Shown here piece by piece: positions 1 to 64,000 of a stretch of DNA of 64,000 bases. This stretch comes from Roseovarius litorisediminis (lineage in GTDB: Bacteria > Pseudomonadota > Alphaproteobacteria > Rhodobacterales > Rhodobacteraceae). Location: contig NZ_FWFL01000002.1 in the NCBI RefSeq assembly GCF_900172295.1, positions 496,001-560,000 of the forward strand, written 5' to 3'. Every line of letters begins with the position of its first letter. Within the stretch, counting starts at the first letter, position 1. A program made the position numbers and the translations under genes. The notes beneath the pieces were generated by a model, which saw only the letters and a program-made list of their open reading frames with translations, had not been told where the DNA came from and did not search any database.

Positions 1-447
1 TTGGATCATGAAACCGAAACATTTGCAGTGATGGTTGCTGATCTGGATCACTTCAAGAATATTAATGACACCTATGGGCACGCCGCGGGTGATCAGGTGC
101 TTAAAGGGGTTGCCAGCCAGCTACGGGCCAGTTTGCGCGAAGACGACATGCTGGCCCGCATCGGTGGCGAGGAATTTCTGATCGTCACCCCAAATAGTAC
201 GCGTGCACAGGCCCGTCAGACGGCCAGCCGGCTTTGCCGGATCATTCAACGAACCCCGATCAGTGTTCCGGGGCGGATGGATCCGATCGGTATAACGATC
301 AGCATCGGTGTCACGATGGCTGTGCCGGGTGCCGGATGTCTTGCACCGACTGTCGAATCGTTGCTGGATCAGGCAGACCGCGCGCTCTATGGTTCAAAGG
401 CACATGGGCGAAACACCGTAACAGTGTGCGCGCTCTCTGCCGCATAA
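1..447 (+). CDS. GGDEF domain protein (diguanylate cyclase), 3' part only
   Basis: Makes cyclic di-GMP from two GTP. The visible 148 residues are most of a GGDEF domain: the substrate-binding DxDHFKxxND motif near residue 16, the active-site loop RIGGEEF near residue 53 (a catalytically competent GGEEF), and the closing ADRALYGSKAHGRN stretch typical of the domain's last helix. The first base of the window is already inside the domain, so the TTG at position 1 is not a credible start and the N-terminal sensory or receiver region lies outside. The layout would fit a PleD-type response regulator, but that cannot be seen here. It converges on the leftward metal-stress operon. Confidence 0.9.
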   Translation: MDHETETFAVMVADLDHFKNINDTYGHAAGDQVLKGVASQLRASLREDDMLARIGGEEFLIVTPNSTRAQARQTASRLCRIIQRTPISVPGRMDPIGITISIGVTMAVPGAGCLAPTVESLLDQADRALYGSKAHGRNTVTVCALSAA

Positions 448-507
448 GTTCATGCTCGGTTTCTGAGACGCTTTGTACGGCAGGCGGCCATGGTTGTTCA
501 AATGCCT

Positions 508-1014
508 TTATTCTTTCCAGTCCTTATGTCGTGACCAGTGGCCTCGAACGCTTTCCTGCAAGCGGTCAGCATAGGCCTTGCGTTCAGCCGGACTCATTTG
601 CGCCAGACGTTCCAGCAATATCGTTTGCCCCAGTTCCAGTCTGTCCTTGAAGGCGACGCGTTGATTTGACATGCGCGCCCGGACGGCATCGGGGACAAAA
701 GGCTCGGCTTTCAGGTCTGCAATTAACAATTGGAACTCCTCGCGCTGCTGTTGCCGGGTCGGATGCCCGTCGCGATAGGCCTGCCGCATTTGCTGTCCAA
801 TGGCCCGGCGGTCCTTATCGTTTAGGGCGCGGGTCAGCGGGCCACCGACCATATCCAGGCGGGATGGATGGCGTGCATGCCATTTGTCCCGCATAAGCAT
901 CGCACTGCCAACGGCGCCCAGCACGACAAGATTGAGCGCCAGAGAGGCGACAAATAAAACGCGCAGCCAGGGCTTTGCCCCGGTCGATTTCTTGTTTTCA
1001 GGCTGTGTCGTCAT
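508..1014 (-). CDS. Periplasmic heavy-metal-resistance / Spy-CnrX-like protein
   Basis: 168 residues with an N-terminal membrane anchor (about residues 18-40, hydrophobic LFVASLALNLVVLG) followed by a helical periplasmic part rich in Arg, Gln and Glu. A paired-helix pattern with LTRALNDKDRRAIGQQMRQ and LAQMSPAERKAYADRL matches the LTxxQ-type fold of periplasmic metal sensors and chaperones (CnrX, Spy, ZraP). Last gene of a leftward operon; its ATG overlaps the stop of the preceding gene by 4 bp (ATGA), so translation is probably coupled. By analogy with CnrYXH it could sense periplasmic metal for the ECF sigma factor two genes upstream. That role is inferred from gene order. A chaperone role is the alternative. 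Confidence 0.75.
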   Translation of the reverse strand: MTTQPENKKSTGAKPWLRVLFVASLALNLVVLGAVGSAMLMRDKWHARHPSRLDMVGGPLTRALNDKDRRAIGQQMRQAYRDGHPTRQQQREEFQLLIADLKAEPFVPDAVRARMSNQRVAFKDRLELGQTILLERLAQMSPAERKAYADRLQESVRGHWSRHKDWKE

Positions 1015-1388
1015 TGAAGGAATCCTTCTGCAATCTCGAAGGTGGCCTCGGGGGCAACGTCAATCAGATAGGCGTCATCGTCAGTTCCAAAAAAGCTATC
1101 GGCCGTCGCGACAAGCCCGTCTGGCGGGCTGATCCCCAACCAGACCCCAACCAAAGCGGCTGTGGTAAGGCCCGCCATCGAGGGCCAGCCTCCAAGTTCA
1201 CGGAAAACCTGCAGCAGCCAGGGCGCGCCAGGTAATTGAGGGGCGGTCACCGGCGTAACCGCTGCTTGCGCGTCATATGCGTCTGTCAAAACGCGCTTCA
1301 TCAAATCGGCCGAGGGTTGCGCCGGATGCTCGCGAACTCTGGCAAAAAGGTGGTCCAGATCCACCGGATCAAACTTTCGTTCAGTCAT
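1011..1388 (-). CDS. Small single-pass membrane protein, probable anti-sigma factor
   Basis: About 125 residues. The start chosen is the ATG at 1388 (MTERKFDPVDLD), which overlaps the sigma-factor stop by 8 bp; an upstream in-frame ATG at 1406 lies deeper in the sigma gene and is less likely. The N-terminal half is cytosolic and charged (DHLFARVREHP), followed by one hydrophobic segment (roughly PSMAGLTTAALVGVWLG) and an acidic C-terminal tail. This topology and the position directly after an ECF sigma gene fit an anti-sigma factor. I see no clear ZAS or other named domain. The call rests on context. Confidence 0.6.
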   Translation of the reverse strand: MTERKFDPVDLDHLFARVREHPAQPSADLMKRVLTDAYDAQAAVTPVTAPQLPGAPWLLQVFRELGGWPSMAGLTTAALVGVWLGISPPDGLVATADSFFGTDDDAYLIDVAPEATFEIAEGFLQ

Positions 1389-1974
1389 CGCTATACCCCA
1401 ATTCATTGCGTTGCCCCGCCAGTTTGGCGGCCAGCGTTCGTTTGCCCCGTGCTGTCAGGCTTTCGACGGCCTCGGTGCTGATCTCCATGATTGCTGCGAT
1501 CTCGGGGTTGGTCAGCCCCTCGATATGACGCAGCACAACCGCCTGACGCTGCCTTTCAGGCAGTTGGTTCAGTGCCTTTTGCAAGGCCACTTCGCGGGTG
1601 TGGTCCTGTATCCGTTCGGTCACGCCCGGCGCGTTATCCTCGGGCTCGGGCACGGCATCCAGCGCCAGACCCGGTTTGCGCCGCAGTCGGTCGGTGCACA
1701 GATTGGCCACCACACGGTATAGCCAGGTGCTGATCTTGGCCTCGCCTTGTCGCCAGTCCGGGGCGATCTTCCACAGCCTTAGCATTGATTCCTGCGTGAC
1801 GTCCTCGGCCTCGGCGTGATTGCCGAGCAGGCGATAGGCATGTGCCATAACCTTTGGCGTGAATCGCAAGGTCAACGCCCGCGCGGCCATTTGATCGCCG
1901 TTGGCGAACAGCACCAGCAATGCCTCGTCGGATACATCAGTCATGGCATCAAGCGGCATGTCCATTTTCCACAA
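1381..1974 (-). CDS. RNA polymerase sigma factor, ECF family
   Basis: 197 residues with region 2 (GDQMAARALTLRFTPKVMAHAYRLLGNHAEAEDVTQ, with the EDVTQE motif typical of sigma 2.2, and WLYRVVANLCTDRLRR of 2.3-2.4) and region 4 (LPERQRQAVVLRHIEGLTNPEIA, a helix-turn-helix). No region 3, as expected for an ECF factor. The 1974 start is a TTG preceded at good spacing by AGGA; ATG codons at 1965 or 1944 are alternatives. It is followed by the probable anti-sigma gene with an 8-bp overlap and preceded by the EF-hand/His-rich gene, so all four genes probably form one regulated envelope or metal-stress unit. Confidence 0.88.
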   Translation of the reverse strand: MWKMDMPLDAMTDVSDEALLVLFANGDQMAARALTLRFTPKVMAHAYRLLGNHAEAEDVTQESMLRLWKIAPDWRQGEAKISTWLYRVVANLCTDRLRRKPGLALDAVPEPEDNAPGVTERIQDHTREVALQKALNQLPERQRQAVVLRHIEGLTNPEIAAIMEISTEAVESLTARGKRTLAAKLAGQRNELGYSDD

Positions 1975-2055
1975 GCTGTATCCTGCACACAGCGAAAGTT
2001 AATCGCAAGGCCGGCAGAGACTTAACCCCTGCCGACGGGAAGCGCTGATTAACGG

Positions 2056-2700
2056 TTAGTGATGGCGGTGGTGATCGTGGTGATCGTGGTGGTCGTGGTG
2101 ATGGTGATCATCATGATGCCCGTGACCATCATGATGCCCGTGATAGCCATGTTCCCTACCATAATGATCGTGCTGATCATATCCGCGACCTTCGCGTTTG
2201 TGGCCATTCATCCTAGACATGCCTTTCCCTGAGCCGTCTTTCATCTTGCCGCGGTGGTGCATCTTTTTGATTGCTGCAAACTCTTCTTGAGAAATCGCAC
2301 CGTCGCCATCGCTGTCATGCATTTCGAACATGCGCCCCATCATCTGTGGCTGCATCTCGTCCATAGTGACCTTGCCATCGTTGTTGGCATCACGCGCCTC
2401 CATCATCATCTTGGCACGGGCCGCCATGCGCTCGGCCATACGGGATTGCATGCGCGCGATCATTTCTTCGGTTGAGATGGCACCGTCACCATCAGTATCG
2501 GCGGCTGTGAAACGCTCCTGTGCGCGTGCTTGCATCTCTTCCGGCGTCACCTTGCCATCGCCATCTGCGTCCAGTTCGTCAAAATCAAAGGCAGGGCCCT
2601 GGCGCATGCCACCCTGTCCTGCCTGCTGAGCAATCGCAAAGGTCGAAGTGGCCGCAATGGCTGCTGCAACAACTCCTGAAACCAACAACTGTCTTTTCAT
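2056..2700 (-). CDS. Secreted EF-hand protein with histidine-rich tail
   Basis: 214 residues. Signal peptide at 1-24 (MKRQLLVSGVVAAAIAATS, cleavage near AIA-QQ). Four EF-hand loops are visible: DADGDGKVTPEE, DTDGDGAISTEE, DANNDGKVTMDE and DSDGDGAISQEE, arranged as two pairs. All keep Asp at positions 1, 3 and 5 (N at 5 in one) and Glu at 12, so calcium binding is likely. The last 45 residues are a His/Asp run of HHDxHHD type, encoded by an imperfect short tandem repeat at 2060-2145, well suited to binding Ni, Zn, Cu or Co. The SD sequence AAGGAGAG stands just before the ATG. Calcium or transition-metal buffering in the periplasm is inferred from the motifs and the adjacent sigma factor and CnrX-like gene. 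Confidence 0.85.
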   Translation of the reverse strand: MKRQLLVSGVVAAAIAATSTFAIAQQAGQGGMRQGPAFDFDELDADGDGKVTPEEMQARAQERFTAADTDGDGAISTEEMIARMQSRMAERMAARAKMMMEARDANNDGKVTMDEMQPQMMGRMFEMHDSDGDGAISQEEFAAIKKMHHRGKMKDGSGKGMSRMNGHKREGRGYDQHDHYGREHGYHGHHDGHGHHDDHHHHDHHDHHDHHRHH

Positions 2701-2911
2701 CTATTCTCTCCTTAAGAGTGATCATTTTCCTGTTCTGGAACGGGGCCGGTAAGGGCCGCGCCTGAAACTGGTACGCGCAACGCCACAAATTCCGTCGCCG
2801 TCTGCCGATATAGCGCCCCAATTTGCGACATCGGGACGCAACAGTGCGATGATACCTTTATATTTGAGGCTTTCTGCCCCAATTACCGGGGATGTCGACA
2901 CGGGGATTCAA

Positions 2912-3301
2912 ATGACCGACCAAACGGTAAATAGTGAAGAGCGCGCGCTTTGGCCCGCGCTAACCAAGGGATTTCGCCGCAAATGCCCGAATTGCGGCAG
3001 CGGCCCGTTGATGAAAAGCTATCTGAAGGTGCGCGATACCTGCACCGTCTGTCGCGAGGATCTGTCGCATCAGCGCGCAGATGACGGCCCCGCCTATCTG
3101 ACGATTCTGATTGTCGGCCATATTGTGGCGCCGCTGCTGTTGGTAGTGTTTGAAACGTGGCGGCCAGAACCTTTGGTGCTGTTCACCATATTCGCGGTTG
3201 GCAGTGTCACCCTGTCGCTATACCTTCTGCCCCGACTGAAAGGGGCGGTTGTGGCGTTTCAATGGGCCAGGCTGATGCATGGGTTCGGGGGCGGCACCTG
3301 A
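2912..3301 (+). CDS. DUF983 family zinc-ribbon membrane protein
   Basis: About 129 residues from the ATG at 2912 (MTDQTVNSEE); an earlier in-frame ATG at 2849 would add 21 residues with no family match. An N-terminal zinc-ribbon-like CPNCG...CxxC pair (RRKCPNCGSGPLMKSYLKV then CTVCREDL) is followed by two transmembrane helices (about LTILIVGHIVAPLLLVVF and VLFTIFAVGSVTLSLYLL) and the RLKGAVVAFQWA signature of DUF983. Molecular function is unknown; DUF983 genes are widespread in alphaproteobacteria, often next to Nudix genes as here. Probably co-transcribed with the Nudix gene 25 bp downstream. Confidence 0.85.
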   Translation: MTDQTVNSEERALWPALTKGFRRKCPNCGSGPLMKSYLKVRDTCTVCREDLSHQRADDGPAYLTILIVGHIVAPLLLVVFETWRPEPLVLFTIFAVGSVTLSLYLLPRLKGAVVAFQWARLMHGFGGGT

Positions 3302-3326
3302 TCCTTTCACGATTGAAAGGGGTGTA

Positions 3327-4034
3327 ATGAGCATCGACAAATCCGCTATTCGAAACGCCGCCACGGTGATTGCCCTGCGCGACCGTCTGGGTGATCCGCA
3401 TGTGCTGATGGGACAGCGCGGGGCAAGTGCGGCCTTCATGCCCAACAAATTTGTCTTTCCCGGCGGCGCGGTCGATACCGCCGACGCGTCCGTGCCTTTG
3501 GCCAGCCCCCTTCCCGGTGTCTGCGCCGAGCGCCTGCGCGAAGACAGCGAGGTCGACCTGTCGCACGCCCTTGCCGCCGCCGCCATCCGCGAGTTGTGGG
3601 AGGAAACCGGCCTGATCCTTGGCCAGCCCGGCATCTGGCCCGGTGCCGTGCCCGAAGACTGGACAGGGTTTGCCGACCGCGGCCATCTGCCTGCGGCCCA
3701 TCCCCTGCAGTTTGTCTTTCGCGCCATCACCCCGCCCGGTCGCCCGCGCCGGTTTGACGCGCGGTTCTTTCTGGTGGATGCCGATGAGATTGCCAGCGAC
3801 CTGGATGATTTCAGTGCCGCCTGTGACGAGCTTTCGCACCTGCAATGGGTACCCTTGACCCGCGCGCGCGAGTTTGACCTGCCGTTCATCACCGAGGTTG
3901 TTCTGGCCGAGGTCGAGGCCCGCGCCCACGACCCCGCCCCGCCGCAGACGGTGCCGTTCTTTCGCAACGATGACGAGGCAAGCCTGTTCTTGCGGCTCAG
4001 AGGAAAAGAGCTACCGCAAGGACTGACAGAGTAA
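3327..4034 (+). CDS. Nudix hydrolase, NUDT19-like type
   Basis: 235 residues from the ATG at 3327, preceded by the SD GAAAGGGG; an in-frame ATG at 3279 is upstream of the SD and inside DUF983. The Nudix helix REXXEEXG is seen as RELWEETG near residue 92, but the Gly-rich N-part (FVFPGGAVDTAD) is separated from it by an insertion of about 40 residues, the arrangement of the NUDT7/NUDT19 CoA-pyrophosphohydrolase-like group. Cleavage of a nucleoside diphosphate linked to X is expected; CoA or acyl-CoA is the likeliest substrate class, but this is not proven by sequence. The 3' end overlaps the convergent EamA gene by 38 bp. Confidence 0.85.
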   Translation: MSIDKSAIRNAATVIALRDRLGDPHVLMGQRGASAAFMPNKFVFPGGAVDTADASVPLASPLPGVCAERLREDSEVDLSHALAAAAIRELWEETGLILGQPGIWPGAVPEDWTGFADRGHLPAAHPLQFVFRAITPPGRPRRFDARFFLVDADEIASDLDDFSAACDELSHLQWVPLTRAREFDLPFITEVVLAEVEARAHDPAPPQTVPFFRNDDEASLFLRLRGKELPQGLTE

Positions 4035-4911
4035 TCAGCGCGATGCCCGCACCTTCGCGGCGTGTGAGTTTTTCGCTGAAAAACAGTACCGAGGCAAATA
4101 GCGAAAAGATCACCTCGACCTGCCCTACGGCAAAAACATAGGCCGCGTTTTGCAGGGTAAAGGCGGTGAACCAGCACAGGCTGCCACCCAGTCCGGTGAT
4201 CCCCATCCAGACCGCCGTGCGCCGCGCCGCCCAGACACGGGCCATTTGCCCGGCCTCGCGCCACATCAGCCAGATGGTCATCGCCACCGCCTGCGAGGTG
4301 GTCACCACGGCCAGCGTGCAAAGGGCGCGCAGCAAAGGATCGTCGCTGGCGATTTCAAGGGTGGCCCCGCGGTACCCCACCGCAGAGATGGCAAAAAGCG
4401 CCCCACCCGCCAGGCCCAGCCCCGCCGCGCGATTGAAAATCCGCCGGTGCCAGCGCCCCGACAGCCCCGGCGTGTCCGACAGGATCAGTACGCCCGCCAA
4501 GCCCAGCACAATGGCCCCCAGCCCCATCAGCGACACCCGATCGCCCAGCACCACAAGGCCGACAAGGGCGGTCTGCACAACTTCGGTTTTCTTGAAGGTG
4601 ATGCCGACGGCGAAATTGCGCTGCGAGAACAGCGCCACAACGCACCATGTCGCCAGAATCTGGCTTAGCCCGCCGGTCATCGCATAGACCCAGAACCAGC
4701 CCGACAGGGGCGGCAGGCCCACGCCCGACCACCAAAGATAGGCCACCGTCATGCTGACCACGAAAGGCATCGAATAGAAAAACCGCGCCAGCGTGGCCCC
4801 GCCGGTGCTGAGCGTGCCCATGCTGAGGTGTTTTTGCAGCATGAAACGCAGCGTCTGAAACGCCGCCGCCGCAATTGAAAGAAGTATCCAGGCCTGCATG
4901 AGGCCCGTCAT
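3997..4911 (-). CDS. EamA/DMT family permease
   Basis: 304 residues, about ten hydrophobic segments in two homologous halves, the second half containing GLGGSLCWFTAFTLQNAAYVFAVGQVEVIFSL and ending in a typical DMT tail (GIALITLSVLAVALFL). Drug/metabolite transporter superfamily; the substrate cannot be read from sequence. Located in the cytoplasmic membrane. Its start is 91 bp from the stop of the desaturase gene on the same strand only if the two are read in series (desaturase upstream, spacing 9 bp), so they are probably one operon with the DUF2061 gene. Confidence 0.85.
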   Translation of the reverse strand: MTGLMQAWILLSIAAAAFQTLRFMLQKHLSMGTLSTGGATLARFFYSMPFVVSMTVAYLWWSGVGLPPLSGWFWVYAMTGGLSQILATWCVVALFSQRNFAVGITFKKTEVVQTALVGLVVLGDRVSLMGLGAIVLGLAGVLILSDTPGLSGRWHRRIFNRAAGLGLAGGALFAISAVGYRGATLEIASDDPLLRALCTLAVVTTSQAVAMTIWLMWREAGQMARVWAARRTAVWMGITGLGGSLCWFTAFTLQNAAYVFAVGQVEVIFSLFASVLFFSEKLTRREGAGIALITLSVLAVALFL

Positions 4912-4920
4912 GCACCCAAT

Positions 4921-5820
4921 TTACGGCTTAGGCCAGAGCGGATGCGGCACCGGATCCTTGGCGCGCCAGAAATGGCGCCGGAAAATCTGCCCGTAAGACC
5001 GGTAGTGGTAACTGTCATTGCGGGTCAGAAAGGTCTCGCGGTTCTCGGCGAACAGACGGGGCAACGTGTACCATGCCGCCTTGGGGTGCAGGTGATGTAC
5101 CACGTGATAATTGTTGTTGAGAAAAATCAACGCCAAGAACCCGCGGTCCTCGATAACAACGGTCCGTCCCGTAGTGTGTTCGTGGGCCCGATGCTCCAGA
5201 AACGTACGAATCTTGAGGATGGACAACCCGGCATAGGCCGACAGAAGATAGGCCCAGAGCGGCATTGGTGTCCAGACCACCCAGACCAAAACCGGAAGCA
5301 CTGCAGGGATCTGCCAAAGCCATCCTTTCAACGTCGTTCGGTCGCCGCTGCGGATGGCGCGCCAGTCGGCGGTCATAAAGGAAATCTGTCCCACCAGCGG
5401 CCCCACCAACAACCGCCCGAACAGCGTGTTGTTGAACATCAAAATGCGCTGCAGGGGACGTGACAATCTGGCCCAGACCTTTGGATCCATATAGTTGGAT
5501 TCGGGGTCGTCATAAGGATCTGTCAGCCGCGAGTCCTGATGGTGTGCAAGGTGGGTGTCGCGAAAGCGCTGATAGGGCACGAACAGTCCCAAACACGGGA
5601 ACACAAGCGTTTCGTTCAATGCTTTGACCCGAAATGGATGCCCGTGCAGAGCTTCGTGGGTCAGCGACGAATGCAGGGCAATGAAGACCGTGGTCAGAAC
5701 CATGCCCAAGGGCAGCCACAGGACCGTTGCCCAAGTGGTGGAAGTCATCCAGCCCGCGTAACAGATCACGACCAGTGCAAGCGTCGGCAATTCAACTTTC
5801 ACCCGGGGCATTTTACCCAT
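4921..5820 (-). CDS. Membrane fatty-acid desaturase family protein
   Basis: 299 residues with the three His boxes of the membrane di-iron desaturase/hydroxylase family: HSSLTHEALHGHP (HxxxxH type) near residue 50, HLAHH near residue 90 and NNYHVVHHLHP near residue 236, spaced by hydrophobic segments. Members act on acyl lipids or carotenoids with O2 and an electron donor; which substrate applies is not evident. An in-frame Met at residue 4 is an alternative start. The first 8 bp overlap the end of the DUF2061 gene, and the EamA gene follows 9 bp downstream. Confidence 0.85.
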   Translation of the reverse strand: MGKMPRVKVELPTLALVVICYAGWMTSTTWATVLWLPLGMVLTTVFIALHSSLTHEALHGHPFRVKALNETLVFPCLGLFVPYQRFRDTHLAHHQDSRLTDPYDDPESNYMDPKVWARLSRPLQRILMFNNTLFGRLLVGPLVGQISFMTADWRAIRSGDRTTLKGWLWQIPAVLPVLVWVVWTPMPLWAYLLSAYAGLSILKIRTFLEHRAHEHTTGRTVVIEDRGFLALIFLNNNYHVVHHLHPKAAWYTLPRLFAENRETFLTRNDSYHYRSYGQIFRRHFWRAKDPVPHPLWPKP

Positions 5821-6019
5821 GAGAGCGACCCCAACGGATATTGGCCCAGATGCGCTCGTAAACCACGTAGGTGCTTAGCCCGATGGCTGTATTGATCAGC
5901 GCCATGGCCGCGCCGACAGAGGTTGAACCGGTCATGATCAAGCCGACAAGGCTCATCATCATCAGGCCAATAGCATTCCATACAAGCGCCTTGACCATTG
6001 TGCGTTGCCGCGATTCCAT
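5813..6019 (-). CDS. DUF2061 membrane protein
   Basis: 68 residues from the ATG at 6019 (MESRQRTMVKALVWN), which has GGGAAG at suitable spacing; a GTG at 6043 would add 8 residues. It shows the DUF2061 pattern: an RxxxKxLxWR/N-like start, a hydrophobic hairpin (AIGLMMMSLVGLIMTGSTSVGAA with AMALINTAIGLSTYVVYERIW) and a short basic C-terminus (YERIWANIRWGR). Function unknown; two transmembrane helices. It leads the desaturase-EamA operon, overlapping the desaturase start by 8 bp, which suggests a membrane-lipid-related context. Confidence 0.85.
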   Translation of the reverse strand: MESRQRTMVKALVWNAIGLMMMSLVGLIMTGSTSVGAAMALINTAIGLSTYVVYERIWANIRWGRSHG

Positions 6020-6124
6020 TCCGCTTCCCAGAGTTTGTTTCACAAAAGCGTTACGACAGAAAAGGAAGACAGGGCATTTCGTTTATAGTTAACATTTACC
6101 TGCAACGATGATAAAAATCATCAC

Positions 6125-6991
6125 ATGCCATATAAAACCGACAAACGACTGCGCGCTGACCTGTTCCGCACCCGCTTGGGAGATGCCATGCGTGACCGCG
6201 GCACCAACCAAAGTGCTTTGGCGCGTGCGGTTGGCGTTGATCGTTCCACTATCTCTCAGTTGTTGAAGGGGGCCGGGGCGCGCCTGCCCAATGCGCAGGT
6301 CGTCGGGGAATGCGCGGCGGCACTTGGCGTTTCGGCAGATTGGTTGCTGGGCCTTACGGACCGGCCTGAAACGGCTGCTGACATTCTGGCCAATACGCTG
6401 TCGCTGACAGAGGCGCCCCGTGCTTTGGTGGACGAGCAGATTTTTCAGTGGCACAAAGAGGCCGCAGGTTACAAAATTCGCCACGTTCCCGCGGGTCTGC
6501 CCGATATGCTCAAGACGCGCGCGATGCTGGAATGGGAATACGCCCCGCATCTGGCGCGCAGTGCCGATCAGGCCATAGGTGCTTCAGAGGACAGGTTAAG
6601 CTGGATACGCGGTGCCCATTCGGATTATGAAATTGCACTGCCGCTTTTCGAATTGCACAGTTTTGTCCATGGCGAGGGCTATTACGCCAGCCTGCCCAAA
6701 GCGGTCCGGCAGGAACAGGTGACCTATCTGCTTGAGGTAAGCCAGCAACTTTATCCGCGTCTGCGCATATACCTGTATGATGCACGGCGGATTTATTCGT
6801 CACCGCTCACCATTTTCGGCCCGCTTCTGGCAGTGCTTTATATCGGGCAAAACTACATGGCTTTTCGCGATACCGAACGGGTTCAGGCGATCACCGGGCA
6901 TTTTGATTATCTGGTGCGAGAGGCAGCCGTCACAGCCCGCGAACTGCCCGGACACCTGCGCAGCCTTTGGGCCGAGGTGGAAGGCGCCTGA
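6125..6991 (+). CDS. XRE-type helix-turn-helix regulator with large C-terminal domain
   Basis: 288 residues. An N-terminal lambda-repressor-like HTH spans about residues 15-75 (QSALARAVGVDRSTISQLL is the HTH core, ending VSADWLLGLTD). The remaining 200 residues have no motif I can name; they contain a hydrophobic, aromatic-rich stretch (FGPLLAVLYIGQNYMAF) that may be a ligand-binding or dimerisation fold. The family is common in Rhodobacterales as a stand-alone regulator. It is transcribed away from the DUF2061-desaturase operon across a 105-bp gap, so it may regulate that operon; this is inferred from position only. No clear SD precedes the ATG. Confidence 0.8.
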   Translation: MPYKTDKRLRADLFRTRLGDAMRDRGTNQSALARAVGVDRSTISQLLKGAGARLPNAQVVGECAAALGVSADWLLGLTDRPETAADILANTLSLTEAPRALVDEQIFQWHKEAAGYKIRHVPAGLPDMLKTRAMLEWEYAPHLARSADQAIGASEDRLSWIRGAHSDYEIALPLFELHSFVHGEGYYASLPKAVRQEQVTYLLEVSQQLYPRLRIYLYDARRIYSSPLTIFGPLLAVLYIGQNYMAFRDTERVQAITGHFDYLVREAAVTARELPGHLRSLWAEVEGA

Positions 6992-7075
6992 TCCGGCTTC
7001 GGTTCACATGATGCCAGGGCCAAAGCCTTGCCGAACGTCACTAAGATAGCGGGCCGGGTCGCGCAGTTTTTTCAG

Positions 7076-7777
7076 TCAAACCCAGCTAACATCGCCCAGA
7101 AAAATATAGCCCGCGCCGTAGATGGTTTTGATCAGCCTTGGGTTTTTGGGGTCTTCACGCAATTTGGTGCGCAGGCGAGAAATACGCACGTCCATCGCCC
7201 GGTCAAAGCTTTCACCGGCGGCGCCGCCAAGTACTTCCTGCATTGACTGACGCGAGATCAGGCGTTTGGGGCGTTCCAGAAAGAGGCGCAGCACTTCACC
7301 TTCTGCGTGGGAAAAGGGGGTTTCCTGTCCGGTCTGGTCTTCCAGAATGTAGCGGTCGAAATGGGCAACCCACCCGTTGAAATGCGCGGTTTCTCCGGTC
7401 TGAGGCGTGGTCGTGCCACGGCGCAGGCGGGCCCTGATGCGGGCAACGACCTCGGCGGGGTCAAAAGGCTTGATGATATAGTCATCAGCCCCCAGTTCCA
7501 GTCCGGTCACCCGGTCCTGCACCTGTGCACGGCCCGAGATTATGATCACGGTTGCCCCCTGTTCCAGCGCCAGCCGGTGCACCAGTGTCAGCCCGTCGCG
7601 GTCGGGCAGCGACAGGTCCACCAGACACACGTCTGGCGTGGTCGTGCGCAAGGCGGCCTCAAATTCGGTTGCGCGGCCAAAGGTCATGGTGCGAAAACCC
7701 GCGTCTTCCAGCGCATCCGACAACATGGTGCGAATGGCGGGCTCGTCGTCAAGGATGGTCACAAGGGGGGCGGTCAT
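7076..7777 (-). CDS. OmpR-family response regulator
   Basis: 233 residues. Receiver domain 1-120 with acidic pocket (DDEP near 11), phospho-acceptor Asp in CLVDLSLPDRDG (about residue 54), conserved Thr/Ser switch (VIIISGRA) and Lys in YIIKPFDP. The C-terminal winged helix 130-230 (EGEVLRLFLERPKRLISRQ, RTKLREDPKNPRLIKTIYGAGYIF) is of OmpR/PhoB type. The ATG overlaps the histidine-kinase stop by 4 bp, so the two are a cognate pair. Targets are not evident. Confidence 0.93.
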   Translation of the reverse strand: MTAPLVTILDDEPAIRTMLSDALEDAGFRTMTFGRATEFEAALRTTTPDVCLVDLSLPDRDGLTLVHRLALEQGATVIIISGRAQVQDRVTGLELGADDYIIKPFDPAEVVARIRARLRRGTTTPQTGETAHFNGWVAHFDRYILEDQTGQETPFSHAEGEVLRLFLERPKRLISRQSMQEVLGGAAGESFDRAMDVRISRLRTKLREDPKNPRLIKTIYGAGYIFLGDVSWV

Positions 7778-9678
7778 GATGGCAATCCGGTGCTGAGAAG
7801 GGCGTTAAGCTGGGCGTCAGTGAAGGGTTTGCGCAGCACGGGTACAAGGGCAGTGGCAGCACGATGTAGCGGGTCATCTGGCGGTAGAGATGTCATCAGA
7901 TAGGCCGGACAATGACCGGCGGGCAGGCTTGCAATCAACTCGAGTCCGGTCTTGTCGCCTTCAAGCGAGATATCTGACAAGAGGGCCGAGATTTCTGAAA
8001 GCTCGGACAGTAGGGACAAAGCCTCGTCCACGCTGGCGGCCTCGATTACCGAATGACCGGCTTCGCGCAACATTTCACGCACGGTTGAACGCAAATCAGG
8101 GCTGTCTTCAACCAGCAGGATAAGACCGGGGGCACTGTGTAGATTGACCGGGCGAAGGGGCAGGCGCAGGGTGACGCGGCCGCCGGTATCGGTGTTGGAC
8201 AGGTGCACCTGTCCTCCGGCCAGTTTGGTCATGTCATAGACCATGGACAGGCCCAGCCCCGAACCTTCGCCGCCCTTGGTGGTAAAGAACGGGTCCAGCG
8301 CATGTTTAAGCGCTTGTTCAGAAAAACCTGCGCCGGTGTCAATGATGGTAAATTCGATCCAGGTGCGCTGAACCGTCCGGGCGATCAGTTCAATTTCTCC
8401 GACTTCGCCACAGGCATCGCGAGCGTTAAGAACGAGGTTCAGAAGCGAATCCTGCAACATCCCGGTATCCAGCAGATAGCTGTCCCCGTCGGTCAAGTTG
8501 GTCACGTTGAAAGACACCCCAGGCCGCAACGTCGAGCGGGCCAGCGGGCCGAGGTCGGACAGAAAGGCTGCCAGATCTGTTGCCACGGGTTCATGTTCGC
8601 GATGGCCTGTCATATCGGCAATCCGGTTTAGCAGGCTGCCGCCCCGGCGCGCTGCTGCCAGCGTTGCATTGATCAGTTCGTCGGCCGCACCGGGAAGGGG
8701 CATGCGTTGCAGTTTGGCCTGCATGCCAAGGATAATTGTCAAAAGGTTTGCAAAGTCATGCGCCAGACCACTGGTCAGTTGTGCGGCCATTTCGCGGCGT
8801 CGGGTTTGTTGCAGGGCGGCGCGCGTCTGGCTTTCTTCAGTGATGTCCATCGACAGGATGTAGACACCGCCGGTAGAATGATCTGGCGTAAGCGCCACGC
8901 GGATGCGGCGCGAACTTGGGTCGTGGGTGAACTCAAAAACCGACGGTTGCCCGGCATAGGCCTTATCCAGGTGCGGCCCGATGACCGACCAGGGCTGCGG
9001 CCCCAGAACCTGCGCCGCATGAACGCCGATCAACTCGGATTTCGAGCCCGGCATGACCGAGGTCAGCCGCCGGTTGGAATAGGTATACCGCCGCTCGGCA
9101 TCCACATGGGCGATATGGGCAGGCATCATTTCGGTGGTAAGCCGGGTGCGGGCCTCGGACGCGGTCAGCTGGCGCTTGGCCTCTTCCAGAGCGGTAATTG
9201 TCGCCTCAAGCTGACGGTTGGTTGCGGTTAATTCCTCAGAGTAGCCGGAAAGCTGGTCTGACAGCTCCGCGGACCGGGCGCGCAGCAGTTCCTCCTGGCG
9301 TTTCGTGCGGGTGATGTCGGTATAGACGGTTACCCAGCCGCCTTGCGGCAGGGGGGTGCCTTCGACGCTGATCATTCGGCCATTCGCGCGGGTGCGCTCC
9401 ATATAATGCGGTTCGAATGCGCGGGCTTGATCGACACGGGTACGCACAAACTCGTCCAGATCTTCGACATCGCCGTAATCGCCGCGCTGCGCCAGATAGC
9501 TGATCGTGTCGGCAAAATCGGCCCCAAGTGTAACCAGGTTATCCGGCAGATCGAACATTTCCTGAAAGCGGCGATTGCAGACAGCCAGTTTCAGGTCGCG
9601 GTCATAGACCGTCAGCGCCTGCTGAATCAGGTTCAGCCCCGCAGTTGTCATTTTCTGCGTGTGGCTGGCGTCAGACAT
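7774..9678 (-). CDS. Hybrid sensor histidine kinase, PAS-PAS-HisKA-HATPase-REC
   Basis: 634 residues and no transmembrane helix, so probably a cytosolic sensor. N-terminal PAS (about 15-128, closing with VTVYTDITRTKRQEE), a coiled-coil stretch (SAELSDQLSGYSEEL... to 180), a second PAS (about 180-285), then the H-box GLAHDFANLLTI near residue 310. The ATP-binding domain follows with LVLNARDAC (N box), DTGAGF (G1) and GSGLGLSMVY (G2). A C-terminal receiver starts at LILLVEDSPDL, with phospho-Asp in ALLSDISLEGD. It overlaps the isomerase stop by 8 bp upstream and the response-regulator start by 4 bp downstream: a three-gene operon. Confidence 0.92.
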   Translation of the reverse strand: MSDASHTQKMTTAGLNLIQQALTVYDRDLKLAVCNRRFQEMFDLPDNLVTLGADFADTISYLAQRGDYGDVEDLDEFVRTRVDQARAFEPHYMERTRANGRMISVEGTPLPQGGWVTVYTDITRTKRQEELLRARSAELSDQLSGYSEELTATNRQLEATITALEEAKRQLTASEARTRLTTEMMPAHIAHVDAERRYTYSNRRLTSVMPGSKSELIGVHAAQVLGPQPWSVIGPHLDKAYAGQPSVFEFTHDPSSRRIRVALTPDHSTGGVYILSMDITEESQTRAALQQTRRREMAAQLTSGLAHDFANLLTIILGMQAKLQRMPLPGAADELINATLAAARRGGSLLNRIADMTGHREHEPVATDLAAFLSDLGPLARSTLRPGVSFNVTNLTDGDSYLLDTGMLQDSLLNLVLNARDACGEVGEIELIARTVQRTWIEFTIIDTGAGFSEQALKHALDPFFTTKGGEGSGLGLSMVYDMTKLAGGQVHLSNTDTGGRVTLRLPLRPVNLHSAPGLILLVEDSPDLRSTVREMLREAGHSVIEAASVDEALSLLSELSEISALLSDISLEGDKTGLELIASLPAGHCPAYLMTSLPPDDPLHRAATALVPVLRKPFTDAQLNALLSTGLPS

Positions 9679-10261
9679 GTTTCAATGCCCATTCCAAGGC
9701 ATCGTCAAGCCGGTCGTCACCCCAGAAAAGTTCGTCACCGACCATAAAACTGGGCGCCCCGAAAATACTGCGTCTGGCCGCTTCTTCGTTCGTGCGGCGC
9801 AGGGCCAGCTTGTTGTCGTCCTGCAGGGCGCGGTCGATCAGGTCGGCGGGCAGGCCGGATTGCGCCAGGCAATCGGCGATCACGGGCGTTTGCGAGATGT
9901 CATGGCCCTGTCCGAATTCGGCAGTATAAACGGCCTGGCAAAAGGCGACGCCCTGATCGGTCTGCAAGGCCAGTTGCGCCACGCGCGACGCCAGCACGCT
10001 GTTTTGCGGGAAGGTATCGGACCATGCGAGCGGCAGGCCAAGCGCCTGCGAGCGCCGCTCCATGTCGCGCCACATGTACTTGCCCTTGGCAGGATAGATA
10101 CGGAACGGCGAGGTATTCCAGCCTTGCGCGGCAAAGATCGGACCCAGAAGAAATGGTCGCCAGCGTACCGAGACGCCCGCCTTGGCGGCTTCTTTTGGCA
10201 GGCGCATGGCGCTGAGATAAGAATAGGTCGAGGCGAACTCGAACCAGAATTCAATCTGCAT
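9671..10261 (-). CDS. 2-hydroxychromene-2-carboxylate isomerase family (DSBA-like thioredoxin fold)
   Basis: 196 residues from the ATG at 10261 (MQIEFWFEFASTYSYLSAMR); the longer frame to 10633 has no support. The FEFASxYSY N-terminus, the Pro in LLGPIF and the closing GAPSFMVGDELFWGDDRL are diagnostic of the HCCA isomerase / kappa-class GST family. It lacks a CxxC pair, so it is glutathione-dependent rather than an oxidoreductase of DsbA type. Members take part in naphthalene-type ring degradation or in general GSH conjugation. It leads the kinase-regulator operon, so its product or substrate may be connected to what the kinase senses (inference). Confidence 0.88.
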   Translation of the reverse strand: MQIEFWFEFASTYSYLSAMRLPKEAAKAGVSVRWRPFLLGPIFAAQGWNTSPFRIYPAKGKYMWRDMERRSQALGLPLAWSDTFPQNSVLASRVAQLALQTDQGVAFCQAVYTAEFGQGHDISQTPVIADCLAQSGLPADLIDRALQDDNKLALRRTNEEAARRSIFGAPSFMVGDELFWGDDRLDDALEWALKHV

Positions 10262-10491
10262 CGGCAGCTTTACCCCTTTTGCTGGCGAAATCTGTGTGGG
10301 GTTCCACGTTTCTGGATGCGAAAGCTGCATGTCAAGTCTTCGCTTACGGACAGGGCGCGCTGTTACAATTCGTAAGATTTGGGAAATGTTCAGGAAAAAG
10401 TTGACGCCGACTGTGAAAGCCGCACCCTGTAGCGCAGGGAGAATCGCCCCTTGGGCGGTCAGATGTTCGCAACGCGGACAATTGGGAGGAC

Positions 10492-12471
10492 ATGAACTTG
10501 GCACAGTCGGCTCAGGCCGCCGGAGGACTTGCGTCCTTTCCGGCGCTTCTGCAACGAAACGCCACGCAGTTTGGCGATAAACCTGCGTACCGGGAAAAAG
10601 AATATGGCATCTGGCAATCCTGGACCTGGGCACAGACCGAGAAAGAAATCGAAGCGCTGGCGCTTGGGCTGATCAATCTTGGCGTCAACGAAGGGGATTT
10701 TGTTGCCATCATCGGCCGCAACCGGCCATATTTTTACTGGTCCATCGTGGCGGCGCAATCGGTGGGGGCGATTCCGGTGCCGCTCTATCAGGATGCCGCC
10801 GCCGACGAGATGGCCTATGTGATGGAGCATTGCGGGGCCCGGTTTGCGATTGTTCAGGATCAGGAACAGGTCGACAAGGTGATCGAAATTCAGGATCAGC
10901 TGCATCAGTTCGAGCATATGATCTATATTGATCCACGTGGCCTGCGGAAATATGACCATCATCAACTGCACCAGTTCAGCCATATTCAGGAACAGGGCCG
11001 TGCAGCGCGCGAAGAATTCATCACCGATCTTAAAGAGCGGCGCGAGAAGCTGGATTATGACAGCATTTGCGTAATGCTGTACACGTCGGGCACGACGGGC
11101 AAGCCCAAAGGTGTGGTGCTGTCGAACCGAAATATCATCGAGGCGTCCAAATCGTCCTCCGAGTTTGACCACCTCACGCGTGACGAAGAAGTGCTGGCCT
11201 ATCTGCCGATGGCCTGGGTTGGCGATTTCATATTCTCGATCGGGCAGGCCTATTGGTGCGGGTTCTGCGTGAACTGCCCCGAAAGTGCGGACACGATGCA
11301 GACCGACCTGCGCGAAATCGGCCCGACATATTATTTTGCCCCGCCGAGGGTATTTGAGACCCAGTTGACCAATGTCATGATCCGGATGGAAGATGCCAGC
11401 CGGTTCAAGAAATGGCTGTTCGACACCTTCATGGCACATGCCCGCAAGGTGGGCCCGGCCATTCTGGATGGCAAACAGGTAAGCGGATGGGACCGGCTGA
11501 AATACAAGCTTGGCAATCTGTTTGTTTATGGCCCGCTGAAAGATACGCTTGGTTTTGGCCGGGTGCGGGTGGGCTATACCGCGGGTGAGGCGATCGGGCC
11601 GGAGATCTTTGATTTCTATCGCTCACTGGGGATCAACCTGAAGCAGCTTTATGGTCAGACCGAGGCGTCGGTGTTCATTACCCTGCAGCCCGATGGCGAG
11701 GTGCGCAGCGACACCGTGGGCGTGCCCGCGCCGGGTGTGGAAATCCGCATCGCCGACAATGGCGAGGTGTTCTATCGCAGCCCCGGTACGTTTGAATATT
11801 ACTACAAGAACCCCGAAAGCACTGCCGATACCAAAGATGCCGAAGGCTGGGTCGCCACCGGCGATGCCGGGTTCTTTGACGAGGATAACGGCCATCTGCG
11901 CATTATCGACCGGGCCAAGGATGTGGGCAAGATGGCGGATGGGTCGCTGTTTGCGCCGAAATATGTTGAGAACAAGCTGAAATTCTACCCCAACATCCTT
12001 GAGGCGGTGGTTTTCGGCAACGGGCGCGATGCCTGCACGGCGTTTATCAACATCGACCTTGCGGCGGTGGGCAACTGGGCCGAGCGCAACAATATCGGTT
12101 ATGCCTCGTATCAGGAGTTGGCGGGCCACCCCAAGGTTCTGGACACGATTCAGGCCCATGTGGAAGAGGTGAATCGCAGCCTGGCAGAAGACCCGATGCT
12201 GGCGCATACGCAGGTGCACCGGTTCCTTGTGCTGCACAAGGAACTGGATGCCGATGATGGTGAGATGACCCGCACCCGCAAAGTGCGCCGCCGGATTGTC
12301 GAAGACAAGTTCAGCGACTTGATCACGGCGCTTTATGACGGGTCGGATGAAATTTTCACCAAAACCGAAGTGACCTATGAGGATGGCCGCAAAGGATCAA
12401 TCAGCGCGACGTTGCAGATCCGCGATGCCGCCGTGGTGCCGGTTCAAACGCAGAAGGTGGCGGCGGAATGA
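10492..12471 (+). CDS. Long-chain-type acyl-CoA ligase (AMP-binding) leading the Liv-type cassette
   Basis: 659 residues, ANL superfamily. The ATP-binding signature YTSGTTGKPKGVVLS is near residue 203, the adenylate motif LYGQTEAS near residue 384, the hinge aspartate in GWVATGDAGFF near 461 and the RAKD/K region at 472-480. Length and the large insert match the long-chain/bubblegum FadD15-like group. It activates a carboxylic acid as acyl-CoA. The stop overlaps the ATPase gene by 4 bp, so the ligase is the first gene of a seven-gene transporter operon: vectorial import with activation on entry (inference). SD TTGGGAGGAC lies just upstream. Confidence 0.9.
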   Translation: MNLAQSAQAAGGLASFPALLQRNATQFGDKPAYREKEYGIWQSWTWAQTEKEIEALALGLINLGVNEGDFVAIIGRNRPYFYWSIVAAQSVGAIPVPLYQDAAADEMAYVMEHCGARFAIVQDQEQVDKVIEIQDQLHQFEHMIYIDPRGLRKYDHHQLHQFSHIQEQGRAAREEFITDLKERREKLDYDSICVMLYTSGTTGKPKGVVLSNRNIIEASKSSSEFDHLTRDEEVLAYLPMAWVGDFIFSIGQAYWCGFCVNCPESADTMQTDLREIGPTYYFAPPRVFETQLTNVMIRMEDASRFKKWLFDTFMAHARKVGPAILDGKQVSGWDRLKYKLGNLFVYGPLKDTLGFGRVRVGYTAGEAIGPEIFDFYRSLGINLKQLYGQTEASVFITLQPDGEVRSDTVGVPAPGVEIRIADNGEVFYRSPGTFEYYYKNPESTADTKDAEGWVATGDAGFFDEDNGHLRIIDRAKDVGKMADGSLFAPKYVENKLKFYPNILEAVVFGNGRDACTAFINIDLAAVGNWAERNNIGYASYQELAGHPKVLDTIQAHVEEVNRSLAEDPMLAHTQVHRFLVLHKELDADDGEMTRTRKVRRRIVEDKFSDLITALYDGSDEIFTKTEVTYEDGRKGSISATLQIRDAAVVPVQTQKVAAE

Positions 12472-13289
12472 AAGACGTGAACACAGAAGGATATACCACC
12501 GAGGATGGCCGCAAAATCGGCGGCGTCGTGATGGAGATGAAGAACATCACGCTGCGGTTTGGCGGGGTGGCTGCGATTACCGATATCAGTTTTGATATCC
12601 GCGAGGGCGAGATCCGCGCGATCATCGGGCCCAATGGCGCGGGCAAGTCGAGCATGCTGAACGTGATCTCGGGCTTTTATGTGCCACAAGAGGGCGAGGT
12701 CTGGTACAAGGGCAGCCGCCGACCGCCGATGAAGCCGTTTGAGGTGGCGCGTCAGGGCATTGCGCGGACGTTTCAGAATATCGCCCTGTTCGAAGGCATG
12801 ACCGTGCTGGACAACGTCATGACCGGCCGTATCCGGCAGATGAACGCCGGGTTGCTGTCGCAGGCAATCTGGAAAGGTAAGGCCGAGAAGGAAGAGACCG
12901 AGAACCGTGCCGCGGTAGAGCGGGTGATTGATTTTCTCGAAATCCAGCACATCCGCAAAACCCCGGTGGGACGCCTGCCTTATGGTTTGAAAAAGCGGGT
13001 CGAGCTGGCCCGCGCGCTGGCCGCCGAGCCGTCAATCCTGCTGTTGGACGAGCCGATGGCGGGCATGAACGTCGAGGAAAAAGAGGACATGAGCCGCTTT
13101 ATTCTGGACGTGAACGACGAATTTGGCACCACGATTGCCCTGATCGAGCATGACATGGGCGTGGTCATGGACCTGAGTGACCGGGTGGTGGTGATGGATT
13201 ACGGCAAGAAGATCGGCGATGGCAGCCCGGATGAGGTGCGCAACAATCAGGCTGTGATTGATGCCTACCTGGGGGTTGCACATGACTGA
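12468..13289 (+). CDS. livG: ABC transporter ATPase, LivG type
   Basis: 273 residues. Walker A GPNGAGKSS, signature YGLKKRVELARAL, Walker B ILLLDEPMAGMN and the BCA_ABC C-terminal extension ending in NNQAVIDAYLGVAHD, which defines the LivG/BraF subgroup. It energises import through the two permeases downstream. ATGA overlap with the ligase gene. A 95-bp gap with a strong hairpin separates it from the permease gene. Cassettes with this ligase are usually annotated for branched-chain amino acids, but the ligase suggests a carboxylic or fatty acid substrate. Confidence 0.93.
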   Translation: MKDVNTEGYTTEDGRKIGGVVMEMKNITLRFGGVAAITDISFDIREGEIRAIIGPNGAGKSSMLNVISGFYVPQEGEVWYKGSRRPPMKPFEVARQGIARTFQNIALFEGMTVLDNVMTGRIRQMNAGLLSQAIWKGKAEKEETENRAAVERVIDFLEIQHIRKTPVGRLPYGLKKRVELARALAAEPSILLLDEPMAGMNVEEKEDMSRFILDVNDEFGTTIALIEHDMGVVMDLSDRVVVMDYGKKIGDGSPDEVRNNQAVIDAYLGVAHD

Positions 13290-13308
13290 TGCGCTGACAG
13301 ATGCCGGG

Positions 13309-13361
13309 ATTTTCCCCCGGCCCGCCGCCCACCCACCCGCCCCGGCGCGCCGGGGGAAAAT
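13309..13361. repeat. Inverted repeat between livG and livH
   Basis: A perfect 13-bp inverted repeat: ATTTTCCCCCGGC at 13309-13321 and its complement at 13349-13361, with a 27-nt C-rich loop. The stem would be very stable in RNA and sits between two genes of the same operon, so a differential-stability or attenuation element is more likely than a full terminator; there is no clean T-tract after it. Confidence 0.7.
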
Positions 13362-13384
13362 TGTATTGAACGGAGACCCTAGCC

Positions 13385-14374
13385 ATGCCTGAGCAGCTGA
13401 TATTCGGAATGGAAGTCTTCCTGAACGGGCTGATGGCCGGGGTGCTTTATGCGCTGGTGGCCCTTGGATTCGTGCTGATCTTCAAGGCCTCGGGCATCTT
13501 CAACTATGCTCAGGGCGTCATGGCCTTGTTTGCGGCGCTCACACTGGTGGGGATCATGGAGGGGCAGGTACCCTTCAGCCACCTGATCAACGCTGTATTT
13601 GGCACCGAGGTACACCATTTCGGCTGGCATGTGCCTGCGTTGGCGGCGATTTTCCTGACGATGGTGGTCATGATATTGATGGCCTGGATCGTCAACAAGC
13701 TGATCTTCAGGCATCTGGTCAACCAGGAACCGATCATTCTGTTCATGGCGACCATCGGCCTTGCCTATTTCCTGGAAGGCTTTGGTGACATGATGTGGGG
13801 CAGCGATATCAAGAAACTGGACGTGGGCCTGCCGCAGGGGATCAACGGGTGGATCGACGAGAAAACGTTCAACATCTTCGACTACGGATTCTTTATCGAC
13901 AACCTGGATATCGTGGCAACCGTTGTCGCGGCATTGCTGGTGGTGGCCCTGGTGATCTTTGCGCAATACTCAAAGCAGGGCCGGGCCATGCGTGCGGTGG
14001 CCGACGATCATCAGGCGGCGCTGTCGGTCGGCATTTCACTAAGCTTCATCTGGGTGATGGTGTGGTCACTGGCCGGTTTCGTGGCGCTGGTGGCGGGTAT
14101 CGTGTGGGGCACGAAATCGGGTGTTCAGTTCTCGCTGTCGCTGATCGCGCTCAAGGCGCTGCCGGTGCTGATGCTGGGCGGCTTTACCTCGATCCCCGGC
14201 GCCATTGTGGGCGGGCTGATCATTGGGGTGGGCGAGAAGGTTTTCGAATTTGCCATCGGCGCGCCCTATCTGGGTGGTGCGACCGAGATCTGGTTTGCCT
14301 ATGTCCTGGCGCTGGTCTTTTTGGTTTTCCGGCCGCAGGGATTGTTCGGGGAGAAGATCATTGAGCGGGTTTGA
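13385..14374 (+). CDS. livH: Branched-chain-type ABC permease, LivH type
   Basis: 329 residues, about eight transmembrane helices. The LivH-type features are the N-terminal NGLMAGVLYALVALGFVLIFKASGIFNYAQG and the GLLxAxADN-like EAA loop region (GRAMRAVADDHQAALSVGI), with the closing VFRPQGLFGEKIIERV. SD GGAGACC is at proper spacing. It pairs with the LivM-type permease two genes downstream to form the translocation pore. Slightly longer than E. coli LivH because of a periplasmic insert around 60-90. Confidence 0.92.
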   Translation: MPEQLIFGMEVFLNGLMAGVLYALVALGFVLIFKASGIFNYAQGVMALFAALTLVGIMEGQVPFSHLINAVFGTEVHHFGWHVPALAAIFLTMVVMILMAWIVNKLIFRHLVNQEPIILFMATIGLAYFLEGFGDMMWGSDIKKLDVGLPQGINGWIDEKTFNIFDYGFFIDNLDIVATVVAALLVVALVIFAQYSKQGRAMRAVADDHQAALSVGISLSFIWVMVWSLAGFVALVAGIVWGTKSGVQFSLSLIALKALPVLMLGGFTSIPGAIVGGLIIGVGEKVFEFAIGAPYLGGATEIWFAYVLALVFLVFRPQGLFGEKIIERV

Positions 14375-14403
14375 CGAAACCATCCAGGCCAGAGGTTGAT
14401 GAT

Positions 14404-14658
14404 ATGCAAAAGCTTATTGCCATCGTGAATGTTATTGCCTGGGCCGGGTTCTGGTCTTTTGGATATCTGGCGCTGTCGGCCAATGTCGAGAACACCGGTC
14501 AAATGGTCATAGCGATCATTCTGGCCGCATTAGGCGGCGGGGTGGGTATGCTCGCATATTTCTGGCTGGTGCGGCATTCGGAGAAAACGGGCTATGCCAA
14601 ACGACCGAATCGCGCGGCAAAGCGCGCAGATGACGAAACTTACGGGAAGGTTCTTTAG
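14404..14658 (+). CDS. Small two-helix membrane protein in the Liv-type operon
   Basis: 84 residues from the ATG at 14404 (MQKLIAIVNVIAWAGFWSFG), preceded by CCAGAGG; the in-frame ATG at 14371 lies within livH. Two hydrophobic segments (about 3-24 and 33-58) and a basic C-terminal tail (KRPNRAAKRADD). It ends exactly where livM begins (TAG then ATG). Not part of the canonical five-protein Liv system. No domain recognised; an accessory or assembly subunit of this transporter is a reasonable guess from its place between the two permeases. Confidence 0.75.
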   Translation: MQKLIAIVNVIAWAGFWSFGYLALSANVENTGQMVIAIILAALGGGVGMLAYFWLVRHSEKTGYAKRPNRAAKRADDETYGKVL

Positions 14659-15735
14659 ATGTTCTATCGCGAAGCAGGTGACTTCAAGACGACCTATACA
14701 GAGGACAGTCAGACCTTTCCGATCAAGTTTGATCGTTACAGGTATTATGCAGTGCTGCTGTTTGCCTTTGCCGTGGTGCCGTTTATCATCAACGACTACT
14801 GGGTGAACGCGGTTTTCCTGCCGTTCCTGATTTATGCGATTGCGGCGATCGGGCTGAATATTCTGGTGGGCTATTGCGGGCAGGTATCGCTTGGCACCGG
14901 CGGGTTCATGGCTGTGGGGGCCTATGCGGTTTACAAGCTGATGACCACTTTTCCCGAGGTCAGCATTTTTCTCCATGTGATCCTTGCGGGCGGCATTACG
15001 GCAGGCGTGGGCGTTTTGTTTGGCCTGCCCAGCCTGCGCATCAAAGGGTTTTACCTGGCGGTGGCGACACTGGCAGCACAGTTCTTTCTGGTGTGGCTAT
15101 TTAACCGGGTGCCGTGGTTTTACAACTATTCGGCATCGGGTCAGATTTCTGCACCCGAGCGGACAGTTTTTGGCGTGCCGGTGACCGGGGCCGAGACCGC
15201 ACCCTGGGCGGCCTATCTGTTCTGCCTGGTCTTTCTTACGGCCAGCGCGTTCATTGCCCGTAACCTGACGCGGGGCATGGCAGGGCGGAAATGGATGGCG
15301 ATCCGGGATATGGACATCGCCGCCGAGATTATCGGGGTGAACCCGCTTAAAGCCAAGCTGAGCGCCTTTGCGGTGTCCAGTTTCTTTGTCGGCATCTCCG
15401 GGGCGCTGTTCTTTGCGATCTATCTGGGTGCTGTCGAGGTAGGTGAAGCCTTTGGCATCAACAAATCATTCCTGGTGTTGTTCATGGTGATCATTGGCGG
15501 GCTGGGATCGATTTTTGGCAGCTTTGCCGGGGCGGCGTTTCTGGTGCTGCTGCCGGTGCTGCTGAAAAATACGCTGGTGGGTGGCCTTGGCTGGCCCACC
15601 GATCTGGCGGCGCATCTGGAATTCATCATCGTAGGTGCGATGATCATCATCTTCCTGATTGCCGAACCGCATGGGCTGGCGCAGCTGTGGCGCGTGGCCA
15701 AGGAAAAACTGAGACTTTGGCCATTCCCACATTAG
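14659..15735 (+). CDS. livM: Branched-chain-type ABC permease, LivM type
   Basis: 358 residues, about nine to ten transmembrane helices. LivM features: AIAAIGLNILVGYCGQVSLGTGGFMAVGAY (the NLLxGYxGQxSxGHxAF motif), the EAA-like GRKWMAIRDMDIAAEIIGVNPLKAKLSAFAVS and GGLGSIFGSFAGAAFL. A soluble N-terminal stretch of some 30 residues precedes the first helix. Start is directly after the small gene's stop with GGGAAGG as SD. Partner of LivH. Confidence 0.92.
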   Translation: MFYREAGDFKTTYTEDSQTFPIKFDRYRYYAVLLFAFAVVPFIINDYWVNAVFLPFLIYAIAAIGLNILVGYCGQVSLGTGGFMAVGAYAVYKLMTTFPEVSIFLHVILAGGITAGVGVLFGLPSLRIKGFYLAVATLAAQFFLVWLFNRVPWFYNYSASGQISAPERTVFGVPVTGAETAPWAAYLFCLVFLTASAFIARNLTRGMAGRKWMAIRDMDIAAEIIGVNPLKAKLSAFAVSSFFVGISGALFFAIYLGAVEVGEAFGINKSFLVLFMVIIGGLGSIFGSFAGAAFLVLLPVLLKNTLVGGLGWPTDLAAHLEFIIVGAMIIIFLIAEPHGLAQLWRVAKEKLRLWPFPH

Positions 15736-15812
15736 GGGCATGGCTTTGGAGTGTGGCGGGGTGACCCCCGCCCTGCGTAACATTGGGAAAAACCAAGGGA
15801 GGTACTAAACCA

Positions 15813-17096
15813 ATGAAATTGAAACTAGCAACTGCTGCACTAGCAGCTGTGATCGCTGCGGGGCCGGCGTTGGCGGACCTGACGTTCAGCGCGCTGAGCT
15901 ACCGGACGGGCCCTTATGCGGCCAACGGTATCCCGTTTGCGGATGGCTATATTGATTACTTCACCCTGCTGAACGAGCGGGATGGCGGGATCAACGGCGA
16001 GAAGGTCAACATCGTTGAATGTGAAACCGGCTATAACACCGAAAAAGGCGTGGAATGCTACGAGTCGACCAAAGGCTCGGGCGCACTTGTCTACCAGCCG
16101 CTGTCGACCGGTATCACCTATCAGCTGATCCCCAAAGTGACATCGGACAACATCCCGCTGCACTCGATGGGTTACGGACGCACCTCGGCCAAGAACGGTG
16201 CGGTGTTCCGCAACATCTTCAACTATCCCGCCAACTACTGGGACGGGGCCAGCCACGCCGTCACGCATATTCTTGACCTCAACGGTGGCGATATCAGCGG
16301 CAAGAAAATCGCGCTGGTCTATCACAACTCTGCCTATGGCAAAGAGCCGATCCGCACACTGGAAGAGCTGGCCAAAAAGCACGGTTACGAGCTGACCCTG
16401 CTGCCGGTCGACCACCCCGGTCAGGAGCAGAAGTCGCAATGGCTCCAGATCCGTCGCGAAAAGCCCGACTATGTTCTGATGTGGGGCTGGGGCGTGATGA
16501 ACCAGGTTGCCGTTCAGGAAGCTGCGAACATCCGTTTCCCGATGGAAAACTTCATCGGTATCTGGTGGTCTGGCTCTGAAAACGACGTGCTGCCCGCCGG
16601 TGCTGGTGCGGATGGCTATAAGGCGCTGACTTTCCACAACCTGGGCAATGACTACCCGGTTTATGCCGATCTGCAGAAATATGTTGTAGATGCGGGCAAA
16701 GCGGCCGGTGCCGGCGATCAGCTGGGCACAGCGCTGTATAACCGGGGCATGTATGCTGCGATGCTGGCGGCTGAAGCGGCCAAGACAGCGCAAGACATTC
16801 ATGGCACCACGGCGATCACCCCGGCGATGATGCGCGATGGCATGGAAAACCTGGAAATGACCGAAGCAAAGATGGCCGCGCTTGGCCTGCCAAAGTTTGG
16901 TCCTGAGTTCAAGGTGAACTGCGAAAACCACGGTGGTAACGGCTATGGTGCCGTGGCGCAGTGGGATGCGACGACGGGTAAGTGGAGCCTGATCACCGAC
17001 TACTTCCAGTCGGATCAGGAAATTCTGCAGCCGCTGATCGAAGAAGATTCGGCTGCCTATGCCGCCGAAAACGGCATCACGCCGGACTGCAAATGA
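15813..17096 (+). CDS. Periplasmic binding protein of the Liv-type ABC importer
   Basis: 427 residues from the ATG at 15813, after a strong SD (AGGGAGG). Signal peptide MKLKLATAALAAVIAAGPALA. Type I periplasmic-binding fold of the LivK/Peripla_BP_6 family: LSYRTGPYAANGIPFADGY at the N-terminus, then INGEKVNIVECETGYN, and KIALVYHNSAYGKEPIR at the hinge. Longer than LivJ/LivK (about 345 residues), like the binding proteins of the ligase-linked cassettes. The ligand is not readable. A stem-loop follows the stop and may stabilise this transcript over the downstream ATPase gene. Confidence 0.92.
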   Translation: MKLKLATAALAAVIAAGPALADLTFSALSYRTGPYAANGIPFADGYIDYFTLLNERDGGINGEKVNIVECETGYNTEKGVECYESTKGSGALVYQPLSTGITYQLIPKVTSDNIPLHSMGYGRTSAKNGAVFRNIFNYPANYWDGASHAVTHILDLNGGDISGKKIALVYHNSAYGKEPIRTLEELAKKHGYELTLLPVDHPGQEQKSQWLQIRREKPDYVLMWGWGVMNQVAVQEAANIRFPMENFIGIWWSGSENDVLPAGAGADGYKALTFHNLGNDYPVYADLQKYVVDAGKAAGAGDQLGTALYNRGMYAAMLAAEAAKTAQDIHGTTAITPAMMRDGMENLEMTEAKMAALGLPKFGPEFKVNCENHGGNGYGAVAQWDATTGKWSLITDYFQSDQEILQPLIEEDSAAYAAENGITPDCK

Positions 17097-17109
17097 TCAA
17101 CTGATCACA

Positions 17110-17141
17110 CTCCCGGCTGCGGCAAAAGCGGTGGCCGGGAG
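17110..17141 (+). terminator. Stem-loop after the binding-protein gene (attenuator/processing type)
   Basis: CTCCCGGC (17110-17117) pairs with GCCGGGAG (17134-17141), followed by ATTTAAGTAATTTTT. Position within the operon, before the last ATPase gene, suggests partial termination or 3'-end protection that raises binding-protein output. Confidence 0.6.
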
Positions 17142-17223
17142 ATTTAAGTAATTTTTGCAAGATAAACCGGGGCGGCAAGCCCTGGACAGGACGGGTACGA
17201 CCCGCTGCAATGGAGCTGACACC

Positions 17224-18048
17224 ATGCTGGACGCCGCACAGACAGACGAAACCCTGTTGGAAGTCAACAACATCGAGGTGATCTACAACCACGTGATCCT
17301 TGTGCTGAAGGGTGTAAGTCTCAAGGTGCCCAAGGGGGGCATCACCGCCCTGTTAGGCGGTAACGGGGCAGGCAAGACCACAACGCTGAAAGCGGTGTCG
17401 AACCTGCTGCGGTCAGAACGTGGTGAGGTGACCAAAGGGTCAATCAGTTACCGCGGTGAGCGCGTACAGGACCTGATGCCGTCAGATCTTGTGAAAAAGG
17501 GTGTTATTCAGGTGATGGAAGGACGTCACTGTTTTGAGCACCTGACTGTCGAAGAAAACCTGCTGACCGGCGCCTATACACGCAAAGCATCGCGCGGGGA
17601 AATAGATGCCGAACTGAACAAGGTTTACGATTATTTTCCACGCCTGAAAGAGCGGCGCAAATCCCAGGCTGGCTATACCTCGGGCGGGGAGCAACAGATG
17701 GTGGCAATCGGCCGCGCGCTGATGAGCCGACCCGAGACGATTCTGCTGGATGAGCCAAGCATGGGATTGGCGCCACAGCTTGTGGAAGAGATTTTCAACA
17801 TCGTTAAAGATCTGAACGAAAAAGAAGGCGCTACGTTCTTGCTGGCCGAACAGAATACCAACGTGGCGCTGCGGTTCGCGCATTACGGTTATATTCTGGA
17901 ATCAGGCCGCGTTGTGATGGACGGCCCCGCAAAAGAACTGCGTGAGAACCCTGACGTCAAGGAATTCTACCTGGGCATGTCAGATGAGGGGCGCAAATCC
18001 TTCCGCGACGTACGCAGCTATCGCCGCCGTAAGCGGTGGTTGAGCTAA
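17224..18048 (+). CDS. livF: ABC transporter ATPase, LivF type
   Basis: 274 residues from the ATG at 17224 (MLDAAQTDETLLEVNNIEV) with SD TGGAGC; the longer frame from 17155 covers the stem-loop spacer. Walker A GGNGAGKTTT, signature SGGEQQMVAIGRAL, Walker B TILLDEPSMGLAP, H-loop region LLAEQNT. The C-terminus has an extra basic tail (KSFRDVRSYRRRKRWLS) beyond the usual LivF end. Completes the importer; convergent with the duplicated-domain gene 4 bp away. Confidence 0.92.
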   Translation: MLDAAQTDETLLEVNNIEVIYNHVILVLKGVSLKVPKGGITALLGGNGAGKTTTLKAVSNLLRSERGEVTKGSISYRGERVQDLMPSDLVKKGVIQVMEGRHCFEHLTVEENLLTGAYTRKASRGEIDAELNKVYDYFPRLKERRKSQAGYTSGGEQQMVAIGRALMSRPETILLDEPSMGLAPQLVEEIFNIVKDLNEKEGATFLLAEQNTNVALRFAHYGYILESGRVVMDGPAKELRENPDVKEFYLGMSDEGRKSFRDVRSYRRRKRWLS

Positions 18049-18052
18049 GGGG

Positions 18053-18901
18053 TCAGCCTTGCTTCAGCACAGCCCTCATTTCCTCAATCAGCTCAAGCGC
18101 CTCTTCGCGGCTGTTGCGGATGTTGGGGCGAAATCCCTGTGTTTCGGCGCGCATGCGAATGTCTGCCTCGGTTTCGGCACCCGCAGCATAGCGGACCGAT
18201 CCCAGAGACGCCGCAATGTTCAGCCGCTTGCCGCGGTGGGCATATTGAACCCAGGCGCCGGGCAGGATCTGGCAACCATTCATGTTGACCAGAAAGAACC
18301 ATTTGCGGTCGGTCTCGATGATGCGTTTTTCGATAAAGTCGTAAAAATCGTTCACGTCGCGGCTGTGGTGAAAAATGAAGTGGGAAAAATCCACATCCAT
18401 GATCACCCTGTCTTCGTCAAAAGTAATTCGCCGGACGAAATCTGCCAGCACATAGTTGGGATCGTGGATCAACCGTTTGCGCCGGGTGCTGGGCAGCCCG
18501 CTGATACGTACGATAGCCGCGTCACGGTCGGAAAAGAGGTTGGGGTCAAACGCTTCGGTGTTTGCCGCGCGTTCGATCTGGCGACGCGTGACATCCGAAG
18601 CGTCGAAACGAACCGAGCCCATGGAATGCGCCTGGTTCAGGGCCTTGCCGCGCCGGGAATAGGCTGTCCAGGCAACCGGGTCGATGCGGGTGCCGTTCAG
18701 GTTGACCAGAAAGAACCATTTGTCTTCGCCGGTTTCCGCGATACGTGCCTCAAGCCGGTCGTACATGCGGTTCACCAGTTCCGTACTGTCAAAGTTAAAG
18801 TCCGAAAAATTGGCTTCCATTGCCTGAATGTCATCGTGAAAGGTGATCCGGCGATCAAGCTCTGTATCGCTGATAGCGGTCGCGCTGTGCGGGTCGGTCA
18901 T
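18053..18901 (-). CDS. Protein with two tandem copies of an unrecognised domain
   Basis: 282 residues from the ATG at 18901 (MTDPHSATAISD). No signal peptide or membrane helix. Two homologous halves: RRITFHDD...FSDFNFDSTELVNRMYDRLEARIAETGEDKWFF followed by LVNLNGTRIDP and SMGSVRFDASD in the first half; RRITFDED...FSHFIFHHSRDVNDFYDFIEKRIIETDRKWFF followed by LVNMNGCQILP and SLGSVRYAAG in the second. The shared KWFFLVNxNG core and the F/HxDxF pattern hint at an alpha/beta fold such as STAS, but I do not recognise the family. Transcribed divergently from the PaaK-like ligase gene. Function unknown. Confidence 0.8.
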   Translation of the reverse strand: MTDPHSATAISDTELDRRITFHDDIQAMEANFSDFNFDSTELVNRMYDRLEARIAETGEDKWFFLVNLNGTRIDPVAWTAYSRRGKALNQAHSMGSVRFDASDVTRRQIERAANTEAFDPNLFSDRDAAIVRISGLPSTRRKRLIHDPNYVLADFVRRITFDEDRVIMDVDFSHFIFHHSRDVNDFYDFIEKRIIETDRKWFFLVNMNGCQILPGAWVQYAHRGKRLNIAASLGSVRYAAGAETEADIRMRAETQGFRPNIRNSREEALELIEEMRAVLKQG

Positions 18902-19031
18902 GATCGTGTCCTTTCGGCAATCACTCAGGGGGCTAATCGGTATACGAAAGTATGCTGTGTGGTGCCCCAACTCTCTTTTCTATTCAACATGACAAGCTGC
19001 CGCGCCCCGATCGCTCGGCAAAGGATGGCCT

Positions 19032-20252
19032 ATGTCCCAGTATTTTGATTATCTCGAAACCCGCAGTGCCGAACAGCGTGCGGACGCAATTGCCAGTGTT
19101 TTGCCGCAGCAGATTGCCCATGCGCAGGGCCTTGCAGGGTACGGAGAGGCACTGTCCGGAATTGAGTCGGGCCGCATTCGGTCGGTTGCTGATCTTGCCA
19201 GGCTGCCAGTGTTGCGCAAATCCGATTTGGGTAAAGCTCAGGCCGCAGGAGCGCCCTTTGGCGGGTTGACCACACGACCTGCCAGTGATTTTGCCCATGT
19301 TTTTCAATCGCCCGGCCCAATCTATGAACCCGGCGGTGATGCGCATGACTGGTGGCGGATGGGCCGTTTTCTGAATGCTTGCGGTATTGGCAAGGGTGAT
19401 ATCGTGCAGAATTGCTTTGGTTATCATCTGACACCTGCGGGCATGATTTTTGAAAATGGTGCACGTGCTGTCGGGGCTGCGGTTTTGCCTGCCGGAACCG
19501 GGCAGACCGAGCTTCAGGCGCGGGCTGCGGCAGATATCGGCGTGACCGCTTACGCCGGGACGCCCGACTATCTGAAGGTTATTCTGGACAAGGCCGAAAC
19601 GATGGGGCTTTGCCTGCAGATAACCAAGGCAGCAGTGGGCGGCGGTGCGCTGTTTCCGTCACTACGGCAGGAATATGCCGACCGTGGTATCGCGTGTCTA
19701 CAGTGCTATGCCACGGCTGATCTGGGCAATATTGCTTACGAATCCGCTGCGCAGGAAGGTCTGATCGTGGACGAGGGGGTGATCGTCGAGATTGTGACCC
19801 CCGGTACGGGTGATCCGGTGAAACCTGGTGAAGTTGGCGAAGTTGTTGTGACCACGCTGAACCCCGACTATCCGCTGATACGATTCGCCACTGGCGATTT
19901 AAGCGCTGTTATGGAGGGCATAAGCCCCTGTGGCCGCACGAATATTCGCATCAAGGGCTGGATGGGGCGCGCAGATCAGACGACGAAGATCAAAGGCATG
20001 TTCGTGCGTCCTGAACAGGTGGCGGCCCTGGTGGCCCGCCACGATGAGATTTCCCGCGCCCGCGTCATCGCCAGCCGTGAAGGGGAACAGGATTTGATGA
20101 CGGTGCAGATCGAAGCAGACAGCGGCGATGCAGATTGCTTTGCCGGAACGGTGGCCGAGACGCTCAAACTAAAAGGCCGTATCCAGATTGTGGCCAAGGG
20201 CAGCCTTCCCAATGATGGCAAAGTGATAGAAGATCAGCGCAGTTACGATTGA
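19032..20252 (+). CDS. PaaK-like AMP-binding ligase family protein
   Basis: 406 residues of the phenylacetate-CoA ligase fold: LARLPVLRKSDL near residue 56, a YATADLGNIAYE adenylate region near residue 225, YPLIRFATGDLSAV near 281, and the C-terminal GRADQTTKIKGMFVRPEQV typical of PaaK-type lid domains. The P-loop, normally SSGTTG, reads QSPGPIYEPGG, a variant that removes the canonical Thr/Gly triplet. Either a distinct subfamily with altered nucleotide binding or a different activity. No phenylacetate genes nearby; the Liv-type cassette upstream makes an acid-activation role plausible. Confidence 0.85.
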   Translation: MSQYFDYLETRSAEQRADAIASVLPQQIAHAQGLAGYGEALSGIESGRIRSVADLARLPVLRKSDLGKAQAAGAPFGGLTTRPASDFAHVFQSPGPIYEPGGDAHDWWRMGRFLNACGIGKGDIVQNCFGYHLTPAGMIFENGARAVGAAVLPAGTGQTELQARAAADIGVTAYAGTPDYLKVILDKAETMGLCLQITKAAVGGGALFPSLRQEYADRGIACLQCYATADLGNIAYESAAQEGLIVDEGVIVEIVTPGTGDPVKPGEVGEVVVTTLNPDYPLIRFATGDLSAVMEGISPCGRTNIRIKGWMGRADQTTKIKGMFVRPEQVAALVARHDEISRARVIASREGEQDLMTVQIEADSGDADCFAGTVAETLKLKGRIQIVAKGSLPNDGKVIEDQRSYD

Positions 20253-20274
20253 TATGTAAAGACCGGAGGGTGTC

Positions 20275-21915
20275 ATGCGGGCCCTGAGTTTTGTACTGGG
20301 CATGTGGGCCGCCTTGGCCGCATGGGCAACTACAGCGCATTCTGAAGATGTGGCGCTGATTTACGGGCAGCATGGGCAAGCCATTTCGTTATTCAAGGCA
20401 GATGGCGCTGACGCCCAGGATTTCGCCGAACCGCTGAGGCAGGCCGGATTTCGCGTCATCGAACCAGGCGATAACAGTGCAGAAGGTATGCGTCTGGCGG
20501 CCCAATCCATTGAAGATGCGATTGCCGCTGAACCAGTGGATCGGCTGGTGATCGTGGTTCTGGCGCCAATGGCCAGCACCATGCGCGATAGCTGGGTGAT
20601 GTCGAATCAGGCCGAAGGGGCCTCGGGGCTTACAATTGGCGCGGTTGGCGTGTCTCTGAACGCCTTGTCTGATCTGGCATCACGCGCGGGTGGCAGGGCG
20701 GTCATACTTGTTGCCTCTGACAAAAGGCCTGATGGGCTTGCCGCGGGCCTTGCGCCTGGCTTGGGCGGGTTTGACCGCACCGTTGGGGTGACTTATGCCA
20801 CAGGCCCCTCGGCGGCATTGGCCGATCTTCTGGAAAACGACTTTCTGGCGCCTGCCAAAACCTTTGCCGACGTTGCCCGCTCCGTGCCCGAAGGCGTCGA
20901 GATGTCGGGTTTTTTGTCCGGACGTGTCGGACTGATGGATGACATTGCCCCAACCGCATCGCCAGAGGTGATTGAACAGGGATTTTGGCAAGCCGTTCAG
21001 ATGATAGATACACTTGAGGCATATGACGCCTATCTGGATGCCTATGCACAAGGCCCGCATCGCGCCGCTGCGCTGGAGCGGATAAAATGGCTGCGTGATG
21101 AGCCGGAACGGCAGGCCCGTGATGCCGAAGCCGCCCTTAACCTGACCCGTGACGCGCGTCGTGGGATACAGCGTGATCTGTCTTTGCTGGGCTTTGATCC
21201 GCGTGGCATCGATGGTGTTTTCGGGCCGGGCAGCCGTGCTGCGATGGCAGCATGGCAGCGCAAGAACGGGCTTGAGGAAACCGGTTTTGTAACGGGCAAT
21301 CAGTTGCTGCGCTTGCGTGAACAGGCCAATCTGCGGGCTGCCGAACTGGAGGAAGGGGCGCGACTGCTCCGAGAACAGGAAGAGCGTGCAGATCGGGCTT
21401 TTTGGCGTGACACAGGGCGAGAAGGCGATGAGGCCGGCCTGCGCGCCTATCTCAAGCGCTACCCGGACGGGCAATTTGCCGACGTTGCCCAGACCCGTCT
21501 GGCTGAGATCGAAGAGGCCCGCCGGGCCGAGACCGCCCGCGAAGAACGCGACGCCTGGGATGCCACGCGTGAACTCAACACCATCCCGGCTTATCAGCAA
21601 TTCCTTCAGGCCTATCCGAACAGCGGCTTTGCCGATGCAGCCCGCGACAGGCTGTTTGAACTTGAAGAGGAAGGCAAGAACTCTGCCGCGTTCGAGCAAG
21701 CCCGCGCCGAGGAACGCAAATTCGCAGGAACGGGTGTGGCGCGTCTGCTGGTCGAGCAACGACTTGCGCAACTCGGCGCGAATCCCGGTGAAATTGACGG
21801 AAAATTTGACAAGCAGACTCGTCAGGCGGTTCGACGGTTTCAACGTAGCCGCAAGCTGCCGGTGACTGGATTTGTCTCAAAGGCAACCATGGTCCAGTTG
21901 CTGGGAGGCAAGTAA
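20275..21915 (+). CDS. Secreted pseudo-caspase-like protein with two peptidoglycan-binding domains
   Basis: 546 residues, SD GGAGGG, signal peptide 1-23 (cleaved near AHS-ED). Residues 25-235 follow the caspase-like (peptidase C14) layout: VALIYGQHG, LRQAGFRVIEP, DRLVIVVLAP, RAVILVASDKRPDG, TVGVTYATGPSAA. The catalytic HG after the third strand (here AP) and the DACR cysteine motif (here ASDKR) are both missing, so proteolysis is unlikely. Then PG_binding_1 domains at about 285-350 (RDLSLLGFDPRGIDGVFGPG) and 490-545 (LAQLGANPGEIDGKFDKQTR), flanking a charged helical stretch with two YxxxYPxxxFAD-like repeats. Probably a periplasmic wall-associated scaffold. Caspase relation is inferred from motif order. 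Confidence 0.75.
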   Translation: MRALSFVLGMWAALAAWATTAHSEDVALIYGQHGQAISLFKADGADAQDFAEPLRQAGFRVIEPGDNSAEGMRLAAQSIEDAIAAEPVDRLVIVVLAPMASTMRDSWVMSNQAEGASGLTIGAVGVSLNALSDLASRAGGRAVILVASDKRPDGLAAGLAPGLGGFDRTVGVTYATGPSAALADLLENDFLAPAKTFADVARSVPEGVEMSGFLSGRVGLMDDIAPTASPEVIEQGFWQAVQMIDTLEAYDAYLDAYAQGPHRAAALERIKWLRDEPERQARDAEAALNLTRDARRGIQRDLSLLGFDPRGIDGVFGPGSRAAMAAWQRKNGLEETGFVTGNQLLRLREQANLRAAELEEGARLLREQEERADRAFWRDTGREGDEAGLRAYLKRYPDGQFADVAQTRLAEIEEARRAETAREERDAWDATRELNTIPAYQQFLQAYPNSGFADAARDRLFELEEEGKNSAAFEQARAEERKFAGTGVARLLVEQRLAQLGANPGEIDGKFDKQTRQAVRRFQRSRKLPVTGFVSKATMVQLLGGK

Positions 21916-22058
21916 AGCTGCTTGCTGCTGAAACCGGTTCAGATCAAAAAGCGTCGCGCGTTCAATCTCAGATATCAGATAAAGACAAGGCGCGTGCTCT
22001 GCCCGGTTGGGGCGCAGCGCGCCGCAGATAGCCGCACTCAGGTTTTTGGCAGGACGTT
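21916..22058. other. Intergenic, no gene seen
   Basis: No credible start, SD or RNA gene. A leftward open stretch here lacks any start codon and runs into the 3' end of the preceding gene. Confidence 0.6.
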
Positions 22059-22170
22059 TTAGTGGGGCAGTTCAAGGTTTGGACGGCGCCCGCTGATCAG
22101 ATCGGCGATGGACCCGCCGGTCTTGGCTCCCCCGACAGGCGATAGGCTGATGCCCGAACGCTGCACAAAA
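22059..22170 (-). pseudogene. Possible C-terminal remnant of a DAO-family FAD oxidoreductase
   Basis: On the minus strand the frame ending in TAA at 22059 reads GISLSPVGGAKTGGSIADL, then ISGRRPNLELPH and stop. The G...ADLISGRRPxLxL pattern resembles the last helix and tail of D-amino-acid dehydrogenase-like flavoproteins. Upstream the frame runs into the rpmJ terminator and gene, so nothing else of the enzyme is present. It may be a scar of a deletion. The match is short and could be chance. Confidence 0.35.
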
Positions 22171-22197
22171 GAAAACCCCGCCCAAAAAGGCGGGGTT
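22171..22197 (-). terminator. Rho-independent terminator of rpmJ
   Basis: AACCCCGCC (22174-22182) and GGCGGGGTT (22189-22197) form a 9-bp stem with a CAAAAA loop; read leftward it ends in TTTTC. It lies 32 bp after the rpmJ stop. Confidence 0.85.
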
Positions 22198-22228
22198 GTG
22201 TTCGTCCACCAAACAGGTGGAAGTGCGC

Positions 22229-22354
22229 TCAGCCCTGACGGGCTTTGAAACGGCGTTGCGTCTTGTTGATGACGTAGACGCGGCCTTTGCGGCGCACGAC
22301 ACGGCAATCGCGGTGCCGGTTCTTGAGCGAACGGAGCGAATTACGAACCTTCAT
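22229..22354 (-). CDS. rpmJ: Ribosomal protein L36 (bL36), 41 residues
   Basis: Translation from the ATG at 22354 gives [20 protein letters not shown], continuing [21 protein letters not shown]. This is the 41-residue bL36 form usual in alphaproteobacteria. It has only one Cys, so the four-ligand zinc site of the 37-residue type is absent. Part of the large subunit near the peptidyl-transferase region. SD GAGGAGAC precedes the start. A single-gene unit with its own terminator, downstream of tRNA-Val on the same strand. Confidence 0.97.
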
Positions 22355-22432
22355 GGTCGTCTCCTCATTTGTCGCGGCGCGGGCCAGCGCCTGGGTTTGC
22401 GGACGTTCTGCAGTTGCAGAACAGTGAATTCA

Positions 22433-22507
22433 TGGTGGGCGATACAAGGTTCGAACTTGTGACCCCTTCGATGTCAACGAAGTGCTCTACCACTGAGCTA
22501 ATCGCCC
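22433..22507 (-). tRNA. tRNA-Val (GAC)
   Basis: Cloverleaf on the minus strand: acceptor GGGCGAT pairs with ATCGCCC, D-arm TAGCTCAGTGGTA, anticodon loop TTGACAT with anticodon GAC, T-arm GTTCGAACC, encoded CCA at 22433-22435. Confidence 0.96.
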
Positions 22508-22529
22508 ATGAATGCCGACCCGTCCCCAT

Positions 22530-22562
22530 GCCCCAACAAATTGGGGCGCGGAAATCCGCGCC
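22530..22562 (+). promoter_or_regulatory. Two overlapping, mutually exclusive hairpins
   Basis: GCCCCAA-CAAA-TTGGGGC (22530-22547) and GGCGCGG-AAAT-CCGCGCC (22545-22562) share three bases, so only one can form at a time. They lie between tRNA-Val and the N-formylglutamate amidohydrolase gene and could act in the leader of either transcript. Function is not known. Confidence 0.4.
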
Positions 22563-22653
22563 GGTCTGCTGGTCTATAAAAGGAGTCGGTATAGGGATCA
22601 AGGGCTTTTAGAACGCCAATTTCAGTCTATTATGATCCTGAACAGGAGGGTCA

Positions 22654-23517
22654 ATGCCCAAGGTAGCCTATCACCTGCTGCACCCCGAGCGGCGCACCAC
22701 GTCAGTGGTCTTCGCCTCGCCCCACAGCGGGCGGGACTATTCGGGTTCGTTTCTGCGCCGAACCAACCTGAACGAGCATTCAATTCGCAGTTCGGAAGAC
22801 GCATTCGTTGACCAGCTGTTCGACTCGGCCCCGAACGCTGGCGCCCCCTTTATAAAGGCAGGTGCACCACGGGCCTATGTCGATCTCAACCGCGGCGCGG
22901 ATGAACTTGACCCAGCCCTGATTGAAGGTGTCAGTCGCGCGGGGCACAATCCCCGCGTGGCCTCGGGGCTGGGCGTTGTGCCACGGGTGGTGGCCAACGG
23001 GCAGGCAATTTATTCCGGCAAGATATCGATGAGCGAAGCCAACAGGCGAATCGATACCTATTGGCGCCCCTACCACGAGGCACTTCAGACCCAGCTGGAC
23101 CAGGCGCACCTGATGTTCAGGCAGGCAATCCTGATCGACTGCCATTCGATGCCGCACGAGGCAATGGATTCGGTTGTGCGTAGTGGCGCCCGGCGGCCCG
23201 AAGTGGTGTTGGGCGATCGGTTCGGCGCCGCTGCTGATGAGGTAATTGTTGATCGGATTGAGGCGGCTTTTGATCGTGCAGGGTTGGTGGTGACGCGGAA
23301 CACCCCCTTTGCCGGGGCCTATATAACTCAGCATTATGGCCGCCCGACACGTGGACGGCATGCGGTGCAGATTGAAATCGACCGGGCAATCTACATGAAC
23401 GAGCATCTTATTCGCCCCAATGGCAATTTTCAGGCCTTCCGACGTCTGCTGATGACTGTGATTGCCGAGATTGCCGATATCGGCCGCCCGGTTGAAAAGT
23501 CACTTGCGGCGGAATAA
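22654..23517 (+). CDS. N-formylglutamate amidohydrolase family protein
   Basis: 287 residues, strong SD AGGAGG. FASPHSGRDY at residue 20 and ILIDCHSMPH near residue 155 are the metal-binding His motifs of the HutG/FGase family (PF05013); a further AYITQHYGRPTRGRHAVQIE is typical of the C-terminal half. It hydrolyses N-formylglutamate or a related N-formyl or dipeptide substrate. No histidine-degradation genes are near, so the Hut role is not supported by context. Stands alone, convergent with dinB. Confidence 0.88.
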   Translation: MPKVAYHLLHPERRTTSVVFASPHSGRDYSGSFLRRTNLNEHSIRSSEDAFVDQLFDSAPNAGAPFIKAGAPRAYVDLNRGADELDPALIEGVSRAGHNPRVASGLGVVPRVVANGQAIYSGKISMSEANRRIDTYWRPYHEALQTQLDQAHLMFRQAILIDCHSMPHEAMDSVVRSGARRPEVVLGDRFGAAADEVIVDRIEAAFDRAGLVVTRNTPFAGAYITQHYGRPTRGRHAVQIEIDRAIYMNEHLIRPNGNFQAFRRLLMTVIAEIADIGRPVEKSLAAE

Positions 23518-23564
23518 TCGCGTCGAGCATGGGGCGTGCGTGCCTGCCCTTGGCGGCTGATGCG

Positions 23565-24818
23565 CTAGCGCAATGCCCTGCCTTTCAAAATCGCCTCGGG
23601 GCCATATTTTGCCCGAATCTCATCGGTTGCTTTTTCGGCCCCGATCCGGCGACTGGCTTGGGGGTCCAACAGGTCACCCGAGCGATCTGCGTCTTTTTCG
23701 GGTATAAGATCTGACAGGCCGACGCCTATCAGCCTGTAGGCCGCCTGACCGGGCACCTGATCCATCAGACCTCGGGCCGTGCGATAGATTGTATCCGTCA
23801 GCTGGCTGGCATCACGCAGCGCCAGGCGCCGACTGATCAGCGAATGATCCGCTCGTTTCAGTTTCAGTGTCACGACCCGGCCAGCAATAGATCGGGCCTT
23901 GGCGCGGTCTGACACTTTTTCAGACAGCCGCCACAGATGGCCGTCCAGAATGTCCTGATCACGGGTATCCTCAAAGAAAGTGGTCTCGTTGGATATTGAT
24001 TTTATGGGAGAGCTTGAGGAAATCCGGCGCTTGTCCTGCCCGCGCGCCAGATGCCAAAGCCGCTCACCCATGGCGCCAAAGCGAGCCACCAGATCGGGTT
24101 TTTCCCAACGCAACAGGTCTGAAAAAGTGCGAATGCCCGCCGCTTCAAGCGCGGTGCGGGTGGCTTGCCCCACCCCCCAGATAAGGCCCACGGGTTTGTT
24201 GCGCAGAAAATCACCCGTTTCGGCCTTTCCGATCACGGAAAAGCCGTGCGGCTTGTCCAGATCCGAGGCGACTTTTGCCAAAAACTTGTTATGTGACAAG
24301 CCGATAGAGCCGGTCAGCCCCAATTCGTCGCGCATGCGTTTGGTCAGTCTGGCCAGCATCACAGCAGGGGGCGCGCCGTGCAGGCGTTCGGTGCCGGTCA
24401 GGTCAATAAAGGCCTCGTCCAGAGACAGAGGTTCGATCGCGGGTGTCAGCTCTTCCATCATGGTGCGGATCTGGCGCGAGACCTGAACATAGGCGTCCAT
24501 ACGGGGCCTGATCACCACAGCATCGGGGCAAAGCTCAAGCGCCCTGAACATCGGCATGGCCGAGCGTACACCGCGAATTCTGGCAATATAACAAGCGGTT
24601 GAAACAACGCCGCGCCGTCCGCCACCGATAATCAATGGCTTGTCTTTAAGGTCAGGATTGTCGCGTTTCTCGACGCTGGCATAGAAGGCGTCGCAATCCA
24701 TATGGGCGATCGACAGGCTAAAGAGTTCGTCATGCACCATCACCCGCGGGCTGCGACAGGTAGGGCAGCGCGGGCCGGACTCAAATTGACAAAGGCAATC
24801 GCGGCAGAGGGCGGGCAT
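23565..24818 (-). CDS. dinB: DNA polymerase IV (Y family)
   Basis: 417 residues. Palm and catalytic motifs: SIAHMDCDAFYASVEKR near 36, CYIARIRGVRSAMPMF near 75, and SLDEAFIDL near 133 with the catalytic Asp-Glu pair; helix-hairpin-helix (KPVGLIWGVGQATRTAL) near 209 and little finger (RSIAGRVVTLKLKRADH) near 315. The C-terminus is short and no clear beta-clamp motif stands out. An N-terminal 30-residue extension has CxxC at 5-8 and CPTC at 18-21, a probable zinc ribbon not found in E. coli DinB. Lesion bypass with low fidelity. No LexA box (GTTC-N7-GTTC) was seen upstream. Confidence 0.93.
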   Translation of the reverse strand: MPALCRDCLCQFESGPRCPTCRSPRVMVHDELFSLSIAHMDCDAFYASVEKRDNPDLKDKPLIIGGGRRGVVSTACYIARIRGVRSAMPMFRALELCPDAVVIRPRMDAYVQVSRQIRTMMEELTPAIEPLSLDEAFIDLTGTERLHGAPPAVMLARLTKRMRDELGLTGSIGLSHNKFLAKVASDLDKPHGFSVIGKAETGDFLRNKPVGLIWGVGQATRTALEAAGIRTFSDLLRWEKPDLVARFGAMGERLWHLARGQDKRRISSSSPIKSISNETTFFEDTRDQDILDGHLWRLSEKVSDRAKARSIAGRVVTLKLKRADHSLISRRLALRDASQLTDTIYRTARGLMDQVPGQAAYRLIGVGLSDLIPEKDADRSGDLLDPQASRRIGAEKATDEIRAKYGPEAILKGRALR

Positions 24819-24829
24819 GGCAGAACTGT

Positions 24830-24856
24830 TGTAAGGTCTGTAAGGTTTGTACGTGG
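24830..24856 (+). promoter_or_regulatory. Three phased 9-bp direct repeats in the dinB / Nudix divergent region
   Basis: TGTAAGGTC, TGTAAGGTT and TGTACGTGG follow each other without gap (24830, 24839, 24848), then TGTACA at 24861. Spacing near one helical turn fits a protein-binding array between two divergent starts at 24818 and 24924. The binding protein is unknown. Confidence 0.5.
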
Positions 24857-24923
24857 ATTTTGTACAAGATACACGGCGCTTCGCACAGAGACCGTAAAAA
24901 TGTACGCAATATCGGGAAACGCC

Positions 24924-25346
24924 ATGACTGATTCCTCGGTAACAGCCTTTTCCGGCGCCAAGCTGGCGCTTTTTCTGGGGCCTGACCTAGTGGTGATCCG
25001 TCGCGACAACAGGCCCGACATTCCCTGGCCGGATTATCTGGATCTGCCTGGCGGTGGCAGAGAAGACGCCGAAACCCCCGAGGCCTGTGTGTTGCGCGAG
25101 GTTCACGAGGAATTGGGGCTGCCGTTGAATGTCAGTGACCTGAGCTGGCGACGGTTTTACACCGATGGCCGGACACCTGTCTGGTTTTTCGCGGCGCATC
25201 TGTCAGCGGCATGCCAGTACGATATTGTTTTCGGGGACGAAGGACAGGGCTGGTTGCTGATGCCTCCAGACAGGTTTGTCACTCATTCAGATGCCATTCC
25301 GCATTTTCGGGATCGCGTAAGGGACTACCTTAACCGGGCAGGTTGA
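24924..25346 (+). CDS. Nudix hydrolase
   Basis: 140 residues from the ATG at 24924 (MTDSSVTAFSGAKLALFLG); an ATG at 24900 would add eight. Complete Nudix box: GGREDAE, seven residues, then REVHEELGL near residues 45-67. Compact single-domain enzyme of MutT-like size; the substrate is probably a nucleotide derivative but cannot be assigned. WRRFYTDGRTPVWFFAAHL follows the box. Divergent from dinB, sharing the repeat-bearing promoter region, so DNA-damage or oxidised-nucleotide clean-up is a tempting link. Confidence 0.9.
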   Translation: MTDSSVTAFSGAKLALFLGPDLVVIRRDNRPDIPWPDYLDLPGGGREDAETPEACVLREVHEELGLPLNVSDLSWRRFYTDGRTPVWFFAAHLSAACQYDIVFGDEGQGWLLMPPDRFVTHSDAIPHFRDRVRDYLNRAG

Positions 25347-25353
25347 TGCCGCT

Positions 25354-26046
25354 TTAGCGAGGCAAGGCCGACAGGATCGCACGGGCCGACGCAACCGGAT
25401 CGTCTGCGGCCCAGATCGGGCGGCCGACGACAATGTGGTCCGCACCATCAGCAATGGCTTGTTCGGGTGTCGCCACGCGTTTCTGATCGCCAAGCGCGGC
25501 ACCGGTCGGGCGCACGCCGGGGGTGACAATAAGGCGGCCCGTGGCATTGGGCAGGGCGCGGATCATCGCCGCCTCTTGTGGTGAAGCGATCACGCCATCG
25601 GCGCCGGCGTCAAACGCGCGGGCGGCCCGTTCGGCCACCAGATCGGGGAGGTCGCCGGGTTTGATCAGCCCGGCATCCAGATCGGCACGGTCCAGCGATG
25701 TCAGAATGGTCACAGCCAGAATTTTTGTCTGGCGTCCTGCAGCGCCTTCTTTGGCAGCGCGTACCACATGCGGGTCGCCGTGCACGGTAAGGAAATCCAG
25801 ATCAAAGCTGGCCAGCCCGCGCACGGCGTTTTCGACCGTTGCGCCGATATCAAACAGCTTCATGTCCAGAAATATGCGTTTGCCGTGTTCCTGTTTCAGT
25901 TCATTCGCCAACGCCAGCCCGCCACCGGTCAGCATCCCCAACCCGATTTTGTAAAACGACACCGCATCGCCCAGCTTTTCGGCAAGTTGCAGGCCTTCAA
26001 GGGCGTTGGGCAGGTCAAGGGCAACGATCAGGCGGTCATCGGACAT
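25354..26046 (-). CDS. pyrF: Orotidine 5'-phosphate decarboxylase
   Basis: 230 residues. Last step of UMP synthesis: OMP to UMP and CO2. Signature IFLDMKLFDIGATV near residue 58 holds the catalytic DxKxxDIxxT tetrad; N-terminal LIVALDLPNA and the phosphate-binding VTPGVRPTGAALGDQKRVATP near 175 are as in the family. Length normal. Convergent with the Nudix gene and followed upstream by the 96-residue hypothetical on the same strand. Confidence 0.97.
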   Translation of the reverse strand: MSDDRLIVALDLPNALEGLQLAEKLGDAVSFYKIGLGMLTGGGLALANELKQEHGKRIFLDMKLFDIGATVENAVRGLASFDLDFLTVHGDPHVVRAAKEGAAGRQTKILAVTILTSLDRADLDAGLIKPGDLPDLVAERAARAFDAGADGVIASPQEAAMIRALPNATGRLIVTPGVRPTGAALGDQKRVATPEQAIADGADHIVVGRPIWAADDPVASARAILSALPR

Positions 26047-26120
26047 GGGCGCGGTTCCTTTTGGCTGTTCCGCGCCCTTGTCGTGGCCCTTGACCCAAGC
26101 GTCAAGCCTGCTGTTTCAGT

Positions 26121-26411
26121 TCAGGCGGCGATACCGGCGCGCAGACGCTCGAACCAGGCCATCGGATCGGGCCTTGCGGCCGTCTGAACCGCCTTGCGCA
26201 GACGCAGGGCCGGATCGGGGCGTAGGTGGGTCTTGCGGGCCTTTTGGGTCAGGCTGCGGGCGATCATTTTGAAGTCGGCGTTCATAGGCGCCTTGATATG
26301 TGTGGGATATGCGTAGCTGCCGGTTTTGTCGCGTATTTCGACCAGGGCTTCGAACCCTTCAAGCTCGGGGTTGTAGCGGACGTCTGCGAGATACAGTTTT
26401 TCGATATACAT
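26121..26411 (-). CDS. Conserved hypothetical protein, 96 residues
   Basis: Soluble, basic (calculated by eye from many Arg and Lys), no signal or membrane segment. MYIEKLYLADVRYNPELEGF at the start looks like a short beta-strand-rich domain; the C-terminal half is helical and Arg-rich (KARKTHLRPDPALRLRKAV) and ends in MAWFERLRAG. I do not recognise the family; the composition is that of a real gene and codon use matches neighbours. Located just upstream of pyrF, 74 bp apart, same strand, so possibly co-transcribed. Confidence 0.7.
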   Translation of the reverse strand: MYIEKLYLADVRYNPELEGFEALVEIRDKTGSYAYPTHIKAPMNADFKMIARSLTQKARKTHLRPDPALRLRKAVQTAARPDPMAWFERLRAGIAA

Positions 26412-26446
26412 GTGTTTTCGCCTTCTGCTCGGGCCTTATGGTGGCC

Positions 26447-26455
26447 TGTGGATAA
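26447..26455 (+). promoter_or_regulatory. Perfect DnaA box (TGTGGATAA)
   Basis: Exact complement of TTATCCACA in the intergenic region between the 96-residue hypothetical and clpB. One of three exact intergenic copies in this window. Confidence 0.45.
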
Positions 26456-26558
26456 CTTTGTAGGTGGGATATGTTTCAGACGTTCCAAGGGGGTTCACAA
26501 AAATGTGCCAATTTGACGCAAATCATCGCGCGATGCCCGCGAATCCGTGAAGATGAGA

Positions 26559-26587
26559 CTTGAACAGGTGTGGTGCAAATCCCATCT
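26559..26587 (+). promoter_or_regulatory. Putative heat-shock (sigma-32) promoter of clpB
   Basis: CTTGAA at 26559-26564 and CCCATCT at 26581-26587, separated by 16 bp, resemble the RpoH consensus (CTTGAA / CCCATnT). It lies 80 bp before the clpB start, as expected for a chaperone gene. Confidence 0.6.
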
Positions 26588-26666
26588 GCTCTGTTGAGGT
26601 TCCCGAACGTCGTATGCCTAACGCTGGGTACGCAAACGGGGTAACGCTTGTAAAAAGGAGAGAACG

Positions 26667-29285
<2,619 letters not shown>

Positions 29286-29292
29286 AGCAATG

Positions 29293-29323
29293 AACGCCCC
29301 TGCATTTGCGGGGGCGTTTTTTT
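29293..29323 (+). terminator. Rho-independent terminator of clpB
   Basis: AACGCCCC (29293-29300) pairs with GGGGCGTT (29311-29318), followed by a run of T to 29323. Confidence 0.9.
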
Positions 29324-29443
29324 GTGAACGAATGTCTTAAAGATCCCAGAGCGGACGACACCCGTTGCCCGGCACTCGACGGCAGTTCAGCCTTCACTTA
29401 AGTCATTGCCCGCTTGTGGATGTGATTTACGTAACGAAGTCGG

Positions 29444-29734
29444 TCAACTCGTTAGGATCGCACTGACCTTGAGCGCGCGTTGCACATTGCCGTCGACCTT
29501 GAGCTTGCCCGACATGAAAGCCATCACCGGGTTCTGATCCCCCGACAGGATATTGCGAAACACCTCGTCACCGGCGATCAGCACCACATCGGCCGGATCG
29601 TCGCCCGCACGTGCACCGTGCTCGTCCAGCATCACGCTGCCGTGGCCCTGGATCACCAGTTTCGCCGTGCCCCGGATATGGCCCTGGGCCTTGGGGTGAA
29701 GGTCGTCGATATAGGCTTGAAGGACGTCGGTCAT
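29444..29734 (-). CDS. SCP2 sterol-binding domain protein
   Basis: 96 residues from the ATG at 29734 (MTDVLQAYIDDLHPK). The whole protein is one SCP2 domain: LVIQGHGSVMLDEHG, ADVVLIAGDEVFRNILSGDQNP and AFMSGKLKVDGNVQRALKVSAIL, the last being the family's most conserved stretch. SCP2 proteins carry acyl or sterol-like lipids in a hydrophobic tunnel; stand-alone bacterial versions are poorly understood. The 148 bp upstream of the start carries a cluster of CGTACG palindromes. Confidence 0.9.
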   Translation of the reverse strand: MTDVLQAYIDDLHPKAQGHIRGTAKLVIQGHGSVMLDEHGARAGDDPADVVLIAGDEVFRNILSGDQNPVMAFMSGKLKVDGNVQRALKVSAILTS

Positions 29735-29812
29735 CTGGGGGGCTCCGCCGGGTTGTCTGGCTTGCATCCTGCCCGGACTGCTCGCTGGCTCAAGCCCGAC
29801 CTTACGTCAAAA

Positions 29813-29881
29813 CGTACGCTCATTTGCGAGGACCGGGTCTGGAGCGTACGAAATCTGCGTACGTTTCGTACGATGCGTACA
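29813..29881 (-). promoter_or_regulatory. Cluster of CGTACG palindromes upstream of the SCP2 gene
   Basis: CGTACG at 29813, 29845, 29858 and 29867, and CGTACA at 29876. The last three are exactly 9 bp apart. Four copies of a six-base palindrome in 60 bp is far above chance, and the region is the promoter side of the SCP2 gene and the 3' side of moaE. Probably operators for an unknown repressor. Confidence 0.5.
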
Positions 29882-29882
29882 T

Positions 29883-30326
29883 TCACCAGCGGGTCAGCGC
29901 GGCCTCGTCTTCGTCCTTGGCTTCCACCCAATCGGCCCCATCGCGGGTCAGTTCCTTTTTCCAGAACGGCGCGCGGGATTTCAGGAAATCCATCAGGAAT
30001 TCAGCGGCCTGAAACGCATCTGCCCGGTGGCGCGACGCGGTGGCGACCATCATGATCATCTCTTGCGGGTGCAGGCGGCCATAGCGGTGGATGATAAGAA
30101 TATCGCCCAGATTCCAACGGCTTGAAGCATCTTTAGCGATCTTTTCCAGTGCTTTTTCTGTCATCCCGGGGTAGTGCTCGATCTCCATCGCACTGAGCGA
30201 GGCGGTGCCCAGATCGCGTACGATGCCGGTGAAGGTCACGACCGCCCCCATGCCTGCTTGACGGGAGGCAAATGCATTGGCCTCGGATCCAAAGTCAAAC
30301 GCGGCCTCCTGCACCCGGATATCCAT
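29883..30326 (-). CDS. moaE: Molybdopterin synthase catalytic subunit
   Basis: 147 residues. Converts cyclic pyranopterin monophosphate to molybdopterin with the MoaD thiocarboxylate. GMGAVVTFTGIVRD near residue 27, IIHRYGRLHPQEMIMMVATASRHR near 77 and the catalytic lysine pair in FLKSRAPFWKKE near 115 are visible. Follows moaD with a 3-bp gap. The MsrP molybdoenzyme at 53.9 kb is a possible cofactor client. Confidence 0.96.
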   Translation of the reverse strand: MDIRVQEAAFDFGSEANAFASRQAGMGAVVTFTGIVRDLGTASLSAMEIEHYPGMTEKALEKIAKDASSRWNLGDILIIHRYGRLHPQEMIMMVATASRHRADAFQAAEFLMDFLKSRAPFWKKELTRDGADWVEAKDEDEAALTRW

Positions 30327-30329
30327 AAG

Positions 30330-30575
30330 TCAGCCCCCGGTCATCGGCGGGAAGAACGCCACTTCGCGGGCAGTCTTCAGGGACGCGTTGAAATCTGCAA
30401 GTTCCTGATCGACCGCAACGCGCAAAGCGCTGAGATCGGCAAAGGCGGCCTGATAGCGCGGTTCGCGGGCGCGAAGGTCTTCGATCAGATCCATAACGGT
30501 AGCTGGGTTTGTGTCGACCCTGTCTTTGGCCCGGCCGACACGTTCGCGAACCCAGGCGAAGTAAAGCACATCCAT
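30330..30575 (-). CDS. moaD: Molybdopterin synthase sulfur-carrier subunit
   Basis: 81 residues, ubiquitin-like fold, N-terminus MDVLYFAWVRERVGRAKD and C-terminus AFFPPMTGG. The terminal Gly-Gly is adenylated by MoeB and becomes a thiocarboxylate. Overlaps the pgsA stop by one base and precedes moaE by 3 bp. Confidence 0.95.
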   Translation of the reverse strand: MDVLYFAWVRERVGRAKDRVDTNPATVMDLIEDLRAREPRYQAAFADLSALRVAVDQELADFNASLKTAREVAFFPPMTGG

Positions 30576-31240
30576 CAGTGATCATCCTTCAGGTGAGGGA
30601 GTGATTTCTTGAAATAATCATACCCGGTGATCAGAGTCAGCAGGGCTGCCAGCCACAGCAGCCACATGCCGGCGTGACCAGCCCAGAACATGCCGTTGTA
30701 TTTCCAGTTCAGGCCGAAAAGGTCTTCTTCGCGGCCTTCGAGGATATCGATCACCAGGGCCCGATCCATGCCGAAAGACGACATGCCAAAGTAATGCTCG
30801 AACACGCCTTGCGCAAACAGTACGGCTATTGCGGTCATCTGTGCTGTAGTTTTCCATTTGGCGAGTTTGGTCACTTTGAGTGTCCCGGCGGTATCGCCCA
30901 GAAACTCGCGCAGGCCCGAGACAAAAACCTCGCGGAAGAGGATCATGGTTGCGGGCAGTACCAGCCAGGGCGACATGCTGGAATAGCCGACGATGACCAT
31001 CAGTGCAATCACCACCATTGCCTTGTCGGCAATCGGATCCAACATGGCGCCCAAGCGGGTTTCCTGTTTCCAGCTGCGTGCCAGATACCCGTCGAACCAA
31101 TCGGTGATGGCGGCGCTGACAAACAGCAATAGGGCAAACCAGTCGGCATAAGGCCTTGTGAAATATAGAAACATCACGGCAACGCCGGGGGCCGCCAGCA
31201 GGCGGAGTGTGGTCAGTATATTGGGTATGTTCCACTTCAT
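30575..31240 (-). CDS. pgsA: CDP-diacylglycerol-glycerol-3-phosphate 3-phosphatidyltransferase
   Basis: 221 residues, committed step of phosphatidylglycerol synthesis at the inner membrane. The CDP-alcohol phosphotransferase motif D-G-x2-A-R-x8-G-x3-D-x3-D reads DGYLARSWKQETRLGAMLDP near residue 49 (with ADK following). Several transmembrane helices. Slightly longer than the E. coli enzyme because of an insert near 150-185 (FGLNWKYNGMFWAGHAG). Usually uvrC lies directly upstream in this order of bacteria; here two CoA-metabolism genes stand between. Confidence 0.95.
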   Translation of the reverse strand: MKWNIPNILTTLRLLAAPGVAVMFLYFTRPYADWFALLLFVSAAITDWFDGYLARSWKQETRLGAMLDPIADKAMVVIALMVIVGYSSMSPWLVLPATMILFREVFVSGLREFLGDTAGTLKVTKLAKWKTTAQMTAIAVLFAQGVFEHYFGMSSFGMDRALVIDILEGREEDLFGLNWKYNGMFWAGHAGMWLLWLAALLTLITGYDYFKKSLPHLKDDH

Positions 31241-31291
31241 GATTTAGGTTCTAACCGCTTCGGTCGCCTAGGGAAAGCGCCCTTGTTGCCG

Positions 31292-32053
31292 TTAGAAAGC
31301 ACTGAGGCGTTTGGTGGTTTCGGGATCCATGAAGCCAGCCACCGTGGCATCGGTTTCCAAGTGCAGCGCACGGTGCAGATCGGGCAGGGCGGCGGCGTTC
31401 AGGACCCGTTTCATCGCGCGGACGGACAGCACTGGCAGGTTAGCCAGGCGGCGAGCGGTTTCTACGGCGGTGTCCATGAGGGCTGCGTCATCGACGACTT
31501 TCCAGGCAAGGCCGATTTCGCCCAGTTCTTCGGCGCCGTAGCGATCACCGAAGAACAGCATTTCGCGGGCTTTGTTGAGACCCACCAAGGCAGGCAGGAG
31601 AGAGGTGACGGCACCGGTCACAAAAAGGTTCAGCGAAACTTCGGGGAAAAAACCTTGGGCTGATTTGGCCCAGATGGGAAAATCACAGTTGATCGCCCAT
31701 TCAAACCCACCGCCTACGGCCCAGCCGTTTATGGCGCCCACCACCGGTTTGGTACCAAGGGTGATTGCATGGGTTGCGCGTTGGATGGCCTGCACCAGAT
31801 CGCGGGCCTGTTCCTCGGTTTCGGGGTGGACGTGCGCGCGGCGGTCATCTCCGGCGCAAAATGCCTTGCCCGCACCGGTCATGATCATGGCGCGGGTGGC
31901 CGGATCGGCATTGGCATCCTCGAAGGCGCGCGCGACATCGTCGATCAGCTGCCGGTTCATCGCATTCAGGCAGTCGGGCCGGTTGAGCGTGATTGTCCGC
32001 ACACCGTGATCGTCCAGCGCACTGAGGACGGTTTCATAGGTAAAATCGGTCAT
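31292..32053 (-). CDS. Enoyl-CoA hydratase/isomerase family protein
   Basis: 253 residues, crotonase fold: RTITLNRPDCLNAMNRQL near 19, MIMTGAGKAFCAGDDRR near 56 (oxyanion-hole Gly in CAGDD), GAINGWAVGGGFEWAINCDFPIW near 108 (second oxyanion hole), then FPEVSLNLFVTGAVTSLL, where Glu is a candidate catalytic acid. Substrate unknown. The ATG overlaps the ligase stop by 4 bp, so ligase and hydratase are a two-step module: activate an acid, then hydrate or isomerise its CoA thioester. Confidence 0.92.
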   Translation of the reverse strand: MTDFTYETVLSALDDHGVRTITLNRPDCLNAMNRQLIDDVARAFEDANADPATRAMIMTGAGKAFCAGDDRRAHVHPETEEQARDLVQAIQRATHAITLGTKPVVGAINGWAVGGGFEWAINCDFPIWAKSAQGFFPEVSLNLFVTGAVTSLLPALVGLNKAREMLFFGDRYGAEELGEIGLAWKVVDDAALMDTAVETARRLANLPVLSVRAMKRVLNAAALPDLHRALHLETDATVAGFMDPETTKRLSAF

Positions 32054-33351
32054 TGGTACCCCCGGATGACGCGTTTGGTTTTGCCTTCGGTCAGTGGAAA
32101 ACTGCCACTTGGCACAAGGGTGACACGGGCAGTGGCGCCCAGTTTGGACTTGATGGTTTGGGCGATCTTGTCAGCGAGATCAGGCGGCCCAATCTGGCCT
32201 CTGGCCAGTTCAACCTGCACCGGCAGGGAGTCATAGGGCGGTGGCTGATCCAGAGTGATGCGGTAGTCGCCTGAAAGCGCGGAAAATTCGTTGATGACGG
32301 CGGCCACCATGGTGGGAAACAGATTGAGCCCGCGCACCACGACCATGTCATCCGATCGGCCCACGACGCGGAACCGGAAACCGGTACGCCCACAAGTGCA
32401 GGGGGTCGTTTCGTCTACGGCGATGATATCGCCGGAGCGAAAGCGGACCAGTGGCTGGCATTCGCGGGCCAGATGTGTCAGCACCAACTCGCCGGTCTGT
32501 CCGGGTTCCAGCGGCACGGGTGCCTCGGTCTCCGGGTCGATCAGTTCGGGATAGAGCACATCAGCGGCCATGAAGTGCAGCCGCGTGTCGTGGTCGCATT
32601 GCGCGCCGAAATTGCAGAACACATCCGAGACGCCGTAATTGGCATTGCGTGGCTCCATCCCCCAGACACCACGCAGGCGGGCGCGAAAAGCCGGGTCGTC
32701 AAGGCCCGCTTCGCCGCCGAAAAGCCCCAGTTTCAGGCCCAGATCACGCGGCTTTAAACCGGGAAACTTTTCGGCAATCACGTGTTCCAGCACAGAAGGG
32801 TAAGAGGGTGTGCAGGAAATCGCGGTGATCCCCACTTCTTTTATCGTGCGCACCAGCAGTTCAGTCGATCCCACTCCAAAGGGTACCACAAGGGCGCCTG
32901 TCGCCTGAAGGGTCATATGATCGGTAAGGCCGCCCATCCACATCTGGTAATTCAGGCAATGCACGACGGTGTGATCCGGGGTTAGCCCGGCAGAGGACTG
33001 ACAGCGCCCGCCAACGGCTTCGGTAATGGCGCAATCGCTGGCCGACAAGGCAAGGTTCATCGCCTGGCCCGTGGTGCCAGAGGTGCGATGCAGGCGTACG
33101 GCAGTGCTGCGCGGGGCGGTCATGTAATTGCCAAAGGGCGGATGCGCGGCCTGTGACAGGCGTAGTTGCGCCTTGTCCGACAGCGGCAATTCCGCCAGGT
33201 CACGCAGGTCAACAGGGGCGGACTGGCCTTGCCACAGGTCACTATAAAAGGCCGATTTCGCAACATGGCGGCGCTGTACCGCCCATGCTGCCTGCTGGTG
33301 CTGCGCCAATTCATCCGGGGCCGCAAACTCGGCGCGGTCCAACAGGTTCAC
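32050..33351 (-). CDS. Phenylacetate-CoA ligase family (PaaK-like) enzyme
   Basis: 433 residues. The P-loop HRTSGTTGQ near residue 90 is intact (unlike the PaaK-like protein at 19.0 kb), followed by ANYGVSDVFCNFGAQC near 238, PLVRFRSGDIIAVDETTPCTCGRTGFRF near 300 (Cys pair as in PaaK zinc-like motif) and RSDDMVVVRGLNLFP near 330. It forms an aryl- or acyl-CoA from an acid, ATP and CoA. Coupled by overlap to the enoyl-CoA hydratase gene; no paa ring-oxygenase genes nearby, so the substrate may not be phenylacetate. Confidence 0.9.
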   Translation of the reverse strand: MNLLDRAEFAAPDELAQHQQAAWAVQRRHVAKSAFYSDLWQGQSAPVDLRDLAELPLSDKAQLRLSQAAHPPFGNYMTAPRSTAVRLHRTSGTTGQAMNLALSASDCAITEAVGGRCQSSAGLTPDHTVVHCLNYQMWMGGLTDHMTLQATGALVVPFGVGSTELLVRTIKEVGITAISCTPSYPSVLEHVIAEKFPGLKPRDLGLKLGLFGGEAGLDDPAFRARLRGVWGMEPRNANYGVSDVFCNFGAQCDHDTRLHFMAADVLYPELIDPETEAPVPLEPGQTGELVLTHLARECQPLVRFRSGDIIAVDETTPCTCGRTGFRFRVVGRSDDMVVVRGLNLFPTMVAAVINEFSALSGDYRITLDQPPPYDSLPVQVELARGQIGPPDLADKIAQTIKSKLGATARVTLVPSGSFPLTEGKTKRVIRGYQ

Positions 33352-33373
33352 GGGGCGGGTCGCTTATGCATTG

Positions 33374-35245
33374 TCATCCCTTTTCGTGGAAGAAGTCATA
33401 GACCTTTTGTGCCAAGGCTTCGGACACGCCGTCAACTGCTTTGAGGTCCGACAGGTTGGCACGGCTCACCGCCTTGGCCGATCCGAAATGCGCCAGAAGG
33501 GCGCGTTTGCGCGCTGCGCCGACGCCCGGCACCTCATCCAGCGGGGTGGCGCCTACGGTTTTGGCGCGTTTCGCACGATGGGTTCCGATGGCAAAGCGGT
33601 GTGCCTCGTCACGCAGTCGCTGGATGAAATAAAGCAGCGGATCATTGTGCCTGAGCGCCATGACCCGTTGCCCCACGCGGTGGAATTCCTCTTTACCGTG
33701 GTCGCGGTCAACGCCCTTGGCGACGCCGATCATCGGCAGGTTTTCGACCCCCATCTCGCGCATGATCTGTGCCACGGCACTGACCTGCCCGGCACCGCCA
33801 TCGATCAGCAAAAGATCAGGCCACAGGCCTTTCTCACGCTCGGGGTCTTCTTTCAGCAGACGTTTGAAGCGGCGCAACAGCACCTCTTTCATCATGCCGA
33901 AATCATCGCCTGGGGTCAGGTCATCGCCTTTGATGTTAAACTTGCGGTAGTGGTTTTTCATGAAACCTTCGGGGCCTGCGACAATCATTGCACCCACCGC
34001 GTGGGCCCCCTGAATGTGGGAGTTGTCGTAAACCTCGATCCGTTGCGGCGGGGCGTCCAGATCAAATGCTTCTGCCAACCCTTTGAGCAGTTTGCCCTGT
34101 GTCGCTGTTTCAGCCATTTTACGGGCGAGGCTTTCACGGGCGTTGCGCAGAGCGCCATCAACCAGTTCGGCCTTCTCGCCGCGCAATGGCACGGTGAGTA
34201 CCACCTTGCTGCCCAGCTTGCTACTGAGCGCATCCTGCATCAGATCCGGGTTTTCAATATTGTGCGACAGGATCAAATGGCGGGGCGGGTCTTTGCTGTC
34301 GTAAAACTGACCAATGAAGGCTTCAAGCACTTCGGGTTCTTCCACATCGGCGCCAACACGGGGATAGAAATCACGATTGCCCCAGTTTTGCCCACCACGG
34401 ATAAAAAAGACCTGCACACAGGCCTGCCCCTTATCTAGGTGCAGGGCAATGAGATCGGCCTCGTCCACGGTGCGCGGATTTATACCCTGATTGGTCTGCA
34501 CCTGCGTCAGCGCCTTGATCCGGTCGCGCAGGGCGGCAGCGCGTTCAAACTCCATCGCGTCCGAGGCGGCGGACATTTCAGATTTCAGTTTGTCCTGAAT
34601 CTCGGTCGATTTGCCGGACAGATAACGCTGGGCATCGGAAACGCTGACGGCATAGTCTGACTTGCTGATCTTGCCAACACAAGGCGCGGTGCAGCGTTTG
34701 ATCTGGTATTGCAGGCAGGGGCGTGTGCGACTCTCGAACACAGTATCGGTGCAATTGCGCAGCTGAAACACGCGTTGCAATTGCGCAAGTGTCCGGTTGA
34801 CGGCGCCAGCGCTGGCGAAGGGGCCGTAATAAGCGCCCTTTTCCTTTTTGGCTCCCCGATGCTTTTTTATCATCGGGAAGTCATGTGTGTTGGTCACAAG
34901 GATGTTGGGAAAGCTTTTGTCGTCCCGCAGCAGCACGTTATAGCGCGGCTTGAGCTGTTTGATCAGGTTCTGTTCAAGCAGCAACGCCTCGGTCTCGGTT
35001 GCGGTGGTCAGAAACATCATTGATGCAGTTTCTGAGATCATCCGCGCAATACGGCCGGTGTGCCCCGTGGGTCGCGTATAGTTTGCCACACGCGCACGCA
35101 GATTTCGCGCCTTGCCGACGTAAAGCACCCGCGCCTGTGCATCCAGCATGCGGTAGACACCCGGAGACGAATCTAGCGTCTTCAGATAAGACTGGATGAC
35201 CTTGTGCCCAGTTTGGGGCTGAGTTTCCTGAGATGTGTCCGGCAT
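33374..35245 (-). CDS. uvrC: Excinuclease ABC subunit C
   Basis: 623 residues. GIY-YIG nuclease domain at about 25-110 ([28 protein letters not shown]), Cys cluster [20 protein letters not shown] near 165, UVR motif ([17 protein letters not shown]) near 220, the RNase H-like 5' nuclease domain with [18 protein letters not shown] near 405 and LLIDGGAGQ near 480, and tandem HhH at the end ([20 protein letters not shown]). It makes both incisions in nucleotide-excision repair with UvrAB. Long AT-rich promoter region upstream. Confidence 0.97.
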
Positions 35246-35322
35246 GGTCTTTCAAATATGATTCTTGGACCGTGCTGCAATGATACAGGTGCCAGAGCAA
35301 GAGGAAACCTTTCCACGGATCA

Positions 35323-35331
35323 TGTGGATAA
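35323..35331 (+). promoter_or_regulatory. Perfect DnaA box (TGTGGATAA)
   Basis: Exact 9-mer in the region upstream of uvrC, 78 bp from its start. Confidence 0.45.
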
Positions 35332-35339
35332 CTCTGGTG

Positions 35340-35530
35340 ATAACTTTCCGCGAACCGTTTTTTTTCGTTGTTTTCGGCAGGGTTCTTTGATTTGCTTAAT
35401 TTTTAGGCAATTTCGCAGGCCGTTGAAATAAAAGGAAAAAAATATAGGAATTTGCCAAAACACTGAAAACATTACAGTTTTTGCAACACTTTTCTTACAA
35501 TTAATTGAACAGTGCAAAACTTTGGTGCCA
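35340..35530. other. AT-rich intergenic segment upstream of uvrC
   Basis: About 190 bp with long A and T runs, clearly lower in GC than the surrounding genes. On the minus strand TTGTAA, 18 bp, TGTAAT around 35473-35502 could be a sigma-70 promoter for uvrC. No gene is seen. Confidence 0.5.
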
Positions 35531-35541
35531 TTAACGATTGT

Positions 35542-36321
35542 CTATTCAACGCCCAATACATCCGGAGTACGCCAGCCAAGATGCTGGCCACCGTCCACAC
35601 AAAGCAACTGACCGGTCACGGCAGGGGCGTGGAGGAAGTAACTCAGCGCGGCGGTGATGTCCTGTTGGTTGGCGCCACGGCCCAGAATGGTGGATTTTCG
35701 CTGGAGCTGGAAATTGCTGTCGCTTTGGCGGGGGCTTCGGAGTGTCGGGCCCGGCCCGATGGCATTGACACGCACCCTAGGCGCCAGCGCTTGCGCCGCT
35801 GTCTGGGTAAAAGCCCACAGGCCCATTTTGGACAGGGTGTAGCTCATGAATTCGGGGGTCAGTTTGCGTACGCGCTGATCAATCATGTTAATCACCAGCC
35901 CCTGGGCCACAGGTTCACCGTTCGCATCGGTCAGCGGCGCGGGCACATCGCGGGCCAGGGCCTGTGTCAGCACAAAGGGCGCGCGCAGATTGCTTTCCAT
36001 ATGCCTGTCCCAGCCTTCACGGGACGCGGTTGCAAGATTGTCATATTCAAAAACCGAAGCATTATTGATCAGGGTCGTCAGGGGTCCGCCAAGGGCGTCA
36101 GCAGCCTGAGGTATCAGGTGTTGTACCTGAGACTCATCCAGCAAATCAGCCTGAAGGGTGATTGCGTTGCGGCCAATGTCACGGATGTCGCTTGCCACAG
36201 ATTCGGCCTCGGCACCGGAAGTTGCGTAATGCACGGCAACGTCATAGCCATGGCGGGCCAGTTCCAGCGCCATGGCATGACCCAGACGTTTGCCAGCACC
36301 CGTTACCAACGCCCGCGTCAT
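35542..36321 (-). CDS. SDR family oxidoreductase (pteridine-reductase-like)
   Basis: 259 residues. NAD(P)-binding TGAGKRLGHAMALELARHG near residue 7, NNAS near 87, catalytic Tyr-x3-Lys as YTLSK near 160, and a C-terminal GQLLCVDGGQHL. A Ser usually three residues before the catalytic Tyr region is not obvious, but VINMIDQRVRKLTPEFMSYTLSK is the arrangement seen in pteridine reductase and FolM-like SDRs. The usual alternative is a generic short-chain reductase. Lies between the antiporter and uvrC, 13 bp downstream of the antiporter stop when read leftward in reverse order. Confidence 0.85.
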   Translation of the reverse strand: MTRALVTGAGKRLGHAMALELARHGYDVAVHYATSGAEAESVASDIRDIGRNAITLQADLLDESQVQHLIPQAADALGGPLTTLINNASVFEYDNLATASREGWDRHMESNLRAPFVLTQALARDVPAPLTDANGEPVAQGLVINMIDQRVRKLTPEFMSYTLSKMGLWAFTQTAAQALAPRVRVNAIGPGPTLRSPRQSDSNFQLQRKSTILGRGANQQDITAALSYFLHAPAVTGQLLCVDGGQHLGWRTPDVLGVE

Positions 36322-36334
36322 GCCCAGCCTCCGT

Positions 36335-37303
36335 TCAGATCAACACAATGGCGATATAGATAAGATAGAGGCTGGTAAGGGCAATACCCCAGGCCCGCCC
36401 GATATCCTGTTTGAAAAAGACGAACGGGATCAGCAACAGCGAGGCACCCAGCATCACCCACAGGTCAAATTTCAAAAATTCGGGATCAACGGGGATGCGT
36501 CCGATCAGCGAGGTGATGCCGATGATGGCCAGCAGGTTGAACATGTTCGACCCGATGACATTGCCAAGCGCGACGTCCGCCTGTTTGCGCAGGGCTGCCA
36601 TGACAGTGGTGGCCAGTTCCGGCAGGGACGTGCCTAGGGCCACCAGCGTCAGCCCGATGACTGAATCGCTGACGCCATATTCGCGGGCGATGATCGAGGC
36701 ATTTTCAACCAGCAGATCCGCGCCAAGAGGCAGGCCGATCAGGCCCAGCACCAGAAAGACAAGGATTTGCCACCAGGGCATATCGGGGTCGGCACCATCG
36801 ACATCTTCGATCCCGTCCGCCTCGCTCAGAGCCAGGGCTGCGGCCATCCTGCGACGGTGACGGGTTGCATCGCGTAGCGCATCGAAAAGAACATAGGCCA
36901 ACGCCGCAAGAAGGACGAGGCCAGAGGTGAAATTAAATTCTCCGGTAAAGGCCAGCCCGATAAACAGGAACGATGCGGCAAGCATGAAAAGATAGGTTTT
37001 CAAGCATTTACAGCCGCTGGTGTGAAGCACTGACAGGATGGCGGGCACACCGAGAACCATCAGGATATTTGCAGTATTTGACCCTACGACATTGCCAAGT
37101 GCCAGGCCGGGTTTGCCTTCCAGCACGGCGTTGACAGAAATCAGAAGTTCCGGCGCCGATGTGCCAAAGGCTACAATGGTCAGGCTAACGATCAGGGCCG
37201 GGATGCCCACCCGAAGGCTGAGGTTCACGGCACCTTTGACCAGCGCATCACCTGCCAGCAACAGGATGACCAGCCCCAAACCGGCAAGAGCCCATGGCAT
37301 CAT
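36335..37303 (-). CDS. Ca2+/cation antiporter (CaCA, YrbG-like)
   Basis: 322 residues, ten to eleven transmembrane helices in two inverted halves. Alpha-repeats: GTSAPELLISVNAVLEGKPGLALGN plus VVGSNTANILMVLG near residue 50, and GTSLPELATTVMAALRKQADVALGN plus VIGSNMFNLLAIIG near 222. These carry the ion-coordinating acidic residues of the K-dependent Na+/Ca2+ exchanger family. The acidic central loop (SEADGIEDVDGADPDMP) is typical. Expels Ca2+ in exchange for Na+ or H+. Overlaps the small zinc-ribbon gene by 4 bp. Confidence 0.93.
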   Translation of the reverse strand: MMPWALAGLGLVILLLAGDALVKGAVNLSLRVGIPALIVSLTIVAFGTSAPELLISVNAVLEGKPGLALGNVVGSNTANILMVLGVPAILSVLHTSGCKCLKTYLFMLAASFLFIGLAFTGEFNFTSGLVLLAALAYVLFDALRDATRHRRRMAAALALSEADGIEDVDGADPDMPWWQILVFLVLGLIGLPLGADLLVENASIIAREYGVSDSVIGLTLVALGTSLPELATTVMAALRKQADVALGNVIGSNMFNLLAIIGITSLIGRIPVDPEFLKFDLWVMLGASLLLIPFVFFKQDIGRAWGIALTSLYLIYIAIVLI

Positions 37304-37470
37304 TTAGGTTTGCCCTTCTGGCATGAACACGGCCCCTTGCCGATCCGGTAGCGCCCGCAAATTTTACATTTGGCCGAGGCCAGGCGTTTCTGTCCCGGAA
37401 AGCGCAGCTTGCCGAACATGGCCATGACGCCCATGCCGACCAGAAATAATATGACGACTTTGATTACCAC
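37300..37470 (-). CDS. 56-residue membrane-anchored zinc-ribbon-like protein
   Basis: Starts with a GTG at 37470, 2 bp after the sppA stop (TGA at 37472-37474). The longer reading from an ATG at 37524 would sit inside sppA. N-terminal hydrophobic segment (IKVVILFLVGMGVMAMFG), then FPGQKRLASAKCKICGRYRIGKGPCSCQKGK with CxxC and CxC that could bind zinc. The stop overlaps the antiporter start by 4 bp, so it sits between sppA and the antiporter in one operon. Function unknown. Confidence 0.75.
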   Translation of the reverse strand: MVIKVVILFLVGMGVMAMFGKLRFPGQKRLASAKCKICGRYRIGKGPCSCQKGKPK

Positions 37471-37471
37471 G

Positions 37472-38269
37472 TCAGAGGCCAAACCGTGCGTAGTCGGCCC
37501 GTTCCTCGATAGTAGCGATAGCATCTTGTGCCAGTTCGGCGCCAAAGCGGCGGAGTAACCCGCGTTTGCGGCCATAATTGGCGAAACGCACCTTGTCTCC
37601 ATAAAGCTCTTTCAGTTTGGGAACCGGGTGGGCAGCGCCATCGACAAGGCCCAGCTCAATCGCGCGGCGGCCCAGCCAGAACTCCCCGGTGAACAGATCC
37701 TTTTTGCCACTGAGCTTGTCGCCGCGCCGCGCTGTGACGTGTTCAACAAAGGTGGTGTGCATCTGTTCAAGAATTGATTTAAGGCGGGTTACGTCCTCTT
37801 CCTTTTCGGGCAGGAACGGATCGAGCATGCTTTTGGATTTGACCGAGGTATGCACCCGGCGTTCCAGCCCTTGGCGTGCCAAAAAGACCGGCGCACCGAA
37901 TCCGGCCGAGATGACGCCGATAGACCCCACGACCGAGGCATGATCGACCCAGATATCATCGGCAGCTGTGGCCAGCCAGTAGCCACCCGAGGCGGCGACA
38001 TCTTCGACAAAGGCATGCACGGGAATTTCTTTTTCGTCAGCCAGCCGACGGATGCGCGCGGCAATCAGCGAGGATTGCACAGGCGATCCACCAGGAGAAT
38101 TGATGATCAGGGCCACCGCAGCAGGTTTGCCGCGCTTGAACGCCTTTTCTAATAAAGGCTCCATGACCTCATCGCTAAGCTGTGCCCGGCTGCCTGCCCC
38201 AATCGAGCCGGAAAGCCTGACGATTGCCACTAAGGGCCCGCGGTTAAGAAAAGGGATCCATTGCTTCAT
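37472..38269 (-). CDS. sppA: Signal-peptide peptidase A type serine protease (S49)
   Basis: 265 residues from the ATG at 38269 (MKQWIPFLNRGP); the frame to 38305 lacks an SD. Single S49 repeat: LIINSPGGSPVQSSLIAARIRRLA near residue 75, catalytic Ser in VEDVAASGGYWLATAADDIW near 108, VGSIGVISAGFG near 132 and a Lys in SVKSKSML near 157. Short SppA form like the archaeal and Bacillus type, no N-terminal transmembrane anchor visible, so it is probably associated with the membrane by other means. Degrades cleaved signal peptides. Confidence 0.9.
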   Translation of the reverse strand: MKQWIPFLNRGPLVAIVRLSGSIGAGSRAQLSDEVMEPLLEKAFKRGKPAAVALIINSPGGSPVQSSLIAARIRRLADEKEIPVHAFVEDVAASGGYWLATAADDIWVDHASVVGSIGVISAGFGAPVFLARQGLERRVHTSVKSKSMLDPFLPEKEEDVTRLKSILEQMHTTFVEHVTARRGDKLSGKKDLFTGEFWLGRRAIELGLVDGAAHPVPKLKELYGDKVRFANYGRKRGLLRRFGAELAQDAIATIEERADYARFGL

Positions 38270-38381
38270 GTAGCCCGATTTAGAACGCGTGGGCACGACA
38301 AACAAGGCGCATGACCAAACTGTGTGGCCACAATGCTCAAAAAGACATGTTTGTCGGGCAAATAAGTCACGCGGCCCGAAA

Positions 38382-39143
38382 TCAGCTTTTAATGCGATAC
38401 CCAGTCCTGAAAATCAGCCAGACAAGCGCAAGGCAGATGCCGAGGAACAGCGCGATGGCCAGCAGGCTATACCCAACTGCAACATCTGCGGTGCCAAAGA
38501 ACGACCAGCGAAAACCCGAGATGAGGTAGACCACAGGGTTGAACAGCGTCACGGTCTGCCATGCGGGCGGCAGCATCGATATGGAATAGAAGGAACCTCC
38601 TAAAAACACCAAAGGCGTGATCACCAGCAGCGGGATCAGTTGCAACTGTTGAAAGTTCTCGGCCCATATTCCGATGATGAAGCCGAAAAGCGCAAATGAC
38701 ACGCAGGTCAGCACCAGAAAGGCCATCATCGCGAAAGGGTGCTGAATATCCAGGTCAACGAAAAACTCTGCCGTGGCCAGAATGATCACCCCGATCAGCA
38801 GCGATTTGGTTGCGGCCGCGCCGACATAGCCCAGCACGATTTCCAGAAAATTGATCGGGGCGGATAAAAGTTCGAATATCGTGCCGATGAATTTTGGAAA
38901 GTAGATGCCGAAAGATGCATTGCTGATCGATTGGGTCATCACGCTGAGCATGATCAGTCCCGGCACAATGAAGGCGCCATAGCTGACCCCTTCGACCTCA
39001 TCGATCCGGCTGCCGATGGCGGCGCCGAAGACCACGAAATACAGCGATGTTGATATGACCGGTGACAGCAGGCTTTCCATTACGGTTCGAAAAAATCGTT
39101 TCATCTCATAAAGATAAATCGCCCAGATTGCATGCAGGTTCAT
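38382..39143 (-). CDS. ABC-2 type exporter permease (YadH-like)
   Basis: 253 residues, six transmembrane helices, ABC2_membrane domain: [20 protein letters not shown] at the N-terminus, [34 protein letters not shown] near 180, which is the conserved extracellular re-entry region of this family. Partner of the ATPase gene, whose stop overlaps its start by 4 bp. Export substrate unknown; YadGH-type exporters are linked to envelope glycans or lipids. Confidence 0.92.
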
Positions 39144-40069
39144 GCCGCGCCCTCCTTGACCAGGCCTACAAAAATCTCTTCCAGGCTGCTTTGCGTGGTC
39201 TGGATGTCGCGCAGCGACAGACCTTCTTTTGAAAGGGCTTGCAGCAGGCGGGTGATGCCGGTGCCATCGCCGCGGGTGTCATAGTGGTAGCTGAGCGTTC
39301 GCCCGTCTGCCCCCAGTTCTAGATCATAGTCCGACAAAGAGGCAGGCACGGCCGATACCGGGTCTTTCAGATCTATACGCAGGGTCTTGCGGCCCATCCG
39401 CTTCATCAGTGCATCTTTTTCTTCGACCAGCAGAATCTCACCATGGTTGATCACGCCCACGCGGTCGGCGATCGCCTCGGCCTCTTCGATATAATGGGTG
39501 GTCAGGATGATGGTGACGCCGTCGGCGCGAAGACCCTCGACAATCTTCCACATGTCGCGACGCAGTTCGACATCGACGCCCGCCGTGGGTTCATCCAGAA
39601 ACAGAACGCGCGGTTCGTGGCACAGTGCCTTGGCGATCAGCACACGGCGTTTCATCCCACCCGAAAGCTCGCGGATGCGGCTGTGGCGCTTGTCCCAAAG
39701 CGACAGTTGCCGAAGGATTCGTTCTATCAGCGCATCATCGCGGTTTTTACCAAAAAGCCCACGCGAAAACCTTACCGTATTTATCACCCTTTCAAAGGGT
39801 TCCAGCGCCACTTCTTGCGGGACCAATCCAATCAGGCTGCGGGCCTGCCGGTAGCTGGTTATGATGTCGTGGCCGTCCACGGTGGCGGTGCCGCCCGTGG
39901 GCGAGGTGATGCCGCACAGAATTGAGATCAGGGTTGTCTTGCCCGCCCCGTTTGGCCCGAGCAGGGCCAGAATCTCGCCCTGCTCTATGCTTATGGAAAC
40001 GCTTTTCAGGGCCTCGAACCCGCCTTGGTAGACCTTGCTCAGGTCGTTGACTTTGACAATGGTCGCCAT
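39140..40069 (-). CDS. ABC-2 type exporter ATPase (YadG-like)
   Basis: 309 residues from the ATG at 40069 with SD GGAGAAACG; the frame to 40192 is unsupported. Walker [14 protein letters not shown] near residue 38, signature [15 protein letters not shown] near 138, Walker [13 protein letters not shown] near 157 and H-loop [10 protein letters not shown] near 190. The C-terminal extra domain ([15 protein letters not shown] to the end) is as in YadG/CcmA-like proteins. Energises the exporter with the downstream permease. Confidence 0.94.
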
Positions 40070-40242
40070 CGCGTTTCTCCGCTGGTTTTCCGGCAACCTA
40101 ATCAAATGGTCGCCAAGTGCAATTGTCAGGGTGCGCAGGGTCGTCTGTGCGAAGGTGCAGAAAGGCCGGGACAGAAAAGCACAAACAGGCATGACGTTGC
40201 CGACGCGGACGTGTTAGAGGCCAGCTTGAAAGGACTCGCCCT

Positions 40243-41229
40243 ATGACCCGTCAGACCACCAGCCACAACTCTGCTGCGGGCATTGGTATCATCCTAATTG
40301 CCATGCTGGCTATTTCGTTCAACGACATGCTGATCAAGTTTTTGTCGGGTGGTTATCCGTTGCATCAGATGGTCTTTACCCGCTCGGCCATCGGTATCTG
40401 CTTTAGCCTGATTCTGGTGCAGTTCGAGGGCGGTTGGGGTATCCTGAAAACGAAGACGCCCGGCCTGCATCTGCTGCGTGGGGTGATGATTGTGGTTGCG
40501 AACATGTCCTTTTTCGCAGCATTGGCGGCGTTGCCGTTGGCCGAAACCACTGCGATCTTTTTTGTGGCGCCACTGATGATTACCCTGCTGAGCATCCCTG
40601 TACTGGGCGAGAAAGTTGGCCCGCTGCGGATTGGAGCGGTCATTGTCGGCTTTGTCGGTGTGGTCATCATGACGCGGCCCTGGCACAGCGGATCAGAGAG
40701 GGAAGCACCGTTATATGTCTATTTGCTACCCATTCTGAGCGCATTTACCTATGCGGCCAATCAGGTCCTGACCCGCAAGCTGGGCATGGTGTCAAAGGCA
40801 TCGGCGCTGGCAGTTTATGTGCAGGCGGTTTTCATCCTTGTCAGTTTGGGATTTTGGGCCGTGGCCGGTGACGGGCGTTTTGTAGATGGCATGGATAACC
40901 CTAGTCTGATTTTCCTGTTGCGGGCCTGGGTCTGGCCACAGGGCAATGATATATATCTATTTCTGGGACTTGGATTAAATTCGGCCATTATTGGCTACAC
41001 GCTGGCACAGGCATATCGGATGGCCGACGCGGCCACGGTGGCGCCCTTTGAATATGCCGGTCTGCCTCTGGCGATATTCTGGGGTTGGTTGATCTGGGGC
41101 AACCTGCCAAGTCCGGTTGTTTTTGCAGGGATTTCGTTAATCCTGGGGTCCGGCTTGTTTGTTTTTCTGCGCGAACGTCAGCGCAACCGGCCCCTTGTCA
41201 GCCGGAAACGGGTGCATCGCCGCTATTGA
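40243..41229 (+). CDS. EamA/DMT family permease
   Basis: 328 residues, ten hydrophobic segments in two repeats (IGIILIAMLAISFNDMLIKFLSGGYPLHQMVFTR at the start; FALNSAII-like QAYRMADAATVAPFEYAGLPLAIFWGWLIWG in the second half, the EamA fingerprint AxxxxxAxxxAPFxY). A basic cytosolic C-terminus (RERQRNRPLVSRKRVHRRY). Substrate unknown. Divergent from the exporter operon; SD GAAAGGACT. Confidence 0.88.
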   Translation: MTRQTTSHNSAAGIGIILIAMLAISFNDMLIKFLSGGYPLHQMVFTRSAIGICFSLILVQFEGGWGILKTKTPGLHLLRGVMIVVANMSFFAALAALPLAETTAIFFVAPLMITLLSIPVLGEKVGPLRIGAVIVGFVGVVIMTRPWHSGSEREAPLYVYLLPILSAFTYAANQVLTRKLGMVSKASALAVYVQAVFILVSLGFWAVAGDGRFVDGMDNPSLIFLLRAWVWPQGNDIYLFLGLGLNSAIIGYTLAQAYRMADAATVAPFEYAGLPLAIFWGWLIWGNLPSPVVFAGISLILGSGLFVFLRERQRNRPLVSRKRVHRRY

Positions 41230-41278
41230 CCTTGCGGCCCCTGTGCGTTGCTTTGGGGCAGGCAGAGGGAGTTGCGAA

Positions 41279-42370
41279 ATGTTGCAGGGTATTCGCGTGG
41301 TCGAGTTTGAGGGGCTGGGGCCCGGGCCGTTTGCCGCTATGATGCTGGCCGATCTTGGGGCCGAGGTGATTGTGATCCATCGCCCCGGCGCAGGCAATCC
41401 GGTGGCGGGCGGGACCAATCTTCTGGACCGGGGGAAGAAATCCATTGTGCTGAATCTGAAGCTGCCCGCTGACCTGACAATAGCCAAGGCGCTGATTTCC
41501 ACAGCGGATGCGCTGATTGAAGGGTTCAGGCCGGGGGTGATGGAACGTTTGGGACTGGGGCCGGACGAGATGCAGCACGAAAACCCCAAGCTGGTTTACG
41601 GCCGCATGACGGGATGGGGGCAGGATGGGCCCAAGTCACGGATGGCAGGGCATGATCTGAACTATCTCGCCACATCCGGGGCGCTTTGGTATGCCTCGGA
41701 AGCCGCATCGCCACCGCTCACACCGCCAACACTGTTGGGGGATGTGGGGGGCGGCGCGCTTTATCTGGTGGCGGGAATCCTGGCGGGCCTGCTGAAGGCG
41801 GCGAGAACCGGAGTGGGCACGGTGGTGGATGCGGCGATTGTGGATGGCTCAGCCCATATGATGGCTTTGCTGATGTCAATGGCGCCAAGTGGCAACCTGT
41901 TGAAAGAACGCGGGAAAAGCCTGCTGGACGGGCCACACTGGTCGCGCACCTACGCCTGTGCCTGTGGCGGGTATCTGAGTGTGCAATGCCTTGAACCTAG
42001 GTTTTACGCCGAGTTTCTGCACCGTCTGAACCTGGGTGAAGATCCGGTATTCGCCTCGCAGAATGACCCGGCGCAATGGCCTGAACAGACCCGCGCACTG
42101 GCGGAAATTCTGGCCGCAGAACCTTTGGTATATTGGGCGGAAATATTTGAAAATTCAGACGCTTGTGCCGCACCTGTGCTGGCTCCGCAAGAGGCCGGGA
42201 GAGATCCGCACATGGCCGCGCGCAAGGTCTGGTCCACCAAAGATGGCCTGTTGCAGCCCGCTCCGGCGCCGCGATTTGACGGACACGACCAAAGCCCCGG
42301 ACCGGTCCCGGAGCGGGGGCAACATGGTGATGATCTGCGCGCGGGACTGGCCCGCATGGCGCTAATCTGA
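41279..42370 (+). CDS. CaiB/BaiF family CoA-transferase / racemase
   Basis: 363 residues from the ATG at 41279 (MLQGIRVVEFEGLGPGPFAAMMLADLGA); an upstream in-frame ATG at 41159 lies within the EamA gene. Class III CoA-transferase fold: RGKKSIVLNLK near 45, YGRMTGWGQDGP near 106, GHDLNYLATSG near 121 (with the catalytic Asp nearby: AGHDLNY) and GTVVDAAIVDGSAHM near 180. These points match alpha-methylacyl-CoA racemase. Substrate not certain; the racemase is the closest named member. Confidence 0.9.
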   Translation: MLQGIRVVEFEGLGPGPFAAMMLADLGAEVIVIHRPGAGNPVAGGTNLLDRGKKSIVLNLKLPADLTIAKALISTADALIEGFRPGVMERLGLGPDEMQHENPKLVYGRMTGWGQDGPKSRMAGHDLNYLATSGALWYASEAASPPLTPPTLLGDVGGGALYLVAGILAGLLKAARTGVGTVVDAAIVDGSAHMMALLMSMAPSGNLLKERGKSLLDGPHWSRTYACACGGYLSVQCLEPRFYAEFLHRLNLGEDPVFASQNDPAQWPEQTRALAEILAAEPLVYWAEIFENSDACAAPVLAPQEAGRDPHMAARKVWSTKDGLLQPAPAPRFDGHDQSPGPVPERGQHGDDLRAGLARMALI

Positions 42371-42511
42371 CAAGGGGCAGTAACCCGAAGGGCCGGACAG
42401 CTTTTTGGCGGGTCGGAGGTGATACCAAACCGATCCCTTGGCGCGGGCCGATTAAATGACTATCTAGTCGCTTCGCTGGACAGTCACCGCCGCCGCCGAT
42501 AGGACACACCA

Positions 42512-42988
42512 ATGGCCAAGCCGAAGGAAAATCCGAACTACAAAGTCATCGCCGAGAACCGGCGTGCCCGGTATGATTACGCGATCGAGGATGACATCGA
42601 ATGCGGTATTATACTTGAAGGCTCGGAAGTGAAATCACTGCGGCAGGGCGGCGCGAACATTGCCGAAAGCTATGCCACCGTAGATAACGGTGAGTTGTGG
42701 CTGGTGAACAGCTATATCGCACCTTACGAGCAGGCCAAAACATTCACCCATGAGGAAAAGCGCCGCCGCAAGCTGCTGGTATCCCGCAAAGAGATGGCGC
42801 GGCTGTGGAGTGAAACGCAGCGCAAGGGCATGACGCTGGTGCCGCTGGTATTGTATTTCAACCATCGCGGTCTGGCCAAGTTAAAGATCGGTATCGCCAA
42901 GGGTAAACAGAACCACGACAAGCGCGAGACCGAAGCCAAGCGTGACTGGAACCGGCAAAAACAGCGCTTGTTGAAGGATCACGGTTGA
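42512..42988 (+). CDS. smpB: SsrA-binding protein
   Basis: 158 residues. [40 protein letters not shown] (first half) and [29 protein letters not shown] (second half) are the SmpB signature; the basic C-terminal tail [16 protein letters not shown] inserts into the ribosomal channel. Brings tmRNA to stalled ribosomes for trans-translation. No tmRNA gene is seen in this window. Confidence 0.97.
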
Positions 42989-43066
42989 GAGCAGGGGATT
43001 TACCCAAGGGTTTTTCCTCTTAGGACAGGGTTTGTTACTCTGGTGGGTTTCAGTCAGTGAAACCGA

Positions 43067-43357
43067 GTGAGTGTGTTTGTGGAACTTCTTATCAGTCTTA
43101 TTTCAGGTGCGGTTGGCGGCAATGTCGCCGGAGACCTGATGAAGAATTTCAACCTTGGAGTGCTGGGAAATTCGATTGCCGGGATCGTCGGTGGTGTTCT
43201 GGGCGGGCAGATTCTGGCGTCCTTGGGGGCAGGTGGCCTGGCGGCCTCCGGTGGGATGGATGCCGGTGCGATCGGCGGTCAGGTGGCGTCGGGTGGTGTT
43301 GGTGGCGGGGTCGCCATGGTGATCGTCGGGCTGGTCAAGAAACTGCTGGTAAAATGA
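43067..43357 (+). CDS. Small glycine-rich membrane protein
   Basis: 96 residues, GTG start at 43067. Two hydrophobic parts with Gly-zipper spacing: LISLISGAVGGNVAGDLM and GNSIAGIVGGVLGGQILASLGAG, then VASGGVGGGVAMVIVGLVKKLLVK. No named domain; pattern resembles glycine-zipper transmembrane proteins that form oligomers. Weak SD. Stands alone between smpB and sseA. Coding status is likely from the membrane pattern and in-frame length, but not certain. Confidence 0.65.
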   Translation: MSVFVELLISLISGAVGGNVAGDLMKNFNLGVLGNSIAGIVGGVLGGQILASLGAGGLAASGGMDAGAIGGQVASGGVGGGVAMVIVGLVKKLLVK

Positions 43358-43447
43358 CGCAGGATTAAAAGGCATCAGAGCATGGCTTGGCCTTGCTCTT
43401 TGGACCTGTAGAAGGTACGCAGGGCGCGTCTTGAACCGGGGGCGCCC

Positions 43448-44302
43448 ATGGCACTTGATGATCCGAAAACACTTGTTTCCACTGACTGGCTGCAAAGCCA
43501 CCTGAAAGACCCTGATCTTAGGGTGCTGGATGGCACGTGGTTCATGCCGTCCGACGGGCGCGATGCGAAGGCGGAATATCACGCTGCGCATATCCCCGGC
43601 GCGCGGTTTTTCGATATAGATGACATCAGCGACAGCCGGTCGGACCTGCCGCATATGGCACCTCCGGTTGAAAAGTTCATGTCGCGTCTGCGCGCCCTGG
43701 GTGTCGGCGACGGGCATCAGGTGGTGGTCTATGACGCCCATGGCCTGTTTTCTGCCGCGCGCGTGTGGTGGCTGTTCAAGCTGATGGGCCAGGACAATAT
43801 CGCCGTACTGGACGGCGGGCTGCCCAAATGGCAGGCCGAAGGCCGCGAGATTGAGGATCTGCCCCCCGTTGTGCGCGACAGGCACATGACGGTGCGGCGG
43901 CAGAATCATCTGGTCAAGGATGTCACCCAGGTGTCGGCGGCCTCGAAGCTGGGGGATTACGAAATTCTGGATGCACGATCCGCCGGGCGGTTCCGGGGCG
44001 AGACACCCGAGCCGCGCGACGGACTGCGCAGCGGGCATATTCCGGGGTCAAAGAATGTTCCCTATACCGCGTTGCTGTCCGAGGACGGCACGATGAAAGA
44101 CCCAGACGCACTGCGCGCGGTCTTTGACGCGGTGGGCCTGGATGCCGCCAAGCCGGTGATCACCACCTGTGGGTCGGGTGTGACGGCAGCGATCATCAAC
44201 CTTGCACTGGCGCGGATCGGTAGAACCGACCACGCGCTTTATGACGGATCCTGGACGGAATGGGGGGCCTTTCCCACCCTACCCGTCGCCACCGGAGAAT
44301 AA
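43448..44302 (+). CDS. sseA: 3-mercaptopyruvate sulfurtransferase (two rhodanese domains)
   Basis: 284 residues. First rhodanese-like domain 5-140 (catalytically inert, VLDGTWFMPSDGRDA, VYDAHGLFSAARVWWLFK) and second 160-284 with the active loop CGSGVTA near residue 238. The CGSGVTA form favours mercaptopyruvate sulfurtransferase over thiosulfate sulfurtransferase. Transfers sulfur from 3-mercaptopyruvate to thiophilic acceptors. Next gene begins 3 bp after the stop. Confidence 0.93.
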   Translation: MALDDPKTLVSTDWLQSHLKDPDLRVLDGTWFMPSDGRDAKAEYHAAHIPGARFFDIDDISDSRSDLPHMAPPVEKFMSRLRALGVGDGHQVVVYDAHGLFSAARVWWLFKLMGQDNIAVLDGGLPKWQAEGREIEDLPPVVRDRHMTVRRQNHLVKDVTQVSAASKLGDYEILDARSAGRFRGETPEPRDGLRSGHIPGSKNVPYTALLSEDGTMKDPDALRAVFDAVGLDAAKPVITTCGSGVTAAIINLALARIGRTDHALYDGSWTEWGAFPTLPVATGE

Positions 44303-44305
44303 GCA

Positions 44306-45490
44306 ATGTTTTCCAATCTCAAACAGCAGCCCGCCGACAAGATACTGGCGCTTATTCAGGCCTTTCGTGAAGATCCGCGGGAGAACAAGATTGATCTGGG
44401 TGTGGGCGTCTACAAAAACGCCCAGGGCCAGACCCCGATCATGCGCGCCGTCAAGGCGGCCGAGCGCAAACTTTGGGAAGAAGAGACCACAAAAACCTAT
44501 GTCACGCTGGCCGGGGACGCGGCGTTTTCTGATACGATGATTTCGCTGGTGCTGGGCGATGCTGTGGCCCGTGATCGGGTGGCGGCAGTGGCCACGCCCG
44601 GAGGGACAGGGGCCGTGCGTCAGGCGTTTGAGCTTGTGCAGATGGCCAACCCGGACGCGCGGGTTTTTGTGTCGGACCCGACCTGGCCCAACCATCTGAG
44701 CATTTTAAAGCATCTCGGCATTGAAACCGTGACCTACAGGTATTTCGACACCGAGACCTGTGGTGTGGATTTCGGTGCCATGATGGCCGATCTGGATCAG
44801 GTGAAAGCGGGCGATCTGGTGCTGTTGCATGGCTGTTGCCACAACCCGACGGGCGCCAACCTCAACCTGATGCAGTGGCAGCAGGTTGTTGATCTGTTGA
44901 ATGCCAAAGGCGCTGTCCCGATGATCGACATTGCCTATCAGGGTTTCGGCGATGGTCTGGACAAGGACGCTGCCGCCACCCGGTTGGTGGCGGCCAATTG
45001 CCCCGAGGCACTGATTGCGGCAAGCTGTTCAAAGAATTTCGGTATCTACCGCGAGCGGACCGGCCTGTTGATGGCCGTTGCACAGGAAAAGGGCCTGCAT
45101 GGCGTGATGCAGGGCAATCTGGCCTATCTCAGCCGGCAGAATTATTCCTTCCCGCCTGATCACGGTGGCAAGCTTGTAAGCATCGTACTGAGCGACGATG
45201 TGTTGCGTGCCGACTGGCAGGTCGAACTGGAAGAGGTGCGGCAGGGCATGCTGGCACTGCGCGAGCAGTTGGCGGACGAATTGCGGCGGCTTTCGGGATC
45301 GGACAGGTTTGGTTTTCTGGCGCAGCATCGCGGCATGTTTTCACGACTGGGGGCGTCGCCCGACAAGGTGGAAAGGTTACGCGCCGAGCACGGGATTTAC
45401 ATGGTCGGCGACAGTCGGATGAACATTGCCGGGCTGAATTCCCGGACGGTACCGGTGCTGGCGCAGGCGATCATTGACGTTGGTATCTGA
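44306..45490 (+). CDS. Aromatic/aspartate aminotransferase (class I)
   Basis: 394 residues, fold type I PLP enzyme of the TyrB/AspC subgroup Iab: N-terminal PADKILALIQAFREDPRENKIDLGVGVYKNAQG, LHGCCHNPTGANL near 174 (where TyrB has HGCCHNPTG), the PLP lysine in AASCSKNFGIYRERTG near 235 and SRMNIAGLN with the substrate-carboxylate Arg near 372. Interconverts aromatic amino acids or aspartate with their keto acids. Co-transcribed with sseA (3-bp gap); together they could handle cysteine transamination to mercaptopyruvate and its desulfuration. Confidence 0.93.
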   Translation: MFSNLKQQPADKILALIQAFREDPRENKIDLGVGVYKNAQGQTPIMRAVKAAERKLWEEETTKTYVTLAGDAAFSDTMISLVLGDAVARDRVAAVATPGGTGAVRQAFELVQMANPDARVFVSDPTWPNHLSILKHLGIETVTYRYFDTETCGVDFGAMMADLDQVKAGDLVLLHGCCHNPTGANLNLMQWQQVVDLLNAKGAVPMIDIAYQGFGDGLDKDAAATRLVAANCPEALIAASCSKNFGIYRERTGLLMAVAQEKGLHGVMQGNLAYLSRQNYSFPPDHGGKLVSIVLSDDVLRADWQVELEEVRQGMLALREQLADELRRLSGSDRFGFLAQHRGMFSRLGASPDKVERLRAEHGIYMVGDSRMNIAGLNSRTVPVLAQAIIDVGI

Positions 45491-45810
45491 GCGGGCAGAC
45501 CTTTCACGACCCGGTCATGCGGTGCAAGAGAACGCCAGCCTGATCCGAATAAGCGCGCTTATCGCGCGCGCCTGATCCCTCGTCAGACTTGCCTGACTCA
45601 GTGTAAATGGCAGCGTGACGCACAAATGCGGATTTAGCGCGTGTTGCGGATCTTGACCCGAGTATTTCCTGCTATGCCCATGAGAGTGGTAAAGTGACAC
45701 ATCTGTTGCGAGATTGCGCCTTGGGCGCGTATAATATGTGGGTTGAATTGTGTGGCAGGGAGTTACGCCCTACACCGGCAGGCAGATAAAAACAGAACAA
45801 AGATTGCGCC
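45491..45810. other. Intergenic region with a palindrome and a promoter
   Basis: No gene seen. It has a perfect 14-bp palindrome, ATAAGCGCGCTTAT (45549-45562), which could be an operator, and the promoter at 45706-45735 for the glycan operon. Confidence 0.6.
45706..45735 (+). promoter_or_regulatory. Sigma-70 promoter for the glycan gene set
   Basis: TTGCGA (45706-45711), 18-bp spacer, TATAAT (45730-45735), a perfect -10. It is 76 bp before the first gene of the surface-glycan region. Confidence 0.65.
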
Positions 45811-47832
45811 ATGGCAGAGCAGGATACTGCAACAGCAGAAGAGCAGCCGCACCCTCGTTGGCTGGAGGATCTGCGTCCTGGCGGGATGGGGCAGGGATTT
45901 CTGGAAAAGCGCCTGCGCCATAGTCTGATGTTCGTCAGGCGGCCGGTGGATCGGCTGTTGGTCACCTTTGATAACCTTTCAAATGTCAACGACACGTCGA
46001 TTGGGCGCGAACCCTGGGCGTTCAAGTTTGCCCGTGACGCCAATATCTCACATCTGGGGATCATGGCGCATGCCAGCGACTGGTACCGCGATCCCGAACT
46101 GATCGAACGCCTGCAGAAGCTGGCCGATGAGGGATTTTTCGACGGCTATGCAAGGGTGGTTTTTGCGGGTGTATCGATGGGCGGTTTTGCGGCCATTGCC
46201 TTTGGCTCGCTGGTGCCGGGGGCGCATGTGGTGTCAGTCAATCCGCAAAGCACGCTGAATCCCGATTTGGTGCCGTGGGAGACGCGGTATGAAAGCGGCC
46301 GGCGACAGGACTGGACCTTGCCGCTTTCGGACGCGGCGGCGCTGACCCGCGGGTTGGGCCGGGTCAACATCTTTTACGACCCCTATCATGAACTGGACCA
46401 GCAACATATCGACCGCTTCAGCGGCGACAATATCCGGATTTTCAATTGCCGGTATTCCAACCACAAGACGGCCGTGTTCCTGCGTAAGATAGATGCGCTG
46501 AAACCGGTGATGCATCATGCGATTTTTGACGAGCTGACGGAACCGGAATTTTACAGGCTATATCGCGGGCGGCGCAATTTGCCGTGGTTTCGCGGCTCGC
46601 TGGCGGGTTATTTCAACGAGCTGGGCCGGTACGAGATGGCGGAATGGGCCACAAAAGCGTTCCGCAACCGCCTGCAGAGGATCAAGCGCGAAGCGCTGGT
46701 GGCAGACGAGACTGAAGAGTCCGAGGACGACGACGGGGAGGATGTCGAGGCCAGAACAGCAGTTACCAAACCGGCCGAGGCGGCATCGGTGCCCTCAGAC
46801 CGGTCACGGCGAAATGAGCGCTGCGCGATCATAACGACGATGAAAAACGAAGGCCCGTTCATGCTGGAATGGGTGGCCTATAACCGCGCGATCGGATTCA
46901 GCGATTTTCTGATTTACACCAACCATTGCGATGACGGCACCGATGCGATTGCCATGCGGCTGGATGAGTTGGGGCTGGCTAGACATGTGGACAACAAGTT
47001 CAAAAAAGGCGCCAGCCCGCAACGGGTGGCCTTGCGGCGGGCGCTGAAGGAAGAGGTTTACCAGAACGCCGACTGGGTGATCTGCGCTGATTGTGACGAA
47101 TTTCTGAACGTGCGTGCAGGCGATGGTACGCTGACGGCCTTGTTTGAGGCAGTAGGGGATGCTGATGCGATCTCGCTTTGCTGGAAGCTGTTTGGTTGTG
47201 GCGACCGGGTGGATTACGAAGACCGGTTCGTGACCGAGCAGTTCGTCTGGTCCGCGCCTGAGGAATTTACATCGAAGTACCGGGCTCTGGGGCTGAAAAC
47301 CCTGTTCCGCCCATCCGACGACATTCGCAAATTTGGCGTGCACCGGCCAAAATTTGACGGGCGGCCCGAGGGGTACGTGTGGAAGGATGCCGGCGGGCAG
47401 TTGATGCCCGAGAAGTATTTCACCGCCGGCTGGTCTGCCCATCGTGGATTTCATCACGACCATGCGCGGCTGCATCACTATGCAGTGCGATCGGTAGACA
47501 GTTTTCTGGTAAAACGCGACCGGGGCCGCACCAACCATATCGACCGTGATCAGGGGGTGGCCTATTGGGCGGACATGAACCTGAATATCGCCGAAGACCG
47601 GTCAATGCTGTCGATGGTCGAACGCGCGAGGGTTGAGTTTGACAAGCTGATGGCCGACCCCGAGCTGGCGCGCCTGCACAACGCGGCCTGCACATGGCAC
47701 CGCGGCAAGGTCGAAGCGCTTAAAAAGACCGAAGAATGGTCGGCGTTGCATGACTTGTTGCAGGTGATCAACCGACCTGGTCAGATGCCGGTGAACCGCG
47801 ACCAGCTGATGCAGGATCTGGCTGCAGAATGA
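45811..47832 (+). CDS. Hydrolase-like domain fused to a GT2/GT92-like glycosyltransferase
   Basis: 673 residues in two parts. Residues 60-290 look like an alpha/beta-hydrolase: VVFAGVSMGGFAAIAFGS near 112 has the nucleophile-elbow GxSxGG. An acidic linker (ETEESEDDDGEDVE) is near 300-315. Residues 335-600 are a Glyco_tranf_2_4-like domain: CAIITTMKNEGPFMLEWVAYNR, then FLIYTNHCDDGTD, and WVICADCDEFLNV with a DxD at the metal site near 430. No signal peptide. A cytoplasmic enzyme making or trimming surface polysaccharide is likely; exact linkage unknown. The stop overlaps the next start by 4 bp. Confidence 0.78.
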   Translation: MAEQDTATAEEQPHPRWLEDLRPGGMGQGFLEKRLRHSLMFVRRPVDRLLVTFDNLSNVNDTSIGREPWAFKFARDANISHLGIMAHASDWYRDPELIERLQKLADEGFFDGYARVVFAGVSMGGFAAIAFGSLVPGAHVVSVNPQSTLNPDLVPWETRYESGRRQDWTLPLSDAAALTRGLGRVNIFYDPYHELDQQHIDRFSGDNIRIFNCRYSNHKTAVFLRKIDALKPVMHHAIFDELTEPEFYRLYRGRRNLPWFRGSLAGYFNELGRYEMAEWATKAFRNRLQRIKREALVADETEESEDDDGEDVEARTAVTKPAEAASVPSDRSRRNERCAIITTMKNEGPFMLEWVAYNRAIGFSDFLIYTNHCDDGTDAIAMRLDELGLARHVDNKFKKGASPQRVALRRALKEEVYQNADWVICADCDEFLNVRAGDGTLTALFEAVGDADAISLCWKLFGCGDRVDYEDRFVTEQFVWSAPEEFTSKYRALGLKTLFRPSDDIRKFGVHRPKFDGRPEGYVWKDAGGQLMPEKYFTAGWSAHRGFHHDHARLHHYAVRSVDSFLVKRDRGRTNHIDRDQGVAYWADMNLNIAEDRSMLSMVERARVEFDKLMADPELARLHNAACTWHRGKVEALKKTEEWSALHDLLQVINRPGQMPVNRDQLMQDLAAE

Positions 47833-48764
47833 CGCGTCCCGATCTGGTATTGCATGGTGGGTTTCACAAGACCGCAACCAGCCATATCCAGTCAATTCTG
47901 GCGCGTAATTCTAAGTTTCTAAAGCGCGAGGGTGTTCTTTATGTGCATCATCGCGACGCGCGCAAGCGGCTGACGGTGCCGGTTCAATGCAACGCCTACA
48001 ACGCCATTGGGATGGATTGGGACCCCAAAATTTCGGATGAAGAGTTGAGGCGGTTGACGTCCGGATTTTTCGACGAGTTGCTGGACACCGGTGCCGAGCG
48101 GATCATCCTTTCGGACGAAAACATGGCCGGGCATTGCGGCCACTGCGTGAAACGTGGGATGCTGTACCGATGGCGCCGCAAGCTGATCGAAGTATTTGCC
48201 GCCCAATTTCCCTACGCCGTATCAGAGGTGCATCTTGGCGTGCGTAACTATGCCGATTTCTTTGCCTCGGCTTATGTTGAATACCTGCGTTCAGTTCAGG
48301 GGCAATGGTTTGTGGACGAACCACAGATGCGCAAGCAGGTGCTGGAAGTCATGCCAAGCTGGCACAACATCCTGAAATCGGTGGTTACGTTTTTCCCCGG
48401 CGCAAAGATCTACGTCTGGAAATACGAGGATTTTCGGCGGATCGACCAAAAGGTCCTGGCCAATCTGTGTGGACCAAAGGTTGACGTGGCCCAGTTGAAA
48501 GAGCCCAAGGACAAAAATAAACGCCCCACCGCATCAGGGCGGGCGGTGGCCGAGTTGTTGCATATGATTCACAAGGACGGGGCCAAATACGCCCTGGAGC
48601 AGCGGGTTGCCCTGCAAGAGAAATACCCGCGAGGGCCCGAGTTTGGCAGTTATGACCCCTGGCTGCCCAACGAGCGCGCCCATCTGATCCGTATTTACGA
48701 GCGCGATATCGAAGACATCCGCGCCAATCCGGATCTTCATCTGTTGAGTGTCGGAGACGGCTGA
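47829..48764 (+). CDS. Sulfotransferase-like protein
   Basis: 311 residues. LVLHGGFHKTATSHIQ near residue 6 fits the 5'-phosphosulfate loop (PxxxxKTGTT-like) of PAPS-dependent sulfotransferases, and SEVHLGVRNYADFFASAYVEY near 130 resembles the 3'-phosphate (RxxxxxxxS) motif. Probably adds sulfate to a glycan made by the neighbours. The Arg- and Lys-rich helix near 110 (KRGMLYRWRRKL) is a family-like feature. Overlaps the preceding gene by 4 bp. Acceptor unknown; a bacterial Stf-type or heparan-type enzyme could not be told apart. Confidence 0.78.
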   Translation: MTRPDLVLHGGFHKTATSHIQSILARNSKFLKREGVLYVHHRDARKRLTVPVQCNAYNAIGMDWDPKISDEELRRLTSGFFDELLDTGAERIILSDENMAGHCGHCVKRGMLYRWRRKLIEVFAAQFPYAVSEVHLGVRNYADFFASAYVEYLRSVQGQWFVDEPQMRKQVLEVMPSWHNILKSVVTFFPGAKIYVWKYEDFRRIDQKVLANLCGPKVDVAQLKEPKDKNKRPTASGRAVAELLHMIHKDGAKYALEQRVALQEKYPRGPEFGSYDPWLPNERAHLIRIYERDIEDIRANPDLHLLSVGDG

Positions 48765-48958
48765 ACCGTGTTTGGCGCGGTCGGGCTGTGGCGCTTGGGT
48801 GGCAGCGGTCGGGGAAATGATCGTCCGGGCAGGATAGTGTTGCACCAATCCGGACTGGCCCATAGAAAAAGATCCAACAAAAACGAGGTTTCAGGGCTGG
48901 CCCCGGACCCGTTGCCAAAACCCCGGTTGTGGGGTGGCGGCAATAAACGAGGATCGAT

Positions 48959-50593
48959 ATGAGCAGAGACTACACAATCGGCATGCTGTGGGTCGAGGGC
49001 CCGCTGAGCTATGTTGAAACGCTATGCGCAAAATCTTTTCTGGATGCCGGCCATCAGGTGAAGCTTTATCACTACAAGGACGTGCAGAATGTGCCCGATG
49101 GCATTGAACTCGTGCATGGTGATACGGTGTTGAAGATCGACCGTTTTATCCAGCATGGTCGCACGGGAAGTTTTGCGCTTTTTTCGGACGTATTCCGTTA
49201 TCATCTTCTGCAACAGAATGCCGGCATGATCTGGGCTGATCTGGATGCCTATTGCGTCAAGAAGTTCGAATCCGAAACCGGGCATTTCTTTGGTTGGGAG
49301 TCGGCCAAACATATCAATGGGGGTGTCCTGGGCCTGCCGCCAGACAGTGATGCACTGGGCCAGTTGCTGGAAATGACCGAGGATGAATACGGCGTACCCG
49401 AATGGTTTACGCAGGCCGAAAAGGACCGGCTGCAAAAGCTGAAAGACGCGGGCAAGCCAGTCCATGTCAGCGAAATGGTCTGGGGTGTCTGGGGCCCGCA
49501 TGCGGTCACCCATTACCTGAAGAAGACCGGCGAGGCGAAATATGCTCTGCCGATTGAGGGGCTGTATCCGGTGGGCTTTCGCAACCGGCGTCAGCTGATG
49601 CGTGGCGGCATGAAGCAAAAGGTCGAGGCGGTACTGACACCCGACACCTACTCCATCCATTTCTATGGGCGCCGCGTGCGCGAGTTTCTGTCCAATATAG
49701 GCGGGTTGCCCGAGCCTGACAGCTATATGGAAGAACTGCTGGTCAAACATAACATCGACACCGACACCGCTCCCGTCCTGTCGAGAGAGGAGAAGGCCGC
49801 GATGAAATCGAAGAAAGCAGAAAAGCCCACCACCGAAAAACCCGCGAAAGCCCCGGCAAAACCGGCTGCGGCGAAAATATCTGCCGGGCCGGTGCCGCAG
49901 TTGCCCATTGGAAAGGGCGGCGAGAATCTGACCGATCTGGCCGATCGCTATGGATCAGACAAGGGATCGACCAAGCACAGGTATACGGAACTTTACCACA
50001 TGCTGTTTCATCCCTACCGGGGCCGCAAGATCAATTTCCTGGAAATGGGTCTGCTGATCGGCGGGCCCGAGCACGGAATCGACAAGGATCGCGAAACCAC
50101 CGATGTGCCTTCTATCCGGATGTGGCTGGAATACTTTCCCAAGGCGCATATTCACGGGCTGGACGTGTCCGATTTCAGCTGGTTCAAGAATGAGCGATTT
50201 ACCTTTCATCGCTGCGACATGGACAACCGGGCCGAGATCACCCGGGCCATCGAAGAAATTACCCCTGCGCCGACGATTGTTGTGGATGATGCAAGCCACG
50301 CAAGCCACCACCAGCAGAATGCGTTTCTTGAGATTTTCCCACGGCTGGAATCAGGTGGGCTTTACGTGATCGAGGATCTTCGCTGGCAGCCCGAAACCTA
50401 TGAAAAACCGGGTATCACCAAAACAGCGGCTTTGTTCCGCAGTTGGCTGGACCACCGCGAGTTCCAGCATTCCGACCCCGCCATCGCAGCTGAATTCAAC
50501 GCGTTGGCGCCGGAAATATCCGGCTGTATTGTCGAGCCGGTGCGCTATCAGAAAAAGCGCCGTGATCAGGTGGCGGTGATCCACAAACGCTGA
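48959..50593 (+). CDS. GT32-like glycosyltransferase fused to a class I methyltransferase
   Basis: 544 residues. Residues 1-270 are a Gly_transf_sug/capsular-synthesis-type transferase: FALFSDVFRYHLLQQNAGMIWADLDAYCVKKF near 70-100 has the DxD metal site (ADLD). A Lys/Ala/Pro-rich linker follows (about 278-320, KKAEKPTTEKPAKAPAKPAA). Residues 325-544 form a SAM-dependent methyltransferase of the type seen beside sugar genes (LADRYGSDKGSTKHRYTELY at its start, IVVDDASHASHHQQNAFLE and LYVIEDLRW near the SAM and metal sites). Predicted to add a sugar and methylate it. Separated from the sulfotransferase gene by 195 bp. Confidence 0.75.
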   Translation: MSRDYTIGMLWVEGPLSYVETLCAKSFLDAGHQVKLYHYKDVQNVPDGIELVHGDTVLKIDRFIQHGRTGSFALFSDVFRYHLLQQNAGMIWADLDAYCVKKFESETGHFFGWESAKHINGGVLGLPPDSDALGQLLEMTEDEYGVPEWFTQAEKDRLQKLKDAGKPVHVSEMVWGVWGPHAVTHYLKKTGEAKYALPIEGLYPVGFRNRRQLMRGGMKQKVEAVLTPDTYSIHFYGRRVREFLSNIGGLPEPDSYMEELLVKHNIDTDTAPVLSREEKAAMKSKKAEKPTTEKPAKAPAKPAAAKISAGPVPQLPIGKGGENLTDLADRYGSDKGSTKHRYTELYHMLFHPYRGRKINFLEMGLLIGGPEHGIDKDRETTDVPSIRMWLEYFPKAHIHGLDVSDFSWFKNERFTFHRCDMDNRAEITRAIEEITPAPTIVVDDASHASHHQQNAFLEIFPRLESGGLYVIEDLRWQPETYEKPGITKTAALFRSWLDHREFQHSDPAIAAEFNALAPEISGCIVEPVRYQKKRRDQVAVIHKR

Positions 50594-50603
50594 ATTCTGC
50601 GGA

Positions 50604-52196
50604 TCATTTTTTGGCATTCTCGTCTTTTTGGATCGATGCAAGTTCGCGGGATGTTGGAATGCCAGCCAGCGCAGGTTGTGTCTGCGCAATGATTTCAGAG
50701 TAGAACTTTCCACGCCGCCGCGCCGGATAGGGCAGGGCCATGCACAACTCAAAAATGGCCCGATCGCATGCGGGTGGCAGATAAAAGCAGTGGTTTACGC
50801 TTTGAAACCCGGACTGCGTATAGGGAAGGGTGTTTTCGATATAGTTGAAATCATGCATCACGTCGGCTGCACATGGCGGTAGCTGGTCAATCCAGCTTTG
50901 CATGGCTAGCCTGCGGGAGGAAACCTGTTCGTCTGTCACCGCTGCGACCTGACAGCGGTAAACCGCGTGTTCCAGCGGGTCGGTTGTGTCGGATAGTCTC
51001 AAGCGCGGCCACCAGACGGCTGAAACAAGCTCGAGCATATTACCACGCACCAGAATGTCGTTTTTAGGAATCCAGTCCAAAACGCCGCGCTGGATTTGTT
51101 TGTTGAGTGGCGCCACAAAACCAGACGAAACATCGTGGTGCAGCATGGCCCGGTTTTGTGCGTATTGGCCTTTGAACCCGCCGTTGCGGTAATTGCCGTC
51201 CGGCTGCACGATCTTAATGTCACGCTGGAAATGGTGCGCCAACATACTGGCCACCTGTGTATCCATATAAGACGACCATGACATCGCGTGGCTATACAGG
51301 TGCATATTGGGCCCGAACCCATCGACCGCTGCGGCCAGTACCATCCGCGAATCCAGCCCGCCCGACAGCGCAAACCAGGCTTGATTGTCGCCCACAAGCG
51401 CATTGCAAAGTTGCCCCAGCCGTTGCGCCAGAAATTGAGCGGCGTCGCGCAGATCGGTGATTCCACTGGCAAATTCGTACCCCTGTGCGGGCCAGAACCG
51501 CGTTTCGGTAAATTGGGACAGCGAAAGCCGATGGTTTGGGCTCAGGCGTTTGACATCGCGGTCAGCCGTGTGGCCGAATGAAAAGCCACCTTTGGTGACT
51601 GTTCGAGGTGCCTTGTGGCGCAGCTCATTGGGATTTTCCAAACCGACGACCGATCCAATATCAAACTCGGGGTTTTGAATGATCTCGCGCTCAAGGGTCA
51701 AAAGCAAAGACGACGCCACAATGCCAGCGTCCGGGTGATAGACCACTGAAAGTGATCCCGCTGGATCACAATAGACATAGATGTCATCCGGCGTGGACAG
51801 AAACACAACATACCGCCCACCAAGCCCGGTGATCAGCTCCTGTGCTGTGGTGAAGAAATCATCAGCGTCAAAAGCGCGGGGAAGTGCGTACTCCGCTGTT
51901 AGTTTTTCACCATCGGCGGTTGCGGCAAGGCCAAGGCAATAGCCAGCGGTTTTGCCATTCGCAGCTTTCAGAACCGTGACCGGAAGATCGGGGCAATGTT
52001 GCAGCGCCCACGTGCCAAGGATATTTGAGATAAAGCCAGGCAGAGGTGGCTTGCGCGCAGGGGCCAGTCGGAATTGCAGGCGGAAGGTTTCGTTGAAATC
52101 CAGTTCAAGCCGGGCGCAGGTTGTCTCGGCCAGGCAGGGTGCTGCGGGCGCGTTGGATTGCAAGACTTGACTGGTTTTGGGCATGGGGCTGCTCAA
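50604..52196 (-). CDS. Asparagine-synthetase-like amidotransferase homologue without a glutaminase Cys
   Basis: 530 residues. The C-terminal synthetase domain is clear: ATP-pyrophosphatase loop FALSGGLDSRMVLAAAVDG near residue 272 and conserved acidic residues later. The N-terminal half (1-230) has the shape of the class II glutaminase domain but does not begin with the Cys2 nucleophile and starts with SSPMPKTS, so it cannot release ammonia from glutamine. Such homologues act as beta-lactam-synthetase- or lasso-type condensing enzymes, or are partnerless. Here, beside sugar genes and on the opposite strand, a surface or peptide-modifying role is a guess. Confidence 0.72.
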   Translation of the reverse strand: MSSPMPKTSQVLQSNAPAAPCLAETTCARLELDFNETFRLQFRLAPARKPPLPGFISNILGTWALQHCPDLPVTVLKAANGKTAGYCLGLAATADGEKLTAEYALPRAFDADDFFTTAQELITGLGGRYVVFLSTPDDIYVYCDPAGSLSVVYHPDAGIVASSLLLTLEREIIQNPEFDIGSVVGLENPNELRHKAPRTVTKGGFSFGHTADRDVKRLSPNHRLSLSQFTETRFWPAQGYEFASGITDLRDAAQFLAQRLGQLCNALVGDNQAWFALSGGLDSRMVLAAAVDGFGPNMHLYSHAMSWSSYMDTQVASMLAHHFQRDIKIVQPDGNYRNGGFKGQYAQNRAMLHHDVSSGFVAPLNKQIQRGVLDWIPKNDILVRGNMLELVSAVWWPRLRLSDTTDPLEHAVYRCQVAAVTDEQVSSRRLAMQSWIDQLPPCAADVMHDFNYIENTLPYTQSGFQSVNHCFYLPPACDRAIFELCMALPYPARRRGKFYSEIIAQTQPALAGIPTSRELASIQKDENAKK

Positions 52197-52269
52197 TATT
52201 TATGTGCTGCAACTTTGCGGGAGTGCCTTGGGGCATCTGCTGTTTTGTGTCACGTTAGCTTACCGCAAA

Positions 52270-52301
52270 AACAAAGGAAACTTTTACGTCGCCCCTTTGT
52301 T
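52270..52301. repeat. Inverted repeat between divergent genes
   Basis: AACAAAGG (52270-52277) and its complement CCTTTGTT (52294-52301) in the shared upstream region of the asparagine-synthetase-like and FMN genes. Possible operator or hairpin. Confidence 0.4.
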
Positions 52302-52376
52302 CACAGCGAGGTATGTCGCAGGGTGGTGGCATTTATAAGCTGTCCCCGAAACCGAACGGCAGAACGGAGAAATGTT

Positions 52377-53870
52377 ATGAATTTTATGCTGAATTTCCTT
52401 CAGTTGCTTGCGCTTCTATTTGTTTTGGTAATTGGCGTCTTTGTCGTTCTGGTCATTCTGTTTTTCATCATCGACAAAACCCAGACCGGCGATGCGATAC
52501 GACGCAATTATCCTGTGATCGGGCGGTTCCGGCATTTATTCACATCACTGGGCGAATTCTTTCGTCAGTATTTCTTTGCCATGGACCGCGAAGAGATGCC
52601 GTTTAATCGGGCGCAGCGGGACTGGGTGGCGCACGCTTCAAAGGGGGGAGACAATACAATTGCTTTTGGGTCAACCCGGAACCTTGGCCTGGCGGGCACG
52701 CCGATTTTCGTCAACGCGGCCTTTCCGCCGCTGGATGATCAGTTTGCCACGACCGCGCCGATGATCATCGGGCCGACGGCGGCGATCCCCTATAGCGCCA
52801 AGTCGATCTTTAACATTTCCGGCATGAGCTATGGCGCGATCTCCAAGCCTGCGGTCGAGGCGCTGAGCCGGGGGGCGGCCAAGGCGGGTGTCTGGCTGAA
52901 TACCGGCGAGGGCGGGCTGAGCCCGTTTCACCTGACCGGGGGCTGCGATATTGTCTATCAGATAGGGACCGCCAAGTACGGCGTACGCGATGAGCATGGC
53001 AACCTGAGCGACGAGAAGCTGAGAGCGATGTCGGAGAACCCGCATATAAAAATGTTCGAGCTGAAACTGGCGCAGGGGGCCAAGCCGGGCAAGGGGGGCA
53101 TTCTGCCTGGCAGCAAGGTGAATGCCGAGATTGCCGAGATACGCGGGATCAAAGAGGGAGAGGACAGCATTTCACCCAACCGGCACCGCGACATCAATGA
53201 CTTTGCCCAATTGCTGGATGTGATCGGCCATATCCGCGAGGTGACGGGTCGGCCGGTCGGTTTCAAGACCGTCATCGGATCAACCACACCCTGGGTTGAG
53301 CTGTTTCAGCTGATCCTGGCGCGAGGTCCGGATAGCGCACCGGATTTCATAACGCTGGACGGTGGCGAGGGCGGCACCGGGGCAGCCCCGATGCCCCTGA
53401 TGGATCTGGTGGGCATGCCGATCCGAGATGCCCTGCCGCGGATTGTCGATCTGCGCGATGAATACGGGCTGAAGGAACGCATCCGCATTATTGCAGCCGG
53501 TAAACTGGTCAACCCGGGTGATGTGGCTTGGGCGATTTGTGCAGGCGCCGATTTTGTCACCTCGGCGCGAGGGTTCATGTTCAGCCTTGGCTGCATTCAG
53601 GCACTCAAGTGCAATAAGAACACCTGTCCCACGGGTATCACTACGCATGACCGGCGCTTGCAGGCCGGGCTGGTGGTCGAGGACAAATACAACAAGGTCG
53701 CTAATTACGCCAAATCGGTTATCAAAGAGGTCGAGACAATCGCCCATTCGGTGGGTGTGGCCGAGCCGCGCCAGATGCGCCGACGTCATGTCCGCATGGT
53801 GCAGGCCGATGGCACGTCCATTCCCTTCAATAAGATTCGTCCAAGTTACAATCTGGGCACACCTTTGTGA
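52377..53870 (+). CDS. FMN-binding glutamate-synthase-like protein
   Basis: 497 residues from the ATG at 52377 (MNFMLNFLQLLALLFV), SD GGAG at 7 bp; an ATG-led frame from 52074 runs antisense through the asparagine-synthetase-like gene. The N-terminus is one membrane helix. The rest is a GltB-like FMN barrel: SGMSYGAISKPAVEALSRGAAKAGVWLNTGEGG near 150, TLDGGEGGTGAAP near 325 and CNKNTCPTGITTHDRRLQ near 420 with the Cys cluster that binds the 3Fe-4S centre. It lacks the glutaminase domain. Members include stand-alone flavoproteins of unknown substrate, distinct from GltBD. Confidence 0.88.
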   Translation: MNFMLNFLQLLALLFVLVIGVFVVLVILFFIIDKTQTGDAIRRNYPVIGRFRHLFTSLGEFFRQYFFAMDREEMPFNRAQRDWVAHASKGGDNTIAFGSTRNLGLAGTPIFVNAAFPPLDDQFATTAPMIIGPTAAIPYSAKSIFNISGMSYGAISKPAVEALSRGAAKAGVWLNTGEGGLSPFHLTGGCDIVYQIGTAKYGVRDEHGNLSDEKLRAMSENPHIKMFELKLAQGAKPGKGGILPGSKVNAEIAEIRGIKEGEDSISPNRHRDINDFAQLLDVIGHIREVTGRPVGFKTVIGSTTPWVELFQLILARGPDSAPDFITLDGGEGGTGAAPMPLMDLVGMPIRDALPRIVDLRDEYGLKERIRIIAAGKLVNPGDVAWAICAGADFVTSARGFMFSLGCIQALKCNKNTCPTGITTHDRRLQAGLVVEDKYNKVANYAKSVIKEVETIAHSVGVAEPRQMRRRHVRMVQADGTSIPFNKIRPSYNLGTPL

Positions 53871-53948
53871 GGGGGATTGTTTTGCTGCGTGGCTGAGGTG
53901 ACATTAAGGGCGCTTATATATCTGCGCGCTCAAGGACAGGAACCTCGA

Positions 53949-54851
53949 ATGGCCAACCGCTGGAAAAACGATCTGAAAGACTGTGATGTGACACCCGAGG
54001 CGGCATTTCTAAACCGCCGTCAACTGATGGCGGGGGCGGCGGCCGGAATCGGACTGGCAGGCATCGGCAGCACCGCCAGGGCCGAAACGCTGGAGCCGAA
54101 CGACTGGGAGGATATCACCAGCTACAACAATTATTATGAGTTCGGCACCGGCAAGGATGACCCGGCGCGCTATGCCCATACGCTTGTGACCAAGCCATGG
54201 ACCGTCAAGATTGACGGGATGGTGGATCATCCCGGTGACTATGCATTTGATGATATCATGGCGATGATGACGGTCGAAGAGCGCCTTTACCGGTTCCGCT
54301 GTGTCGAGGCATGGTCGATGGTGGTGCCATGGAACGGGTTTGAGCTGGCTGATCTGCTGGCGATGGCAGGTGTGCAATCGGGTGCCAAATATATCGCCTT
54401 TGAAACTGCCAACCGCCCGGATGAAATGCCAGGCGTGCGGTATCCCGTGCTGGACTGGCCCTATGTCGAAGGTCTGCGCATCGACGAGGCCATGCATCCG
54501 CTGACGATCATGGCGACGGGGATTTATGGCAAGGACATCCCAAACCAGAACGGCGCGCCGCTGCGTCTGGTGGTGCCGTGGAAATATGGCTTCAAATCGA
54601 TCAAGTCGATTGTGCGGATCACTGCAACAGATAAACAGCCGCCGACCAGCTGGAACAAGGCCAATGCCAGCGAATACGGCTTTTATAGTAATGTGAATCC
54701 AAAGGTGGATCACCGCCGCTGGAGCCAGGCAACCGAGCGGCGCATTGGAGGCGGTCTTTTTACAAAGCGGCAGGATACACTGATGTTCAACGGCTACGCC
54801 AATGAAGTGGCGGGGATTTATGCCGGAATGGACCTGCGGAAAAACTTCTGA
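53949..54851 (+). CDS. msrP: Protein-methionine-sulfoxide reductase catalytic subunit MsrP
   Basis: 300 residues. Periplasmic molybdenum enzyme with a Tat signal (NRRQLMAGAAAGIGLAG near 25, twin Arg). Sulfite-oxidase-fold core: YRFRCVEAWSMVVPW near 118, where the Cys is the molybdenum ligand, and GAPLRLVVPWKYGFKSIKS near 202 for substrate/cofactor contacts. Reduces oxidised Met in periplasmic proteins with electrons from MsrQ. msrQ does not follow directly: two short genes intervene, all overlapping or abutting. Confidence 0.94.
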   Translation: MANRWKNDLKDCDVTPEAAFLNRRQLMAGAAAGIGLAGIGSTARAETLEPNDWEDITSYNNYYEFGTGKDDPARYAHTLVTKPWTVKIDGMVDHPGDYAFDDIMAMMTVEERLYRFRCVEAWSMVVPWNGFELADLLAMAGVQSGAKYIAFETANRPDEMPGVRYPVLDWPYVEGLRIDEAMHPLTIMATGIYGKDIPNQNGAPLRLVVPWKYGFKSIKSIVRITATDKQPPTSWNKANASEYGFYSNVNPKVDHRRWSQATERRIGGGLFTKRQDTLMFNGYANEVAGIYAGMDLRKNF

Positions 54852-55063
54852 TGCTGGCGCGCGTGATGACATGGGTTGGCGGTCTGGGGGCGGTAACGGC
54901 GCTGTTGTGTTGTTTCACAGGGTTGCTGCCGATGATCATCGGCGCATTTGGGCTGACCTCGCTTTTGCCAATTCTTTATAAGGACTCGGTGTTGTTCCCG
55001 GTGGCCGGGGGCTTTCTGGTTCTGTTGGCGGTTGGGGTCTACCTGCAGCGGGGGCGGGCATGA
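54851..55063 (+). CDS. MerF-like small membrane protein
   Basis: 70 residues, two transmembrane helices (about 5-35 and 46-66). A Cys-Cys pair at the end of the first helix (ALLCCFTGLLPMIIGAFGL) and the following LLPILYKDSVLFPVAGGFL match the layout of MerF, the mercuric-ion importer (CCF next to Pro-rich turn; hydrophobic second helix). The second Cys pair of MerF is absent. ATG overlaps the msrP stop by 1 bp and the stop overlaps the next start by 4 bp. A metal- or thiol-related transport step in the msrPQ operon is a possibility; mercury specificity is inferred from family similarity only. Confidence 0.75.
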   Translation: MLARVMTWVGGLGAVTALLCCFTGLLPMIIGAFGLTSLLPILYKDSVLFPVAGGFLVLLAVGVYLQRGRA

Positions 55064-55272
55064 TCCTGATATCCGAGTTGACCTGTCCCGACTGCGGGCA
55101 CAAACGCGCCGAGACGATGCCAACCGATGCCTGTCAGTTCTTTTATGAATGCCGTGGTTGCGGGGCCGTGTTGCGGCCCAAGCCAGGCGACTGCTGTGTC
55201 TATTGTTCCTATGGCACGGTGCCATGCCCGCCGATTCAGAACGGCGATAGCTGTTGCGGGCATAGGGCCTGA
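55060..55272 (+). CDS. GDCCVxC domain protein
   Basis: 70 residues, soluble, twelve Cys. MILISELTCPDCGHKRAETMP with CxxC, CRGCG near 32, then the diagnostic GDCCVYCSYGTVPCPPIQ near 43 and a closing CCGHRA. GDCCVxC proteins are found near mercury genes such as merF. Possibly a zinc-ribbon or redox metallochaperone. Translational coupling to the MerF-like gene (ATGA) and to msrQ (start 1 bp after the stop) shows that all four proteins are made together. Confidence 0.85.
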   Translation: MILISELTCPDCGHKRAETMPTDACQFFYECRGCGAVLRPKPGDCCVYCSYGTVPCPPIQNGDSCCGHRA

Positions 55273-55273
55273 G

Positions 55274-55879
55274 ATGGGGCCGATCGACGGCGTCAATGCG
55301 GCTGCACGGCGGATGCCTGCGTGGCCCCTGTATATAATAGGTGTGTTACCTGCGATCTGGCTGGTGTGGCTGGGCGCGACCGGAGGCCTGGGTGCAGAAC
55401 CAATCAAGGCACTGGAGCGGGGTCTGGGCGAAAAGGCGTTGCAGCTTTTGGTGCTGGTTCTGGCAATTACGCCGCTGCGCCGATTTGTGGGGCTGAACCT
55501 GTTGAAGTTCCGTCGTGCTATCGGGTTGCTGGTCTTTATATATGCCGCGCTGCATCTGCTGGTCTGGCTGGTGCTGGATGTGCAGATACCGGCGCAGATC
55601 TGGGCCGACATCGTCAAGCGCCCCTATGTGACCATCGGCTTTACCGGGTTTCTGCTTTTGGTTCCGCTGGCAATGACCTCGAATAACTGGTCGGTGCGCA
55701 GGCTGGGGCCGAAATGGCGACAACTGCACAGGCTGACATATGTGGCCGCAGCTTTGGGGGGGGTGCATTATATATGGCTGGTCAAAGGTATTCAGATTGA
55801 GCCGCTGGCCTACATGGCCGTGATTCTGGGGCTTTTGGCCCTGCGCAAACGTGGCGCGCCCAGAAAACAGGCAGGCTGA
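55274..55879 (+). CDS. msrQ: MsrP heme-binding membrane subunit MsrQ
   Basis: 201 residues from the ATG at 55274, six transmembrane helices. Ferric-reductase-like core: KFRRAIGLLVFIYAALHLLVWLVLD and KWRQLHRLTYVAAALGGVHYIW, whose His residues bind b-type hemes. Delivers electrons from quinols or flavin to MsrP in the periplasm. Last gene of the msrP-(MerF-like)-(GDCCVxC)-msrQ operon. Confidence 0.93.
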   Translation: MGPIDGVNAAARRMPAWPLYIIGVLPAIWLVWLGATGGLGAEPIKALERGLGEKALQLLVLVLAITPLRRFVGLNLLKFRRAIGLLVFIYAALHLLVWLVLDVQIPAQIWADIVKRPYVTIGFTGFLLLVPLAMTSNNWSVRRLGPKWRQLHRLTYVAAALGGVHYIWLVKGIQIEPLAYMAVILGLLALRKRGAPRKQAG

Positions 55880-56220
55880 CGCGGTAAATGTCACCTGCAG
55901 GGCAAGAAAAGAATGGCGACTCACTGGAAATTTCACCGGGTAGCGCGAAAAATCCGCTTTTTGGCGGGATTACCTGGAGAAAATTCAGCGAGCGAGTCGG
56001 TTTTTTCGAGTCGGGCAGGGTGGAATCGGGTGGAATGCGGGCGATTCACCGGCAAAATCGACATGAGTCTCTATGTGAGTCTTGCTTCACTTGGGGGTAG
56101 GCTTGTGGATAACGCTATATCTTGCGTCTGCAGACGCTGCGTCGCAGCAATAATATTGCGTGAAACCCCCGAATATTGAAATCTAGTGGGCGTAAGTATC
56201 TAAAAACATGGAGAAATACA
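55880..56220. other. Intergenic region upstream of the rRNA promoter
   Basis: No gene seen. Contains direct 10-bp repeats TGGAATCGGG and TGGAATGCGG (56021 and 56031), resembling MraZ-type operator repeats, a DnaA box (56104-56112) and the palindrome CGTCTGCAGACG (56126-56137). Confidence 0.5.
56104..56112 (+). promoter_or_regulatory. Perfect DnaA box (TGTGGATAA)
   Basis: Exact 9-mer 150 bp upstream of the rRNA promoter. Could tie rRNA transcription to DnaA, or be chance. Confidence 0.45.
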
Positions 56221-56259
56221 GAAACTTGAAAAAAAGATGACGATTGATGAAAAAAGGGG

Positions 56260-56288
56260 TTGCGGGTCTGCGCATCAAACCGTAGAAC
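56260..56288 (+). promoter_or_regulatory. rRNA operon promoter
   Basis: TTGCGG (56260-56265), 17-bp spacer, TAGAAC (56283-56288), then a C-rich discriminator (CCCCCCTC). An A-rich tract (56221-56255) upstream is UP-element-like. Confidence 0.7.
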
Positions 56289-56440
56289 CCCCCTCACCGG
56301 CGGCGCAGAGATGCACCAACGGGGCGCCAGACGGACCAGACGGGCAGCAGCCAAGACGGGAAGCGAGGCACAACTAACTGAGGTAAATGAAGCGGGTTGC
56401 GCAAAAGAGATTAAGCGCTTCCGGTAGATTTTGTCTCAAC

Positions 56441-56451
56441 GCTCTTTGAAA
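56441..56451 (+). promoter_or_regulatory. boxA antitermination element in the rRNA leader
   Basis: GCTCTTTGAAA, close to the bacterial boxA consensus TGCTCTTTA, in the leader of 16S. Loads the NusB/S10 complex that keeps the polymerase from stopping. Confidence 0.75.
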
Positions 56452-56694
56452 TCGCAAGTATCTGAAGAGATATGTGGGCGGTTTGGTTCAGTTCGATGGA
56501 TCAACCTCTTCATATCAACTACCTAGGGCTTCGGCCCGATGATGGATAGTCAGCTTCACTGTTTGAACGGCTTTCGGTTTTCTTATGAAAACCAGAAGCA
56601 CATCAGACAGATAAAGACGCCATTAGGTTTCAGTAAGGCCTGATGGTGGATGTGCAGAGGTTCGAACGTCAAGGTTAAGCAAGCAATTGCTTTT

Positions 56695-58170
<1,476 letters not shown>

Positions 58171-58300
58171 TTTCCTAGCATCTTGAGCTTGCTCTTGATC
58201 GTGGAAAACTTAGCAAGATCAGCAAACAAAGCTGGTCATATTTAGAACCGGACCGTCCTCATATCTCTTCAGACAAGTTTTCAGGCCTACCGGCCTGTCT

Positions 58301-58377
<77 letters not shown>

Positions 58378-58408
58378 TGTCTTTTTCGCTGCGCGAAATT
58401 GACCTTTT

Positions 58409-58484
58409 GGGGCCTTAGCTCAGCTGGGAGAGCGCCTGATTTGCATTCAGGAGGTCAGCGGTTCGATCCCGCTAGGCTCCACCA
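58409..58484 (+). tRNA. tRNA-Ala (TGC)
   Basis: Anticodon in TTTGCATTC, acceptor GGGGCCT pairs with AGGCTCC, CCA encoded. Second spacer tRNA. Confidence 0.97.
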
Positions 58485-58850
58485 TAAATCGATTTGACCG
58501 CTAAGCACTGTATCAAGTGTTTAGCCGTCCAATCGGACGAATTGACATCGTATAGAGAGATACAAATATCAACACTGTTTGGTAATCGCGAGTAAGCGAT
58601 TTACCTCAGTTTGGTGCTTGAAGCCTTCGGGCCGATAGCAAGCATTTGACGCGATTGCTTCCTCGATCGCCCTTATGTGTGCCAGCTGAAACGAACAGAG
58701 TTGTCCAAGTCAAGTACACTAACCCGAGCAATCCAAAAGGGTTGCTCATTGTCTGGTTCCGCACGGAACCAGGCGGGAAAAGTATGACTTTTGTTCCAGA
58801 ATAAGGGCAGCGGTTTCTTACCAGCTTCCGTTGTCGCGCAAGCTAGTCTT
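58485..58850. other. 16S-23S spacer after tRNA-Ala
   Basis: No gene. About 365 bp leading to the 23S processing stem. Confidence 0.7.
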
Positions 58851-58872
58851 GCTTTTTCTGGATCAAATCAAG
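58851..58872 (+). other. 5' half of the 23S rRNA processing stem
   Basis: GCTTTTTCTGGATCAAATCA and two further bases pair with 62299-62320 with one mismatch, the long stem cut by RNase III when 23S is released. Confidence 0.85.
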
Positions 58873-59429
58873 CGCGAAAAGGGCGTTTGGTGAATGCCTT
58901 GGCAGTAAGAGGCGATGAAAGACGTGATACTCTGCGATAAGCCATGAGGAGCTGAGAATAAGCTTTGATCCATGGATTTCTGAATGGGGCAACCCACCTG
59001 ACAGTTTGTTATAATAGCCTTCGGGCTGCTTATAACTTGCTGAAACAGGTACTTAAGGACTGAATACATAGGTCTTTAAGAGCAAACCCGGAGAACTGAA
59101 ACATCTAAGTACCCGGAGGAAAGGACATCAATTGATACTCCCCTAGTAGCGGCGAGCGAACGGGGACCAGCCGAGCCATGATTGTGAATAGAACGTGTTG
59201 GGAAGCACGGCCATAGTGGGTGATAGCCCCGTATATGAAGCATGATTGGACGTATTAAGTAGGGCGGAACACGTGAAATTCTGTCTGAAGATCGGAGGAC
59301 CACCTTCGAAGGCTAAGTACTCCTTACTGACCGATAGTGAACCAGTACCGTGAGGGAAAGGTGAAAAGCACCCCGACGAGGGGAGTGAAACAGTACCTGA
59401 AACCGAACGCCTACAATCAGTCGGAGCTT

Positions 59430-60047
59430 GACTGGACTCTAATGACAATCTGCTTCATCAACATGACTGAAAAGTCTTGGAGAGAATAAGCATGTCGGAT
59501 CTTGCATTTATAACGGATGGTACCTTTGCAGTAATTGGCCTGGTTGCCGGTTTAATCGACATGGGCATTAATCATTGCCCCAACGATGGCTGCCTGACCA
59601 AAAACAAGGTACAGTCTTATGCAAGCCTCTCGGTTGGCGACACGGTGTTCCAAAAGGACACAGTCGGCGAAGAGATATACTTCCGCAGAGATACAAGTAT
59701 AGCGAATGGGCCGTTCCAATTGGCCTACGGACTTTCAGCCTCCAGCGATGGAGAGCTATGGGCCGGAATTGGCCATGTTTATACTCTCAGCAATCGGAAG
59801 AAAAACATGTTCCTGCAGCTACACGCTATGACCGGCCTTTACGAAGAGGGCGACGGCGTGGATCTGGGCGGACCGATCGAATTTCGTTCGGGCATCGAAT
59901 TCGGATATCAGAACAAATCTGGTGTGCGGATGAGTGTCGGGGCCGATCACCGCTCGAATGCAGGGCTTTACAGCGGAAACCCTGGTCTGGAAACGGTACA
60001 CTTTCGGGTGTCCATACCAACCAAATGATTGTTATTAGTGTCCAGTC
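59430..60047 (+). other. Intervening sequence (IVS) in helix 25 of 23S rRNA
   Basis: The arms GACTGGACTCTAATGACAAT (59430-59449) and ATTGTTATTAGTGTCCAGTC (60028-60047) pair over 20 bp with one U-U mismatch and one G-U pair; C59450-G60027 makes a further pair. It sits where helix 25 would be, between CAGTCGGAGCTT and TTGTGACGGCGTACC. This is the location and shape of bacterial 23S IVSs that RNase III removes without religation. Unlike common short IVSs, it is 618 nt long and contains a complete ORF. Confidence 0.93.
59492..60028 (+). CDS. PagL-like lipid A deacylase encoded inside the 23S rRNA IVS
   Basis: 178 residues from the ATG at 59492, with SD GGAGAG (59479-59484) at 7 bp; a TTG at 59477 is the alternative. 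The C-terminal half is the acyloxyacyl hydrolase / PagL family: LQLHAMTGLYEEGDGVDLGG, IEFRSGIEFGYQN, GADHRSNAGLYSGNPGLETV. His153-x-Ser155 and Glu167 keep the 2- and 14-residue spacing of the PagL triad (His126, Ser128, Glu140 in P. aeruginosa). Family: outer-membrane beta-barrel that removes the 3-O acyl chain of lipid A. The N-terminus has a hydrophobic stretch (FAVIGLVAGLIDMGI) and a Cys pair (CPNDGC) but no clear basic signal peptide. The ORF has lower GC than most of the window and some ATA and AGA codons. The stop TGA (60026-60028) enters the closing stem. Confidence 0.88.
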   Translation: MSDLAFITDGTFAVIGLVAGLIDMGINHCPNDGCLTKNKVQSYASLSVGDTVFQKDTVGEEIYFRRDTSIANGPFQLAYGLSASSDGELWAGIGHVYTLSNRKKNMFLQLHAMTGLYEEGDGVDLGGPIEFRSGIEFGYQNKSGVRMSVGADHRSNAGLYSGNPGLETVHFRVSIPTK

Positions 60048-60549
60048 TTGTGACGGCGTACCTTTTGTATAATGGGTCATCGACTTGGTCTATCTAGCAA
60101 GCTTAAGCCGTTAGGTGTAGGCGCAGCGAAAGCGAGTCTTAATAGGGCGAATGAGTTAGATGGATCAGACCCGAAACCGAGTGATCTAGGCATGACCAGG
60201 ATGAAGGTAAGGTAACACTTACTGGAGGTCCGAACCCACACCTGTTGAAAAAGGTCGGGATGAGTTGTGCCTAGGGGTGAAAGGCCAATCAAACTCGGAG
60301 ATAGCTGGTTCTCTGCGAAATCTATTTAGGTAGAGCGTCATCCGAATACCATCGGGGGTAGAGCACTGGATGGGTAATGGGGCCCCACAGGCTTACTGAT
60401 CCTAACCAAACTCCGAATACCGATGAGTACTAGATGGCAGACAGACTGCGAATGCTAACGTCCGTAGTCGAGAGGGAAACAACCCTGACCTACAGCTAAG
60501 GCCCCCAATTCATGGCTAAGTGGGAAAGCAGGTGGGACGACCAAAACAA

Positions 60550-60580
<31 letters not shown>

Positions 60581-61316
60581 TAAAGATAGCGTAACAGCTC
60601 ACTGGTCTAAATAAGTTGTCCTGCGGCGAAGATGTAACGGGGCTCAAGCCATGAGCCGAAGCTTAGGATGCCGTAAGGCATGGTAGCAGAGCGTAGTGTG
60701 ACATAGTTCCATTCCTCCTTAGCACCGTTCGCGGTGCATTGGAGGACCGGAGCTTTCGATGAAGCCGGGGCGTGAGCCATCCGGTGGAGAGATCACTAGT
60801 GAGAATGATGACATGAGTAGCGACAAACAGTGTGAGAGACACTGTCGCCGAAAGTCCAAGGGTTCCTGCTTAAAGCTAATCTGAGCAGGGTAAGCCGACC
60901 CCTAAGGCGAGGCCGAAAGGCGTAGTCGATGGGAACCAGGTTAATATTCCTGGGCCAGGAAGTAGTGACGGATCTCGAGGGTAGTTCATCCTAATCGGAT
61001 TGAATGGGCTGCTTAGAGGTTCCTGGAAATAGCTCTTCCGCTAGATCGTACCCTAAACCAACACAGGTGGACTGGTAGAGAATACCAAGGCGCTTGAGAG
61101 AACCACATTTAAGGAACTCGGCAAAATACCTCCGTAAGTTCGCGAGAAGGAGGCCCGATTGAAACGCAAGTTTTGGTCGGGGGCACAAACCAGGGGGTGG
61201 CGACTGTTTACTAAAAACACAGGGCTCTGCGAAGTCGCAAGACGACGTATAGGGTCTGACGCCTGCCCGGTGCCTGAAGGTTAAAAGGAGAGGTGAGAGC
61301 CTTGAATTGAAGCCCA

Positions 61317-61399
<83 letters not shown>

Positions 61400-61654
61400 C
61401 GACTTCCCCGCTGTCTCAAATGTGGACTCAGCGAAATTGAATTGCCTGTCAAGATGCAGGCTTCCCGCGGTTAGACGGAAAGACCCCGTGCACCTTTACT
61501 ACAGCTTCACACTGGCATTAGGCCGAACATGTGCAGGATAGGTGGTGGGCTTTGAAGCAGGAACGCTAGTTTCTGTGGAGCCTCCCTTGAGATACCACCC
61601 TTGTTCTGCTTGATGTCTAACCGCGGTCCGTTATCCGGATCCGGGACCCTGTGT

Positions 61655-61689
<35 letters not shown>

Positions 61690-61827
61690 GCGTAACGGAG
61701 GCGCGCGAAGGTTGGCTCAGAGCGGTCGGAAATCGCTCGTTGAGTGCAATGGCAGAAGCCAGCCTGACTGCGAGACTGACAAGTCGAGCAGAGTCGAAAG
61801 ACGGCCATAGTGATCCGGTGGTCCCGA

Positions 61828-61881
<54 letters not shown>

Positions 61882-62298
61882 ACTGCCCAAGAGTCCATAT
61901 CGACGGCAGTGTTTGGCACCTCGATGTCGGCTCATCTCATCCTGGGGCTGGAGCAGGTCCCAAGGGTACGGCTGTTCGCCGTTTAAAGAGGTACGTGAGC
62001 TGGGTTTAGAACGTCGTGAGACAGTTCGGTCCCTATCTGCCGTGGGTGTAGGATACTTGAGAGGAGTTGCCCCTAGTACGAGAGGACCGGGGTGAACGAA
62101 CCACTGGTGGACCTGTTGTGGCGCCAGCCGCAGTGCAGGGTAGCTATGTTCGGACAGGATAACCGCTGAAGGCATCTAAGCGGGAAGCCCCCCTCAAAAC
62201 AAGGTATCCCTGAGGACCGTGGTAGACCACCACGTCGATAGGCCGGAGATGTAAGCGCAGCAATGCGTTCAGTTGACCGGTACTAATTGTCCGATAGG

Positions 62299-62320
62299 CT
62301 TGATTTGATCCAGTAAAAGC
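62299..62320 (+). other. 3' half of the 23S rRNA processing stem
   Basis: Pairs with 58851-58872; see that entry. Confidence 0.85.
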
Positions 62321-62393
62321 CAGACTTTTACGGATAATCAAAAGCATACACACCATAATCAGCGTACGTGACTTGGATTTAAGGATTTTTCTC

Positions 62394-62512
62394 GGTTTGG
62401 TGGTCATAGCACAAGCGAAACACCCGGTCCCATCCCGAACCCGGCCGTTAAGCGCTGTAGCGCCGATGGTACTGCATCTTAAGATGTGGGAGAGTAGGTC
62501 ACCGCCAAACCT
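62394..62512 (+). rRNA. 5S ribosomal RNA
   Basis: From GGTTTGGTGGTC to CACCGCCAAACCT, which pair as helix I. GAAACACCCGGTCCCATCCC is the conserved loop B region. Length about 119 nt. Confidence 0.93.
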
Positions 62513-62575
62513 AGTAAAATCCTTAAGTTGTATCTCTCTGTCGATGAATTTGCAAATTTCGCACTACATGTTGCC

Positions 62576-62601
62576 CCGCACCTTGCGCGGTTTTTCTTTT
62601 T
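62576..62601 (+). terminator. Putative terminator after 5S
   Basis: CCGC (62576-62579) and GCGG (62587-62590) form a short stem followed by TTTTTCTTTTT (62591-62601). The stem is short, so read-through into the agmatinase gene is possible. Confidence 0.55.
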
Positions 62602-62643
62602 GCCCCACCGTCTGTGTGAACCGCAGAGGGATACGAGGGTAAA

Positions 62644-63624
62644 ATGGCCAAAGAACATGACGCAAGCATGATGCAGAACCTCTATTGGTGGGGCATCCCG
62701 ACATTGTTCCGTTGCCCGAACGAGCCTGCCGAAGGCAAGGATATCGTGCTGGCCGGTGTGCCGCATTCGACTGGAAACGGCACAACCGAGCGCGACCAGC
62801 ATCTAGGGCCACGCGCGGTGCGGAATGTATCCTGCCTGCAGCGGCGCGTGCATGGGGAGATCGGGATAAACCCGTGGGAAAAAGCGAAAATTTCCGATAT
62901 AGGTGACGTTCCGTTTCCACGTGCGAACGATAATGAACATTGTATTCAGCAGATCACCGACTTCTATAAAGACGTTGATGCTGCAGGCGCCCGACCCGTG
63001 TCGATTGGGGGCGATCATTCGATCACCGGGGGTATCCTGCAAGCTCTTGGGGGTGGAAATCTCTCCAACGGAGAGGCTGTCTCCCTGCTGCATCTGGATG
63101 CCCATACGGATGTGTTTACGAAAGTTGATCATTTTCTAGGCGCTGAAAAATCGGCCGCCCATTGGGGCGCGTATCTTGCCGATCAGGGTCAGGTGGATCC
63201 CAGTACCTCCATGCAGATCGGTCTGCGGGGGCACCCGAGGACATTGGATTGGCTGCAACCCAGTTATGACTATGGCTATAACGTTGTGACCATGAAAGAA
63301 TATCGCTCTCGCGGGGCGTTGGATGTGATCCAGCAAATCAAAACAGTGCTGGATGGCAGACCGGTTTACATCACCTTCGATCTGGATTGCCTTGATGCCG
63401 CTGTCGCCCCGGCCGTTTCGAACATCGAACCAGGCGTGACCGGGTTTTCGATGGATGAGGCGATAGAGTTGCTGCATGCAGTGCGGGGAATGAACATCGT
63501 GGGCGGGGATGTCGTCTGCCTGATGCCGACCAAGGACAGCCCAAACCAGATCACCGCCATGGTCGCTGCGGCGGTTATGTTCGAAATGGTGTCGATGATT
63601 GCGGAAAGCATGCCGATGGCATAA
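62644..63624 (+). CDS. Agmatinase/arginase (ureohydrolase) family protein
   Basis: 326 residues. Binuclear Mn site: SIGGDHSIT near residue 121, LLHLDAHTDVF near 150, TFDLDCLDAAVAPAV near 245. The family hydrolyses agmatine, arginine or related guanidino compounds to urea plus an amine. The DAHTD and FDLDCLD forms are those of agmatinase-like enzymes, but guanidinobutyrase or similar cannot be excluded. It stands between 5S and tRNA-fMet, where Rhodobacterales operons usually have no protein gene, with a weak promoter at best, so it may be partly expressed from the rRNA operon. Confidence 0.9.
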   Translation: MAKEHDASMMQNLYWWGIPTLFRCPNEPAEGKDIVLAGVPHSTGNGTTERDQHLGPRAVRNVSCLQRRVHGEIGINPWEKAKISDIGDVPFPRANDNEHCIQQITDFYKDVDAAGARPVSIGGDHSITGGILQALGGGNLSNGEAVSLLHLDAHTDVFTKVDHFLGAEKSAAHWGAYLADQGQVDPSTSMQIGLRGHPRTLDWLQPSYDYGYNVVTMKEYRSRGALDVIQQIKTVLDGRPVYITFDLDCLDAAVAPAVSNIEPGVTGFSMDEAIELLHAVRGMNIVGGDVVCLMPTKDSPNQITAMVAAAVMFEMVSMIAESMPMA

Positions 63625-63770
63625 TTGATCTGGCACCCGACAGCCTTGTCTTCCTGCAAAACACATTGAGTTTTTTGGAGTTTTCCCCGATGGCTTGTTT
63701 TTTGTAAAAAAAACGCCATTTTGCCATTGCAGAGCTTGGCATGGGGTACTAGATAGACCATCTAGATTGG

Positions 63771-64000
<230 letters not shown>

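Follow-up and report, generated by a model that had tools for sequence, protein, structure and literature searches.

The window analysed here, a stretch of 64,000 nt from Roseovarius litorisediminis, contains a 23S rRNA gene whose helix-25 region is interrupted by an intervening sequence carrying an intact, selected gene of the PagL family and its own promoter-like element. The reading that we prefer, and which we judge to have about an even chance of being right, is that this insert forms a tight domain closed by a stem and likely excised by RNase III. Beyond the original prediction, comparison of sequences indicates that the insert is widespread and that the gene has moved repeatedly between the 23S gene (embedded copies) and other sites (free copies). 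It also points to a promoter-like element that is common to free and embedded copies and has its -35-like part in the 5' arm of the terminal stem. The coding RNA, in turn, is predicted to be tightly folded, as a rule, in the rRNA context only. The features on which the argument draws are the following.

58866-62307, plus strand: interrupted 23S rRNA gene (flanks 58866-59429 and 60048-62307; Rfam RF02541 LSU_rRNA_bacteria, model positions 1-2925, 2590 bits)
59430-60047, plus strand: 618-nt intervening sequence in the helix-25 region (junctions from alignment with occupied and empty relatives)
59430-59450, plus strand: 5' arm of the terminal stem, pairing with 60027-60047 and holding the -35-like TGGAC (59433-59437)
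59433-59461, plus strand: promoter-like element TGGACT-N17-CATCAA (-35-like part 59433-59438, -10-like part 59456-59461; putative promoter role)
59454-59486, plus strand: predicted leader hairpin covering part of the Shine-Dalgarno sequence
59479-59482, plus strand: Shine-Dalgarno-like GGAG, 9 nt 5' of the ATG
59492-60028, plus strand: PagL-family ORF (ATG, 178 codons, TGA; H153/S155/E167 triad, invariant C29 and C34)
60027-60047, plus strand: 3' arm of the terminal stem, which opens with the last two bases of the ORF stop codon

The insert and the gene within it

The rRNA operon (56695-62510) comprises 16S, tRNA-Ile, tRNA-Ala, 23S and 5S genes, and a tRNA-Met gene lies at 63771. It is flanked upstream by ORFs at 53877-55879, which by eye we take to resemble an MsrP/MsrQ pair, and downstream by an ORF at 62644-63624, presumably encoding an agmatinase-type enzyme, again judged by eye. 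Compared with the Rfam model, the 23S gene is complete apart from the 618-nt interruption at 59430-60047. The original prediction of such an interruption at helix 25 was thus confirmed, both by the Rfam match and by the alignment of the junctions of relatives; the assignment to helix 25 is based on the adjoining 23S sequence and the positions in the model. The gene spans 3442 nt, and 2824 nt once the insert is subtracted, a length for which the original prediction gave 2821 nt. The suspicion that the flanks might represent an assembly join can be dismissed, since the identical site holds the insert, its stem and its ORF in dozens of other assemblies. Over its first 300 nt, the 3' flank of the 23S is 88-99% identical to other embedded loci, and the ORF 52-73%.

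The insert starts with GACTGGACTCTAATGACAATC and ends with GATTGTTATTAGTGTCCAGTC, and these ends, which coincide with the terminal stem, pair with each other over 20 base pairs with one mismatch. The minimum-energy fold of 59405-60075 recovers this closing stem (z -6.15 against 20 shuffles). Pairing holds in 97.5% of the 560 cells given by 28 distinct arm pairs, a value reached by none of 500 shuffles, and versions of the stem slid out of register pair at no more than 46%. Six pairs changed on both sides, and 11 of the 20 are invariant, hence uninformative. A known 23S helix as insertion site and a terminal stem with compensatory changes are the structural marks of an RNase III-type 23S intervening sequence, and the insert has both. 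Excerpts of the literature describe excision by RNase III for the Coxiella 23S intervening sequence (PMC4990558) and, as cited in part of PMC6191907, for Salmonella and alphaproteobacteria.

For the comparisons below, we used a tree and folding set of 91 distinct loci out of 121 (49 embedded, 42 free), after dropping 29 loci with duplicate ORFs and one cut short by unreadable sequence. The stop codon lies at exactly the window's distance from the 3' arm in 19 of the 49 embedded copies. In eight of the 49 embedded inserts (L024, L026, L072, L076, L079, L085, L093, L015), a small hairpin-like motif, CTCAAG...GGTAG, flanks the ORF on either side; it recurs upstream of the insert in the 5' parts of several 23S genes and has the look of a structural unit that is repeated among such inserts.

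Sections of two papers (PMC11270868, PMC2672173) document that rRNA genes can host ORF-bearing introns and transposons, and the window insert might be a self-splicing intron or a transposon that bears the gene incidentally. We rejected this explanation as next to negligible: at E values up to 1, Rfam reports only LSU rRNA over 59350-60130, Pfam finds neither an endonuclease nor a transposase domain, and the termini form a simple complementary stem.

The 178-codon ORF had been predicted to possess its own Shine-Dalgarno sequence and stop codon, which proved correct (GGAG at 59479-59482, TGA). A loosely defined Shine-Dalgarno-like motif, scored without a shuffled control, is found in 43/49 embedded and 31/42 free copies. 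The ORF had also been described as a lipid A deacylase-like gene not belonging to the S23p family, and both claims are borne out. In the Pfam search it matches PF09411 (PagL) with an E value of 2.5e-12 and 47.5 bits against a cut-off of 23 (profile positions 46-135 of 136 aligned), and at E values up to 1 this is the sole family reported, which rules out S23p/23S_rRNA_IVP (PF05635); a scan of the ORF against NCBIfam returned no match. Homologues at E ≤ 0.001 number 161 among 205 candidates. The AlphaFold2 model, based on 107 sequences (pLDDT 91.5), has a helix at the N-terminus (residues 11-28) and a barrel, and the predicted fold is that of an 8-stranded outer-membrane barrel whose best solved structural match is 2ERV, which we take to be PagL of Pseudomonas aeruginosa. 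The profile aligns H153, S155 and E167 with H126, S128 and E140 of the 2ERV chain, presumably the catalytic residues of PagL. This His/Ser/Glu triad is present in all 91 relatives (49/49 embedded, 42/42 free), as are C29 and C34. The N-terminus forms a hydrophobic helix that in 81 of the 91 copies lacks K and R within the first 12 residues. In view of this helix and of the invariant Cys pair, the product would be an outer-membrane protein with an atypical N-terminus for export, its export being putative.

Every one of the 49 embedded ORFs is full length (170-183 codons). Their median dN/dS is 0.057 (range 0 to 0.59; 25 of 1176 pairs with 0.05<dS<1), and that of free ORFs 0.211 (range 0.076 to 0.562; 14 of 861 pairs within the same dS limits). 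Changes between the window ORF and that of locus L024 are chiefly third-position (35/16/93 by codon position). The substitution pattern thus indicates that the embedded PagL-family ORF is under strong purifying selection as a protein. Together with the family match and the homologues, this excludes a chance ORF, and the conceivable objection that the ORF might have no homologue and show no codon selection falls away.

Distribution, copy number and movement of the gene

We found the gene at E ≤ 0.001 in 38 of the 84 genomes of the window's genus. In 40 genomes of the genus both 23S flanks could be located by exact pattern, and a search there for the same intervening sequence revealed that the site is occupied by the gene in 31 and empty in seven, with two inserts read as N. 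The other seven gene-bearing genomes include G004, in which the copy is embedded and one flank pattern was missed, three in which the sequence upstream of the gene is unreadable and the 23S 3' flank follows it, and three whose copies are free (G028 and G071, both counted as empty, and G101). The copy of Roseovarius halotolerans (P0015; locus L034), which is embedded, is annotated as PagL in public records. The best 80 of 138 titled loci, a few of which come from one and the same genome, comprise 38 embedded copies with both flanks, one with only the 3' flank readable, and 41 free copies; among these best 80, the embedded loci span 15 named genera of Roseobacteraceae/Paracoccaceae. At the level of the family, the junction pattern was detected in 21 of 394 genomes, nearly all from different genera; these hold 24 junctions, 22 with a PagL-family match and two largely unreadable. 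A record labelled Enemella evansiae (Actinomycetota; L081) has a Rhodobacterales-like 23S with the insert and is likely a contamination.

Of 12 genomes, ten yielded a single 5S gene; all of these have embedded copies, and the window's own genome is one of them. These counts rest on 139 candidates scored per genome out of 152-259, an approach adopted since the DNA operon search gave partial matches. With a single 5S gene among the candidates scored, those ten genomes probably have no 23S besides the occupied one, bearing in mind that draft assemblies can collapse repeats. By pattern, genome G090 has two 23S copies, both occupied, and G422 has three occupied junctions in a search that sees occupied copies only. 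In Phaeobacter sp. J2-8, three embedded ORFs (L059, L060 and L062) are near-identical, and the tail that follows the ORF in L059 differs from that in L060 and L062, which may reflect exchange between operons.

Searching 15 genomes for PF09411 outside the 23S, we detected a second gene in none of the eight embedded genomes, one gene in each of the two free-copy genomes and none in the five empty genomes. These results bear on the notion of a passive insert, in which the intervening sequence captured the gene and leaves it unexpressed at the 23S site. There is precedent in Coxiella, where excerpts of PMC4990558 present the S23p ORF as decaying and apparently untranslated. Yet the low median dN/dS, the full-length ORFs of 49 distinct embedded copies, the invariant triad and the lack of a second PF09411 gene in all eight embedded genomes searched speak against such a fate, and we consider it very unlikely.

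The tree of 91 loci requires no fewer than 12 changes of location, five of which are forced by supported branches, and a topology with the embedded copies as one clade was rejected (p-AU 3e-05). The phylogeny thus speaks for repeated relocation of the PagL-family gene between the 23S and other sites. Free copies of R. albus and G101 nest in an otherwise embedded group (support 100/99 and 97/96), so that these copies most likely left the 23S. We also considered a remnant of the 5' arm as proof of this exit and discarded it: each of the two copies matches at 16 of 24 positions, as none of 200 shuffles does, but the outside-group locus L100 matches equally. The match adds little because it is indistinguishable from the shared promoter-like element.

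As for the free copies, nine of the 41 titled loci (from the best 80 of 138) are found at a distance of about 2 kb or less from the 3' end of an rRNA operon or from its tRNA-Met (L033, L055, L061, L074, L078, L088, L092, L099 and L101), on the opposite strand in L055 and L074, and some of them owe this to shared descent. A conserved neighbourhood of free copies was not upheld, neighbour groups being shared mainly within genera, e.g., Marivita and Donghicola. A glycosyltransferase-like neighbour recurs beside free copies at four loci in three genera.

Promoter-like element, leader and coding fold

The motif TGGAC-N18-CAT is located upstream of 18 of the 42 free copies (shuffle mean 0.04), some of these loci being close kin and the element of L064 lying very near the chosen start codon. 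Every other TGGAC/CAT spacing from 10 to 27 occurs in no or one free locus. The exact motif is present in 27/49 embedded copies, and is missing in 24/42 free and 22/49 embedded ones. The profile of free copies, drawn from 23 loci with TGGAC, reads CTGGACa-N9-AtCTG-N3-CAT. In embedded copies, TGGAC doubles as part of the 5' arm of the terminal stem. We infer from this recurrence that the element acts as a promoter, with a -10-like part, CATnnA, that is a poor sigma-70 match. Thalassovita-type genes (L055, L065, L070, L074, L071) display by eye another upstream pair, TGACA-N17-TA, and in the embedded L071 TGACA coincides with the end of the conserved stem arm.

Between this element and the ORF, embedded leaders tend to be structured. 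Against single-base shuffles, those of the Roseovarius clade (31 distinct) have a mean z of -2.39, and those from elsewhere a mean z of -2.03 (10 of 15, cut to 60 nt, with five short leaders omitted), while the 38 nt 5' of the 42 free genes have a mean z of 0.04. The hairpin is weak or absent (z above -1) in 6/31 leaders of the Roseovarius clade and in 2/10 of the other embedded copies.

The coding regions differ as well. Compared with synonymous-codon shuffles, which preserve the protein and the codon usage, embedded ORFs have a mean z of -3.60, with 43 of 49 below -2, whereas free ORFs have a mean z of -0.32, with 3 of 42 below -2 (Mann-Whitney p 7e-14, kinship ignored). A repeat with 20 shuffles gave -3.59 (43/49) and -0.32 (4/42). 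Six embedded ORFs are not below -2, the weakest being L058, L067 and L015; the free ORFs below -2 in the repeat are L037, L054, L070 and L098. The window's own coding z is -2.0 to -2.7. For the free copies of R. albus and G101 the values are -0.2 and -1.7, against -6.4, -6.2 and -9.0 for their embedded sisters. A fixed base-paired fold within the coding region is not claimed, covariation being only modest: changes on both sides of coding pairs number 9, 3 and 10 in three embedded sets and 4 and 1 in two free sets. What is predicted is that a tight coding fold goes, as a rule, with the rRNA location; our reading is that it would reflect selection for compactness in the rRNA context.

The tight fold might instead be a by-product of ancestry or base composition. 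Many embedded copies are indeed relatives, there are a few exceptions both ways, and well-supported branches offer just five independent contrasts, in which 3.8 pairs agree and 0.3 disagree on average (median p 0.125), five pairs being too few to reach significance. However, the synonymous shuffles control for protein and codon usage, mean GC is similar in the embedded and free sets (0.573 and 0.585), the antisense strand is less tight (z -1.63 embedded, -0.55 free), and in all seven hand-picked sister contrasts the embedded copy or copies are tighter than the mean of the free relatives. On balance, we find an origin in ancestry or composition unlikely.

In the reading that we favour, the insert would form a compact domain of the pre-rRNA, with the helix-25 stem closing it; RNase III would probably cleave this stem, leaving the 23S rRNA in two pieces. 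In that long precursor, part of the Shine-Dalgarno sequence would be locked in the leader hairpin, which would dampen translation, and the tight fold would make for a compact insert with little translation. The main mRNA would arise from the internal promoter-like element as a transcript that starts at about 59468 and lacks the 5' half of the leader hairpin. Its predicted product, an 8-stranded outer-membrane barrel, would remove the 3-O acyl chain of lipid A.

The main alternative holds that the mRNA is the excised intervening sequence itself, with PagL made from the pre-rRNA and lipid A trimming tied to the rate of ribosome synthesis. It fits the orientation of the ORF on the rRNA strand and the position of the Shine-Dalgarno sequence and stop codon inside what the stem would release; moreover, with one 5S gene in 10/12 genomes, all ten embedded, every pre-23S would carry the ORF. 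Yet structure around the Shine-Dalgarno sequence is predicted for the majority of embedded leaders, coding folds are unusually tight, and the promoter-like element is kept in embedded and free settings alike. In addition, the Coxiella excised intervening RNA is quickly degraded, according to excerpts of PMC4990558. We therefore regard this route as possible, with a smaller chance than expression from the internal promoter-like element.

Implications and comparison with known systems

Taken as a whole, the gene may be viewed as an rRNA expansion segment, a picture that we hold at half confidence: the putative promoter lies in one helix arm and the stop codon in the other, the codons would be chosen for an rRNA-like mRNA fold and re-tuned upon moving in or out, and one DNA stretch would serve as gene, control element and domain of the ribosomal precursor. 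If true, 23S rRNA genes can house working protein genes over long evolutionary times, and not just selfish or decaying ORFs. Such genes would escape notice wherever annotation discards ORFs that overlap rRNA. The repeated moves in and out would represent a natural experiment on the adaptation of mRNA to life inside rRNA, and an envelope-modifying enzyme encoded in an rRNA operon that is often the sole one would allow direct tests of a link between growth, ribosome assembly and remodelling of the outer membrane.

The original prediction knew of no described case; likewise, among the matches listed for open-licence PMC papers, we found no description of a PagL-type or lipid A deacylase gene inside 23S. 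The ORFs reported from rRNA insertions in excerpts of PMC4990558, PMC11270868 and PMC2672173 encode S23p, homing endonucleases and transposases, and for the Campylobacter helix-25 and helix-45 inserts the excerpt of PMC2801512 contains no mention of an ORF. With the homing endonuclease ORFs of rRNA introns and the transposase ORFs of rRNA insertions, the window insert shares the presence of a protein gene within an rRNA gene; yet those products serve mobility, whereas that of the window is a predicted envelope enzyme and its insert matches no intron in Rfam.

RNase III-type 23S intervening sequences occupy helix 25/45 in Salmonella, helix 45 in Coxiella, helix 25/45 in Campylobacter and helix 9 in alphaproteobacteria. 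The window insert resembles them in its helix-25 position, in the long terminal stem on a 23S helix and in the otherwise complete rRNA. It differs in carrying a conserved, selected gene for a predicted enzyme along with a promoter-like element, and its excision is putative. Relative to the PagL 3-O-deacylase of Pseudomonas aeruginosa (2ERV), the window gene stands out by its location inside the 23S, by an N-terminal helix nearly free of K and R and by the conserved Cys pair, its activity being predicted. The closest parallel in arrangement is provided by the S23p (PF05635) ORFs of Leptospira, Coxiella, Xanthomonas and Brucella, which likewise encode a protein on the rRNA strand of a 23S intervening sequence. 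S23p, however, is a four-helix bundle, in contrast to the predicted PagL barrel of the window, which is full length and selected. Moreover, excerpts of PMC4990558 depict the Coxiella S23p gene as decaying and its Shine-Dalgarno region as removed at excision, whereas the Shine-Dalgarno sequence of the window ORF lies inside the insert.
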